Shown in pieces: positions 1 to 64,000 of a stretch of DNA of 64,000 nucleotides; within the stretch, counting starts at the first letter, position 1, and each line of letters opens with the position of its first letter. The position numbers and the translations under genes are program-made. Source of the DNA: Neoarius graeffei (taxonomy: Eukaryota; Chordata; Actinopteri; Siluriformes; Ariidae); assembly GCF_027579695.1 (NCBI RefSeq), contig NC_083578.1, forward strand, positions 2,952,460 through 3,016,459, in the 5' to 3' direction. Under the pieces are notes generated by a model. The model was not told the DNA's origin, made no database searches, and was given only the letters and a program-made list of their open reading frames with translations.

Positions 1-224
1 TAGCGAGAGTCCAGATGGACAAATACACAGGTTTAATTGATCCACAGTTGTCCTGTGGAATAACTACATACCTCTCCAATAAAACAGAGCCATCTGTGCC
101 CTAGTTATCCATCAATCGCTCATCACATCGTCACTAACAGCGTTTATTCCGACTTCCATTACCTCACACTCAGCTTTAAACCTGTTGTGTGCCAACAGTC
201 GCTGCTCTTTTACAAATACACAAT

Positions 225-955
225 ACTGTATCTATCCATCCATCCAATCATCCATTTTTCCATCCATCTAAAGCAGCAACTGTTTGGCTATCCAACACTA
301 GATCCTTCCATCCACCTTCCCACCAACAATCAGGCCATTCATCCATCTATTTGTCCTTTCATCCATTCTTTAACCATCAACACCAGTCTGTTTACATCCA
401 TCTACTCTCCAACAATCAATCCATCCATTCATCCAGCGTCTTTTTATCCACCTGTCAATCCATCCTTCATTCTGTTTGTCTGTCTGTCTGTCCATCCAAC
501 AATGATCCATCCACTTATCCATCCATTTTTACAAACAACTTTTTACCTATCCTTCAATCCATCTCCCCATAAATCCATCCATCTGTTTACCTTTTCATCC
601 ATTCTTTAACCATCAACACCATTCAGCAGTCTGTTTACATCCATCTACTCTCTAACAATCAATCCATCCATTCATCCAACACCTTTTTAACCACCCCATC
701 CATCCATCCTTCATTCTGCCTGTCCATCCACCAGCATTTAGTCCATCCATCCATCCACCTACCCAATTCCTTCACCCATCTATCCCCCATCCACCATGCA
801 TTCATCAGACTGTAAATGCATCTGTCTCCCATCCATTCATCAACACCAACCTCCATCCACATATCCTTCCATCTATCTACCACTCAATCTATCCATCACT
901 TCACCCATCAATCATCCATACATTTACCCACCCATCTGTCCACATCCAAGCCATC
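225..955. repeat. Degenerate (TCCA)n / (ATCC)n low-complexity tract
   Basis: About 730 bp dominated by tandem CCAT/TCCA tetranucleotides with interruptions. Open frames on both strands here encode only Pro/Ser/Ile/His-rich (plus) or Trp/Met/Asp-rich (minus) peptides that follow the repeat, so none is called as a gene. Confidence 0.9.
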
Positions 956-2894
956 CATCCAGTAAACCCCACTGTGAGCAGCAGAGGATCGCTCTTCCTG
1001 CTTCTCCTTCATGTTTGACGATAGCTTTACAGATCTCATGAAAGAAGAGATGGGAACTGATTTCTATTTTTACATCCTCCATGCTAACAAGACATGAGTC
1101 AGATCCACCACATAGCTCAGTCTTCATCAGCGCTCTCTCCTTCTGCGGATCCACCTTCCTGCATTATTCAGCTCCAATTCTCGATCTTCTGAAGTAATGG
1201 ATTAGCTTTAATGGATGAAGCTTTAAATTAAACTCTGCAGAGAAATACAGCTTGTGATCTGCTATATTTCTACATTGATCACACATGAATCCAACCCTTC
1301 AGGAAAGGTCCTTTTTTTTAAGGATAATTGACTGCAGCAGCATCTCATTGGACATATTGGAATCATTCGATGAAAAAAAAAAGTCATCATAAATTCAAAC
1401 GCAACCAATAGTTAATTACTATGAAAATAAATTCACAGGAGTTAAGCAGCTGTTGTGTTTGAATTTGCTTTTTGAATAAAATTCGCTTTTCGGAGCAGAA
1501 CTAGCATTAGGGTTGACCTCAGTGTTGATAATCTCATTGCTGTGTTAGCTCATAGTGATCCCACGGTTCAGAGAAACCAACCTGATCATTGAGCACCACG
1601 CTGTCAGTTCGGAGGTACAGATTGAGGTGCGTTCTTAGTGTTTTGTCAGCACAATTTTGTACATAACTTTAATGCTGTATCCATACACAAATATGAAGCT
1701 GGCCACACACAAATGGATCACATAAAAACTTAAATATTGAATAAATTGCAAACTGCGCCAATTCTCCGACTCCTACCATGCTCTTGTTCATACTCACCAA
1801 CTCTACCGATTCACACGATAGTCTACTGACTGTGACGGGTGAAGCCCGCCTACCAATTTTAGTTCTAAAAACTACCGCATTACAAAATAATCAGTGAACA
1901 CGGCTGGATTTGCTCTTCTGATCTCGCTTCAGCTGTTTTCAGCACAGGGGAGACAAGTCTACAGCGTCAAATGGTCATATGAAGTGAAACCGAGAGCCAA
2001 TGGAACGGCGTGATAACGATAATGATGTTGAATCTAAATTGTATCGCTCTATCCTATCGCACCATTTCATTGGTTCTCATTATGGTTCTAGCCAATCAGC
2101 AATGAGCTCATATATTACAACAAATTGCGCCAATATTTATTTGTAAAAACCAAAACACGCTCTGGTAATCACAAACAATGAAAACTCCAAAGAAAAAAAA
2201 GATTCGCTATGATAAGTTCAAGGTGACTTGTTCGTCAGATCATCCAGCATTAAAGGATCGAGGCGAGGTGAGACGCAGCAGTCTGTGAAGTACGTCAGTC
2301 CGATTTCCCGATCAATTTTCTTCAAATATGTCACTCAGAATACAGGAGAATGCACCGGGGATGACCCCGGACCCCCTAGAAGGGTCCGACTGCATCACAC
2401 AATCCGATCTACCACTTTTCATTCTCTGGGCGTTGGCAAGTATGCTCGTCTAAATGTAAATTTCAAGTCTGAATGTGACTTTAAAGGTGAATTTGGTATA
2501 ATTAGTCCATTTTTTTCAAGATTAGCTTTCTAACATGCCTATAATGCTAATCCGACTACACAAATTCAGTTCGATTTTGTCATGGCTGACAAATTTCCAG
2601 CATCTGGCCCAAATATGAACATCGTGAATGACGAACAAGTGTTGTAGCGTGACACGATCGGAGATTAAAGATGTCTTGGACGCCCCATGGCACCCCAATG
2701 AAAATTCTAGCAGTCAGAACTTTTTCTATTTTCTCACCATACTTTGACATCATCTACCAACAGCCATGATTGACCATTTCTTAATCCTCCTCCCTGATGG
2801 CACATGAGGACATGAACGGTGATTGGTCAGGGTTGCGTTTACAATCTCCAAACCAAGACAAAGCAAGAATTTACAGCACTATGATTGCTTAATC
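956..2894. other. Intergenic stretch, no gene recognised
   Basis: About 1.9 kb without a recognisable coding exon. The longest open frame (2228-2533, plus) has no familiar motif and is probably chance. The stretch is AT-rich unique-looking DNA with A-runs near 1370 and 2195. Confidence 0.6.
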
Positions 2895-3235
2895 TGACAT
2901 GGTGACCATCGTTTGTTTGTTTTATCTGTAACTGCTTATCCCATGCGGGGTCATGGGGAGCAAGCTGACCATGGACGAGACCCTGGACAAGTCGCCAGTT
3001 CCTCGCAGGGCTGACACACACAGAGACACAACAAACAACCATTCATACTCACAGTCAATTTACAGCCACCAATTAACCTAACCTGCATATCTTTGGACTG
3101 TGGGAAGAAACCCATGCAGACACAGGGAGAACATGCAAACTCCACACGGAAAGGCCCTCATCAGCTGCTGGGTTCGAACCCAGAACCTTCTTGCTGTGAG
3201 GTGACAGTACTAACCACTACACCACCGTGCTGCCA
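2895..3235 (-). mobile_element. Old copy of the TGAGA-tail tRNA-derived SINE
   Basis: On the minus strand this reads as the same SINE found well preserved at 7143, 8078, 14535, 16403 and 35092. The tRNA-like head includes a GTAGTGGTTAG box A and a GGTTCGAACCC box B near the right end, followed by the body. It is clearly more diverged than the other copies and has lost the terminal TGAGA repeats, so it is an older insertion. Confidence 0.8.
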
Positions 3236-3714
3236 GCGACCATCGTGAAAGACAAAAATATCGTGTAGGTGGATCCCGGCATGAAATTTCTATCTGGAGA
3301 CACACAAGCAATCTGGACCAGAAGTCTTCCAGTTTTCCAAATGGGATTTCTCAGCCAAATAATACTTTTGTCCCGAGGTCATGTTTTAAACCATTGTTTA
3401 TTGATTAAAAACAACTAATCAACTGTAAATAGGTGGAAATATCAGAGTGAAGCTCCGATTCTGGTGAATGATTCAGGATTTTGAGTTCCACCAACCTAAG
3501 TGAACATCATGAACAATTAATAGACTGTTTGTTTGTTTACGATGGAAGTGTGTTGACCTACACAAATTAAATGATGCACTAATTACACAATCTATACACA
3601 GTATAGTGTAACACTGAAGAAATACAGATTGTGTGGGAATTAATTTAGGACTCAGTCATTTAAAGCCAGTTGAATATTTAAAAATTTCTCATGTATATCT
3701 TTTATAGGTTGTTT

Positions 3715-4250
3715 TGTATAGGTAATCGTATGGGGCTGAGTAAAATTAAGGATTAATTTCAGGAGTGATTTCGAAGTTTGGCAATTTCAAAACTTTGAAA
3801 TCATGAGTGAAATTGATCCTTAATTTTACAAGGAACCATACGATTACTTGTTTATAACATATAGGGCCAAATTCATACTTGCACCTTGTCTAACTCATCC
3901 AAATTCATAGACCTTGTCTAACTCACAGCATTCATACGCCACTAGAGAGTCGTTTATTTGTCTTTCTGAGGCCCATTTCTTAAACACGGAAAGCCAAAAA
4001 TTCGTACTTTTTTTTGGTATTTTCATTTTCACTTGCAGTTTTCAATTGGTTTATCATTTCTTCGTCAAATATAGCGAAACATGGCATTGCTGAGTCAGCA
4101 GAGTCAGCCATATTGTTGACAAAATTTGCTAATTTTTGTAACTGTAACCAAGCAACGAACTAGCCAATAGCATTTCAGAAATACGGCCCCGTGTTAAGGA
4201 AAAAAGCCCTCTTTGATTGACCAATCAGAATTGAGTAATTTGGCCCTGTG
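3715..4250. repeat. Inverted-repeat (MITE-like) sequence
   Basis: Two arms of about 60 bp (3719-3780 and 3792-3850) are imperfect reverse complements and would form a hairpin. To the right, 3862 and about 4230 carry matching inverted AGGGCCAAATT / AATTTGGCCCT ends. This looks like one or two non-autonomous TIR elements. Family and target duplication are not resolved. Confidence 0.5.
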
Positions 4251-4445
4251 TATTATAATAATGGATATTAGTTGCTTTGTACAGATATTTAAAGCTCTGA
4301 ATGTGTGTTTGTGAGTATTTTGTTGTTGACTAAGAGCAGAAATGATGGTTAGGGATTAAATTTAAATGTTCTGTTAAATTTAATGTTAAAGGTGTAAATG
4401 TCGGCTCAGAAGCTAAAACACAGAGAAATAAAAATATAATTTAAG

Positions 4446-4500
4446 ATGTGTGAATGTGTGTGTGTGTGTGAGAGAGAGAGTGAGTGTGTGTGAGAGTGTG

Positions 4501-4552
<52 letters not shown>

Positions 4553-4553
4553 A

Positions 4554-4618
<65 letters not shown>

Positions 4619-4715
4619 AGTGTGTGTGTGTGTGGGAGAGTGTGTGTGTGTGCGTGTGAGTGTGTGAGAATGCGTGTGTGTGTGAGAATGTGTGAGAGTG
4701 TGTGTGTGTGAATGT

Positions 4716-4755
<40 letters not shown>
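4446..4755. repeat. (TG)n with (GA)n interruptions, about 310 bp
   Basis: Long TG/CA microsatellite with GAGA and GAATG interruptions. The open frames on both strands (Cys-Val and His-Thr polymers) are by-products of the dinucleotide repeat. Confidence 0.95.
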
Positions 4756-4894
4756 ATGTGGATTAATGAAGGAAAATACAGCATGATGTGTGAGTACAGA
4801 TGGGAAAATTCAATGATAAACCCTGAAAAGTCGGAGTGAAGCTATTTTTAGGGAAGTGACGGTCGCTGTTGCCTAACAACCGGTTTGTCGCGGG

Positions 4895-5505
4895 TTCCAT
4901 CCCAGAGCTCCCTCAATCCCAGAACTACCACAATCCCAGAGCTCCCTCAATCCCAGAACTCCCACAATCCCAGAGCTCCCTCAATCCCAGAACTCCCTCA
5001 ATAATCCCAGAGCTCCCTCAATAATCCCAGAGCCCCCTCAATCCCACCACAATCCCAGAGCCCCCTCAATCCCACCACAATCCCAGAGCCCCCTCAATCC
5101 CACCACAATCCCAGAGCTCCTTCAATCCCACCACAATCCCAGAGCTCCCTCAATCCCAGAACTCCCACAGTCCCAGAGCTCCCTCAATCCCAGAGCTCCC
5201 TCAATAATCCCAGAGCTCCCAGCTCCCTCAATAAACCCAGAGCTCCCTCAATAATCCCAGCGCTCCCTCAATCCCACCACAGTCCCAGAGCTCCCTCAAT
5301 CCCAGAGCTCCCTCAATAATCCCAGAGCTCCCAGCTCCCTCAATAAGCCCAGAGCTCCCTCAATAATCCCAGTGCTCCCTCAATCCCACCACAATCCCAG
5401 AGCTCCCTCAATAATCCCAGAGCTCCCTCAATCCCACCACAATCCCAGAGCTCCCTCAATCCCAGAGCTCCCTCAATAATCCCAGCGCTCCCACTGCTGC
5501 AGCCT
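4895..5505. repeat. Minisatellite of CCCAGAGCTCCCTCAAT-type units
   Basis: About 600 bp of imperfect tandem units built from CCCAGAGCTCCCTCAAT alternating with CCACCACAAT variants, arranged in higher-order blocks. It lies directly left of a CpG-rich block. The reverse strand reads Gly/Leu-rich peptide repeats with no coding significance. Confidence 0.9.
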
Positions 5506-5572
5506 CCACACCGGAGCGGCCTCGCGCGCCCTGTAATACAGCACTGGGAGATCTGGGACATAATCTAACTCT

Positions 5573-5573
<1 letters not shown>

Positions 5574-5631
<58 letters not shown>
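5574..5631. repeat. (TG)n microsatellite
   Basis: Nearly pure GT dinucleotide run between the minisatellite and the CpG-rich block. Confidence 0.95.
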
Positions 5632-5632
<1 letters not shown>

Positions 5633-5639
5633 GGTCGAG

Positions 5640-6000
5640 TCTCATTGTGCCGTTAGATGAGTGCTGAGTCTCACCTGACCGTAAACCCCTCGCCTTCTCC
5701 GTCTCGCGCTTTCCACCGGGATGCGCACGAGCGCAGTGTAATCCCCTCCGGTTGTGTTCCGGTGTTACTGGATTATAAAACTCCCTCGAGCCCCTAAACA
5801 GCGCGTGCGTGCGCAAGATCCTGATCAGCCGCTGCCCGAGCTGCACGTGCTGCCGGTGACAGATAACCGGACTGCGCGCGCGCCGCCTCTCCTCCGCCCA
5901 CCCGCTGGGTCCGAGCCATGCGCGCGCGTGCCAGGCGGATTGGGAGGGAGGTGGGGGCGGGGCTACCGCTAAGCGTTACTGAATATTCATGACGTATAGC
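5640..6000. promoter_or_regulatory. Orphan CpG-rich promoter-like block
   Basis: GC- and CpG-dense DNA unlike its surroundings. It contains a GC box (GGGGGCGGGGCT near 5953), an inverted CCAAT box (GATTGG near 5938) and several GCGCGC runs. On the minus strand GTTTACGGTCAG is followed by GTGAGA, a good splice donor near 5673. It could therefore be a promoter plus non-coding first exon of a gene lying left of the window. An X-box-like palindrome GTTGCCTAACAAC sits at 4868-4880. No coding sequence is visible, so direction and target are inference. Confidence 0.45.
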
Positions 6001-6796
6001 GCGCATGTTGTTTGTTTTTGTTTATTCGTTTGAAATCTTACATGTTTACTGGCACCCTTTATAAAAATGAGCAAAATAAATCCAACAATAATAACCAAAT
6101 TTTTATCCAAACATAGAAATTAATTCTTAAAATAAACTCATATAATGACGCATTCTAAATATTTCTAACGCGTTAAAACTTCAAAGCAAGGTGAGGAACG
6201 CCTCCACACCAGGGGCCTCATGTACAAAGACCTGCGTGGATTTCCCACTAAATATGTGCGCAAGTCAAAATCGGGAAATTTGCGTACGACCAAAAAAATC
6301 CGGATGTATCAATCAGTGCGCACGAAGGTTTCCACGCGCTCTCCTGTTGTGCATCCCGATCAACGTGGAATTCGGCGCACATGCACGAGCCCCGTTCCCC
6401 GCCCCGTCTCCTCCCTCAATTATTCCACACTGAATATGTTAATTAGTATAAATAGACCTGCAGTAAGGCCCACGTTAGGTAAAAGACATGGCAACTTTTA
6501 CTAACGCATTAATGTTAATTAAATGTTAGAAATCTCGCGTTAATCAAATTAACATTTAACATTTATTAACATTTAACATTAACATTTATTCGCGTTAATC
6601 CCTGCCTTTAGCACAGTGTAATAGAATTCACATACATCACTTAATTGTTCTGTCACCTCCAATTAAAGTGATGTTCAAAGTGTATGCTATGAGACATGCA
6701 GCGGTCACTGATTGTATGCCACTGAATGTGAATGTAGCCTATACCAAGATAACGGTATGATTCGCATCGTCCGCAGTGCCTGCGCCACAATGAGTG

Positions 6797-7008
6797 CACT
6801 GTAAAAAAAAATATTTGTTGTTTTAACTTAAAAAAAGTTAGTGCAAGGGCTGACTTAAAATTTTGAGTTCACTGGAATTCACATAGTAAGTTAAATTGTT
6901 GTGAACTTACTATATTAATTTCAGTGAACTCAAAATTTTAAGGCAGCCCTTAAGGCAACCCTTGCACTAACTTTTTTAAGTTAAAACAACAAATCATTTT
7001 TTACAGTG
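6797..7008. mobile_element. Fold-back MITE, near-perfect hairpin
   Basis: CACTGTAAAAAA at the left and TTTTTTACAGTG at the right. Almost the whole 212 bp folds on itself (shared words TTAAAATTTTGAGTTCACTG and GTTAGTGCAAGGG). The small internal loop and good arm identity point to a fairly young copy. No convincing target duplication was seen. Confidence 0.75.
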
Positions 7009-7142
7009 TGTCTATTTGAGTTACATGGGTTTTGAAAACAAAAAAACACCTTTAGTGCTCTAATCTGTACATTTTTTCGGGGACACCCTGTATTTGAGGA
7101 AATGTCTTCCTCTCTTAGTAGGCCCAATATTCCTAGCCACAT

Positions 7143-7519
7143 CTCATCTCATCTCATTATCTGTAGCCGCTTTATCCTTCTACAGGGTCGCAGGCAAGCT
7201 GGATCCTATCCCAGCTGACTACGGGTGAAAGGCGGGGTTCACCCTGGACAAGTCGCCAGGTCATCACAGGGCTGACACATAGACACAGACAACCATTCAC
7301 ACTCACATTCACACCTACGCTCAATTTAGAGTCACCAGTTAACCTAACCTGCATGTCTTTGGACTGTGGGGGAAACCGGAGCACCCGGAGGAAACCCACG
7401 CGGACACGGGGAGAACATGCAAACTCCACACAGAAAGGCCCTCGCCGGCCACGGGGCTCGAACCCAGGACCTTCTTGCTGTGAGGCGACAGCGCTAACCA
7501 CTACGCCACCGTGCCGCCC
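7143..7519 (-). mobile_element. tRNA-derived SINE, TGAGA-tail family, complete
   Basis: On the minus strand it starts GGCGGCACGGTGG, carries RNA polymerase III boxes A (GTAGTGGTTAGCGCTGTCG) and B (GGTTCGAGCCC), and ends in ATGAGATGAGATG. It is flanked by a 12-bp duplication TCCTAGCCACAT (7131-7142 and 7520-7531). It is inserted in the Harbinger element. Confidence 0.93.
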
Positions 7520-7586
7520 TCCTAGCCACATGTAACCAGAAATAAAACATGTGCACATATTTTCCACAATAGGATTTTAATGACAA

Positions 7587-7872
7587 ATGTATTCTAGCAG
7601 GGTGCCAGGGAACAACAGGAGGCCCCCAGTCCATCCCACCCGAGCAGGAAGAGGACCCCCAGCCGAGCGGATCCAGCGTCACTGTCACCTGCCCCCTTCT
7701 CCATCGCCTGCCCCTGTCGCCGGGTCCACAGGCCGGGTGCTGACTCGCGCGGTCCTTGAGTTGCTGGGGGAAATTGTAAAGGGGATAGAGGCGATTAACG
7801 ACAACCTCGAGGGAATCCGCGAGGAATTGAAGGAACTGAATAACACATTAAAAGAATATCTTAAAAAATGGT
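7587..7872 (+). pseudogene. Harbinger accessory-protein C-terminal remnant
   Basis: The plus-strand frame ends with an amphipathic, Leu/Glu-rich helix (about 7731-7871, containing VLELLGEIVKGIEAINDNLE and LKELNNTLKEYL). This type of predicted coiled coil closes the Myb-like second protein of PIF/Harbinger transposons, with a Pro-rich linker before it. The open frame continues to 8504 only by running through unrelated sequence and the SINE at 8078. The N-terminal DNA-binding part is gone. Assignment rests on position opposite a HARBI1-like remnant and on helix character. Confidence 0.45.
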
Positions 7873-7893
7873 GTCCCGTCTGTCCTTACCTTT

Positions 7894-8066
7894 TCACATT
7901 GTGGCTATTAAGCGCTGCCGGGTTTGTATGCCATGTCGCTGTGGCACCTCATTGTGAGGCCCAGGGTCTGGGTCCGCCGGCAGGTCTCGCTCCATTATTG
8001 GCACGCCGTGCCGCTGCGCCACATTGTGTAACACGCCACACACCACGGTTGTGTCTGATTTGTACG
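7894..8066 (-). pseudogene. HARBI1-like transposase C-terminal remnant
   Basis: The minus-strand frame reads VVCGVLHNVAQRHGVP followed by an acidic tail ending in ATM and a stop. The VLHN core resembles the conserved ACxVLHN motif near the C-terminus of HARBI1-type (PIF/Harbinger) nucleases. The upstream part was separated by the SINE at 8078-8461, and no catalytic Asp/Glu motif can be read further upstream. It is convergent with the accessory remnant at 7587-7872. Confidence 0.6.
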
Positions 8067-8077
8067 CACTTGGAAAT

Positions 8078-8461
8078 CTCATCTCATCTCATCTCATTAT
8101 CTGTAGCCGCTTTATCCTGTCCTACAGGGTCGCAGGCGAGCTGGATCCTATCCCAGCTGACTACGGGCGAAAGGCGGGGTTCACCCTGGACAAGTCGCCA
8201 GGTCATCACAGGGCTGACACATAGACACAGACAACCATTCACACTCACATTCACACCTACGCTCAATTTAGAGTCACCAGTTAACCTAACCTGCATGTCT
8301 TTGGACTGTGGGGGAAACCGGAGCACCCGGAGGAAACCCACGCGGACACGGGGAGAACATGCAAACTCCGCACAGAAAGGCCCTCGCCGGCCCCGGGGCT
8401 CGAACCCAGGACCTTCTTGCTGTGAGGCGACAGCGCTAACCACTACACCACCGTGCCGCCC
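8078..8461 (-). mobile_element. tRNA-derived SINE, TGAGA-tail family, complete
   Basis: Full-length minus-strand copy, very similar to the one at 7143. It is flanked by an 11-12 bp duplication CACTTGGAAAT(C) at 8067 and 8462. It splits the transposase remnant of the Harbinger element. Confidence 0.93.
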
Positions 8462-9069
8462 CACTTGGAAATCGTTTCATATATTGATCTTGGTAATTAT
8501 GTGATAAGGCTACCCCACGCAACATCAACTAATAATATTTCAGTCTGACACCTCGCGGCAAATGCGCGAGGAAGATCTAATAAGCTAGCTGCAATGCATG
8601 GTCCTGCATGTGCATTCTTTAATTTAATTAATTAACCAATAGTCAATGGGAATAATATCGAAATGATATTGCTGGGGTTTCTCATTTCCCGTAATTACAA
8701 TACGGAAGGGATGGTTGATGGATCTGTTGGCATTTACCCAACAGTCTCGCATTATGTGTCTCGACAATGTCGTATGACTGACATACATTTCAATTCACGC
8801 ATCCTGATGTTCCGATGCATTTTTGGATGCCTCTTATCGCCATGTCATGACTCTTGACCGAGTAGGCCTAAATGTAGTTGCGTTGCTCTGCCTCTAAGTG
8901 TCGCCAAGTACCAAGATGCACCAGAAATGTGCGTACGCCAGCCATGAGGTTTGCGTAGAGTACCGCACTTTTCCACGCCAAGTCAATCTTTGTACATACG
9001 AATGTTTGCGCAGAAAGTGACGTACGTAGCTTTTTTGTGCGTACGCAAGCTTTGTACATGAGGCCCCTG

Positions 9070-9615
9070 TACCTTTATTAACAATGCCGTGACTGATGAA
9101 TAAACACCCATATGCAAATTTGGCCACGCCCTCATGCCGTCCCATTTGCAGTCCACAGGAGCTGATTCCAGGACAGATGTGTCATTTTCTCACTGAACTG
9201 TTCAGCAGAGGAAAAAAACTGTCAAAATATAATGTTACCATGACAACCATGATTTTTTTTTCATGCTAGCTAACTTAACTTACAACTAGATTCTGCAGCT
9301 AAAATTTTCCAGGGTATTTTATAAATAATAATAATAGTGTAATCATTTGCATATCGGATGTGATTGGTCCAAAGCAAGGAGGACCTCCTCTATATGACAT
9401 CACTATGACACTCATGTGAATCGATTGCAATACAGAAGCATAAATGATGTGTTTCGCAAATTTGCCCCCAAACAACAACCCTAGCTATTGAAAACGAGTT
9501 AACTTTAATCGAACACACAGCAGAGAACAAAAAAAAATTGTTTTTAATCCGTTATGTTAAATAATTTAATTAGCCGTGGTATTATTTTCATCAAATTCTC
9601 TCCTTCCGCTTGCTC
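9070..9615. other. Downstream flank of rsph14, no gene
   Basis: AT-rich DNA. On the minus strand an ATTAAA (9543-9548) lies about 70 bases past the rsph14 stop and could be its poly(A) signal. Nothing else recognisable. Confidence 0.5.
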
Positions 9616-9942
9616 TCAGGGCGTCCAGGAGATGACCTGGATGGCGGTGGCTGCAGCGCTCTGGATGATGGAGGCGGGGTGGCTGAGTCGGGCCTCCAGC
9701 TGAGGTAGGTGGTGGATGAGTTGTGCTCGGCCGCTCGGGGCCTGGGACAGACAGGTGAGCGCACGCAGAGCGCTAAGACACAACGATTCTTCCTCGCTGT
9801 CCACCAAAGCCAGCAGAGGAGGAACAGCGGCGGCCTCCAGAGCCTGATATTTACCTTCACAGTGTACACACAGGACAGGAGTCAAGAGCTGGTCTACAAC
9901 ATTACATCACTATACACGGATGATCTAATAAATACTACAGTT

Positions 9943-9994
<52 letters not shown>

Positions 9995-12900
9995 TGTGTG
10001 TGTGTGTGTGTTGACCTTCGGTGATGACAGCGGTGTACATTAGGGCTCTGGCAGCGTTGGCTCTGACCTCCACATCATCATCAGAGAGCAGCTTCACCAA
10101 CATGGGTACAACCTCAACCTCACACACCCTCACCTTCCCCTCCGCAGGGACACTGAGGGGGACAACAGAGAGGTGAGAGAGAGAGGGAGAGAGAGAGAGA
10201 GATTAAAACAGAAAGAGGAAGAGAAGAAGAGGCATGAGGAGGAGGAGGAGGAAAAGAGGGAGACAGAGAAGCATGAAAGACAGAAAGTGGAAAGAGAGAC
10301 AAATGGACTGAGAGAGAGAGAAAGGAGGGAGGAAAAATGAATAAATAATGAACATTTGTAAAAGAGGGTGAGAGGAGGAAATGAGAAGAAGGACAGAGAG
10401 CAGAAAGGAGGAGGTGAAAGAAGGAGGAAGATGCCATCACAGTGTGGAATCAGTGTGTGACTCTATACAGGTGTAGTTTATTTGATGAAAGGTGTGAGTG
10501 TGTGTGTGATGGGCGGAGCTCTAGTACATAAAGCTGTATTTACAGGTCTATGGGGATTAAGGGCGTATTCACACCTACGTTGTTTGGTCCGGACCAAATG
10601 ACCAAACGAACCAAATTTCCCTTGGTCCGGACCTTTTGGGTTGGTCTGAATACAAACCACCGAACTCTGGTCCGGACCAAACAAGCGGACCGAGACCGAG
10701 CTGCAAGGTCGGACTCGGTCCGGACCAAAGGAACCCTGGTGCGGACCTTTTGGAGGTGTGAAAGCAGACCGGACCTAATCTGACAGTTTTGCTTTTTTGT
10801 ACCTCGGGAGCTTCCGTCGTTTGTCGAGCATTATGGGAAACAGAGTCTTGACACTCCACCACAAAGTGCAAACACTGTTTCGGTTGTCAAGGGAACCTTA
10901 CAACAGTCGTTCAGTCATTCAGACCAGTGGTAGGCTAGACTACAGAGTACAAAAAATGAGTAGGGGCAAACGTGGGCCGAGGAAGAAACGCGTACCCTTG
11001 TGGATATATGGGCAGATGTCCACATATCTGAGCTTTTGGAGAGAACACACAAAAATGCCGACGTGTTTGCTGTATTCAGTGAGAAAATGAAGGAGAAGAG
11101 GTTCACGCGCTCCCCAGAACAATGTCGGCTAAAAGTGAAGAAACTCCGTCAGACCGACATTAAAATCAGGGACATTCTTTCAAAAAGTGGCGGTACTAGC
11201 GACGCAAAAAAGAAATTCATCTATTACGATGGATAAGGCGAATATCCCGACACATACCTCCTCCGTCTTGCTTGAAGAGCCAGAACTGTCACAACATGAT
11301 GTGCGCTCATCAGCGCTATCCTCCGTAGCCGCCTTGCCCTTTGAAGTCATCGTTGATAAATTACTTGTACAACAGCATCGTAATCGCACAATTGTGAAAA
11401 CAGTAAAAACTGGAAAAAACATATAGCTTTGATGACATTAAAAAGAATAACAGCACGGAAAGCCTCCATGACTACTTTTGAACTTAACGCTTTGTGCGCG
11501 TGTCGTCTCTGACCAATAGCTGAACGGCCTCAGGGCGCGTGGCTTTGTTGACAGATTTTGGTCCGCTTACTAAAATGTACAGTGTGAAAGCGAACCGCAC
11601 CAAAATGAAAAAATAAAAAAAACATTTGGTTCGGACCAAAGCAAGTGAACTATCGAACTATCCTGGTCTGAATACACCCTGAGTGAGGTGTAGTTCTATG
11701 TGTAAGTGTGTGTGTGTGTTAAAGGTGTGGCGTTCACCTGATGGCCATGATGGCGGAGGAGGCAGCGCGGCGGATGCATGTGGACGGGTGGAGCAGCTGC
11801 TCTTTCAGGATGGGTACAGCATCGCTGGCCAGAGCAGGAAGAGCATCCAGTCTCATACAGCCGGTGAGCGTGGACAGGACGAGCTCCCGGATGTTCTCAC
11901 ACTCCACCGAGACCTTCATCACAAGCCTCGGCACCAAACCGAGAGACATCATACACACCGCACCTGCTGGAAACTCAGATAACGTCTTTAAGATGCGGTG
12001 TATGTTCTCACGGCAGGCGTCCTCCGGCTCATCTAACAGCTCTGACAGAGGCCCGAGAGCATCACACTGCAGAATGGCCTCTCTACACACACACACACAC
12101 ACTCTCATGGGCATCTCAAATAAGCCCTCAAACACTTTCTAAATCATCAATATAAGCTTTTCTAGAAACAGATGAACCATCACACTGTCACCGTATCTCA
12201 TCAGGGAACAGAGTGTGCTAATGAGAAGAAGTTTTGCCTCACCTCCCCATGCTGTGTGTGACCAGCTGATGAAGCACCTCGCTCGTTTTGGTCCTCACCG
12301 TGCCATTGTCATCCTTCAGCAACACCTTCAGTTTCTCTAAACAACCTGAACACCACGAGACGAGACACTCGAGTGAGTGAAAGCTGCAGCTAAATCATCA
12401 CACCGTCGCGTCTGAGGGACGATCTGATCTCAGGAACATTATTAATGCTGGTTATTTTATTACAGACTCGACCACCGGGGCGTTCATAACTCAGCATTAA
12501 TGTCTAGTCTTCAGGGTGATTAATTTATTTATCACTGCACTAAATGTTTCTCACTTCTAGAAGACTAAAGACCAAGAGCAAGAGAATTTACCATGAGGTG
12601 TTTTATATAAATACATTCCATACAGCATAGTCACATGATACTAATGCAATAAATATGTAATAGAAAGCCATTTCTGATGGTCCAGGGAATCAAACCAGCA
12701 ACCTTTCGGTCCCAAAGCTGCTTCTCTAACCATTAACATATGGCTTTCTACTCAGATGATTATTTTCCTGTAACAGGACGTGTTTTATTCCTCTTACACT
12801 ACAGTGATTTGCTAACAATTACAAATGTTATTGATTATTGAAAAGCATACTTTCTACCCGCTTATATATTTATATATTTAACGCTACATGGCACAAGTTC

Positions 12901-14235
12901 TCACATTATAGCAGCTATAAACAGTAGTTCCCTCACAGCATCTTTTTTATGTCTCTTGAAGTTAATAAGATAAAAATCACAGCTTGTCGTGTTACAGAGA
13001 AACCACGAAGAAGCGTAAACTCCTCAGTCCTGAAGATGTTACAAAGCGCTGATGCTGGAGACTCCTTCCAACATAAACAAAGCTAAACTAAAACACCTTC
13101 TCAGCCTAGTCATGATTTATTTATCGTACACGTCCCTGTGAACGAGCCGTTACTATAGAAACGATAACAAATCACATCAAGCGCTTTAATAAGGGTTGTT
13201 CACACGGCACATATTTGCATCGATGCTGCACCGATGTATTTTGTTGCGATATATCTTACACCGGTGTAAATTTTGTGGAGCGTTCACACGTCACAAACCT
13301 GCTTACTAGAGAGAAGCGTGTTAGCACCGGTGCAGCCCCACTTGCGGTCACACGGCAGTTTTTGCGACCGTGCTATACGATAGTAATAATGCGGAAATGA
13401 AATATGCGCATGCGTGAAAATGTACTTCCTTTTCCCGGTTGTCATGGCCATCACCAAGCGCCAGGAAAACAATGTGGATGAAGACACCAGTGTTGCCAGA
13501 TACTGCTGACGTTTTCCAGCCCAAAATATGTTCAAATCCGCCAAAATGCACTTAAAACCGCCCAATCTGGCAACACTGGAAGACACGCAGTTCTGTTGTT
13601 GTTGATATTCGCCATTTTGGAAGCGCAAAATACCAGGATGCAAATTATGCAATGCTTGTATGTAATCAACTCTCCTCACGCGTAGCGAGTCTACCCCTGT
13701 AGCGTTCAGACGGCCCATTTTATATCGGTGCTGCCCCGCAAACTAGCATTTACTCCGGAGTAAATTTCTTAAACCACCTCCCGAGCAGGGTTAGATTTGC
13801 ACCGGTTTAAGCAGCTTTCAGGGGCTACATCGCTATAACTTTGTACCGTGTGAACGCTCTACCGGGGCAGCCCCGGTGCTACACCGGAGTAAAAGTTGCC
13901 GTGTGAACACCCCTATTGACACCTGTGATTTGCAGCTGCACTACTGTCAGAGCTGCTGTTATAGAGAATTAATCAACACCCTCTGGCCAATCACAGTGTG
14001 GTGTAATATCATGGTGATGTGATGTGATGTCAGGACCGAGATGCAGGGCCTCGTATGCCCGCTCCGGGTCGTGCAGCAGGTCACAGATGGAACACAGCGC
14101 CGCCTGGCGGATTTGCAGCTCCTCAGCCTGCAGCTCCGACAACAGCTTCGGGATCGCGCGCGTACCGAATGCCACCAGAGCGCGAGACGCATCAATGACC
14201 GGCGGCGAGCACTCTGACCTCCGTGTACTGGCCAT
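9616..14235 (-). CDS. rsph14: Radial spoke head 14 homolog (armadillo-repeat protein)
   Basis: Five coding exons followed by eye: 14235-14037, 12345-12243, 12082-11738, 10152-10016 and 9854-9616. Phases agree throughout and predict 340 aa (human about 348). The start MASTRRSECSPPVID is the first in-frame ATG before the conserved run IDASRALVAFGTRAIPKLLS. Further matches to remembered human RSPH14 are LCSICDLLHDPE, LKVLLKDDNGTVRTKTSEVLH, ANAARALMYTAVITEGKY and the final AIQVISWTP. The protein is a chain of armadillo-like helical repeats. It is a component of motile-cilium/flagellum radial spokes in vertebrates (also known as RTDR1). Two donors are poor (GTCCTG after exon 1 and GTCAAC after the fourth exon), yet both keep frame with conserved sequence. 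Introns hold a Myb-bearing transposon, MITEs and a (GA)n tract. 5' non-coding exons were not located. Confidence 0.92.
9948..10440. repeat. (GA)n/(TG)n and purine-rich tract in rsph14
   Basis: 9948-9992 is (GA)n followed by (TG)n, ending a few bases from the weak donor of the fourth coding exon. 10160-10440 is a long GA/GGA purine tract in the preceding intron. The minus-strand open frame at 10120-10440 (Ser/Leu/Pro) reflects this composition. Confidence 0.85.
10561..11679. mobile_element. TIR transposon with Myb/SANT-like gene remnant
   Basis: Inverted ends GGGCGTATTCACACC and GGGTGTATTCAGACC, with many GGTCCGGACC / TTCGGACCAAA words inward. The flanks TAA (left) and TGA (right) would fit a mutated 3-bp PIF/Harbinger duplication. 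It carries a plus-strand Myb/SANT-like domain (see 10957-11426) but no transposase. It lies in the rsph14 intron between exons 10152-10016 and 12082-11738, opposite to the gene. Confidence 0.65.
10957..11426 (+). pseudogene. Myb/SANT-like DNA-binding protein fragment of a transposon
   Basis: The frame from 11000 reads DIWADVHISELLERTHKNAD, then FSEKMKEKRFTRSPEQCR and KVKKLRQ. This is the three-helix Myb/SANT-like (Myb_DNA-bind_4) pattern common in fish PIF/Harbinger accessory proteins. A basic stretch (RGKRGPRKKR) precedes it in another frame, so the start is frame-shifted. After a stop at 11236, a further frame (11187-11426) encodes the probable C-terminal segment (LPFEVIVDKLLVQQHRNR). It is broken and not a host gene. 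Confidence 0.6.
12655..12760 (-). mobile_element. Relic of a second tRNA-derived SINE
   Basis: Minus strand: ATGGTTAGAGAAGCAGC (box A-like), then GGTTGCTGGTTTGATTCCC (box B-like). This resembles tRNA-derived fish SINE heads of the type reading TTTGGGACCGAAAGGTTGCTGG. The outer words AGAAAGCCAT and ATGGCTTTCT are inverted. Only about 100 bp remain, in an rsph14 intron. Confidence 0.5.
13191..13914. mobile_element. TIR element, TTCACACGGCA ends
   Basis: Inverted ends AGGGTTGTTCACACGGCA and AGGGGTGTTCACACGGCA with repeated CACCGGTGTA-like words inside. It has no coding capacity and is non-autonomous. The ends look PIF/Harbinger-like but the target duplication is unclear. It contains the 91-bp hAT-type MITE at 13488-13578. 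Located in the first rsph14 intron. Confidence 0.6.
13488..13578. mobile_element. 91-bp hAT-type MITE with perfect 8-bp duplication
   Basis: Inverted ends CAGTGTTGCCAGAT / ATCTGGCAACACTG. The direct 8-bp repeats GAAGACAC flank it exactly (13480-13487 and 13579-13586). An 8-bp duplication with CAG...CTG ends is the hAT signature. Nested inside the 13191-13914 element. Confidence 0.85.
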
Positions 14236-14534
14236 CAGGATCACTTTACATCAAACCTGGCTTTATAAACAGGAGAGAGAGAAATGAAAAACTGAGTTTT
14301 CTGACAGAAAGAAGGATGGAAAGAGATTAAAAGAGTGACAGACAATAATCATGTTTACATTCTAGTTTTTTTCTAAGTGATTATTTTCTAAAGTGTGCAA
14401 TGTGTGTGAACTTCCTGTATTCCTTTTGGATTAATTTCTAAAAAGTTGTAAGTTGAAGAAGGAATTAGAAAAATAGAAAGAACAAGTGTTTCCAGGCAAA
14501 ACAAACCTCACCCACAAGCACTTATGATGAATAT

Positions 14535-14912
14535 CTCATCTCATCTCATTATCTCTAGCCGCTTTATCCTGTTCTACAGGGTCGCAGGCAAGCTGGATCC
14601 TATCCCAGCTGACTACGGGTGAAAGGCGGGGTACACCCTGGACAAGTCGCCAGGTCATCACAGGGCTGACACATAGACACAGACAACCATTCACACTCAC
14701 ATTCACACCTACGCTCAATTTAGAGTCACCAGTTAACCTAACCTGCATGTCTTTGGACTGTGGGGGAAACCGGAGCACCCGGAGGAAACCCACGCGGACA
14801 CGGGGAGAACATGCAAACTCCACACAGAAAGGCCCTCGCCGGCCACGGGGCTCGAACCCAGGACCTTCTTGCTGTGAGGCGACAGCGCTAACCACTACAC
14901 CACCGTGCCGCC
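14535..14912 (-). mobile_element. tRNA-derived SINE, TGAGA-tail family, complete
   Basis: Full-length minus-strand copy with polymerase III boxes and TGAGA tail. Perfect 14-bp duplication CTTATGATGAATAT at 14521-14534 and 14913-14926, about 300 bp upstream of the first rsph14 coding exon. Confidence 0.94.
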
Positions 14913-14926
14913 CTTATGATGAATAT

Positions 14927-15578
14927 AAAGGAAGATATCATGAAAAAAAATAATCGGTCCCCTATGGGTCCACGTGGCTCCTGGTTATAAATAAAATAGT
15001 TTTCTGATCCCGTGTCCATACAGTAAATACAGCATATATATTTACCCTGTGAGGCAGTAGAACAAAAATGAAGCGTAATCCAAAAATGAACAATTTAATA
15101 AAAATCACAGAAGTAAAATATACCAAGTGTCTGTACTTTATATTATTCTTTATACAGTTCTGGAAACTGAAACTGAACCGAGGCTCACACACACACACAC
15201 ACACACTGTCACCATGACCCAAACTCTTATTCCCGGAAATGGCCCGGTGCTAGAGCTCAGTGGAACGCACTTTCCCTCTGGAAGAAACATAAACATGTCT
15301 GAAAGTGATTTCTGTAGTCCATTTATTTTAAATGGTGAATCGAATTGTATACACTAAGCGACCATTTTAATCGGAACACATGTACGCGCATGCACAGTGC
15401 GCGATCGTTACACTTACATTCTTACAGCACGATTTTGTTGTGTCTGCTGCCTCGTATGACTCGCACCTCTATATGAGTCAGTAGACACAACAAAAACGAT
15501 TTTTACCTTTTTGGTGACCTTGACCGGATGGCCCTCAAAATGTTGGAGGTTCTATTTGAGACCAATGACCATCTATCC
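14927..15578. other. Intergenic, no gene recognised
   Basis: Contains a (CA)n at 15186-15206 and otherwise unique-looking DNA. Short open frames (14962-15222 minus, 15127-15357 plus) show no known motif. Confidence 0.5.
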
Positions 15579-15580
15579 CA

Positions 15581-16268
15581 ATGACCGGGGCTCCGCAAGG
15601 GACTGTCCTTTCTCCTTTCCTTTTCACTCTCTACTCCACTGATTTCAACTACTGCACGGAGACCTGCCACCTCCAGAAATTTTCTGATGACTCTGCAGTG
15701 GTTGGCCGTATTACCAGTGGTGATGAAAGTGAGTACAGGACGGTGGTGGACAACTTTGTCACGTGGAGCAGGAAGAACCACCGTGATGAAGACGAAAGAA
15801 CTGGTGGTCGATCTGAAGAGAATCAGGGCTCGGGTGAACCCTGTTAACATCCAAGGGGTCAGTGTGGACGTGGTGGAGGAATATAAGTGCCTGGGGATGT
15901 ACTTGGATAATAAACTGGACTGGTCCAAAAACGTAGGCACTGTACACAAAAAGGGCCGGAGCCGTCTCTATTTTCTGAGACAGCCTAAGTCCTTCAACAT
16001 CTGCCGAACGATGCTGCGGATGTTCTATGAGTCTGTGGTGGCCAGCGCCATCCTGTACGCTGTCGTCTGCTGGGGCAGCGGCTTGAGGGTGAAGGACACT
16101 AACAGACTCAATAAGATCATCAGGAAGGCCGGCCATGTTGTATACGTGGAACTGGACTCTCTGACAGTGGTGTTGGAGAAGAGGACACTGTCCAAAATAA
16201 AAACAACCTTAGACTGTCCTTCCCACCCTCTACATGGAGCTGATCAGCCACAGGAGCATGTTCAGTAA
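15581..16268 (+). pseudogene. LINE reverse-transcriptase C-terminal fragment
   Basis: The first frame reads GAPQGTVLSPFLFTLY, then LQKFSDDSAVVGRI, corresponding to reverse-transcriptase blocks B' and C (SDD in place of the usual ADD). A second frame overlapping from 15687 continues TKELVVDLKR, VEEYKCLGMYLDNKLDW and LRMFYESVVASAILYAVVCWGSG, the thumb region of L2/CR1-type LINEs. The frame change near 15780 and later breaks make it inactive. Confidence 0.8.
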
Positions 16269-16402
16269 ACGGCTGATTCCTCCACGCTGCACAACTGAGA
16301 GACCCAGGAAATCATTCCTACCTGCTGCAGTCAAGCTGCACAACGCCACTGTATAACTGTGGTGCACTGTCTTACCATGCATCCTTCACTCAGGTGCAAT
16401 AT

Positions 16403-16784
16403 CTCATCTCATCTCATTATCTGTAGCCGCTTTATCCTGTTCTACAGGGTCGCAGGCGAGCTGGATCCTATCCCAGCTGACTACGGGCGAAAGGCGGGGT
16501 ACACCCTGGACAAGTCGCCAGGTCATCACAGGGCTGACACATAGACACAGACAACCATTCACACTCACATTCACACCTACGCTCAATTTAGAGTCACCAG
16601 TTAACCTAACCTGCATGTCTTTGGACTGTGGGGGAAACCGGAGCACCCGGAGGAAACCCACGCGGACACGGGGAGAACATGCAAACTCCGCACAGAAAGA
16701 CCCTCGCCGGCCCTGGGGCTCGAACCCAGGACCTTCTTGCTGTGAGGCGACAGTGCTAACCACTACACCACCGTGCCGCCCCAT
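16403..16784 (-). mobile_element. tRNA-derived SINE, TGAGA-tail family, complete
   Basis: Full-length minus-strand copy with a 9-bp duplication GTGCAATAT (16394-16402 and 16785-16793), inserted in the L2-like LINE 3' UTR. Confidence 0.92.
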
Positions 16785-17108
16785 GTGCAATATATGTATA
16801 TAAAATCACTTCATTTTGCTTTTACTTAAGTTATTGAACTTATTTAAATTTATTTTATTTTTATTTATTCCTTTTTCATACGATTTTATCTTCTATTTTT
16901 AGACATGTTTATTTCTTCTTTGATTCAGGAGCTTGGCAGCAAATTTGAATTTCCCTCCGGGGATTAATAAAGTAATTCTGATTCTGATATCCTGAAAGTT
17001 TCATGAAGATTGATCCAGCTGTTTTCCCGTAATATCATTTACAAAAAAACAACAAAAAACAATAGACTACCTCACCCCCTGGTGGACTCCGTCCCGGGGC
17101 GGGGTAAT

Positions 17109-17145
<37 letters not shown>

Positions 17146-17384
17146 CAGTACTGTATAAGAGATGCTACAATACAATTATAGGTGAACTATTGATGTCACG
17201 TGACTTACACTTGACACAAATCCACCAATGAGCTTCTTAGATTTTCTTCTGAATTCGCCTAAACACAGCGATATTTTTAGTATTTTTTAAAATAAAAATT
17301 TAAATTTTATCTAATTTTATCTAACGAATCTAACCAGCCGCATTCTCAACCTTTACTGCTGTTCGACACTTCCTGTTTGTTCTC

Positions 17385-17399
17385 CGTTGCTAGGCAACG
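17385..17399. promoter_or_regulatory. RFX X-box-like palindrome
   Basis: CGTTGCTAGGCAACG is a full palindrome matching the RFX-factor X-box consensus (GTNRCC..RGYAAC class). RFX factors drive ciliary genes. The site is about 3.1 kb upstream of the rsph14 coding start, and no other gene start is visible nearby. It may mark the rsph14 promoter or a non-coding first exon. Confidence 0.5.
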
Positions 17400-17575
17400 A
17401 CGTATTCGGCAGATTGCGTCACAGAGACAGCGGAAGTAAACATTAATTTCAGTAAAAATAAATAAATAAATAAAACGTCAATCAATTTTTCCGTGATGTA
17501 TTATTTAACATTAATTAAAAGTTGTTGTTATTTTTTTTAATAAACTACGTATTCCCCCCCCCCCCCCGAATCGTC

Positions 17576-17589
17576 GTCGCCATAGAAAC
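17576..17589. promoter_or_regulatory. Second X-box-like site
   Basis: GTCGCCATAGAAAC, 180 bp from the palindromic X-box, is one or two bases from consensus. A CCAAT element (TGATTGGCTG) lies further right near 17838. Together these suggest a promoter region around 17380-17880. Confidence 0.4.
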
Positions 17590-17913
17590 GGCCCATCCCA
17601 TAATCACCTGCTCTGTGCCGTCGCTAGCATTAGTGATAGAATATCTTTATCGATTTTATCGATATTCCGGGCTTGTTTATTTATTTACTTACAGACAAGT
17701 TTGAAATCAAAATTTTATTTTTATACCAGGGCAAAAATTATTTCCCTTGTTAAATATATCTATAACAAATTGTCGAATTTAGTTGCTAACTCGCTCAGCA
17801 TGGGCGGTGCAGGTGACATTCCCGGATGAGACGGCGGCATCTGATTGGCTGAGAGAGCAGCCGTGTATATCAGGAGGGATCAGTTACCCCTGGGTTATTG
17901 GGCTAACCTGAGA

Positions 17914-19263
17914 GGGCAAAAGTATGTGAACCTCTAGGATTAGCAGTTAATTTGAAGGTGAAATTAGAGTCAGGTGTTTTCAATCAATGGGATGACAATC
18001 AGGTGTGAGTGGGCACCCTGTTTTATTTAAAGAACAGGGATCTATCAAAGTCTGATCTTCACAACACATGTTTGTGGAAGTGTATCATGGAACGAACAAA
18101 GGAGATTTCTGAGGACCTCAGAAAAAGCGTTGTTGATACTCATCAGACTGGAAAAGGTTACAAAAGCATCTCTAAAGAGTTTGGACTCCCCATGAGTGGC
18201 CGATCGACAAAGATCACTCCAAGAGCAAGGCGTGTAATAGTCGACGAGGTCACAAAGGACCCCAGGGTAACTTCTAAGCAACTGAAGGCCTCTCTCACCT
18301 TGGCTAATGTTAATGTTCATGAGTCCACCATCAGAACACTGAACAACAATGGTGTGCATGGCAGGGTTGCAAGGAGAAAGCCACTGCTCTCCAAAAAGAA
18401 CATTGCTGCTCGTCTGCAGTTTGCTAAAGATCATGTGGACAAGCCAGAAGGCTATTGGAAAAATGTTTTATGGACAGATGAGACCAAAATAGAGCTTTTT
18501 GGTTTAAATGAGAAGTGTTATGTTTGGAGAAAGGAAAACACTGCATTCCAGCATAAGAACCTTATCCCATCTGTGAAACATGGTGATGGTAGTATCATGG
18601 TTTGGGCCCGTTTTGCTGCATCTGGGCCAGGACGGCTTGCCATCACTGATGGAACAATGAATTCTAAATTATACCAGCGAATTCTAAAGGAAAATGTCAG
18701 GACATCTGTCCATGAACTGAATCTCAAGAGAAGGTGGGTCATGCAGCAAGACAACGACCCTAAGCACACAAGTCGTTCTACCAAAGAATGGTTAAAGAAG
18801 AATAAAGTTAATGTTTTGGACTGACCAAGTCAAAGTCCTGACCTTAATCCAATGGAAATGTTGTGGAAGGACCTGAAGCGAGCAGTTCATGTGAGGAAAC
18901 CCACCAACATCTCAGAGTTGAAGCTGTTCTGTACGGCGGAACGGGCTAAAATTCCTCCAAGCCGGTGTGCAGGACTGATCAACAGTTACCGCAAACGTTT
19001 AGTTGCAGTTATTGCTGCACAAGGGGGTCACACCAGATACTGAAAGCAACGGTTCTCATACTTTTGCCACTCACAGATATGCAATATTGGATAATTTTCC
19101 TCAATAAATAAATGACCAAGTATAATATTTTTGTCTCATTTGTTTAACTGGGTTCTCTTTATCTACTTTTAGGACTTGTGTGAAAATCTGATGATGTTTT
19201 AGGTCATATTTATGCAGAAATATAGAAAATTCTAAAGGGTTCACAAATTTTCAAGCACCACTG
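17914..19263 (+). mobile_element. Tc1-like transposon, family A, 5'-truncated
   Basis: The right end is AAGCACCACTG followed by TA, as in the complete copies at 49719 and 59907. The left terminal 200 bp are missing, and the element begins at GGCAAAAGTATGTGAACC. It encodes a broken transposase in its plus strand. The SINE fragment at 19267 abuts its right end. Confidence 0.88.
18087..19043 (+). pseudogene. Tc1 transposase, family A, broken copy 1
   Basis: Starts MERTKEISEDLRKSVVD (paired-like DNA-binding domain). It lacks about 25 residues between FGL and GRSTKITP that copy 3 retains. The DDE domain is visible: [22 protein letters not shown] and [11 protein letters not shown]. An in-frame TGA replaces the Trp codon before PSQSPDLNP, the same change as in copy 3 at 60127-61149. 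It ends AVIAAQGGHTRY. Confidence 0.88.
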
Positions 19264-19266
19264 TAC

Positions 19267-19457
19267 GGTCAATTTAGAGTCACCAGTTAACCTAACCTGC
19301 ATGTCTTTGGACTGTGGGGGAAACCGGAGCACCCGGAGGAAACCCACGCAGACAACATGCAAACTCCACACAGAAAGGCCCTCGCCGGCCACGGGGCTCG
19401 AACCCGGACCTTCTTGCTGTGAGGCGACAGCGCTAACCACTACACCACCGTGCCGCC
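19267..19457 (-). mobile_element. Head half of the TGAGA-tail SINE
   Basis: The minus strand begins GGCGGCACGGTGGTGTAG, includes box B (GGTTCGAGCCC) and stops at AACTGGTGACTCTAAATTG, where it meets the Tc1 end. The 3' half and tail are missing. Confidence 0.85.
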
Positions 19458-20083
19458 CAGAAAGTGCGCCTTTAAGAATAAATACAATTCTTCAGAAAAA
19501 TTCAGACAAAGTTTGCTTTAGGTTTTTGTTTCACTTCTTGGAAGAATCTGGTCTGATTAGAAGAATTTAGTTTTTTGGGGTTTTTTTTAGTATTACTTAG
19601 ATATCCAGACTCACACTCCATTTCCGTAGGTGGCGGTAAGTTGTTTGCCAACCGCCATTAAAAAGGAAGAAGAAGAGCAGCCTTGTTTTTCTCTTCACGA
19701 TAAAACGGACGACAGAAAGAAACCCAAATCAGACATGCTGGCAGTTTTCAATAAGAAAATATTTAATGAGTTACACACCATGTAAATTAAATTCATTTTT
19801 GTTTTATTATACGTGTGTCTGGGGACCACATAGTTGATAAAAGAAAACCAAAATGAAGCAGGACTCAAAATGGCTACGTTTGCATTTATTTTACGTGTCG
19901 TTGCTTTGCAGATAATTAAATAACAATAAATTATCAAATTTGTTCTTTATAAAATTCAACTGTTTATAATCCTAGCAACAGTAATTTACTATTTTCCATT
20001 TTGGATGCTGCCAAACCACCATTACATCAATCCAACGAGGTCTGTCCTGAAAAATCAGGTGCTGGCAGGGCGTGGTCACGCAC
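19458..20083. other. 3' flank of the dusp gene
   Basis: AT-rich. It probably includes the phosphatase 3' UTR (minus strand), with an AATAAA on the minus strand near 19884. No other gene seen. Confidence 0.45.
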
Positions 20084-21176
20084 TCAGGATCTATAGCCGT
20101 ACAGTTTGATGTGCAGGTCGACGAGCTGTCGTAGGAAGCCTCGGTTGGGTATGATCCCTCTCCCCTGTTTAACCGTGTTGACGGCCTCCACCAGGGTCAT
20201 GTTGTGCTTCAGCATCAGGTACGCCAACACGATGGTGGCTGAGCGGCTCACGCCCACATGGCAGTGCACCAGGATTTTACCTGCAGTGGGGAGACCCAAA
20301 AGTGAAATGTTCTAAACGTATTAACCGAAAGAAACGAACACATCGGCTAATACGCAACAACAGGGCTAAAGGAGAAACTGTGGCGTTTAAGATGGTTGTG
20401 ATTACGTTTACCTCCCGTCCTGAGCGCATTATGAATGAACTCTGCTCCTGTGTTCAAGTTGACGCTCATGTCGTAGGCGGGAGAGTCGTGGGCTTCGATG
20501 CCCAGATACGTGATTCCCATTCCGGAGTAATAGTCATCGCCTCGCCTGGAGCTGTGAGCACAGTTCAGCACGTGAGTGAAGTTTTGCCTGCGAAGTGCGG
20601 CGCGATTTTCTGCGAAATCCCTGTGGAGGGAGGAGTGTGTTAAAAACGTGGATATCGATTGTCCGCAACGTTGGATTGTCCCATGTTGCGTATTCATCCT
20701 GGATGATAATCAGCTAGCAGATAAATACCAGGTTCATCTGCAGTTTATCAGTTTTAAATATTATACAAGACCACAGGAGAAGTGCAGAAAATTTAACAGG
20801 AGCAGTTTCGCTGACTGACTTCAAGGCTACAGCTGAAACGGTGCCACCTGGTGCTGAAGCCATATTCTGACATGATAAATGAAGGAGGCGTGGCTTCCCA
20901 CTTATTTTAATCTTTAAGACTCAAAGTCTTTTAGATTAAAACTGAATTGTTCACACAACATTGGACAATAGCGTATGGATCATATCACACTGCAGATCTT
21001 CACGACACTTACATGTCTCCTATATAAAGTCTGGGCCAGACCTCGTTAGCAGGACTGTTGATCGCTCTCCCGGCAAAAAGGAGCTGCTCGACTCCCATCA
21101 CTGCCAAACCAGGCGAGCTGAAATCGATCTCTATCTTCGCAGAGCGTGAATCATTGTATTTGGATCTGTAGGACAT
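20084..21176 (-). CDS. Atypical dual-specificity protein phosphatase, DUSP26-like
   Basis: Three coding exons (21176-21013, 20620-20412, 20280-20084), with phases matching (2 then 1) and GT-AG borders, predict 189 aa. The start [10 protein letters not shown] is the first ATG in frame with the conserved [19 protein letters not shown]. The fold continues with [25 protein letters not shown] (general-acid Asp region) and the catalytic loop HCHVGVSRS (HCx5R, nucleophile Cys and phosphate-binding Arg), then [12 protein letters not shown]. The last segment and EAHDSPA match DUSP26 better than DUSP13, DUSP29 or DUSP3 as I remember them. It has no docking (CH2) domain, so it belongs to the small atypical class acting on phospho-Tyr/Thr. 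Co-location with bag4 and lsm1 also fits DUSP26 (human 8p12). Orthology to a DUSP13/29-like paralogue is not fully excluded. Confidence 0.9.
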
Positions 21177-21639
21177 TTGGAGCTGGACTTTGGCAATGAA
21201 ATCTGAGAAGTTGATGCGAGTTATCAGAGGACTCGCGGACTGCTGTCGTTGCTGTCAGATTGAAGTTCCGCGGCGTTCAGACGGCTGGTACACACTCCTG
21301 GGGAACCGGGTTATTTTCGGACTCTGTGTTGGCTGGATGTCAGTAATGCTCAGACTGCAGCTTTGTACCAGATCACTTACACACACGGACTTGGACACAT
21401 AACGCCTCCGTACACACGACTTATACAGGTCATAAATCTCTTCCATATAATGTTATAGAAATGAGAAAGCAGGGGTTGTTCGGTTGTTCCTTGCTCAACA
21501 AAATTATGTTTTGATGTTTGATCACTCGCACCTTTAAATGTGGAGTAAATTTCCAACAATGTTTAGTTGGGGAAAACAAACTTCAGAAAATGCCATCAAA
21601 CTCCAAAACTGTGAAACTATAACCACGATGAGTGTTACG

Positions 21640-21905
21640 CCTTTCCCGTCTGCGTCTCCAACCGCCACGCCTTTCCCGTCTGCGTCTCCAACCGCCACGC
21701 CTTTCCCGTCTGCGTCTCCAACCGCCACGCCTTTCCCGTCTGCGTCTCCAACCGCCACGCCTTTTCCGTCTGCGTCTCCAACCGCCACGCCTTTTCCGTC
21801 TGCGTCTCTAACCGCCACGCCTTTTCCGTCTGCGTCTCTAACCGCCACGCCTTTCCCGTCTGCATCTCTAACCGCCACGCCTTTCCCGTCTGCATCTGTA
21901 ATTGT
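21640..21905. repeat. Minisatellite, 30-bp unit, about nine copies
   Basis: The unit CGCCTTTCCCGTCTGCGTCT plus CCAACCGCCA repeats with few substitutions, mainly C/T changes. The unit length is a multiple of three and stop-free, so both strands stay open: plus repeats TPFPSASPTA, minus repeats a Gly/Lys/Asp-rich decapeptide. It lies about 0.5 kb upstream of the phosphatase start. Confidence 0.93.
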
Positions 21906-21989
21906 TCTGCTTGTTCCATCCCTTTCTATCAGCATCTGCCGTGTAACCGTTATGTCTCTCCTGTCTCATCTCTCCATCCATAACTCTTA

Positions 21990-22510
21990 CACCCGTTACG
22001 GTGCCACTACAATGTTTGTGAAGCTTTTACACTTTTCTGTATTTCTGCATAAAATCGGACCTGCTCAGTTCCAAGTCCTAAAACTAGATCACGAGAACCC
22101 AAATTAAACAAACGACTCAAAACCCTTATCGTGGTATATAATCCTTTACATACTCAAAAACTTTACATTTATTTATTCAACAAAATTTTCCAACATTCAA
22201 TATGTTTCTCAGAAACGTATGTAAACTTTTGCTTATAACTTCAACCAAACGTTTCTGGTAACAGGTGATCGATCCTGAAGAATGGAGTTGGAGGACTTCT
22301 GGCCCACTCCCCTGTATGAAACTGCTTCAGCTCTGATGACGCTGAGCTCCCTGACAGGAACCGAGAGCTCGGCCGTGGCACACGTCCATAAACCTGTGGA
22401 CTGAAGACCAGACTGACAGTGAAGACCGACCCAAGTTCTGAAAACGTGACCGTGCTGCTAAAGTCACGCCTGACTGCCATCCGCTTGCTTCGACACCTGG
22501 CTTTCATTCC
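21990..22510 (-). mobile_element. Ancient relic of the family A Tc1 element
   Basis: Line-by-line resemblance to the right side of the copies at 49719 and 59907: GTATTTCTGCATAAAAT, AAGTCCTAAAACTAGAT, CATTTATTTATTCAACA, AAACGTTTCTGGTAAC and TTGGAGGACTTCTGGCCC. Divergence is high and the inner part is lost, so this is a much older insertion of the same lineage. Confidence 0.65.
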
Positions 22511-25219
22511 TCCTTTAAATTAACTCCGAGAGGTTCGCAAGCATTTCCTGAGAAAGATATTTAACGTGCGTAGAAAGCAGAACGTTTCTGAGACTTTAGC
22601 TGAAGATCTGATCCCGGTTATGCAGATACAAACTTTCTAGTGGCATTTCATAAACGTTACGTCTCTTCCATTGGCGTCTGTAACTGTTCCCAGTTTCAGA
22701 ATTAAAAAGCAAAACAACAGCATTTATTTCGGACTCTTATTGTTTATTGTACGCTGTGTGTTCTCGTTAGGGCCAGGGGCCTCGTCTTGTGTTCAAATCC
22801 ATGCACTACAGTCGAGACCTCAGCAAGCAGGTTTTGGTCCTGTTTTCAGTGCGTCTTCTTTATGTACAAGTTACGTACAAATATACTCTTTTAATGTAAA
22901 GTTTGTGTACAGTTTCAGGTTTATAGAACGAGATTTTACAGAGTTACAGAGGGAAAGAACTCGTACAACAAAAATCAGACTCGGTGACATGCAGAGCTCG
23001 ATACTTTCAACACCTTTAACTTATTTTTCTTAATCGGATATGAAAAGCACCTGCCGATCGATGATATGGCACAGTTTGTCCTGTGTAAAGCGTCCGGACG
23101 ACTGGAGGAAGACCTGCTGAAGGGTCCATGGGGGAAGTACAGTACAGTACATGCCCGATAGTTGGTACAAAATACTGAGTTATTCAACGCACACATGATG
23201 TTCCTGTGCTCCAGACAGCGTTAACGTGCCCTTGACGAAGTCCGTCCCAGTCAGAAGGCGGCGAGAGGACGGCAGTCTTCCGAGTTTATGATTATTTTAC
23301 TTTTTTTTTTTTTAAAGAAGCTTGGCATGTGTCCTTCTCTGCGAAGGCGATCCTGTAATTCTGTTCACCAGACGAGAGGAACGTGAAAACTGGAAGAATA
23401 AAAACACACCGGACGCGAGTGTGAGTCTGACCGAGGACGGGTCGATACGTTTACAAAGATATCCAGTGAGCACGTGGAAAAGGCGTCCTGGTCAGATTTC
23501 TACCGCTGTGGTCGTATCATAAGATAGATGAAGACCAAAAACAGGACGTAAAGAAGGATGACTGATCCAAAACCAGACCAAGAACCACGACGACGATGTC
23601 TCTTTATGATCGCTGCCCGATACGAACGTCCGCGGACCTGCTGGTGCTCGCTGCCGGTCAAGGTTCATTATTTATTGAAAGGACACACACACACACACAC
23701 AAAGACATAATATTTTCCAATACATTTTAAACATGATGACAACATTGTAAACCGCAATAAACCTTTAGGCAAAGTATCGTGATGTGACAACACGGCCTCG
23801 GCACACGCCCGAAAGTGACTTTGGTGCAAAGTATTAAACGCAGCGGCATTCAGTTTTCTTTTTCAGGAAGGATGACTCGTCTTCCTCGTCTGTGCCCCCC
23901 CCTTTTTTTTAGGCAATTTAAATACAAATTTGCTTTTTTTTTTTTTTAAGGCCTCAATCGTAAACATGCGAGACCTTTCGATTAGACAGGATACTGGCTT
24001 TAGATTAGACTTCAGATTCACACATCGAGTGAAAAGGAAAGTTGAAGTTGTGTAAACCTTTTGTGAAAAGTTCAGTGAGTATTGCTTATACGCTGATCCT
24101 ACATTTCGATACGGTGTTTAACGCGGCCTCGCCGACTTCCCTTCCCTTAAATCCTCATGGGCACGATTCGTCGATCTCACTCGCTAAGAAATGAGCCAAT
24201 GTTAAAAATCTACCACTCGGTCAGTCTTGTGTTTTTATTGTTGTGGCTGAGCATTAATACTGGGAAACGTTTCGTTACTCCATTACTCCCATTAACATCG
24301 GGGGAAACTCAACGATACTCTGTGCAGAAAGGGGCGGGGCTACGAAATGATCCGAAAGGTTCAAAATGGCCGAAATGCTGCGCGAGAACTCCACTAGACC
24401 ACAAGTTTAGCGCAGGTTTCTTTCTGAGCGTTCAATTCAAATGCACAGTGTTTACAGAAGGAATGCAGCTGATGGAGACGGAGTTATTTTAGCTTAATTA
24501 CAAAAAAAGTCATCAGTAGTTAGAAACAAACAGAGTTTCACTGAAAAGAACCCAAGCTGAACAATAACGTCAGGTAGTGTTGATTTAAAAAAAAAAAAAA
24601 AAAAACCACTAAATTATTTATTGCTTTTCAGATAAACAGCTTCATCCGTTTCCGAACTCAGTGATGATTGTTATCGCCAACCAAACTCACTCAAGATGGC
24701 GGCAGACGTTCATCTGAGGGCAAGCGGTGACAGGAAGTCGACAAAGATGCGTTAAAACGGTAACGGAACGGGTCGAAAGGCTGATAAGCAAAACGTACAG
24801 CATACAACGAGCAAACCGCACAGCTTCTGAGCTCAAACGTAGTTCAGTTATCGTGGACGAGGCGAGTTAAAGACGAGAAGATGATGAGACGTTGCGAGGG
24901 CGGCGTTATTCAGGAACAGGAAGTCAGTGAGACAGAATCAGAAGTCCGTGATTGGATGGCAGTGCGTGCGCTGATGGAAGAATGTCTCAGTGTCTGCTAA
25001 AGGACAAGGAGGCGTGAGAAAATAGAATCATGATGTTCTGGAGGTGGTGTGGATCTTCTCAACGGTTGGTACGTGAGCGTCACATCGACGGCTAATAAAC
25101 AGGATTATTAACGCCAGTGAAAATCTGCAGGGAAGCAGCGTTTCCATTTCATGTGCGCTTCATTGTCAAAACACACACACACACACACACACACACGTGA
25201 GTGAAATCAGTGCTGCTCT
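22511..25219. other. bag4 3' flank, no further gene recognised
   Basis: 2.7 kb with several poly(T)/poly(A) runs (23301, 23930, 24585) and a (CA)n at 25169-25193. Part of it is likely the bag4 3' UTR on the minus strand. Candidate AATAAA signals on that strand occur near 24613 and 23672. Open frames at 22671-23033 and 24157-24492 have no recognisable motif. Confidence 0.45.
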
Positions 25220-27971
25220 CTAGAAGGCCTTGTTCTCCAGACGGTCCAGAATGGCCTGGATCTTCTGCACGGCCTCTTTGCGGGCCGAGCGCACGGCGTC
25301 CTGGCCGTTGGTCTCCACCGAGTCCAGGACCAGCAGCTCTTTGGTGAGCAGCTCTTCCAGACAGCGGTAGCTCTTGTCCGTCTTTTTGCCCACGAACTCG
25401 TCCACGTCTTCCTGCAGCAGATGGACCCTAACCAGGACCTCCTGCACCCGAGCCAGCCCTGGGTTTTCGCTGCTCAGAGGCTGTGGCGCGGGCGGAGCGG
25501 GTTCTCTCTGCTGCGGTGCCGGTTTGGGCTGGGTTCCACCTCCGGAGGACGTTTTGGTGTAGATCTGAGGCGGGGCGCTGAACTCCACAGGTTTGTTTGG
25601 AGCCGGGTTGGGGGCGGGGTTGGAGTTTGGCGTACTGGGTCGAGTTCGGTTGTTCAGATGACCTGGATACGGTGGTTCCTGAGAAATAGCGATAGCACAA
25701 AGCAGCACAGCGGTTATGAATAAGGAAAGTCACAGCAGGGCGGTTTATGACAGACGTAGTACGCGTCTGTTTTTGTTTGTTTACCTTGTGTTTAATGTGA
25801 TCGTACGGAGGTGGGGCGGGCCCGTGCCAGGGTGGAGGGTGTGGAGGGCGTGTGTGGTTGGGGTAGTGTGCTTGGGACCCGTATCCTGCTGAATGAGGCC
25901 AGGGTTCAGGCTGAGGACGAGAGGGTACAGGCTGTTGGGCGGGGTAGGGGGCGTTAGGGGGGCAGCCGTCTCCGTAGGGCGTGTACGAGCTGGGCGGGAA
26001 TCCAGGAGCCTGACAGAAGAGAAATTTGAAATGAATATAAATTAAAAAACAAACATCCCAAACAGAGCTGGAATAGTGTTAATATTTGACTCACCCCTTG
26101 GCAGTGTGGAACAGGGTACGGGGGCTGAGGAGAGCTGGCCGGGGTCCGGTCCTGACTGTGGTACTGCGGCTGTCTGGGAGGGATCTGATCGCTGCAGTAG
26201 AACGGATTGGAAGGGTGAAGCACGTTCGGTGGGTACTGACCCGGGTTATACACCCCGTTCGGGTAGGCTGGCATTGCCTGGAAGAGCGCAGAGCCGAGAG
26301 TCAATCGAATCTAAATCCGGATCTCTGATAGTGCTGGGATTTGAACTTCCAACCTAATAGTCATTAGCACAGGACCATAAAACTCATCATGAACACTTTA
26401 AAATCCAGTGCATTCTTAAATCCTACCACTTTCACACAACAACCTGAAAATGAAGGAGAGAGAGGAGGTTTTCAGATCAAGGAGACGCACAGGAAGTCCG
26501 TCAGTATGCTTCAGTCGTTTTTATTTGGATGCGCGACATAAACCTACAGTAAACACACTTGAGCAGTCTCTCCCAAAGAAACTAATTACAAGCGCAGATG
26601 AGGAGTCTTATTCAGACTCAAATATCAACACCAGCGAGAAATAAATGAACTAAAGTGGCGTTAAAGCGACGCTTCAGTGAGCCAGAAGGTCTCGTTTGGA
26701 AAATGGGATTATTCTCAATTCCTTCTCTTCAATGCTGTTTCAAAAGGAAGAGAGGAAGAAGCCTTTATTTGTCACACGTACACTCAAGCACAGACAGTGA
26801 AATATAACCCATCTGAAGCAGTTAACACACACATGCACACACACACATGCATGCATGCATGCATACACCCAGAGCAGTGAGCAGCTACGCTACAGCGCCC
26901 AGGGAGCGATTGGGGTTCGGTGCCTTGCTCAAGGGCACTTCAGGCCAACCTCAGGCCACGGCTGCCCCATGTGACCCTAACCGCATGGCTTTGGACTGTG
27001 AGGTGACGGCGCTAACCACTACACCACCGTTTCACCTGGAAAGGAAACCAGGAGGCACAAATAAATAAACAAACAAACAAATTCCCTTGAAAGCTCCACG
27101 GCCTGACGGTGACCTCTGATTAAGAAATGAATGGGAGGTGCAGGATATTTGTATGTACCTGTGGATTGTACGGCGCTTGTCCGTTGAGCTCGGCTCCAGA
27201 CGGGTAGGCGTTGCTGTACGGCCCGGCTGGAGGAGGAGGGTACCAGTAGTTTGGTGGATATCCACAATACGGACTCGAATCCTGCTGTCGCACATGAAGG
27301 AGAGATTTCAGAATAAACACACAATACACTGGGTCTGTGGGTGACACACACTTTATTCAGTTTCAGTGGATAATTACTTCTAGCACAACTTCCACAAGGA
27401 AGGAACCACAGAACCGGTGCTTTAGATTTTATTAATGACATAAAATCACTTACATTAAAATAATAATCATTAAAACCCAAAACTGACTAAACACCTGGGT
27501 TTGTTTTCACTCCATGAATGCTGCTAGCTAACTCCACACGCTTTTCCTCATTAGTTCAACTTGTAAATATTCTCACAGATATTATTAAGACTCTGGAAAA
27601 CTGTTGCTTGTTATATTATTAAGTTTTAAATTCATTAAAGTGTCAATAATTCAGAATAAATTAATACTGAAGGCTAATCAGGTGAAGCTAGCTCCTGTGT
27701 AACCTCTAATCACTTCCTGTATCCTTTTTTAGCTTCCCTCATTAAAAAAAAACTTCATTGTTTTCATCTATATTCATGAATCTGTTTAAATTGACATATT
27801 TACAACTCTCAGCTTCTTTCCAAAAGATTTCTGGGTTTATTTAATGAACCTAAATTTGTTGCCATAGTGACCAGAAGTTAGCACGCGCGGTTTAGCCGAT
27901 ATAAAACCATGAGCTTTTCAGCTCGCTAACAGGAATAAATAAAAATAAATCAATCAACAGATCAATACCAT
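25220..27971 (-). CDS. bag4: BAG4 / silencer of death domains co-chaperone
   Basis: Exons 27284-27159, 26277-26095, 26009-25785 and 25678-25220 are all phase 0 with GT-AG borders. A first exon ends at 27969 with ATG immediately before the donor (27971-27969). This gives about 330 aa (human 457). The N-terminal part is Tyr/Pro/Asn-rich and disordered (PYCGYPPNYWYPPPPAGPY, PAYPNGVYNPGQYPPN). The last about 80 residues are the BAG domain (VQEVLVRVHLLQEDVDEFVG, LLTKELLVLDSVETNGQDAV, KEAVQKIQAILDRLENKAF), three helices that bind the Hsp70/Hsc70 ATPase domain and act as nucleotide exchange factor. BAG4 also restrains TNF-receptor-type death domains. The ending closely matches human BAG4. It is divergent to lsm1, as in human. 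The true start is uncertain because an in-frame stop lies just upstream (see 28020-28055). Confidence 0.9.
26750..27034 (-). mobile_element. SINE of the CTT-tail family, internally deleted
   Basis: The minus-strand tail reads GTGACAAATAAAGGCTTCTT and the head contains GTAGTGGTTAGCGCCGTC. The middle with box B is deleted. It lies in a bag4 intron and includes a short (CA)n(TGCA)n stretch. Confidence 0.75.
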
Positions 27972-28797
27972 CGCGTTATTCCAGTTGTATCCGTTTTTAT
28001 CGAAGTATGACTGTCCGATTTAGGATCTGATCGCGTTTCCGGGTGCACAAGCCATCCAGATAAACCGTTCAAAGCTAAAGCTGTTACGGCTCAAACTAGC
28101 CGTCTCTCAGTTTTCTTTCTTTCCCCATCCACTTTCCGACATATCCTGCCTCCTCTGTTGAGATTGGCTAGTCCGTCAGACGAGCAGGGAATCCACCAAT
28201 AGAACGCAAGAGCTTCTTAATGACTAGCCAATCGTGTTTCAGGAGGCGGGATTTCACTGGGAATTCGTGTGGGGAAAATATCGCAAGATTTTCACAGGAT
28301 TTAAAACACTACTAAAAATTATTCCGAATATACGTAAAGGTTGCATAATGGTAAAATAGCTGTTAGAAATATAAAAAAAATTGTATTCATGTCCAGACAA
28401 TTTGTGTTCAAAGCAGTTTTCTGACTCAGACTCTCACGTCATTTCAACTAACCAATCAGAATCAACTATTCAATGACGCCATGTGACGTCCCCTCAAATA
28501 AACCCCTCCCCTCAAAAGAAAAAAAAACATTTTTAATAACTTTTGCTTTTTATTTTACTCAGTGTCATATTTATTTAGATGTTTTTTTCAGAAATTTGTT
28601 CCCTCGATTAAAATAAAAATCCGCTCACATTCAAGAACTAGCCATTGCTTGTTTTTTTTGCTATAAAAAGACAAAATGAACCGGAAGTAGTTTGACTGTG
28701 TCACATCCTGTGATACAAGACTACATGTTTCAAATGGTTTATGATTTGATAGGTTTGTTCCGTAAAAAATATAAAACTTCAACAAATGTGATTAAAA
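27972..28797. promoter_or_regulatory. Bidirectional bag4-lsm1 promoter region
   Basis: 826 bp between the divergent starts. It contains at least four CCAAT/ATTGG boxes (GATTGGCTAG near 28165, CCACCAATAG near 28193, AGCCAATCG near 28225, AACCAATCAG near 28449) and no TATA box at typical spacing. This is typical of a shared housekeeping promoter bound by NF-Y. BAG4 and LSM1 are also head-to-head in human. Confidence 0.7.
28020..28055 (-). other. Short upstream ORF in bag4 exon 1
   Basis: ATG to TAA, 11 codons (MACAPGNAIRS), in the same frame as the downstream run SYFDKNGYNWNNAM that ends at the exon 1 donor. Either it is a regulatory upstream ORF, or the annotated start of bag4 is wrong and another 5' exon joins downstream of the stop. 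Confidence 0.45.
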
Positions 28798-31700
28798 ATG
28801 AATTACATGCCGGGGACAGCCAGCCTCATTGAGGACATTGACAGTAAGATTAATTAATTTAGGATTTTTTTAAAAGTTATTTTATTGCTTTAATATCCAA
28901 GAGGCAGCCGGCCTTGTGTTTACTGTGTGTTTTTCTGTAATTCTGTGTAAATATCAGCGAATGTTCTGGAAGCAGAAATGCAAGAAGAGCATGAAAGTGT
29001 GACTAAAAGTCACCATGTTGATATAATCTCTCACATAAATCTGTAAAGATACACAAACAAGACCTGTTATTGTTGGCGGAAATGACGTCACAGTTGCCTA
29101 ATTAATCAGGCGTCTATAATTTCAGTTTTAATTTTTTGCATCAAACTGAAAAACAGTTATAAATCGATTCATGTGTCTTTTACTTGCCAGTTTTCAGGTT
29201 GGAAAAAAAATGTTGATCGCTGCAGGTCATGTTGTTGGAGAGAATGAATCAACACCTCCTGACCAATCAGAAGCCGGAATTTAACAAGCGTACTCCAGTG
29301 TATTAGTGTTAATACACTACACTGTTAGTTCAGGATTAGTGATGTGAGGGGGCTGTCAGGATATCGTGCAGGCTGATAAAAGATTCCTCAAGGTTTGATG
29401 TTGTGGTCTTTACTGCTCTCAAAACTGAGGTTTTTTTTTCTCTTCTTTGCTTTTCCAGAGAAGCACCTTGTTCTGCTGAGAGATGGGCGAACGCTGATCG
29501 GGATCCTCCGGAGCATAGATCAGTTCGGTATGACTTCTCAAGCAGAAGCGTGCAGTTAGTGTTTCCTCAGAGCAGATAAATGACTCTGACGGGTTCGGTC
29601 AGGTGACCATCGCAGCTAAAGCTGATGTCATGGATATTGTTAGGATTTAAATGTTATTAGCTGTCTGAGAGTAAAGAGCGATTACACTGAGCTCAGATGC
29701 AGTCTGTGTTTTTATTTGTACCACCCCGATTCCAAAAAAGTTGGGACAAAGTACAAATTGTAAATAAAAATGGAATGCAATAATTTACAAATCTCAAACT
29801 GATATTGTATTCACAATAGAACATAGACAACATATCAAATGTCGAAAGTGAGACATTTTGAAATTTCATGCCAAATATTGGCTCATTTGAAATTTCATGA
29901 CAGCAACACATCTCAAAAAAGTTGGGACAGGGGCAATAAGAGGCTGGAAAAGTTAAAGGGACAAAAAAGGAACAGCTGGAGGACCAAATTGCAGCTCATT
30001 AGGTCAATTGGCAATAGGTCATTAACATGACTGGGTATAAAAAGAGCATCTTGGAGTGGCAGCGGCTCTCAGAAGTAAAGATGGGAAGAGGATCACCAAT
30101 CCCCCTAATTCTGCGCCGACAAATAGTGGAGCAATATCAGAAAGGAGTTCGACAGTGTAAAATTGCAAAGAGTTTGAACATATCATCATCTACAGTGCAT
30201 AATATCATCAAAAGATTCAGAGAATCTGGAAGAATCTCTGTGCGTAAGGGTCTCGTCTCGTCTTCTTCCGCTTTATCCGGGACCAGGTCGCGGAGGCAGC
30301 AGTCTAAGCAGGGAAGCCCAAACTTCCCTCTCCCCAGACACCTCGGCCAGCTCCTCGGGAAGAACACCGAGGCGTTCCCAGGCCAGCCGAGAGACATAGT
30401 CCCTCCAGCGTGTCCTGGGTCTTCCCCGGGGCCTCCTCCCGGGGGGACATGCCTGGAACACCTCCCCAGGGAGGCGTTCAGGAGGCATCCGAAAAAGATG
30501 CCCAATCCACCTCAGCTGATTCCTCTCGATGTGGAGCAGCAGCGGCTCTACTCCGAGCTCCTCCCGAGTGACTGTGCTTCTCACCCTATCTCTAAGGGAG
30601 CACCCAGCCACCCTGCGAAGGAAACTCATTTCGGCCGCTTGCATCCGCAATCTTGTCCTTTCGGTCATTACCCAAAGCTCATGACCATAGGTGAGAGTCG
30701 GAACGTAGATTGACCGGTAAAGCGACCGCATTACTGCGGAGGCTGCACCGATCCGCCTGTCGATCTCACGCTCCATCCTTCCCTTACTCGTGAACAAGAT
30801 CCCGAGATACTTAAACTCCTCCACTTGAGGCAGAACTTCTCCACCAACCTGGAGAGGGCAAGCCACCCTTTTCCGGTTGAGAACCATGGCCTCAGACTTG
30901 GAGGTGCTGATTCTCATCCCAGCCGCTTCACACTCGACTGCAAACCGCCCCAGTGCATGCTGAAGGTCCTGGTTTGAAGAAGCCAATAGGACAACATCAT
31001 CTGCAAAAAGTAGAGATGAAATCCTGTGGTTCCCAAACAGGATTCCTTCTGGCCCCTGGCTGCACCTAGAAATTCTGTCCATAAAAATTATGAACAGAAC
31101 CGGTGACAAAGGGCAGCCCTGCCGGAGTCCAACATGCACTGGGAACAGGTCTGACTTACTGCCGGCAATGCGAACCAGACTCCTGCTCCGTTCGTACAGG
31201 GACCGGACAGCCCTTAGCAAAGAGCCCCGAACCCCATACTCCCAAAGCACCCCCCACAGAATACTATGGGGGACACGGTCGAATGCCTTCTCCAGATCCA
31301 CAAAGCACATGTGAACTGGTTGGGCAAACTCCCATGAACCCTCGAGCACCCTATGAAGGGTATAGAGCTGGTCCAGTGTTCCGCGACCAGGACGAAAACC
31401 GCATTGTTCCTCCTGGATCCGAGGTTCGACTATTGGTTGAATTCTCCTCTCCAGTACCCTGGAGTAAACCTTCCCTGGGAGGCTGAGAAGTGTGATTCCC
31501 CTATAATTGGAGCACACACTCCGGTCCCCTTTCTTAAAAAGAGGGACCACCACCCCAGTCTGCCACTCCAGAGGCACTGTCCCTGACCGCCACGCAATGT
31601 TGCAGAGGCGTGTCAACCAAGACAGCCCCACAACATCCAGAGACTTGAGATACTCAGGGCGGATCTCATCCACCCCCGGTGCCTTGCCACCGAGGAGCTT

Positions 31701-34700
31701 GCAAACCACCTCAGTGACTTCGGCTTGGGTAATGGACGAATCCACTTCTGAGTCATCAGCCTCAGTCTCCTCAGTGGAAGACATGACGGTAGGATTGAGG
31801 AGATCCTCAAAGTATTCCTTCCACCGCCCGACAATGTCCCCAGTCGAGGTCAACAGCTCCCCACCTGCACTGTAAACAGTGTTGGCAGAGTACTGCTTCC
31901 CCCTCCTGAGGCGCCGGACGGTTTGGCAGAATTTCTTCGAGGCCGACCGATAGTCCTTCTCCATGGCCTCCCCGAACTCCTCCCAGTTCCAAGTTTTTGC
32001 CTCCGCAACTGCCCGAGCTGCAGCACGCCTGGCCTGCCGATACCCGTCAGCTGCCTCGGGAGTCCTGGAGGTTAACATGGCCCGATAGGACTCCTTCTTC
32101 AGCTTGACGGCATCCCTTACTTCCGGTATCCACCACCGGGTTTGGGGATTGCCGCCACGACAGGCACCGGAGACCTTGCGGCCACAGCTCCGAACAGCTG
32201 CGTCCACAATGGAGGTAGAGAACATGGTCCACTCAGACTCAATGTCCCCCGCCTCCCTCGGAAGCTGGGAAAAGCTCTCCCGGAGGTGGGAGTTAAAGAC
32301 CTCCCCAACAGAGTGCTCGGCCAGACGTTCCCAGCAGACCCTCACCATACGTTTGGGCCTGCCAGGTCTGTCCAGCTTCCTCCTCCGCCAGCGGATCCAA
32401 CTCACCACCAGGTGGTGATCAGTTGACAGCTCAGCCCCTCTCTTCACCCGAGTGTCCAAGACATAGGGCCGGAGATCAGATGAAACGACTACAAAGTCTA
32501 TCATCGACCTCCGACCTAAGGTGTCCTGGTGCCACGTGCACTTATGGACACCCCTATGCTCGAACATGGTGTTCGTTATGGACAAACCGTGACTAGCACA
32601 GAAGTCCAATAACAAAACACCACTCGGGTTCAGATCGGGGAGGCCGTTCCTCCCAACCACGCCCCTCCAGGTGTCACTGTCATCGCCCACGTGAGCATTG
32701 AAGTCCCCCAGTAGCACAATGGAGTCCCCAGTCTGAGCACTCCTCAGTACCTCTCCCAGGGACTCCAAGAAGGCCGGATACTCTATACTGCTATTTGGGC
32801 CATAGGCACAAACAACAGCAAGAGCCCTCTCCCCAATCCGAAGGCGCAGAGAGGCGACCCTCTCGTTCACTGGGGTAAACTCCAACACATGGCAGCTGAG
32901 CTGGGGAGCTATAAGCAAGCCCACACCAGCCCGCCGCCGCTCACCACGGGCGACTCCAGAGAAGTGGAGAGTCCAGCCCCTCTCGAGGAGCTGGGTTCCA
33001 GAGCCCAAGCTGTGCGTGGAGGTGAGCCCGACTATCTCTAGCCGGTACCTCTCAACCTCCCGCACAAGCTCAGGCTCTTTCCCCCCCCAGCGAAGTGACA
33101 TTCCATGTCCCAACAGCCAGCCGCTGTGTCCGGGGATCAGGTCGTCGAGGCCCCTGCCTTCGACTGCCACCCAATCCACATTGCACCAGTCCCCTACTGC
33201 TACCTCTGTGGGTGGTGAACCCACAGGAGGTCGGGCCCACGTCACCTCTTCGGGCTGAGCCCGGCCGGGCCCCATGGGCAAAGGCCCGGCCACCAAGCGC
33301 TCGCATACGAGCCCCGACCCCGGGCCTGGCTCCAGGGTGGGGCCTCGGCTGCATCATCCCGGGCGACGTCACGGTCCTCAGATTTTTCTCCATAGGGGTT
33401 TTGGTGAACTGCTCTTAGTCTGGCCTGTCACCTAGGATCTGTCTGCCTTGGGAAACCCTAACAGGGGCATAATGCCCCCGACAACATAGCTCCTCGGATC
33501 ATTCAAGCACACAAACCCCTCCACCAAAATAAGGTGGCAGTTCTAGGAGGGGGTGCGTAAGGGTCAAGGCCGGAAAACCATACTGGGTGCCCGTGATCTT
33601 CGGGCCCTTAGACGGCACTGCATCACATACAGGCATGCTTCTGTATTGGAAATCACAAAATGGGCTCAGGAATATTTCCAGAGAACATTATCTGTGAACA
33701 CAATTCACCGTGCCATCCGCCGTTGCCAGCTAAAACTCTATAGTTCAAAGAAGAAGCCATATCTAAACATGATCCAGAAGCGCAGACGTCTTCTCTGGGC
33801 CAAGGCTCATTTAAAATGGACTGTGGCAAAGTGGAAAACTGTTCTGTGGTCAGACGAATCAAAATGTGAAGTTCTTTATGGAAATCAGGGATGCCGTGTC
33901 ATTCGGACTAAAGAGGAGAAGGACGACCAGAGTTGTCATCAGCGCTCAGTTCAGAAGCCTGCATCTCTGATGGTATGGGGTTGCATTAGTGCGTGTGGCA
34001 TGGGCAGCTTACACATCTGGAAAGACACCATCAATGCTGAAAGGTATATCCAGGTTCTAGAGCAACATATGCTCCCATCCAGACGACGTCTCTTTCAGGG
34101 AAGACCTTGCATTTTCCAACATGACAATGCCAAACCACATACTGCATCAATTACAGCATCATGGCTGCGTAGAAGAAGGGTCCGGGTACTGAACTGGCCA
34201 GCCTGCAGTCCAGATCTTTCACCCATAGAAAACATTTGGCGCATCATAAAACGGAAGATACGACAAAAAAGACCTAAGACAGTTGAGCAACTAGAATCCT
34301 ACATTAGACAAGAATGGGTTAACATTCCTATCCCTAAACTTGAGCAACTTGTCTCCTCAGTCCCCAGACGTTTACAGACTGTTGTAAAGAGAAAAGGGGA
34401 TGTCTCACAGTGGGAAACATGGCCTTGTCCCAACTTTTTTGAGATGTGTTGTTGTCATGAAATTTAAAATCCCCTAATTTTTCTCTTTAAATGATACATT
34501 TTCTCAGTTTAAACATTTGATATGTCATCTATGTTCTATTCTGAATAAAATATGGAATTTTGAAACTTCCACATCATTGCATTCCGTTTTTATTTACAAT
34601 TTGTACTTTGTCCCAACTTTTTTGGAATCGGGGTTGTACACACACATACACGATTCATTTCTTCATCATAAAATTATCAAGCAAGAACAGATCCACTTTA

Positions 34701-36027
34701 AAGGAACTCTCCATCTTGAAGCAGATTTAACGAGCGTATAAGCAAATATTTTCGGTGTGTTAAGAGAGACACATGCACACACTCAGTGTTGCTTTTCATT
34801 AGTAAGATGAGGACACCACGCTACACTGAAAATTAAAACCTTCACTGCATCACTTAAGTGAAGACACTCGGCAGGAGATTGTGTTTATTAATTAAATGTA
34901 AAAGTCGTGAATGTAATTTTGTACCGGATTCCATTTCAGTGTCATCACCGTGTTGCAAACGTGCCACACTGAAATGCAGTCACTGTTGTAATTGGAGGTG
35001 CGAGGAAGGAGCTGGAAGTGAGACGAGTCCCGGCAATGTTATTCTGGTTGATTTATTGACTCGTACTTGCAGCATTAAACACTCTAATGACATCTCATAT
35101 CATTATCTGTAGCCGCTTTATCCTGTTCTACAGGGTCGCAGGCGAGCTGGATCCTATCCCAGCTGACTACGGGCGAAAGGCGGGGTTCACCCTGGACAAG
35201 TCGCCAGGTCATCACAGGGCTGACACATAGACACAGACAACCATTCACACTCACATTCACACCTACGCTCAATTTAGAGTCACCAGTTAACCTAACCTGC
35301 ATGTCTTTGGACTGTGGGGGAAACCGGAGCACCCGGAGGAAACCCACGCGGATACGGGGAGAACATGCAAACTCCACACAGAAAGGCCCTCGCCGGCCCC
35401 GGGGCTCGAACCCGGACCTTCTTGCTGTGAGGCGACAGCGCTAACCACTACACCACCGTGCCGCCCGACTCTAATGACTTGATAACTAAAATCATGTTGC
35501 GTTCGTGTCACGTCAGAATTCTGTAATCCGATTTCTTCAAACCTCACCTGAGAAAGTCAGTCAGTGTTAAACATTTCTTCTGTGAGAAAACTATATTTTT
35601 TTTCCGTCCTGAACTCCTCGTTCTCGGCTCTCCAACAGCTAACCTGGTTCTGCACCAAACAGTGGAACGGATCCACGTCGGTAAAAAATTCGGAGACATC
35701 CCTCGAGGGATCTTCGTGGTCCGAGGGGAGAACGTGGTCCTGCTCGGAGAAGTCGTGAGTGCAGGCTTACTTATTTATTGTGGGTTTTTTTTTTTCTTTT
35801 TTCCCCTGTAGATTTGATTATTGATTGAATCGTTGCTCTGCTTTGCTTTGCCGTAGGATCTGGATAAAGACTGCGATCAGATCCTGCAGAGAGTCTCCAT
35901 CGAGGAGATCCTGGAGGAGCAGCGGGTGGAGCAGCAGGCCAAGCAGGAGTCCGAGCGTCTGAAGCTGCAGGCGGTGAAGGAGCGAGGGTTATCCATCCCC
36001 AGAGCAGACACACTCGACGACTTCTGA
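28798..36027 (+). CDS. lsm1: U6 snRNA-associated Sm-like protein LSm1
   Basis: Four exons: 28798-28843, 29459-29527, 35639-35754 and 35857-36027. GT-AG borders and matching phases (1, 1, 0) predict 133 aa, exactly the human length. It starts [20 protein letters not shown]. Sm1 motif: [24 protein letters not shown] split over exons 2-3. Sm2 motif: [17 protein letters not shown]. The charged C-terminal helix ([19 protein letters not shown]) ends in ADTLDDF. LSm1 caps the cytoplasmic LSm1-7 ring which, with Pat1, binds oligoadenylated mRNA 3' ends and promotes decapping in P-bodies. Intron 2 (6.1 kb) is inflated by a Tc1-like transposon containing a LINE, and by a SINE. It shares a promoter with bag4. 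Sequence and length make the call secure. Confidence 0.97.
30253..33552 (-). mobile_element. RTE-like LINE, essentially full length
   Basis: 3.3 kb on the minus strand, bounded by the perfect 13-bp duplication GTGCGTAAGGGTC (30240-30252 and 33553-33565). It has a short 5' UTR, one long ORF (endonuclease plus reverse transcriptase) and an extremely short 3' UTR of about 20 bp: the stop TAA lies within GGATAAAGCGG, followed by AAGAAGACGAGACGAGAC. A single ORF, tiny 3' UTR and simple-repeat tail fit the RTE group (Rex3/Expander-like in fish). The clade is inferred from architecture. Confidence 0.9.
30273..33393 (-). CDS. LINE ORF: AP endonuclease and reverse transcriptase
   Basis: 30273-33296 is open for 1007 codons. 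Endonuclease motifs: [22 protein letters not shown] and [10 protein letters not shown]. Reverse transcriptase: [62 protein letters not shown] and the catalytic [13 protein letters not shown]. The C-terminal region has [21 protein letters not shown] and ends LLPPRPGPG. The first endonuclease motif, [13 protein letters not shown], lies in the next frame (33070-33393). The switch is at an eight-C run (33081-33088); seven would join the frames. About 18 residues usual between SLYRS and IYVPTL in related fish elements appear absent, from memory. Otherwise it looks intact. Confidence 0.9.
34639..35080. other. lsm1 intron 2, unremarkable stretch
   Basis: AT-rich intronic DNA between the Tc1 element and the SINE. 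No coding or repeat signal beyond a short (CA)n at 34637-34650. Confidence 0.5.
35092..35467 (-). mobile_element. tRNA-derived SINE, TGAGA-tail family, in lsm1 intron
   Basis: Full-length copy in opposite orientation to lsm1. The 11-bp duplication ACTCTAATGAC sits at 35081-35091 and 35468-35478. Its tail reads ATAATGATATGAGATG. It is located only about 170 bp before exon 3. Confidence 0.93.
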
Positions 36028-36406
36028 AAGATTTCATCGTCTCCAGTTTCAGCGTGTTTATGTTCAGGGGTGAAGAGACGTCACGTTTCATTCACTCACG
36101 ACACAAACGTGACTTTTTTTTCTTTCTTTTTAAAGAGATTGTGTTAAATAATGTGATGTCATTTCATTTGTGTTTTGGTTTTTTTTTTTTTTTTGTAAAG
36201 CAGTCGCTCCGAATCGACTGAAGCCGTCCGCCATCTTTATGGCAATGGATGATGGACAAAACAAAACCACATGGAAGCTCATCAGCCTGCTGGATTTTAG
36301 TTTCTGTGTAACAAGAGAATAATAATGAAACCTTAAACTCGGTCTGTTTCTGTTGTTGTTTGTTGTGTAAATTCACGCTGTACAACAATGAAGATATTTT
36401 CGTTCG

Positions 36407-36412
36407 ATTAAA
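36407..36412 (+). terminator. Probable lsm1 poly(A) signal
   Basis: ATTAAA about 380 bases after the lsm1 stop, followed by a GT/T-rich segment (CTGTTTTGTACG, then GTCTGAGTCTGGTTT). Confidence 0.4.
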
Positions 36413-36429
36413 CCTGTTTTGTACGGCGC

Positions 36430-39400
36430 GGACGTCTGAGTCTGGTTTATCGAGCAAAGGTTAAACGAGGTCCTTCGTCTTCTCTCTAAACAACATGCCG
36501 TGTCTGATTCGTATAAAAATCAAGTCGCGTGTCTGAAGCGATGGATCGGCTGTGATGGTAAACTCACGGCCTCTCTCTGTTCAGTTCAGAGGATTCTGTG
36601 ATGATGGCACTTTTTTTGGGAGTGTTTTATCACTATTAGACATTTAAACACCTTGTTTTCTTTTTAATTAAGTGTTTTTAACTTTTTTTTTCCAAAAAGA
36701 AAAAATATTTCTGCACTGCTCAGGAAACCATTTCAGTAGGGGGCCAAACACTGAAAGTGTGTACGCGCCATATCGGAATTATACATTTCCTTATTTTTTG
36801 TTTTTATACATACTTTAAGTAAACGGGTTGATTTGTGTTTTTTTTTTTTATCAGAGAATAATCAAATACACAAAATGTGCTTTAACTAGCATGTGTGTTA
36901 ATGGTCTCCAGACATCAAGGAAATGGTTGAATTCTTTTTATTGAACAAAAAGAATGAATTTGATTTACTTTCAATCTGCAGTTTGTGAGTAAGAGGGTCG
37001 TTCTCATCATAAAAGGAAATAAAAAAGTGATGGAATTGACTTTTCTTCGTCCTCTTCTTCATCATCACGTGATCTTCAGGAAATAAGAATTATGCAACTT
37101 CCTGTCAAGCCAGTGGATTCTGGAATGTTCCACATTTCTCACAGGAGTGACAGAGTTCCACTGACAGGGTTAAAGTGAATGATAAAGTGTACAGAAAGCT
37201 CTTAATGATACTTGAACGTAAAGAGAAATTCGAGTGTGTGTTGCATTTTAAAGTTCAGTAACTTTGTAGGTTTCATTCACTTTTTTATTAACTTTACACA
37301 CAGATTTGACGGTTATACAGTGACAGTGTGTCCATTACATTCTACATCTTTATACTACCATTCTCTTTTACACTGAATTTCACCTTCAGCAATGTGTTGC
37401 AGAGGCTCCACACTGAAATGCAATCACTGCCCAATCACAGCTCAAAGTCAGACTCGGGGGCGTGGCTGAAATCGGAGAACCGTGGAAGGAACAGATGATG
37501 TTCGGGGACAAGTGTAAGGATGGTTTGGCTTAAGTTTTAAGGTGTGTGTGTGTGTGTGTGTGTGTGAGTAACCCTATATAATAAGTGTATAATGAGTGTA
37601 TTTATGTTTTTATCTGGCACTTGCAAGCACGTGATCAGTGAGAGTCTGTGTAATTCCCTTTTCTACCACACGGTGCCGCCAAACACAAGCTTTTCTCTTA
37701 TAACACTTCATTTCTCAAATACTGTAACTACTGAAATATTATAAATTAAACACACACAAAACAGTCACATCTTTTCAGTTGGATAAGCAGGGAATCAGTT
37801 AGTGTTTAAATATTAAAAAGTTAAAGCAAAAAAATCAGCAGCACTACAACACTTTTGCCTTTAAGGCCTTCAAACTATTAAAGGTACAACCCTGATACTA
37901 ACATACTGAATAAGTTTACCTGTTTTGTTTGTTTGTTTGTTTGTTTGTTTGTTTGAGTATTTGTAACACACATTGCCCTCTGCACTATTTACTCCACATC
38001 AGAAACTGACCTTTAGACACGTGTCCTGTCCAGGAGGAGCACGGACTCGAAAAATGTAAACAGAAACCTGAAATGGAAAAAGAAGTGAAAGAACCAGTGA
38101 GCTGTACTCATTACATGACCCCAGATTCTAGATTTTGTATCAGAGATTTATTTCAGGTGTAGAAACACTTTTGAATGTTTAAAACGTCACCATCAGGCTT
38201 TTACTTTTCAACGGCTCTAATCCAAAAACACACAGTGATAAATAAAAACTGGAGGAAAGTTTCATAATGGAGGCCAAAGAGCTGGAAGATTTAAAAAAAA
38301 TGGAGTTAATGTTTTTACTGGAAAATCAGACATTTTTGAAAAGTCTCAAATAAAACAGAAATACAGACAAGTTTCTCAAAAAACAAAGGTTGTTTTATTT
38401 CCTAGTTTTGTCAGTTTATAAACATTATTTGACAAAATTATGTTTATAGTTTTATATGGAGTTGTAATTTATTTGTAGTTATTTTATTCACTTGTGTTTT
38501 ATATTTATATTTATGCACACATTTGTTTTTTAACAAATGAAACATGATTTGTGTTTTATTTCCCCATAATGTTTTAACTCTGAGAAATATAATCTTTATA
38601 TTATATAATTTTAGATGTGCATTTATACTGTATATAATAAAAACATTTTATATATATAGTGCATTTTTAAAATAATTTTATATTTAATTTCCATTTTATA
38701 TCTATTTTACTTTTTAAAATATTTTCTATAATTGTTATAATTATTTATATCTTGATTTATATTTTTTATTTAGTTGTATTTTGTAATTAATTATTTTAAT
38801 AAATACAGAATGTGCACATTTTAATTTTTGATGAAAATGTGTCCAAATACAGAAAATATAACATCATGATGTTGTTGCTGTTGTTGATTGTAGTTTATAT
38901 TTTGCCTCATTTTTAATGAAAGATCACTTTCACTGTAAGAATCAGAGACATGCTGGATATTTCCTGACCCACGTGACCTCATTAAATAAACATTCCTGCT
39001 GAAACAGTAGTCCATGTTCAGAGAGAGTGAGGGTTCTGTTCTGGTTCTGGTTCTGGTACTATGTCCTGTGATTGCTTTGGAAGGTTCCCCGGCTGAAATG
39101 GAGTCTGGAGGGTCACCCCAGGCCGGAACAGGGGGTGAGACAGGGTGAGAGGAGGTGAGACAGGGTTCTGAATGTAGTGCACATATCAGATATCCTGAGG
39201 CAGGCATGTCTCCTCCTCCTCCTCCTGCGTCACAGCTGCACTGGGACACGCCTTTCCCTCCAGCCAGGGGAGGAGGAGGAGGAGGTGGTGGTGGTGGACA
39301 CTCCGGGTTGCCAGATTGACATTTTATCTTTCTAAAAATATTTGTTTAGAAATCTGCATGTGTGCTCTCTACATTTGTATTAAACCACAGCATGGAGGGA

Positions 39401-40200
39401 GGAATTCTCAAATCTGATTGGTCGGAAGCCTTTAACTGGAGTTTCAGCTGTAACATGTAACACTATAAGCCTATTAATGCGCTCTTTCTTTTTCGTTAGC
39501 GTTACTATAGTAACAGTTCATTCACTTATTGTACGGTATATCACAGACACGCTACGTTATCTAAGACTGATAATAAACAGATATAAACATGATCGTTGAT
39601 GTGATGGAGTTTTCTGTTCGTTGTTGGAGTCTCCAGTGTCACAGTCGCGGTCCTTTGCGGTTTCTCAGTAACATGACAAGCCATTTATCGCTGCTATAAC
39701 ATGAGTGAAAACACAAACTTATGTTTGCTCACAACGTTAAATGTAACAATAAACTGTAAAAAAAAAATGTACATCTTGGCTGTAAAGAATAAAACACTTG
39801 GGGACGTGCGATTCCAAAAATAATCCGCCTTGCGTCCCACATCACACCACCCTGCTGTGGGTTATTTTTGTATAATCGTACACTCTGTTACATTTTATTC
39901 CTTCATATGATGTACGAATGTAGGCTATCGTATAAAAAGTGCGTATTCTGATTATATTACACAGACATGAGTGTTTTTCATCCGAGCTCCATCCGGGACA
40001 TGGAGAACTGAAACCGGGACATAAATCTCTATCTGTCACTCGTGAGGAAATCGATGAATGAATTGTTTTGATAAATTTGGGGACTTTTTGTTTGTGAATG
40101 TGTTGATATAATAAAAAAGAAAATCACACACTGGCTTGAAGATATAAAGTTTATCTTCTCATGTTTGAAAAACTCACATTTTTCATACGAAATACATCAC
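36430..40200. other. Intergenic region between lsm1 and the ISL2EU nest
   Basis: 3.8 kb with no recognisable exon. Contents: (GT)n at 37541-37567, (GTTT)n near 37925-37955, a very AT-rich block 38400-38820, and GGA/GGT triplet runs near 39265-39300. A minus-strand frame of 142 codons (38821-39249) carries only triplet-driven Gly and Gln runs and no known domain. Confidence 0.5.
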
Positions 40201-40221
40201 GGATCTGAGTGACATATTTAA

Positions 40222-40342
40222 ATAATATTGGCTGGTGTTGAGTGGTCTATCAGATATATTCCATTCAGCGAGCACGAGTCTAAGACAAGTAGCTGAATGG
40301 AATATATCTGATAGACCATGAATAAAAGACAGCCAATATTAT
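40222..40342. repeat. Inverted repeat, about 45-bp arms
   Basis: The left arm (AATATTGGCTG ... GGTCTATCAGATATATTCCA) is repeated in reverse complement at 40289-40342 around a 20-bp loop, followed by (ATT)n. Probably a fold-back MITE. Sequence 40080-40200 also resembles 41100-41220, so this area belongs to a dispersed repeat family. Confidence 0.65.
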
Positions 40343-41300
40343 TATTATTATTATTATTATTATACATACACATTCTCTTCATATCAGCATTCTCGAAGGC
40401 CAACACTAGCTTACCCGCAACTCGGTGCTGTTAGCGCGGCAGTCCAGTTACCATCCAGCTGGTGTAGTGTTAGCGAAGGCCAATGCTAGCGCAGTCAAGA
40501 TGATGATTATTATTATTATTTTCCCTGTGTAATTTACTGAGTTACTTTTAAAATTAGGGTTAGGGTTAGAAGTTTTACATCTCTGACGTGTCTCTTTCCC
40601 AGTTTTTCAATGTCCGTTGGTATGTTTTTTCTCTTGTAAATATGCGTGAAGAATATCTAATGAAGTTTTGGGAGCCTTTCAGGTGTTTAACATGTCTTCA
40701 GTTTCAGTTTTCAGTTTATTTATTTAGTGCTTAAAACCTAGCACTGGATTAGCCTCGTCTACTTTCCTTCCCAGCTGACAAAGAAATGATTGTGCGCAGG
40801 CGCAACAGAAAAGTTTTGTCATTGGATCTTTGCATGAGCTCTGATGTATGATGTCGTGTTGTCTTGACAACGTGCAATATTATAACAATATTGCATGCTC
40901 ATTCTCCATTGGGTAGAGTGGCGTAATACACGTAGGATAAGCGATATGACAACAATATTGCATGCTATCAAACCAAATTAATGAAACCCGCTAGAAGGGA
41001 ATAGAACACGTTTTTATTCCATCGAAAAAGTGTCCTGTTTATATAATAATAAGCGATATATCATGATTATTGTATTTGTTGGTTCAAACTGGTTCAAAAT
41101 TAAAATCTTTTGATTAACTTGCATATTTGTTTTGTGGATGTGTCCATATAATATAAAGACGATTACACAGTGGCACAAAGATATGAAGTTTATCTTCTCA
41201 TGGTGAAAAATATACAGTATATATTGCTGGGTTTCAGTCACATGACTTCTTCGTGATTTTACCGGAAGTGAAATAGCTGGTGGTCTAAACGGCTGCCGTA

Positions 41301-41640
41301 GTGCAAACAACTAGCGATAACTTATCAGAGTACGCTCGTAATCTAGAAGCCACTGCTGGCTTTAGATATATTCAGAAGATCGCTGTGTGCAATGGAATCG
41401 ACGCCTACAGTCTGGGAAAGAAGGATTTGTCATACGATCTGGAAAACTACCCTTCAGTCGAGTTCCCCGACATCTCCAACTATCTGGTGTTGCAGACGTC
41501 CTTCTACACCGCAGAACAGATGAAAGCGTGGAAGAGTATGGAGGCTTACAACTTTTTGTATGTGGCTGGGTAAAGGACCTCGGGATCAAGTCGCTGCCCA
41601 GTGAATCCTGGATTGTTTTTGCCCGTGTAAGGATGTGTGT
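41301..41640 (+). pseudogene. N-terminal fragment of an ISL2EU accessory protein
   Basis: The frame reads YARNLEATAGFRYIQKIAVC, NGIDAYSLGKKDLSYDLENY and FYTAEQMKAWKSMEAYNF. It then shifts by one to continue as WVKDLGIKSLPSESWIVFAR before an apparent splice or break. The AYKSMEAYNFF..GWV type of motif is known to me from fish repeat proteins that end in a YqaJ nuclease domain. Only this first part is present. The family link is from memory, hence modest confidence. Confidence 0.5.
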
Positions 41641-42073
41641 GTTTTTTAAAGCTTTTTGTTCGTGTCTTTACAACGAAGCACTGCAAGTTGAAGTGTAAAC
41701 AAACACCAGTTGGCTTGATTCTCACTTGTGTTGGCTCTTATCTCTCAGCTAAATCATTCACAGAGATCATCAGAAACCCCTTTAAAGACCTGGATCTTTA
41801 AAGATCCAGAAGAATTTTGTTGCGACTTGCATGCATACGGACTTTGTGAGGAGTGAACAAAGAAACAGCTGGGGACTTTAGCGCTTCATGACTAAAAAAG
41901 TACCGTAAAATAGCGAGACATAGCAAGAAAAATACTTGGAAAACACTCAGGACAGAGCTGAGAGGGAAATACAAACCTTTCACCAAGTGATCACTGCAAA
42001 CTCCAGCACGCTTCAACTCAGCTCCCTTCGATTTCAGTCAGAGGTTTAAAAGCCACCTTTCTTTACGTCTTTT

Positions 42074-42429
42074 TAAGAAGAAGAAGAAACCTTTATTTGT
42101 CACATGCACACTGAGATTCATCCTTTGCATTTAACCCACCTGAAGCAGTGAACACACACACACTCAGAGCAGTGGGCAGCCACACCAGAGCGCCTGGGGA
42201 GCAGTCAGGGGTTCGGTACCTCACTCAAGGGCACCTCAGCCCAAGGCCGCCCCACGTCAACCTAACTGCATGTCTTTGGGGGAAACTAGAGCACCCAGAG
42301 GAAACCCACACAGACACAGGGAGAACATGTAAACTCCACACAGAAAGGCCCTCGCCGGCTGCTGGGTTCGAACCTGGAACCTTCTTGCTGTGAGGCGGCC
42401 GTGCTAACCACTACACCACCATGCTGTCC
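42074..42429 (-). mobile_element. SINE of the CTT-tail family
   Basis: The minus-strand head has GTAGTGGTTAGCACGGCCGC and box B GGTTCGAACCC. The body shares its first half with the TGAGA-tail SINE. The tail is GTGACAAATAAAGGTTTCTT followed by (CTT)n. It is inserted in the ISL2EU-like element. Confidence 0.9.
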
Positions 42430-42777
42430 GGTAGATGTGAAATCCTGTGTTCATTCACCCTTTTTTATTAGTTCACAGGGAACCCTGAAGAAACTTTTAT
42501 CAGTTTCACGGTTTGATCGATTCGAACAACGCAAGCGTAAGGCATTTTTCATGCGAGCAATGAACCTTCTCCATACAAATGCTTTGTCAACTGAGCTTTG
42601 GTAGACCACCAGCTAAAGTTCTGAATAACTAATGAGGCGGATGTGACGTCACGTGAAACCCAGCAATACATTCACGACTTAAAGATAAACTTTGTATCTT
42701 CGTGTCACTGTGTAACATCCTCTATTTACTTATTCAGGTGACATTGGGCATACCTAACAACCTGTGTTCCCCCCCCC

Positions 42778-43318
42778 CCCCCCCCCCCCAATCTGTCCCT
42801 CTGAGTTACATGTCGGTCCTGAGCTCGAGATGCTGAACCTCTTCTGCTCCTCAGACCTGCCTGATCCATCCTGGTGCCCTGTGTCTGGTTGGAGTCTCAT
42901 CGCATCGCTCCTGTGGAGGACGGCCCCATGTGGACAGTTGGGGGTCGTGCCTGGAGGACGCGCTGGACTCTTGCAGTGGTGCTTTTGTGGCTGGGGACTG
43001 CAGTTGTTGTGAGCGGTTTTGTGCTCAGGTTTCCGTCGGTGGGGGGTTTATAGCATCAACGAAACTGACTTCATGTTAAAACTGTTAATATTATAGTCAT
43101 GCTGTCTGTTGTTGCCCAAATGAGGATGGGTTCCCTTTTGAGTCTGGTTCCTCTCGAGGTTTCTTCCTCGTGTCGTCTGAGGGAGTTTTTCCTTGCCACT
43201 GTCGCCACAGGCTTCTCATTGGGGATAGATTAGGGATAAAATTAGCTCATGTTTTAAGTCGTTCAAATTCTGTAAAGCTGCTTTGCGACAATGTCTATTG
43301 TTAAAATGCAATACAAAT
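42778..43318 (+). mobile_element. LINE/SINE 3'-UTR-like repeat
   Basis: After a poly(C) run comes a sequence I recognise as a common teleost retroposon tail: CCTGATCCATCCTGGTGCCC, GGTTTCTTCCTCGTGTCGTC, GAGTTTTTCCTTGCCACTG and AAAGCTGCTTTGCGACAATG. It has no open reading frame, and the family name is not certain. Confidence 0.6.
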
Positions 43319-43660
43319 ATATGTGCAATATAAAGTGCAATATCTCTCCTGCCATCCCCCCTTTTTCCCTCCTCCCCCCTCTCCCCCTTTCCTCTCTTCC
43401 CCATATCTTATTATTTTATATTTGTATATGTAAATACTTAATTTATTTTAATTAATCTAGAAGTTTTCTCTATTTCTTTCTCTGTTTATCTGTAATGATG
43501 CTGTTGGAATCTTAATTTCCCTGAGTGAACCCTCCCAAAGGGATCAATAAAGTTTTATCTAATCTAATCTAATCTAATCTAATCTAATCTAATCTAATCT
43601 AATCTAATCTAATCTAATCTAATCTAAATCTAATCTAATCTAAATCTAATCTAATAATCT
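43319..43660 (+). mobile_element. L2-type LINE 3' end with (TAATC)n tail
   Basis: AT-rich 3' UTR ending TTAATTTCCCTGAGTGAACC, then GGGATCAATAAAGTTTTATC and about 18 copies of TAATC. The end is analogous to that of the L2-like copy at 16985, with a different terminal repeat. Confidence 0.65.
43553..43655. repeat. (TAATC)n pentanucleotide microsatellite
   Basis: Nearly pure pentamer array with two inserted A's. It is the expanded terminal repeat of the preceding LINE end. Confidence 0.95.
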
Positions 43661-43929
43661 TGATTTATTTATTGAACACATCGACTACACTGAGAATATT
43701 ATTGGAAAGAAAATAATTGGGTCTTTAGTGTGTCCTAATTATTATTCTAACGTGAGGTGATCAGTGTGGAGCTCCACCGGGCGCAGGCTCAGGGGTTTGC
43801 TTTATTTAAAAAAAAAAACTAATCTGGCAACCCGGGTAAGGTCTGTAAAAGAACATGGCAACCTCTGAGCAGCTCCATATGCCATTTATCTGCTGGATCT
43901 GGCTGCCATAGGTGGCAGTGTGAGTGTGT

Positions 43930-44441
43930 GAGTGTGAGAGAGAGAGAGAGAGAGAGGGAAGTGACTCGGGCTGATGGTAAAGTGAAAGCAGAAGGACTCG
44001 ATGAACCTCTGCGGGGTTCAGTGAGACCGGGAGCGGAGTGAGGAACCAGTGATCCTGTGAGGAACCAGTGAGGAGCTGGGATTAACCTTCAGCCTCCTCC
44101 TCCTCCTCCTCCTCGATATCTGCTTCTGCTTCTTCTTCTTCTTTTCTGCCATGCATCATCATCATCACCACCATCATCACCATCATCATCATCACCATCG
44201 GAGGAGGCTGTAGACCCCTCGGCCTGCTCTCCGCTCTCCGCTCTCCGCCATCTGAATGGGACTTTCTTCCTTTTTCTTTTTTTCCTCTCGGCTTGTTTCA
44301 TGGAGCCCCGGAGACACGGACAGCGCGCGCGGCTTTTACCGGACAGCACGAGCGTGACATGGACAGGATTTAGACTCTAATCCGCTTCTCTCTTCTTTCA
44401 GAGGAAAGAGCGGCGAATTCGGGGCCTGGGGAGGAGCCTCG

Positions 44442-44488
<47 letters not shown>

Positions 44489-44589
44489 TCGAGATGTAAA
44501 TATTCCCCAAAGCATCTCGTGCTGGACATCACCGACCCGGAGGCGATCACCGGATCCCACAGGGCTTGTGTTCCGTGTGTGTTTTTGTG

Positions 44590-44620
<31 letters not shown>

Positions 44621-44633
44621 TTTCCCCTTTTTG
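43930..44633 (+). promoter_or_regulatory. Promoter / 5' UTR region of the GRK gene
   Basis: A (GA)n at 43936-43957, CpG-rich DNA near 44310-44340 (CAGCGCGCGCGGC), trinucleotide tracts (TCC, TTC, ATC) at 44092-44200, (TTTC)n at 44442-44490 and (TC)n at 44594-44620 precede the ATG. No TATA box is evident. The transcription start cannot be placed. Confidence 0.5.
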
Positions 44634-44685
44634 ATGGAGCTAGAGAACATCGTTGCTAACACGGTGCTCCTTAAAGCCAGAGAGG
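44634..44685 (+). CDS. First coding exon of a G protein-coupled receptor kinase (GRK5/6)
   Basis: Encodes MELENIVANTVLLKAREG, interrupted after the first base of the Gly codon by the donor GTAAGT. This is the exact N-terminus shared by vertebrate GRK5 and GRK6 (GRK4 differs slightly). The N-terminal helix docks on activated receptors and stabilises the closed kinase conformation. These kinases phosphorylate agonist-bound GPCRs at the plasma membrane and lead to arrestin binding. Exon 2 (expected GGGGxRKGKSKKWKE) was not found before 64000, so intron 1 exceeds 19 kb, in line with the very long first intron known in GRK5. The exon alone cannot separate grk5 from grk6. Confidence 0.85.
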
Positions 44686-44814
44686 GTAAGTGCACACATT
44701 TCTGGTGTATTTTTCGGTCTCGGTGTTGTGCTTTGAGTGTTCCGGTGTCGGTCCGGTTCGGTTCTTCCAGCATGCAGGGATGGAGGACAGGATCAGAAGC
44801 TGGAGAAGGGTGAG

Positions 44815-45680
44815 GGTGAGAGTGGAGGGTGAGGGTGTTGGGTGAGAGTGAGGGTGAGAGTGGAGGGTGTTGGGTGAGGGTGAGAGTGTTGGGTGAGGGT
44901 GAGAGTGTTGGGTGAGGGTGAGAGTGGAGGGTGAGGGTGAGGGTGTTGGGTGAGAGTGGAGAGTGAGGGTGAGAGTGTTGGGTGAGGGTGAGAGTGGAGA
45001 GTGAGGGTGAGAGTGGAGAGTGAGGGTGAGAGTGGAGAGTGAGGGTGAGAGTGGAGGGTGAGGGTGAGAGTGTTGGGTGAGGGTGAGAGTGTTGGGTGAG
45101 GGTGAGAGTGGAGGGTGAGGGTGAGAGTGTTGGGTGAGAGTGGAGAGTGAGGGTGAGAGTGTTGGGTGAGAGTGGAGGGTGAGGGTGAGAGTGTTGGGTG
45201 AGGGTGAGAGAGGAGGGTGAGGGTGAGAGTGTTGGGTGAGGGTGAGAGAGGAGGGTGAGGGTGAGAGTGTTGGGTGAGGGTGAGAGTGGAGAGTGAGGGT
45301 GAGAGTGTTGGGTGAGGGTGAGAGTGGAGAGTGAGGGTGAGAGTGTTGGGTGAGGGTGAGAGTGGAGAGTGAGGGTGAGAGTGTTGGGTGAGGGTGAGAG
45401 TGGAGAGTGAGGGTGAGGGTGAGAGTGTTGGGTGAGGGTGAGAGTGGAGAGTGAGGGTGAGAGTGTTGGGTGAGGGTGAGAGTGGAGAGTGAGGGTGAGG
45501 GTGAGAGTGTTGGGTGAGGGTGAGAGTGGAGAGTGAGGGTGAGAGTGGAGAGTGAGGGTGAGAGTGGAGGGTGAGGGTGAGAGTGTTGGGTGAGGGTGAG
45601 AGTGGAGAGTGAGGGTGAGAGTGTTGGGTGAGGGTGAGAGTGGAGGGTGAGAGTGTTGGGTGAGGGTGAGAGTGGAGAAG
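44815..45680. repeat. G-rich minisatellite in GRK intron 1
   Basis: About 870 bp built of GTGAGGGTGAGAGTGGAGA and GTGAGGGTGAGAGTGTTGG alternating modules, giving higher-order units of about 37-38 bp with patchy homogenisation. Strand asymmetry is strong (almost no C on plus). The repeat starts about 130 bp after the exon 1 donor. A 406-codon minus-strand frame (Ser/His/Pro/Leu/Thr repeats) is only a by-product. Confidence 0.93.
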
Positions 45681-45880
45681 GTTACAGGGTTCAGTGAAAA
45701 GCCGGGATGAAGGGGGCGGAGCCGCTCGGATACAGTGTAGCTATCAGTGCGCGCGCGGCTGGAAACTGTTTCCCCTGTTTCAGTCACTTCAAAGCAACAG
45801 ACAGCGCGCACGCTTAAACCTCAACATCAATCAGACTGAAGGTGGAACCTGTTTAACACACTGTACAGCACTGCGCGCGC

Positions 45881-45913
<33 letters not shown>

Positions 45914-46700
45914 ATCCATTTTATATGTGAGTGTGTTAAAGAAATGGGAGCTGGACACCACTACTCCTCACACAACACAACACAGGCCCAATACAGCTTT
46001 GTGTGTGTGTGTGTGTGTGTGTGTGTTGTACAAACCCAGGACACATTCCGTAATATTGTAAAGACAGAAAACAAAGAAAGCCCTGCTCACTAATATCACC
46101 ACTAAAGCCACAATAACCACTACTTCCTGTAACTGAGGCCTCCACACAGCCATCACCTCCCTACCTCCCTCCCTACCTCCCTCCCTCCCTCCCTACCGTA
46201 CACCTACATTACACACATTCACTCAGCATCTCATTCACTGCCTTACCATTCTCCATGTGTGTGTTAAAGACAACCTCAGAGCAGCGTTCACATGCAAAGT
46301 GTTAGATCAGTGTTATTGACCAGGGGTTTTACACTAACATGCTAATCTGCTTCGATGTGATGTCACACCATCAGATCACACACACACACACGGGCAGGTT
46401 TATATCTTTGCATATCTTTGCACGTTGGTCAAAAAGAGGATAAAATATGAATGGAGTAGGTGAAGGGTGATATTTCAAACATGCTCATCAGCATGGTTTT
46501 TGGTTCAGGTGTTCTGTGATGGACCGGGTTTACACAGGACGCAAATTCATCAGTTCATCCCACGGTTGTGAAATAAGAACTCGGCATCAGAGATTGAACC
46601 GTTGTAGGTTGTTAACATGATCGCATGATCACGCTGCTGGTGATTTTTACCAAGAAGAAGAAGCACGTTGACGTTTTACCATTTGATTTAAAAAGTCTTT
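45681..46700. other. GRK intron 1, simple repeats and unique DNA
   Basis: CpG-rich spot near 45740, (GT)n at 45884-45912 and 46003-46026, and CTCC/CTAC tetramers at 46156-46200. No exon recognised. Confidence 0.5.
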
Positions 46701-46703
46701 TTT

Positions 46704-47042
46704 TTTTGAAGAAACCTTTATTTGTCACATGCACACTTCAAGCACAGTGAAATTCATTCTCTGCATTTAACCCATCTGAAGCAGTGAACACACACACACA
46801 CACACAATCAGAGCAGTGGGCAGCCACAGGTTCGGTACCTCACTCAAGGGCACCTCAGCCCAAGGCCGCTCCATGTCAACCTAACTGCATGTCTTTGGGG
46901 GAAACCGGAGCACCCGGAGGAAACCCACGCAGACACAGGGAGAACATGCAAACTCCACACAGAAAGGCCCTCGCCGGCCGCTGGGTTCGAACCTGGAACC
47001 TTCTTGCTGTGAGGCGACCGTGCTAACCACTACACCACCGTA
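46704..47042 (-). mobile_element. SINE of the CTT-tail family
   Basis: The minus-strand head has GTAGTGGTTAGCACGGTCGC and box B GGTTCGAACCC. The tail is GTGACAAATAAAGGTTTCTT. About 25 bp of body (around box 'gagcgcctgg' of the other copies) are missing. Confidence 0.9.
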
Positions 47043-47420
47043 CCTACAGGTCTTGGTGTTGGAACGGCATTATAGAGAGATACAAGTTGTTAACATGTTA
47101 GCATGCTAAACATGTTGATGGTTGGACATCAGACCATCAAATTGGTGCGCTAACCTTACAGATCAGATTTATATCTCAGCACGTTTAACTGTCTTGAAAG
47201 TTTTTTTAACAGATGAAACTCAAAACAAGTTAAAATGTGCAACTGACACTGAAGCTGTTACAGGGTTATAGTATAGTTATAAGGTACACCATCACTTTGG
47301 GTGTAAGCATGCTAATGGTGGTCAGGGAGGTTTTGTGTGAACTGTAAAATGTGTCAAAAATGAAACTCATTTGTCGTTTGTAGGTTTTAAGACATTATGA
47401 TGGTGTGTGTGTTTATATAT
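47043..47420. other. GRK intron 1, no feature seen
   Basis: Unique-looking AT-rich sequence without coding or repeat structure. Confidence 0.5.
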
Positions 47421-48618
47421 CCACTGATCAGCTGAACACTGACAGGTGAAGAAGTGAATTACATTGATTATCTCATTCCAGTGGCACCTGTTAAGGGGTG
47501 GGGTTTATTAGGCAGAAAGAAAGAGAACAGTCCGTTCTTAAAGCAGTTGTTGTGCTGAAAGCAGGAAAACTGGGCGAGCGTAAGGATCTGAGCAACTTTA
47601 ACAAATTGTGATGGGCTAGTGGGTCTGAGCATCTCCAAAATGGTACATGGTGTGGGGTGTTCCCGGTACACAGTGGTTAGTACCGAACAAAAGTGTTCCA
47701 AGGAAGGACAAGCGGTGAACTAGTGACAGGGTCATGGGTGTTGAAGGCTCATTGATTCATTGGGTGGCATGGTGGTGTAGTGGTTAGCGCTGTCGCCTAA
47801 CGGTAAGAAGATTCTGGGTTCGCGGCCGGTGAGGGCCTTTCTGTGTGGAGTTTGCATGTTCTCCCCGTGTCTGCGTGGGTTTCCTCCAGGTGCTCCGGTT
47901 TCCCCCACAGTCCAAAGACTTGCGGTTAGGTTAACATGAGGCGGCCTTGGGCTGAAGTGCCCTCGACCAAGGCACCGAACCCCCAACTACTCCCTGGGTG
48001 CATGTGTTTACTGCTTCTGATGGGTTAAATGCAGAGGACAAACTTTACTGTGCTTGAATGTGCATGTGACAAATAAAGGCTTCTTCTTCTTCTTGATTCG
48101 CATGGGGCACAAAGGCTAGCCCATATGGTCCAATCCCACAGAAGAACTACTGTAGCAAAAACAAACACCTTTCTGTTTTAGCCAGCATTAACTTTTTCAG
48201 CAGTTTGTTTTCCAGTAGCTCTTCTGTTCTTCTGGTTTGGACCATATGTGCTAGCCTGCATGCCCCATGCAACTCCATGAGCGTTCGACATGACTCTGTC
48301 GCCGGTTCACCGGTTGTCCTTCAGATCCTTGGACCACTTTTGTTCGGTACTAACCCCTGCATACCAGGAACACCTCACACGATGGGCCATTTTGGAGATG
48401 TTCAGACCCAGTCATCTCGCCATCACAATTTTGTCAAAATCACTCAGATCCTTACACTCGCCCATTTTTCTTGCTTCCAACACATCTTCAAGAACGGACT
48501 GTTCTCTTTCTTTCTGCCTAATAAACCCCACCCCTTAACAGGTGCCACTGTAATGAAGTAATCAGTGTAATTCATTTTTTCACCTGTCAGTGGGTTTAAT
48601 GTTATAGCTGATCGGTGT
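47421..48618. mobile_element. Fold-back of two Tc1-like 5' halves (family C)
   Basis: The left arm (47421-48163, minus the SINE) and right arm (about 48164-48618) are inverted copies of the same Tc1-like 5' region. Shared words are GACAGGTGAAGAAGTGAATT / CACCTGTCAGTGG, GGCACCTGTTAAGGGGTGGG / CCCACCCCTTAACAGGTGCC and GGCAGAAAGAAAGAGAACAG. The region corresponds to the terminal repeat and helix-turn-helix part of a transposase family common in fish. The catalytic half is absent, so two heads are joined head-to-head. Confidence 0.75.
47763..48094 (+). mobile_element. SINE of the CTT-tail family, plus strand
   Basis: Head GGTGGTGTAGTGGTTAGCGC, body, then TGTGACAAATAAAGGCTTCT and (CTT)n. TTGATTC occurs on both sides, and the sister arm and family consensus show the empty site, confirming the 7-bp duplication. 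Box B is mutated (GGTTCGCGGCC). Confidence 0.9.
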
Positions 48619-48636
48619 GTGTGTGTATATATACAT

Positions 48637-48668
<32 letters not shown>

Positions 48669-49566
48669 TTATTAGCATGTTAACATGATAACGTTGTTGG
48701 ATGCTGACAACGAAATGAAGTGCGCTGATGTTTTACAGTAAGGTTTAAAACGTTGTGATGGTTCGTGGATTTTATATATTGTCTCTGTATCTAGTGTCTC
48801 TTGTATCTTGTGACTCATGTCTTACACGTTTCCTCTTATTTATTCCCTGTATAGCACTTTATGACACTTGTCTGTGAAAAGCACTCTATCAGTAAACTTT
48901 ACTAACTTACTGACTTATATACACGTGTTAAAAAATACCTTATACCTTCGTCAATATTTGACATCTGATAACTACTTCCTGTTTATACCTGATCATTTCC
49001 TGTGCCTTGTAGCAGGATTGATAAGCTCTTAACCGCACTTGTAGCTGGCCTGCAAGATCTGTTCGTTAGCTCCAATCATCAGCTTCAAATGGTTTGTTTT
49101 TTTAACAGAAAAGATCGTTGACTTATCAGAAAGCGAGGCGTTTTTAATCTAAACATTTTCAAAAGCGTCAAAAGAGCATGTTTTGGTTATAAAACGTGCT
49201 TTTAAAAGACAGATGCATTTACACTTGGCTAAACTGTGTCCCAGATCTCCTCCTGAAGTGGTTTGAGCATGCATTCCTCGTGTTTTTTTTTGTCCACAAT
49301 TATCTCATTATTCATGCCTCAAGATTACAAAATATGAAACCCGTGATCCTCAGACATGGCTTCCACTATCCCTGTGGCCTGATTCACTACCCAGAAACCC
49401 CCTGGGCACCAGACATGGCTGTGTATCATCATCATCATCATCATCATCATCATCGTCATCGTTGCTCATTAGCTCATGGCTTACCAGGAAATGTAAATCT
49501 GTTTTCTTCATTTTTTTATGTGCATCATCTTTAGCTGGATGTAATCCTGATACATGAGACCAAGTG
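48619..49566. other. GRK intron 1, no gene
   Basis: (CA)n at 48638-48661 and (ATC)n at 49426-49458, otherwise unique DNA. The minus-strand Asp run and plus-strand His run come from (ATC)n. Confidence 0.5.
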
Positions 49567-51018
49567 TACATGCTCAGAAAACAAAGTACATTATTGCACC
49601 TTTAGGTGTACAACGGCTTGTCACTGGGGCAGCAACGTCTGAGGTACTTATTTGTACCCTTTATATACTGCTTGGGAACATATATGTACCTTTTTGGCCC
49701 TAAGAAGGTCCACATATACAGTGGTGCTTGAAAGTTTGTGAACCCTTTAGAATTTTCTATATTTCTGCATAAATATGACCTAAAACATCATCAGATTTTC
49801 ACACAAGTCCTAAAAGTAGATAAAGAGAACCCAGTTAAACAAATGAGACAAAAATATTATACTTGGTCATTTATTTATTCAGGAAAATAATCCAATATTA
49901 CAGATCTGTGGGTGGCAAAAGTATGTGAACCTTTGCTTTCAGTATCTGGTGTGACCCCCTTGTGCAGCAATAACTGCAACTAAACGTTTTCGGTAACTGT
50001 TGATCAGTCCTGCACACCGGCTTGGAGGAATTTTAGCCCGTTCCTCCGTACAGAACAGCTTCAACTCTGGGATGTTGGTGGGTTTCCTCACATGAACTGC
50101 TCGCTTCAGGTCCTTCTACAACATTTCCATTGGGTTAAGGTCAGGACTTTGACTTGGCCATTCCAAAACATTCACTTTATTCTTCTTTAACCATTCTTTG
50201 GTAGAACGACTTGTGTGCTTAGGGTCGTTGTCTTGCTGCATGACCCACCTTCTCTTGAGATTCAGTTCATGGACAGATGTCCTGACATTTTCCTTTAGAA
50301 TTCACTGGTATAATTTAGAATTCATTGTTCCATCAATGATGGCAAGCCGTCCTGGCCCAGATGCAGCAAAACAGGCCCAAACCATGATACTGCCACCACC
50401 ATGTTTCACAGATGGGATAAGGTTCTTATGCTGAAATTCAGTGTTTTCCTTTCTCCAAACATAACACTTCTCATTTAAACCAAAAAGTTCTATTTTGGTC
50501 TCATCCGTCCACAAAACATTTTTCCAATAGCCTTCTGGCTTGTCCACGTGATCTTTAGTAAACTGCAGATGAGCAGCAATGTTCTTTTTGGAGAGCAGTG
50601 GCTTTCTCCTTGCAACCCTGCCATGCACACCACTGTTGTTCAGTGTTCTCCTGATGGTGGACTCATGAACATTCACATTAGCCAATGTGAGAGAGGCCTT
50701 CAGTTACTTAGGCTACATCCACACGACAACGGCAACGAGATGTTATTTAAAAATATATCGCGTCCAAATGGGCAGCAATCAGTAAAATATCAGGTCCATA
50801 TGGCAACGCAACGCTTGCTGAAAACGATGCAATACACATGCCACACCTCTAGGGGCGCTGTAAGACGGTCCCTTCGGAGACACCAGAACAATAGAAGAAG
50901 TAACGACGCATGCGCATAAACTATTATGCGCGAGACTTCATATTAGCCACAAAGTCAGGAAAATCTGTTTGTAAAATTACATTATAATGACCAAATACAA
51001 TGAAAAGTATTTTTCCAG

Positions 51019-51390
51019 TCTCACCTGTGAAAGGTAATCCCATGTGATCTCGTTTGGACAGAAAACCTGTTGGTACAGTTAAACGCAGCTAATCTTTATT
51101 CTCCGCTTTGACCTATCCAAAATGGCGGCGAGGATGACGTATGATTCTACGCGGAAGGCAGCGTCTTTAATGGTCCGGAATAAATTGAATGATACACGTT
51201 GATGGGTTAATTTGTTGTTTCTCACCTGTGAAAGGTAATCCCATGTGATCTCGTTTGGACGGTAAACCTGTTGGTACAGTTAAACGCAGCTAATCTTTAT
51301 TCTCCGCTTTGACCTCTCCAATATGGCGGCGAGGATGACGTATGATTCTACGCGGAAGGCGGCGTCTTTAATGGTCCGGAATAAATTGGA
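51019..51390. repeat. Two direct copies of a 170-bp segment
   Basis: 51019-51189 and 51219-51389 are nearly identical (both contain CACCTGTGAAAGGTAATCCC, GGCGGCGAGGATGACGTATG and TTTAATGGTCCGGAATAAAT), with a 200-bp period, inside the PIF-like element. Confidence 0.9.
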
Positions 51391-51748
51391 TTAATTTGCT
51401 CCTCTACGCCCTTTTTGAGGAATGTATTGTCGGACTTAAATCAACATCTGAAGAGGTGAGATCGCTCCTTTTTTCCCCTATTTTTGCTGGCGGGATTGCA
51501 CCATTACACAATAAATATTCACAGTGAAAATATTTTGTAAGCGCGTTTCATGAACCAAGTTATAGGATTTGTTGACAACTCGCATCGCAATGAGAAGATC
51601 ATTGGCACTACTGGTGTTAAGAATCAGACCATTTCATAAATGAATATTTTGCTGTAGAGCTGCAGTGTTTGTACAATTGCATGTTTTTGCTTCACTATTA
51701 CTGTCACTATTCTGCTTCTTGCATTACTACTGTGAACTAACACTGAAC

Positions 51749-51790
<42 letters not shown>

Positions 51791-51791
51791 T
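51749..51791. repeat. (AAT)n microsatellite
   Basis: About 14 AAT units, within the PIF-like element. The minus-strand Tyr run comes from this. Confidence 0.95.
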
Positions 51792-52716
51792 CCAAGCTCG
51801 TGTTTCACTCTCACTAGTGCTCTGTAAGGCTTTTTCCTGGTGATATTCGTTACACTTCTACCCGGCGTGAAGCACTCACAGTCATGTGGTTGTGACGTCA
51901 TCGTAAACAAATCCGTTCTACTCATCCAGACGACTTCACAACAGCAACGTTGCCAGATCTTTCCACTCTGGAACCCGTTCTCAAAAAGATTGCGTTTTGG
52001 GCACCCAAAACGCCGGTGCCGTGTGGACGCCAGGCCTAAATGATAAGCAATTGTATCGGAGTCACCTGAATCCGTTGCCGTGTGGACAGGGCCTTAGAAG
52101 TTACCCTGGGGTCCTTTGTGACCTCACCGACTATTACACGCCTTGCTCTTGGAGTGATCTTTGTTGGTCGCCCACTCCTGGGGAGGGTAACAATGGTCTT
52201 GAATTTCCTCCATTTGTACACAATCTGTCTGACTGTGGATTGGTGGAGTCCAAACTCTTTAGAGATGGTTTTGTAACCTTTTCCAGCCTGATGAGCATCA
52301 ACAGCGCTTTTTCTGAGGTCCTCAGAAATCTCCTTTGTTCATGCCATGATACACTTCCACAAACATGTGTTGTGAAGATCAGACTTTGATAGATCCCTGT
52401 TCTTTAAATAAAACAGGGTGCCCACTCACACCTGATTGTCATCCCATTGACTGAAAACACCTGACTCTAATTTCACCTTCAAATTAACTGCTAATCCTAG
52501 AGGTTCACATACTTTTGCCACTCACAGATATGTAATATTGGATCATTTTCCTCAATAAATAAATGACCAAGTATAATATTTTTGTCTCATTTGTTTAACT
52601 GGGTTCTCTTTATCTACTTTTAAGACTTGTGTGAAAATCTGATGATGTTTTAGGCCATACTTATGCAGAAATATAGAAAATTCTAAAGGGTTCACAAACT
52701 TTCAAGCACCACTGTA

Positions 52717-53216
52717 CCCCTTTTCCACCAAATCAGTTCCAGTGCTGGTGCTGGTTCACAACTTGTTCAACTTGCGAGCCAGCTGAGAACCAGTTTGCTT
52801 TTCCATAGCTCAGGGTGCTAAGGGGAGCCACGTCATTACGTCGCTGTATACGTCAGTTACGTCGCTGCGTTTTTATAAACCTTGGCGTGAACATCAAAGC
52901 AACAACAACACGGAGAAGAAGAAGCAGCAACAACAACAATAATAATAATGGATGACTTCGTGTTTGTACAGCTGCTGCTTCTCGTCGCTTAAAAATGGCA
53001 ACCTTTCGTGGTCTTGTTATTGTTGTTGGTCTTAACAACTCCGCCCCCCTGCTGACGTAAGCGGTTCTTTCCTCTGGCCCAGCAGAGAGTTGGTGCTACC
53101 CTGGAACCGGTTTTTCTGGCCCAGAGCCAGTTCTTTGTCAGTGGAAACAGAAAACCCGGTTCCAAACTAAGCACTGGCCCCGAACCAGCCCTGGAACTGC
53201 TTTGGTGGAAAAGGGG
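52717..53216. mobile_element. 500-bp TIR element, CCCCTTTTCCACC ends
   Basis: Inverted ends CCCCTTTTCCACCAAA / TTTGGTGGAAAAGGGG with further inverted words (CAGTTCCAG / CTGGAACTG, GAACCAG). Non-coding. A common fish MITE type, possibly hAT. It directly abuts the Tc1 end, so its own target duplication could not be fixed. Confidence 0.75.
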
Positions 53217-53425
53217 CAATAGTTACCTTAAGGACCAATAATGAGCCCTAAGGGGTACATTAGTGTAGATTGTACCTTGGGGGATGGAAATGGACTCCTA
53301 CTGTACCCCTATTTCTGACAGTGTAAACAGGGTCAGTGTTAAGCTACATGATCTTATTTTAAATAAAGGATTTGTAAACTTTATTATCATTCACACCATT
53401 TCCGGAATTTAAATACATCCAACTT

Positions 53426-53488
<63 letters not shown>

Positions 53489-53490
53489 AA
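53426..53490. repeat. (GAAA)n microsatellite
   Basis: About 16 tetranucleotide units, nearly pure. Confidence 0.95.
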
Positions 53491-53690
53491 CCATCATGAT
53501 AGAGTGGCATATTTGTGCAAGTGCACACCTATCAATTGACGCTGCAGTCTGAGCTGTGCTGTTACAGAGAATTAATCAACACCTTCTGACCAATCAGAAT
53601 CGAGAATTCCACATCTCTGTGGTGTAATCAGATATTTTGGTGGATGATGTCGTTCCATTTTGCATTTTGTTCACATAGAACCAAATTGTA

Positions 53691-53942
53691 CACTCTCAGA
53701 AAATAAAGTACATTATTGCACCTTTAGGGCTACAATAGCTCATCACTGGATCAGGACCCTCTAAGGTACTTATTTGTACCCTTTATATACTGCCTGGGAA
53801 CATATATGTACTTTTTTGGCCCTAAAAAGGTCCACAGAGTTACGTTGAGGTCTAATAATGAGCCATAGGGGATACATTAGTGTAGACTGTACCTCGGGGG
53901 ACAGAAATGGACTCTGACTGTATTCCTATTTCTGACAGTGTG
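53691..53942. mobile_element. Uninterrupted copy of the CACTSTCAGAAA MITE
   Basis: CACTCTCAGAAAA at the left and the inverse of CACTGTCAGAAAT at the right. It is the reference for the split copy at 49567-53325, only 370 bp away and in the same orientation. Confidence 0.75.
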
Positions 53943-54596
53943 TGTACAGAAGTGAGACTAGATGCTTCAAGATTTGTAGAAAGGAAAAGATTTGGGATGA
54001 AAATTGCGGAGAGTAAGAGGGAATTTGTCCTCGGGATGTGTTCAGAGGTCAGCGTGAGTCTGCGTTTAGTTTTGTGGAGAATCAAACCACTTGTAGTCGT
54101 GGGAAACAGATTCCAGAGAGCAGTGGAAAATTTGTTGGCCAGGCCAGAATTACATTATTCTTCCTGTCTGGAGTGAAATTGGTGGAGGAATGGCAGGCTG
54201 TGGATGCCAGCGCTTAGCATCTTGTGTTCCTTTCTTTAGAAAGATTGATGTTGGGAAACGGCACAGAAGGCTTTCAGGGACTAAACACACTGTCTTGGCT
54301 GCTTGAAAGGAAAGTAAGCTGTATTTCATTTACTACTACACTGATATTTACTTGATGATAATTCCTTAACTTCTTACCACATTTTAAAGGAATGTTTCGA
54401 CTAAACATGTTCATATGGCTGACTGTACAGCAAACGGTGGCTGCTTTTCATAAATTAGCATCCCTCCATGTGTACAGTGCTCTCTGATAGCTGTTAGCGT
54501 TTTGCTTTTTTTTTTTTACACAGCCTCCTGTAAAAGGAACCTGGGGTAGTTAGAATGCTTTGAAGCAATAAGAATACCAAATATCATAATACACAG

Positions 54597-55134
54597 TATA
54601 CAACCAAAAGTAAGTGCACCCCTGACTGTCACACACCCATATGTGGTTCTTCCTCAAAGTTTAAAGCAAACCATTGTACGTATAGAACGTCTCTGTATGC
54701 TGTAGCGCTACAGTTTCCCTTCAAGGGAAGTAACAACGAGGCCCAAACCTGTTCCTGTTCCAGCATGACGATGCTTCTGAGCACAAAGCGAGCTCCATGA
54801 AGACATGGTGTATTCAGGTTGGAGTGAAGAACTCGAGTGTCCTGCACAGAGCCCTGACTGAAGTCAACTCCGCTGAAAACATTTGGGATGAACTGGAACT
54901 GGAACCTCCTCAACTCAACCTCGACATCCGAACATCAGTGTCTGATCTGACTAAGGCTCTTGTAGCTGAACTGAATGAACACAAATCCCCACAGCCACAC
55001 CCCAAAATCAAGTGGAAAGCCTTTTGAGAAGAGAAGAAAAGAGTGGAGCTTATTATAAAAGGAAAGGAGAATAAATCTGGAAGGACATATGACCATAATG
55101 GTCAGGGGTGCGCATACATTCGGGCGTATAGTGT
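54597..55134. mobile_element. Deletion derivative of a Tc1-like element (family D)
   Basis: The ends are inverted: ACCAAAAGTAAGTGCACCCC and the inverse of TATACGCCCGAATGTATGCG, each next to TA. Inside, a transposase remnant reads FQHDDASEHKASS in one frame and SAENIWDELE in another (Asp and Glu parts of the DDE region). About 540 bp, non-autonomous. Confidence 0.75.
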
Positions 55135-55396
55135 ATTCGAGCTATAAAGAAAAAAATACAGTTCAGTGCAGAAAATCACTCCAGCAGTATCCAATACGGC
55201 AGCAGTGGTTTACAAGGACGAATGCAAAAAAAAAAAGATTTGAAAAGGGAATTAATGAAGAAATTGTTCTTTCTTACAAAGTTTTTTTAAATTTAATTTA
55301 ATAGCTTTTTGCCATAGCAAGATCTATGTACATACATTATGGCTTGGAAACCACTACAGCTTGCACCAATTACAGTGGTCCCATTGTACAATCTGC

Positions 55397-55563
55397 ATGT
55401 CTTTGGACTGTGGGGGAAACCGGAGCACCCGGAGGAAACCCACACAGACACGGGGAGAACATGCAAACTCCGCACAGAAAGGCCCCTGTCATCCACGAAG
55501 TTCGAACCCAGAACCTTCTTGCTGTGAGGCGACAGTGATAACCGCTACACCGCCGTGCCGCCC
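55397..55563 (-). mobile_element. Head fragment of a TGAGA- or CTT-tail SINE
   Basis: Minus strand from GGCGGCACGGCGGTGTAGCG through box B (GGTTCGAACTT, mutated) to CCAAAGACATGCAG. The part that would tell the two families apart is missing. Confidence 0.85.
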
Positions 55564-55745
55564 AAAGTCAACCCGAGGCAACACCAGTATGTGTTAAAGT
55601 GAAGTGAACCAAATCATACAGAATTGGACCTGAACCGAATCGTATCAGATCAGTAGTGAATCGAGGTGTATCAAATCATTATTGATATATCAGTCTTGTT
55701 TTTGTATTGTATCGACCTGTGTACCATCTATACCTATATCATATC

Positions 55746-56326
55746 CACTCACCGGCCGCTTTAATAGGAACTTGTTGTTGATTCCAAGATCCCTGTTCTT
55801 GGCTGCAGGAGTGGAACCCAATGTGTTCTTCTGCTGTTGCATGCTGAGATGCTTTTCTGCTCACCACGGCTGTAACGCTTGATTATATGAGTTACTATAT
55901 CCTTCCCAGCATTTTCCTCTGACCCTCCCTTATCAACAAGGCGTTTGTTTCGTTTCCATCCACCCACAGAACTCTCACTCACTCACTCACTCACTCACTC
56001 AGTCGATGTTTTTTGTTTTTCGCACCATTCTGTGTAAACTCTAGAGACTGTTGTGTGTGAAAACCCCAGGAGATCAGCAGTTTCTGAAAAACTCAAACCA
56101 GTCCATCTGGATCAAACCAACACCCATACCACAGTGAGAGAAAGAAAGTCACACTGTGAGATCACAATGTTTCCCATTCTGATGTTTGAACACTGAACAT
56201 TAACTGAAGCTCTTGATTTGTATCTGCGGGATTTGATGCATCGTGCTGCTGTCGAGGGATCGGCTGATTACAGAACTGCAGAAAGCAGAACAACAGGTGG
56301 ATTCCTAATAAAGTGGCCAGTGACTG
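55746..56326. mobile_element. Tc1-related TIR element (CACTCACYGGCC ends), copy 1
   Basis: Ends CACTCACCGGCCGCTTTAAT and the inverse of CAGTCACTGGCCACTTTATT. It includes a small remnant frame on the minus strand (IVTHIIKRYSRGEQKSISAC) and a (CACT)n at 55976-56000. Common in fish genomes. Confidence 0.7.
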
Positions 56327-56330
56327 TAAA

Positions 56331-57549
56331 TTATAGACTTGTGTAGTTTTGTCTCATTAGGCCTGCATTTCTAGTCATTTTCAGGTTTTATCCCCATCTT
56401 TATCATCGTTCATGCCTCAAGATGAACCTCAGACGCGGCTTCCACCAGCCTCACGGCCTGATTCACGACCCAGAATCCTTCTGGGCGCCAAATACGGTTT
56501 TGTAGGTTCAGTTCTCGTTGTTGTTGTCATCGTTGTCATTGCTTATTAGCTCAGACTTTACCATAAATGAACAGATTTTGACATATACAGAGGCCCGGAG
56601 CAGGCCGCTAACGTTAGCCATGCGTGTTTTTCACTAATCTGGAGAATTCAGTGAGGCTGAGAGTCGTGACTCTAAACTCAATGGGGAATGGCTGAGGTCC
56701 AGTTGTTTTTCTTTAAACTTCCCCTGGAATGCTAAATGAACCTCTCAGGCTGTGCTCGCCAGGACTTTAGATGAGCTCGTACCAGAGACCATGCTGTGCA
56801 TGCTCCTCGTAGCATGTTTTAAAAAAAATTATTTAAGGAAATGCTTTCATCCAAAACATGTTCACCAGAACATTCATAGCTCCATCTTGGTTTTCCTTCA
56901 GCATTTCAACCAAAAAAAAAAAAAGTTTAAACGTATGTTTATGTGGTAGTCATAGCTACCGAATACAACCCTAGCTAAACACAGTTAACTTTTGTCCAAC
57001 CTGGATTGCAATGTTATTTTAGGCTACATGTCAAAATTAGAAAATATTTGACAGTCAATAAATTTAAACTGTGCAACTTTGACCCAAATAAATAACATTT
57101 AGAAATGTGAGGAGTGACTTATTTAGTTAACACACTCATGATTTATAAGTTTGCTAGCAGATGTAGCATGTAAATATGACCACATTCATGCTAGTTCGGT
57201 TCTTTATATTCTCTAGCTAGCATTACTTAAAAAATAAATTGGTGAAATAAAAAAATGTACAGTTTTAACTTTATTCTACGAACAAATATTTTCTTTTTTT
57301 TTCCCCCTTTCTTTCTTTTTTTCATATTCTTTTTTTGCTGCATAGCCTAAAATAAGGTTTCAGTCCATGCTGGATGAGCGCTTGCGAGGTTTGTTTTCAG
57401 TAGCTACAGTTACAACACAAATATTTTCTGCTTCAGTATCAACCGAGCTTGCTAACTGAAGTTAGCAAGGCAACTATTGTCAGTCACGATCCTCAAAATC
57501 AAAACCTCAAAATATTGTGTAAAATCAACTTGTACTAAGCTTTATTTTC
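56331..57549. other. GRK intron 1, no gene
   Basis: AT-rich. Toward the right it shows traces of the GCTAGTTAGCAAGCTAG-type words that become obvious from 57550. No exon seen. Confidence 0.45.
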
Positions 57550-59420
57550 GTAATTTACCAAAACGTCTGAAGTAAATTTAGATTTTCCATCTAATTTAGT
57601 CTCATTTTCATTGTGACTCTGTCGTTAGATTGTATGCTAGTTATTTAGCGCACTAGTTAGCAAGCTAATTTGACTTTGTAGCTTGTCAAAGAGTACAAGG
57701 ACTCAATTGATCACTTTATAAACATTGTTAGGGGTTTTAAATCATGTCTTAATGCTTAGTAAACTCAACTATCTGTATTTTGTTAGCTCCAAGCTGAAAA
57801 TCTTCACAATCTTCTACGTTAAAAGGTATGGAGGAAAGAACCTCAGCTAACTATGGTGCGTATTTCTGACACCAGACCTGTGTTGTTTGAGTACATTTTT
57901 GGGGGAGAACAGGAAATTGTACATTTTATATTTTATTTTTGACCAAAATATTTATTTAATTACCCAGTTAGTTAGCATGAATGCATTAGCAGGAGCTGTT
58001 ATACGCTACAATTACTGTCATTTGCTAATAATTGTGGTATTATTGGTAAAGTTTGTGCTTTTTGTCACAGTTGAAATGCTAATGTGTGTGTGTGTGTGTG
58101 TGTGTGTGTTTTGAGCCCAGTTGAGAGACAGTTTGTGTTCTGTGTGTGTTTGACTACACTGACAGCTTGTCTGCAGCTTGAAGCTTCATTCACAGGGTTT
58201 GTGTGAGCAAGTGTGTGTGTGTGTGTGTGTGTGTTATTCATCGGTTTGTTGATCGCGCTGCCTTTCGAACCGAAAATGAGACACACGCAGCCTCTTCGTT
58301 CCAAATGTCCATCCCACAGTGTATAACAGGAAGAGCACAGTTTACAAGCCATGCTGTGTGTTTACACGGCTGAAGCCACGCTTCCGAAATCACTAGAGGA
58401 CTCAGCCCGCGCCGCGTGAGCCCCAAACTAAATAAAGAGCTCATCAGCGGCAGCCATTACTCTCCTGCCTGGAGACATATTTGGCCACGGACACAAGCGT
58501 TCAGTGGTGTCATTTATTTCGCTTTAACATCGTGTTATGTGCTTTTATATTTACAGGCCTGATGTTAATGAGGTTTTCCATTAGAACTAATACGTGTATC
58601 AGGATTAGACCTACATCTTTTATATCTTTGTCATGATAATCGCCCAAAATTTCTCATAGCTAGGGCTGTTACGATATTAAATTCGAACAGTATGATAACC
58701 TCGTCTGAAAATATCATGGTGTCACAGTATTAATCAACCGTACCATGAAATTTAAATTTTTGAGAAAAATGTTTCCATAAAATCTTTTATATTGTCAGTA
58801 TTTATTACACCAAGGCAAAAAATATAACGTTGTTTGGTTTAATTGTGGTCAGCAATGCCGAGTTCTCATGCGCATTAGAAGTGCGTTCGAAGTCCAGAGG
58901 GACAGGTTTGCAAAAAAAAAAAAATAAATAAATAAATAGATTGCGGAGTTGCAGTCTTTTGTGAGTAATTCACCAACACATATGAGATAAATGTTGACGT
59001 TACAGATGATTTTGTGTCTTTTTTCTTTTTTTTATGTTGCTGTGTTTTTAGCTTCTCCAAATTACCGCTTAGCTAGTTAACAAGCTAATCGACTACATAG
59101 CCTGCAGAATTTAAGATAAAAAAATAAAAAGAAGACAGAAAGAAAGATAGAACAAAGCAATAATAATTTAGCGTAGTCTTCACTGTAAATAATCAACTGC
59201 TAGATATTTAGCTTGCTAGTTATCAAGTCAGTATGTCTGTCTAGTGTAATATTAGTTTTACAGAGTCTTTTATTAATATTTTGTCAACACATCTGAGGTA
59301 AATGTTGATATTTTCAATGATTTAGTCTCATTTTCACGATCACTGTGTCTTTAGTTCGTTCAGTACCCAGCTGCTAGTTATTTAGCTTGCTGGTTGGAAC
59401 CAGAAACAAGGAATTATACA

Positions 59421-59818
59421 CACTCACTGATCACTTTATTAGGAACACCCATATATCCATCTGCTGTTTTCTGCAGTTCTGTAATCAGCCGATCCCTCGA
59501 CAGCAGCCTAGTGCATCAAATCATACAGATACAAATCAAGAGCTTCAGTTAATGTTCACAAATGTTCAAACATCAGAATGGGAAAAATTGTGATCTCAAA
59601 GTGCGACTGTGAGAGGTCAGAGATCAGAAAATGGACAGATTGGTTTGAGCTTTTTTTCCAGGAAGGATATAGTAACTCAAATAATCACTCTTTACAACCG
59701 TGGTGAGCAGAAAAGCATCTCAGCATGCAACAGCAGAAGAACACACTGGGTTCCACTCCTGCAGCCAAGAACAGGGATCTTAGAATCAACAAAAAGTTCC
59801 TATTAAAGTGGCCGGGGA

Positions 59819-59821
<3 letters not shown>
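59421..59821. mobile_element. Tc1-related TIR element, copy 2 (inverted)
   Basis: CACTCACTGATCACTTTATT to AAAGTGGCCGGGGAGTG. It is the reverse orientation of the element at 55746, with the centre deleted. Its right end meets the (TA)n at 59822. Confidence 0.7.

Positions 59822-59890
<69 letters not shown>
59822..59890. repeat. (TA)n(CA)n, left microsatellite arm
   Basis: About 26 TA units followed by about 8 CA units, mirrored by (TG)n(TA)n at 61651-61743. Confidence 0.95.
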
Positions 59891-59906
59891 GGGGGCTGCA
59901 AAAGTA

Positions 59907-61516
59907 CAGTGGTGCTTGAAAGTTTGTGAACCCTTTAGAATTTTCTATATTTCTGCATAAATATGACCTAAAACATCATCAGATTTTCACACAAGTCCTA
60001 AAAGTAGATAAAGAGAACCCAGTTAAACAAATGAGACAAAAATATTATACTTGATCATTTATTTATTGAGGAAAATGATCCAATATTACATATCTGTGAG
60101 TGGCAAAAGTATGTGAACCTTTGCTTTCAGTATCTGGTGTGACCCCCTTGTGCAGCAATAACTGCAACTAAATGTTTGCGGTAACTGTTGATCAGTCCTG
60201 CACACCGGCTTGGAGGAATTTTAGCCCGTTCCTCCGTACAGAACAGCTTCAACTCTGGGATGTTGGTGGGTTTCCTCACATGAACTGCTCGCTTCAGGTC
60301 CTTCCACAACATTTCCATTGGATTAAGGTCAGGACTTTGACTTGGTCAGTCCAAAACATTAACTTTATTCTTCTTTAACCATTCTTTGGTAGAACGACTT
60401 GTGTGCTTAGGGTCGTTGTCTTGCTGCATGACCCACCTTCTCTTGAGATTCAGTTCATGGACAGATGTCCTGACATTTTCCTTTAGAATTCACTGCTATA
60501 ATTCAGAATTCATTGTTCCATCAATGATGGCAAGCCATCCTGGCCCAGATGCAGCAAAACAGGCCCAAACCATGATACTACCACCACCATGTTTCACAGA
60601 TGGGATAAGGTTCTTATGCTGGAATGCAGTGTTTTCCTTTCTCCAAACATAACGCTTCTCATTTCAACCAAAAAGTTCTATTTTGGTCTCATCCATCCAC
60701 AAAACATTTTTCCAATAGCCTTCTGGCTTGTTCATGTGATCTTTAGCAAACTGCAGATGAGCAGCAGTGTTCTTTTTGGAGAGCAGTGGCTTTCTCCTTG
60801 CAACCCTGCCATGCACACCATTGTTGTTCAGTGTTCTCCTAATGGTGGATTCATGATCATTAACATTAGCCAATGTGAGAGAGGCCTTCAGTTGCTTAAA
60901 AGTTACCCTGGGGTCCTTAGTGACCTGGCCGACTATTACACGCCTTGCTCTTGGAGTGATCTTTGTTGGTCGACCACTCCTGGGGACGGTAACAATGGTC
61001 TTGAATTTCCTCCATTTGTACACAATCTGTCTGACTGTGGATTGGTGGAGTCCAAACTCTTTAGAGATGGTTTTGTAACCTTTTCCAGCCTGATGAGCAT
61101 CAACAACGCTTTTTCTGAGATCCTCAGAAATCTCCTTTGTTCGTGCCATGATACACTTCCACAAACATGTGTTGTGAAGATCAGACTTTGATAGATCCCT
61201 GTTCTTTAAATAAAACAGGGTGCCCACTCACACCTGATTGTCATCCCATTGATTGAAAACACCTGACTCTAATTTCACCTTCAAATTAACTGCTAATCCT
61301 AGAGATTCACATACTTTTGCCACTCACAGATATGTAATATTGGATCATTTTCCTCAATAAATAAATGGCCAAGTATAATATTTTTGTCTCATTTGTTTAA
61401 CTGGGGTCTCTTTATCTACTTTTAGGACTTGTGTGAAAATGTGATGATGTTTTAGGTCATATTTATGCAGAAATATAGAAAATTCTAAAGGGTTCACAAA
61501 CTTTCAAGCACCACTG
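59907..61516 (-). mobile_element. Tc1-like transposon, family A, full length
   Basis: 1610 bp with both terminal repeats (CAGTGGTGCTTGAAAGTTTG and its inverse) and TA on each side (59905-59906, 61517-61518). The transposase frame is complete in length but carries stops. Confidence 0.94.
60127..61149 (-). pseudogene. Tc1 transposase, family A, broken copy 3
   Basis: MARTKEISEDLRKSVVDAHQ, then the helix-turn-helix FGLHQSTVRQIVYKWRKFKT and GRPTKITPRARRVIV. Catalytic region: [22 protein letters not shown] and [11 protein letters not shown]. There are stops after IELFG (Leu TTA to TGA), two near NSEL, and the TGA in place of Trp before PSQSPDLNP shared with copy 1. Full-length template for the other copies, but inactive. 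Confidence 0.9.
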
Positions 61517-61650
61517 TAGGAATGCAGTAAGGATTATTCCAATATTGCTAGTATTATAATAGTAGTGCTAGGTTTCATTTTTCACCGTCAAATTTCATTT
61601 TGTGCGAACGTTTTGTTTTTCATTACTGTATACCTACTTTTGCAGCCCCC

Positions 61651-61658
61651 TGTGTGTC

Positions 61659-61743
<85 letters not shown>
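61651..61743. repeat. (TG)n(TA)n, right microsatellite arm
   Basis: TGTGTGTCTGCG then pure TG and about 25 TA units, the inverted counterpart of 59822-59890. Confidence 0.95.
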
Positions 61744-61749
<6 letters not shown>

Positions 61750-62240
61750 AACAGATGGTAATTGACAGAAAAGCATTTTAATCAATATTTTTAAAAAGTC
61801 AGCAGGGCGGTGACCATCCGATCATGCACTGAGACTAACAGTGAAACCGTGACACCATAAAAATTCTATTTACAGTGTACAAATTTATCGAAATATAACT
61901 CCATATTTACTTGTTTCCAGGAAAATCTGCAAAATAGAGCAAAAAAATCTGATTCACGTGCAAGTGTCAGTAATTTTGTAATGCCGTGATGCCTGTAATG
62001 TCACTGCGGTGCCAAAATAACACTTGACAGTTTTAAATGTGTGCCAGACCTGCATGTTTGTGTTTTGTGGAAGATTCCACGCCAGTGACTCATTCTTCTC
62101 ATGGCATTTTTCTGATAGTTTACAAGTTGTGACACAACACTGACGGTTTTCGTTATGGTGCAACACATGACATGATACTTGAGTTAGCGGTTGGTTGATG
62201 CTAAGTGAAATTACAGTGCGTTATTAGTTGTACAGAGATT
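61744..62240. other. GRK intron 1, no gene
   Basis: AT-rich DNA between the TIR block and the next recognisable array unit. Nothing coding seen. Confidence 0.45.
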
Positions 62241-62920
62241 TTATTAGTAATTTGTGAATAAGTCTGAGGTAAATGTTCATATCTGTGATGTTTTGGTCTC
62301 GTTTTTACCTCTACGCTGTCTGTATAAAAGAGTGTTCTTCTGTTTCTGAGGAAGTTTAATCTTTAAAAAGGCAGAACAGTAACATTACTCCTCCATTTAT
62401 ACATGACATATGATGGCGCTTCAGAATTTCACTCACTGCTAGTGAGTAAACAGGCAAGATAATTAGCATGCTAGCTTGTTAGGAAGCCAGTATAAATACG
62501 TAGGCAACATATTAAACAAAAATGTCTGAGGAAATGATTTAAAATGTTTTTTTTTCAGCTAGCAAACAATGCTAGTTACTCAGGAAGCCCATACAGCTCT
62601 GTGTATTATGTGAACACTTAGTACGTCCTGCGTCTCCATTCCAGAATTTTTTTTCTCAGTGCTAGTATCTAGCTCAAGTGACTAACCTGTTATTTAACCT
62701 TATTTAGCTTGTCAGTTAGTGATCTGACATGGGTATGTACCAAGTTCCGAGGAAGTCGACGTTACATGTCAAATTCTCTGAGCAAACTAGTTAGTTAGCA
62801 TGACATGGACGCAATATTACTACCTGTTACTTACAAATTTGTGCTAGCTAGTTAAAAAGCCACTAATAAGCTGCTAATTATTTACCTCACAAGAATAGCT
62901 TGCAGAATTTCACGGAAAAT

Positions 62921-62923
62921 GGA

Positions 62924-62978
<55 letters not shown>

Positions 62979-62988
62979 CGAGAAAGAA
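62921..62988. repeat. (GAAA)n expansion within the array
   Basis: Tetranucleotide run at the place where other array units have two or three GAAAG copies, so it grew from the unit's own linker. Confidence 0.9.
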
Positions 62989-63540
62989 AAATGTGTAATG
63001 ACTGTAATTTTAGTTGAGGTTGAGGGTTGTTTTTAGTCTTTTGTTTGTAATTTACAAGCACATTTGAGGTAAATGTTAATACTCCTGATGAGATGGTCTT
63101 ATTTTCAAAGTCACTGTGTCTTTAGATTGTCCAGTATACCCGCTGGTAGTTATTTAGCTGGCTAGTAAAGGAAAATAGAAAGAAAGGTAGACTAAACAAA
63201 TAATTTAAAAAATGCAATTACAATGTAATTTTAATTGTACAGAGTAATTTACCAACACATCTGAGGTAAACATTGGTATGCCCAAGTTTCATTTTTACTT
63301 TATATAACCTAGCTGTTAGTTATAGTTAGCATGTCAGGATGGCTATGTAATACAATTTTAGTGGTACATTTTTTTCTTTTTTTTTTAAATTTACCAACAC
63401 GTCTGAGGTAAATGTTGATATTCTTGAGGACTGAGACTCATTTTCACTGTCACTGTGTGTTTAGCGTGTTTGATAACCAGCTGCTAGGTCTTTAGCTTGC
63501 TAGTTAGCAAGCTAGTTGACTGTATAGCCTGCAGAGAAAC

Positions 63541-64000
63541 AAGTCACATCAAATACATTGTTCTGTTTTGTTTTTGTTTTTTCTAATTTCAGTTACGCCT
63601 GATTGTTTAATAAACCAGCTAAAGTAATCTCGATGCTAATTTTTCAGTCACACTCTTGTGTACTGATGTAAAATATGAAAACACTGACAGCTAATGCTCG
63701 TTCAGTCAGTGGAAGGAGTGTGTGCCGATGTAATGCTGTAAAGCTGAAAGGTTTCTTCAGGAAAACTGAATCTGGTTCAAACACGTTCAGGGTCATTTCC
63801 AAAATCATCAGTGAAGTGTGTAAAAGTCAACAAAACAGCAAACACTTCCTTATAAGGATAAAACATTCCCAGCATCACTCTTGTCACAGGAAAACGTGAG
63901 CTAACCGACCGTCTCCACCGAGTCCGGCTCGGTTTTCACTCAGATCCATCCTGAGCCGAAAGTAAGGACTGGGCAATGTGACAAAAATATCATTATCACA
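63541..64000. other. GRK intron 1 to window end, no exon found
   Basis: No match to the expected second GRK exon. The plus-strand frame 63675-63899 shows no known motif. The last about 30 bases (GGGCAATGTGACAAAAATAT) look like the start of another dispersed repeat cut by the window edge. Confidence 0.5.

Follow-up and report, generated by a model that had tools for sequence, protein, structure and literature searches.

RTE-clade LINEs and their SINEs share an insertion signature, Tn-TA, in which a T stretch about 10 nt upstream and a further T precede a target-site duplication that begins with A (as described in the relevant section of PMC13295347), and this 2026 paper states that the signature remains to be elucidated in species such as fish. 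The teleost LINE Rex3 is related to the RTE family and ends in a GATG tail, according to the passage on Rex3 in PMC3728117. The portion of the review PMC6274825 devoted to Rex3 places its stop codon 3 nt before two GAA repeats that are followed by a tandem repeat, with GCG between stop and repeats in Xiphophorus, and gives the repeat unit as GATC in the text and GATG in a figure legend. According to this review, the discoverers of Rex3 also suggested that it had a place in how SINEs originated. For V-SINEs, the rows consulted of Table 1 in PMC3747384 (2013) name CR1/L2-type LINEs and named shark and lungfish LINEs as partners, and none of RTE type.

We analysed a 64,000-nucleotide stretch of Neoarius graeffei DNA (the window), in which a LINE and an abundant SINE had been annotated from the letters alone as sharing a 3' tail. 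The coordinates of both elements are collected in Table 1. The LINE end, on minus strand 30291-30253, reads GCGACCTGGTCCCGGATAAAGCGGAAGAAGACGAGACGA. Compared by blastn coordinates with most other fetched copies that span the place, the window copy lacks about 54 bp, and the inserted letters were read in copy L018. Its frame finds its best solved relatives among LINE-1 ORF2p structures (E 1e-36). The copy sits inside a Tc1-like DNA transposon extending over about 29700-34480 (outer limits by eye), and parts of a Tc1-like transposase flank it on the plus strand, with HTH domains at 30027-30713 and a DDE_3 domain at 33553-34467. Elsewhere in the window, a tandem array of mostly 19-bp spacing (44591-45811) holds a repetitive minus-strand frame of 406 aa, and a 30-bp tandem repeat (21538-22107) holds a repetitive frame of 189 aa.

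Table 1. Positions in the window of the LINE, the SINEs with a similar tail and the SINE-containing stretches with other tails.
Feature	Position	Strand	Details
LINE copy, putative Rex3/RTE type	30253..33552	-	~3.3 kb, 5' end complete; blastn vs fetched copies; RVT_1 and Exo_endo_phos
Single ORF, endonuclease and reverse transcriptase	30273..33296	-	1007 codons; ORF and domain matches
TAA stop of the 1007-codon frame	30275-30273	-	falls within shared tail
LINE shared tail block	30253..30291	-	GCGACC...GGATAAAGCGG...(GACGA)n; sequence, alignment
Target-site duplication at LINE 3' end	30240..30252	+	GTGCGTAAGGGTC, 13 bp
Target-site duplication, second copy, at LINE 5' end	33553..33565	+	
SINE	7143..7519	-	GGATAAAGCGG-(GATGA)n tail; 12-bp duplication
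SINE	8079..8461	-	GGATAAAGCGG-(GATGA)n tail; 12-bp duplication
SINE	14535..14913	-	GGATAAAGCGG-(GATGA)n tail; 14-bp duplication
SINE	16403..16781	-	GGATAAAGCGG-(GATGA)n tail; 9-bp duplication
SINE	35092..35466	-	GGATAAAGCGG and altered GATGA-type repeat; 11-bp duplication
Stretch with SINE, similar head, other tail	42050..42520	-	GACAAATAAAGGTTTCTTCTTC; internal contrast
Stretch with second SINE	46680..47130	-	tail GACAAATAAAGGTTTCTTC

Endonuclease and reverse transcriptase lie in one open frame, as expected for an element of the Rex3/RTE kind, and the LINE end is ordered as stop, GCG, two GAA and terminal tandem repeat. It occurs in a two-A form, TAA-GCG-GAAGAA-(GACGA)n, with L085 reading GATGAA, and in a three-A form, TAA-A-GCG-GAAGAA-(GACGA)n. 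The Rex3 repeat unit GATG was found in none of the 38 LINE loci inspected, window copy L009 included, in all of which the repeat begins with GACGA, and the LINE is therefore named Rex3-type rather than Rex3 itself. Its architecture, read against the published description, suggests a Rex3-type member of the RTE clade. The position of the stop inside the tail is a trait already known for LINEs of the Rex3 kind, since the Rex3 portion of PMC6274825 puts the stop there.

The five complete SINEs with this tail end in GCGACCCTGTAGAACAGGATAAAGCGGCTASAGATAATGAGATGAG or a close variant of it. By eye, their head carries TGGTGTAGTGG and GGTTCGAGCCC, which resemble internal promoter boxes, and with this putative tRNA-like head and a candidate central domain of the superfamily the element is one that we take to be V-SINE-like. 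The window also holds four SINEs whose similar tRNA-like head is joined to another, presumably L2-like tail, in which GACAAATAAAGG precedes a TTC-rich stretch.

The central observation of the first-pass annotation, a 3' tail shared by LINE and SINE, was borne out, as GGATAAAGCGG is present in both elements and their tail alignment exceeds all controls. The exact word matches six times in the window, always on the minus strand, in the five SINEs and the LINE. Allowing up to two mismatches raises the count to 16, where chance alone would give 9.8, and only the exact matches are therefore informative. A local alignment of the 59-60 nt LINE tail (commonest form) and SINE tail scored 22. When the LINE tail was shuffled 2000 times with its dinucleotides preserved, the highest score was 14, and among 636 windows from the LINE body it was 12. 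The block is not uniform: GCGACC and GGATAAAGCGG are exact, but these two blocks total only 17 bases, the terminal pentamer is similar only, being (GACGA)n in the LINE and (GATGA)n in the SINE, and the flanking stretches differ, with CGGTCCC (commonest LINE form) versus CTGTAGAACA between the exact blocks and AAGAAG versus CTASAGATAA after them. The statement that all complete SINEs end alike is somewhat too broad: three of five carry exact GCGACCCTGTAGAACAGGATAAAGCGG, the copy at 7167 lacks CA, the copy at 8107 has GTAGGACA, and in the copy at 35113 the repeat start is altered to AATGATATGAG. The LINE stop does lie inside the shared block, as had been noted.

Both tails are family features of their elements, not peculiarities of the window. 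In the 2.34-Gb assembly (38 contigs), a 27-base pattern for the SINE tail matched at 146,249 places and one of 30 bases for the LINE end at 8,189, each with at most two mismatches, and each reversed control gave 0. Comparison of many copies thus extends the annotated tails to the whole genome, with the qualification that one LINE subfamily reads GGATAAGCGG instead, so that a three-A form (GGATAAAGCGG) and a two-A form (GGATAAGCGG) are distinguished. The three-A form was present in 30 of 30 LINE loci, the window copy among them, from a set ranked by identity (98-100%) across a stretch of 306-308 bases in which the tail itself was counted (40 of 1087 candidates scored). A second set of eight loci was chosen without regard to the letters after GGATAA. 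Here, two loci (L083, L084) are three-A, with AGCGG after GGATAA, one (L079) is mutated to AGTGG, and five (L080, L081, L082, L085, L086) are two-A, with GCGG, although L080 and L081 look like one duplicated copy.

The SINE has both forms as well. Among 18 SINE bodies selected without the tail, 14 are three-A, five of them being the window copies, two are clearly two-A (L020, L026), one is decayed and two-A-like (L101) and one is without a tail (L044). (GATG)n is the terminal repeat of the two-A SINEs and also of one three-A SINE (L032), and it is the older-looking copies that combine GGATAAGCGG with (GATG)n. An apparent extra tail class, CGGCTGGGATGAGAATCAGC (eight matches), was read as sequence within the LINE body and left uncounted; apparent compensatory changes in the older SINE tails L020 and L101 resemble CpG decay by eye and were likewise left uncounted. 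As separate observations on these loci, L075/L076 and L080/L081 are pairs on contig C1 whose members, separated by tens of kb, have near-identical flanks, which suggests segmental duplication, and the 5' ends of LINE copies L027 and L038 consist of an inverted LINE piece resembling twin priming, for which L080/L081 were flagged too.

Insertion sites provide a second line of comparison between the elements and supply the strongest of the new evidence. LINE duplications were sought in 30 near-identical young copies (29 loci and the window copy), and 22 of them have one of at least 11 bp, including L017 and L034, which were kept although they lie within simple repeats, while eight have none. For the SINE, 35 copies were taken, the majority of which came from one end of contig C1 and had been selected by their three-A tail, and neither set samples the copies at random. 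Of the 35, 30 are flanked by a duplication of at least 8 bp and five have none; when flanks were mismatched, such a duplication appeared in 63 of 1190 pairs. The duplications of GATGA-tail SINEs are regular, at 9-16 bp. An earlier finder kept 30 copies for the SINE profile, and dropping one duplicate left 29.

The preference noted for comparison in the first-pass annotation turned out to be the same profile in both elements. In the 22 LINE insertions, T occupies −11, −10 and −9 in 18, 14 and 15 cases, the first duplicated base is A in 15, and −1 is a pyrimidine in 18 (T alone in 13). In the 29 SINE insertions, the corresponding T counts are 19, 22 and 14, with A as first duplicated base in 20 and a pyrimidine at −1 in 21 (T alone in 13). 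The excess of T at the strongest position has a one-sided binomial p of 6e-6 for the LINE and 5e-6 for the SINE, assuming a background T of 0.34 and with no correction for choice of position, and T at −9 shows no significant excess in the SINE profile (p 0.08, n=29). The two profiles correlate at 0.72, and no value above 0.49 arose when positions were shuffled 2000 times. The LINE and SINE insertions thus show the upstream T stretch and the A-first duplication, with T or C at −1, and their profile resembles the RTE Tn-TA signature.

In RNA folding, both short tails adopt one topology. Shuffling of the inner segment gave the same topology in 1504 of 2000 cases for the LINE and in 682 of 2000 for the SINE, and in a longer context the LINE tail prefers another fold. 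Because shuffled segments often give this topology and the LINE folds differently in longer context, we keep a fold common to both tails only as an idea, as something possible in the folding model.

Combined with the tail alignment, the insertion profile favours, with a probability of about 0.83, a reading in which a tRNA-headed, V-SINE-like SINE, similar over its terminal ~50 nt to the 3' end of a Rex3-type LINE, is copied by the protein of this LINE at T-run/A sites. The earlier proposal that the SINE has taken its 3' end from the LINE copying it is supported by the shared tails and the common target-site profile. Given the Tn-TA-like target sites and a LINE end like that published for Rex3, an RTE/Rex3-type LINE is the most likely mobiliser on sequence grounds. 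In the mechanism that we propose, the LINE protein would recognise the tail on LINE RNA and SINE RNA alike and would nick DNA about 10 bases downstream of the T run, before A. Reverse transcription would then be primed at the nick, copying from the repeated pentamer end, and a SINE with a similar tail would be copied in trans. We infer that this LINE family, rather than a close relative, donated the tail; its protein would bind the shared block, and its coding end would double as the recognition tail.

It is unlikely, though far from negligible, that the true partner is a related RTE/Rex3 LINE family, older or unsampled, that matches more of the SINE tail, the LINE described here being its cousin. 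Pointing that way, the CTASAGATAATGAG that follows the core in the SINE is absent from the LINE, and older-looking SINEs combine GGATAAGCGG with (GATG)n, the published Rex3 repeat, while the 38 LINE loci have GACGA. Against it, the 77 distinct exact cores in the sampled sequence, which was mostly chosen by these very tails, divide into 38 SINE, 36 LINE and three others. These three (L005, L016, L026) were considered as a third element and rejected: they are tails of about 35 nt, the sequence directly upstream of which resembles neither LINE protein nor any further part of the SINE, and are best read as probable 5'-truncated SINEs.

We consider it very improbable that an L2- or CR1-clade LINE moves the SINE, as for other V-SINEs, with the likeness to an RTE tail being a relic or chance. 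The partners given in the V-SINE rows consulted of PMC3747384 Table 1 would fit such an arrangement, as would the occurrence in the window of similar-head SINEs with a GACAAATAAAGG(TTC)n-like tail. However, the GATGA-tail SINEs show the RTE-type profile together with regular duplications, whereas a duplication of at least 8 bp was found in none of the four TTC-tail SINEs (one had 7 bp), a sample so small that it proves little. Least probable of all is a chance resemblance of two unrelated GC-rich ends, for the shortness of the exact blocks is outweighed by a score that none of the 2000 shuffles and none of the 636 LINE-body windows attains, by a match placed at both 3' ends and by similar insertion profiles.

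The tail variants permit a further suggestion that we hold tentatively, at somewhat less than even odds: the LINE and SINE tails may have changed in step within one genome, and the SINE head may have passed between two LINE machineries, the insertion signature switching with the tail. The first part is suggested because GGATAAGCGG and GGATAAAGCGG occur in both elements and both now carry a pentamer (GACGA/GATGA). The tetramer GATG would then be ancestral, as seen in the older SINE copies and, for the Rex3 ancestor of the LINE, by inference. The second part follows from the V-SINE-like head being found with the L2-like TTC tail too, which would mean that one head was handed from one LINE machinery to another.

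Tail sharing between SINE and LINE is a known principle, and the pair itself is new within the literature searched: neither it nor a fish Tn-TA signature was found in a partial search that included the string GGATAAGCGG and V-SINEs with Rex3, or in the sections consulted of PMC2996927, PMC3899998, PMC6951006 and PMC4746887. For how a reverse transcriptase chooses its RNA, pairs of a SINE and a LINE offer the clearest test that nature provides. With more than 100,000 SINE tail places and thousands for the Rex3-type LINE, the present pair would offer an example of Tn-TA in fish, for which PMC13295347 calls the signature unknown. The co-existence of tail variants in both elements makes tail-enzyme co-evolution testable within one genome.

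Members of the V-SINE superfamily (DANA, HE1, Lun1) resemble the SINE described here in having a LINE-derived 3' tail and, putatively, in a tRNA-like head and a central domain. They differ in their partners, which in the V-SINE rows consulted of Table 1 of PMC3747384 are L2/CR1-type or shark and lungfish LINEs, while the tail here is RTE-type. Similarly, zebrafish ZfL2-1 and ZfL2-2 are stringent LINEs that illustrate the same principle of a LINE protein acting on its cognate 3' tail RNA, but they belong to the L2 clade and their tail binding was demonstrated experimentally, according to the part of PMC4176376 dealing with them, whereas binding in the present pair is proposed from likeness. The Bov-B LINE/Sauria SINE pair and the RTE/SINE pairs of plants and horse share with ours an RTE-type common 3' end and Tn-TA, as the passages on these pairs in PMC13295347 describe, and differ in hosts and tails. 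Closest to the LINE is Rex3 of teleosts, which, in the Rex3 sections of PMC6274825 and PMC3728117, likewise has endonuclease and reverse transcriptase, a stop a few nt before GAA repeats, a short tandem-repeat tail, 5' truncations and short target duplications. By contrast, the LINE described here has the pentamer GACGA in place of GATG, and in one of its subfamilies an additional A separates the stop from GCG.
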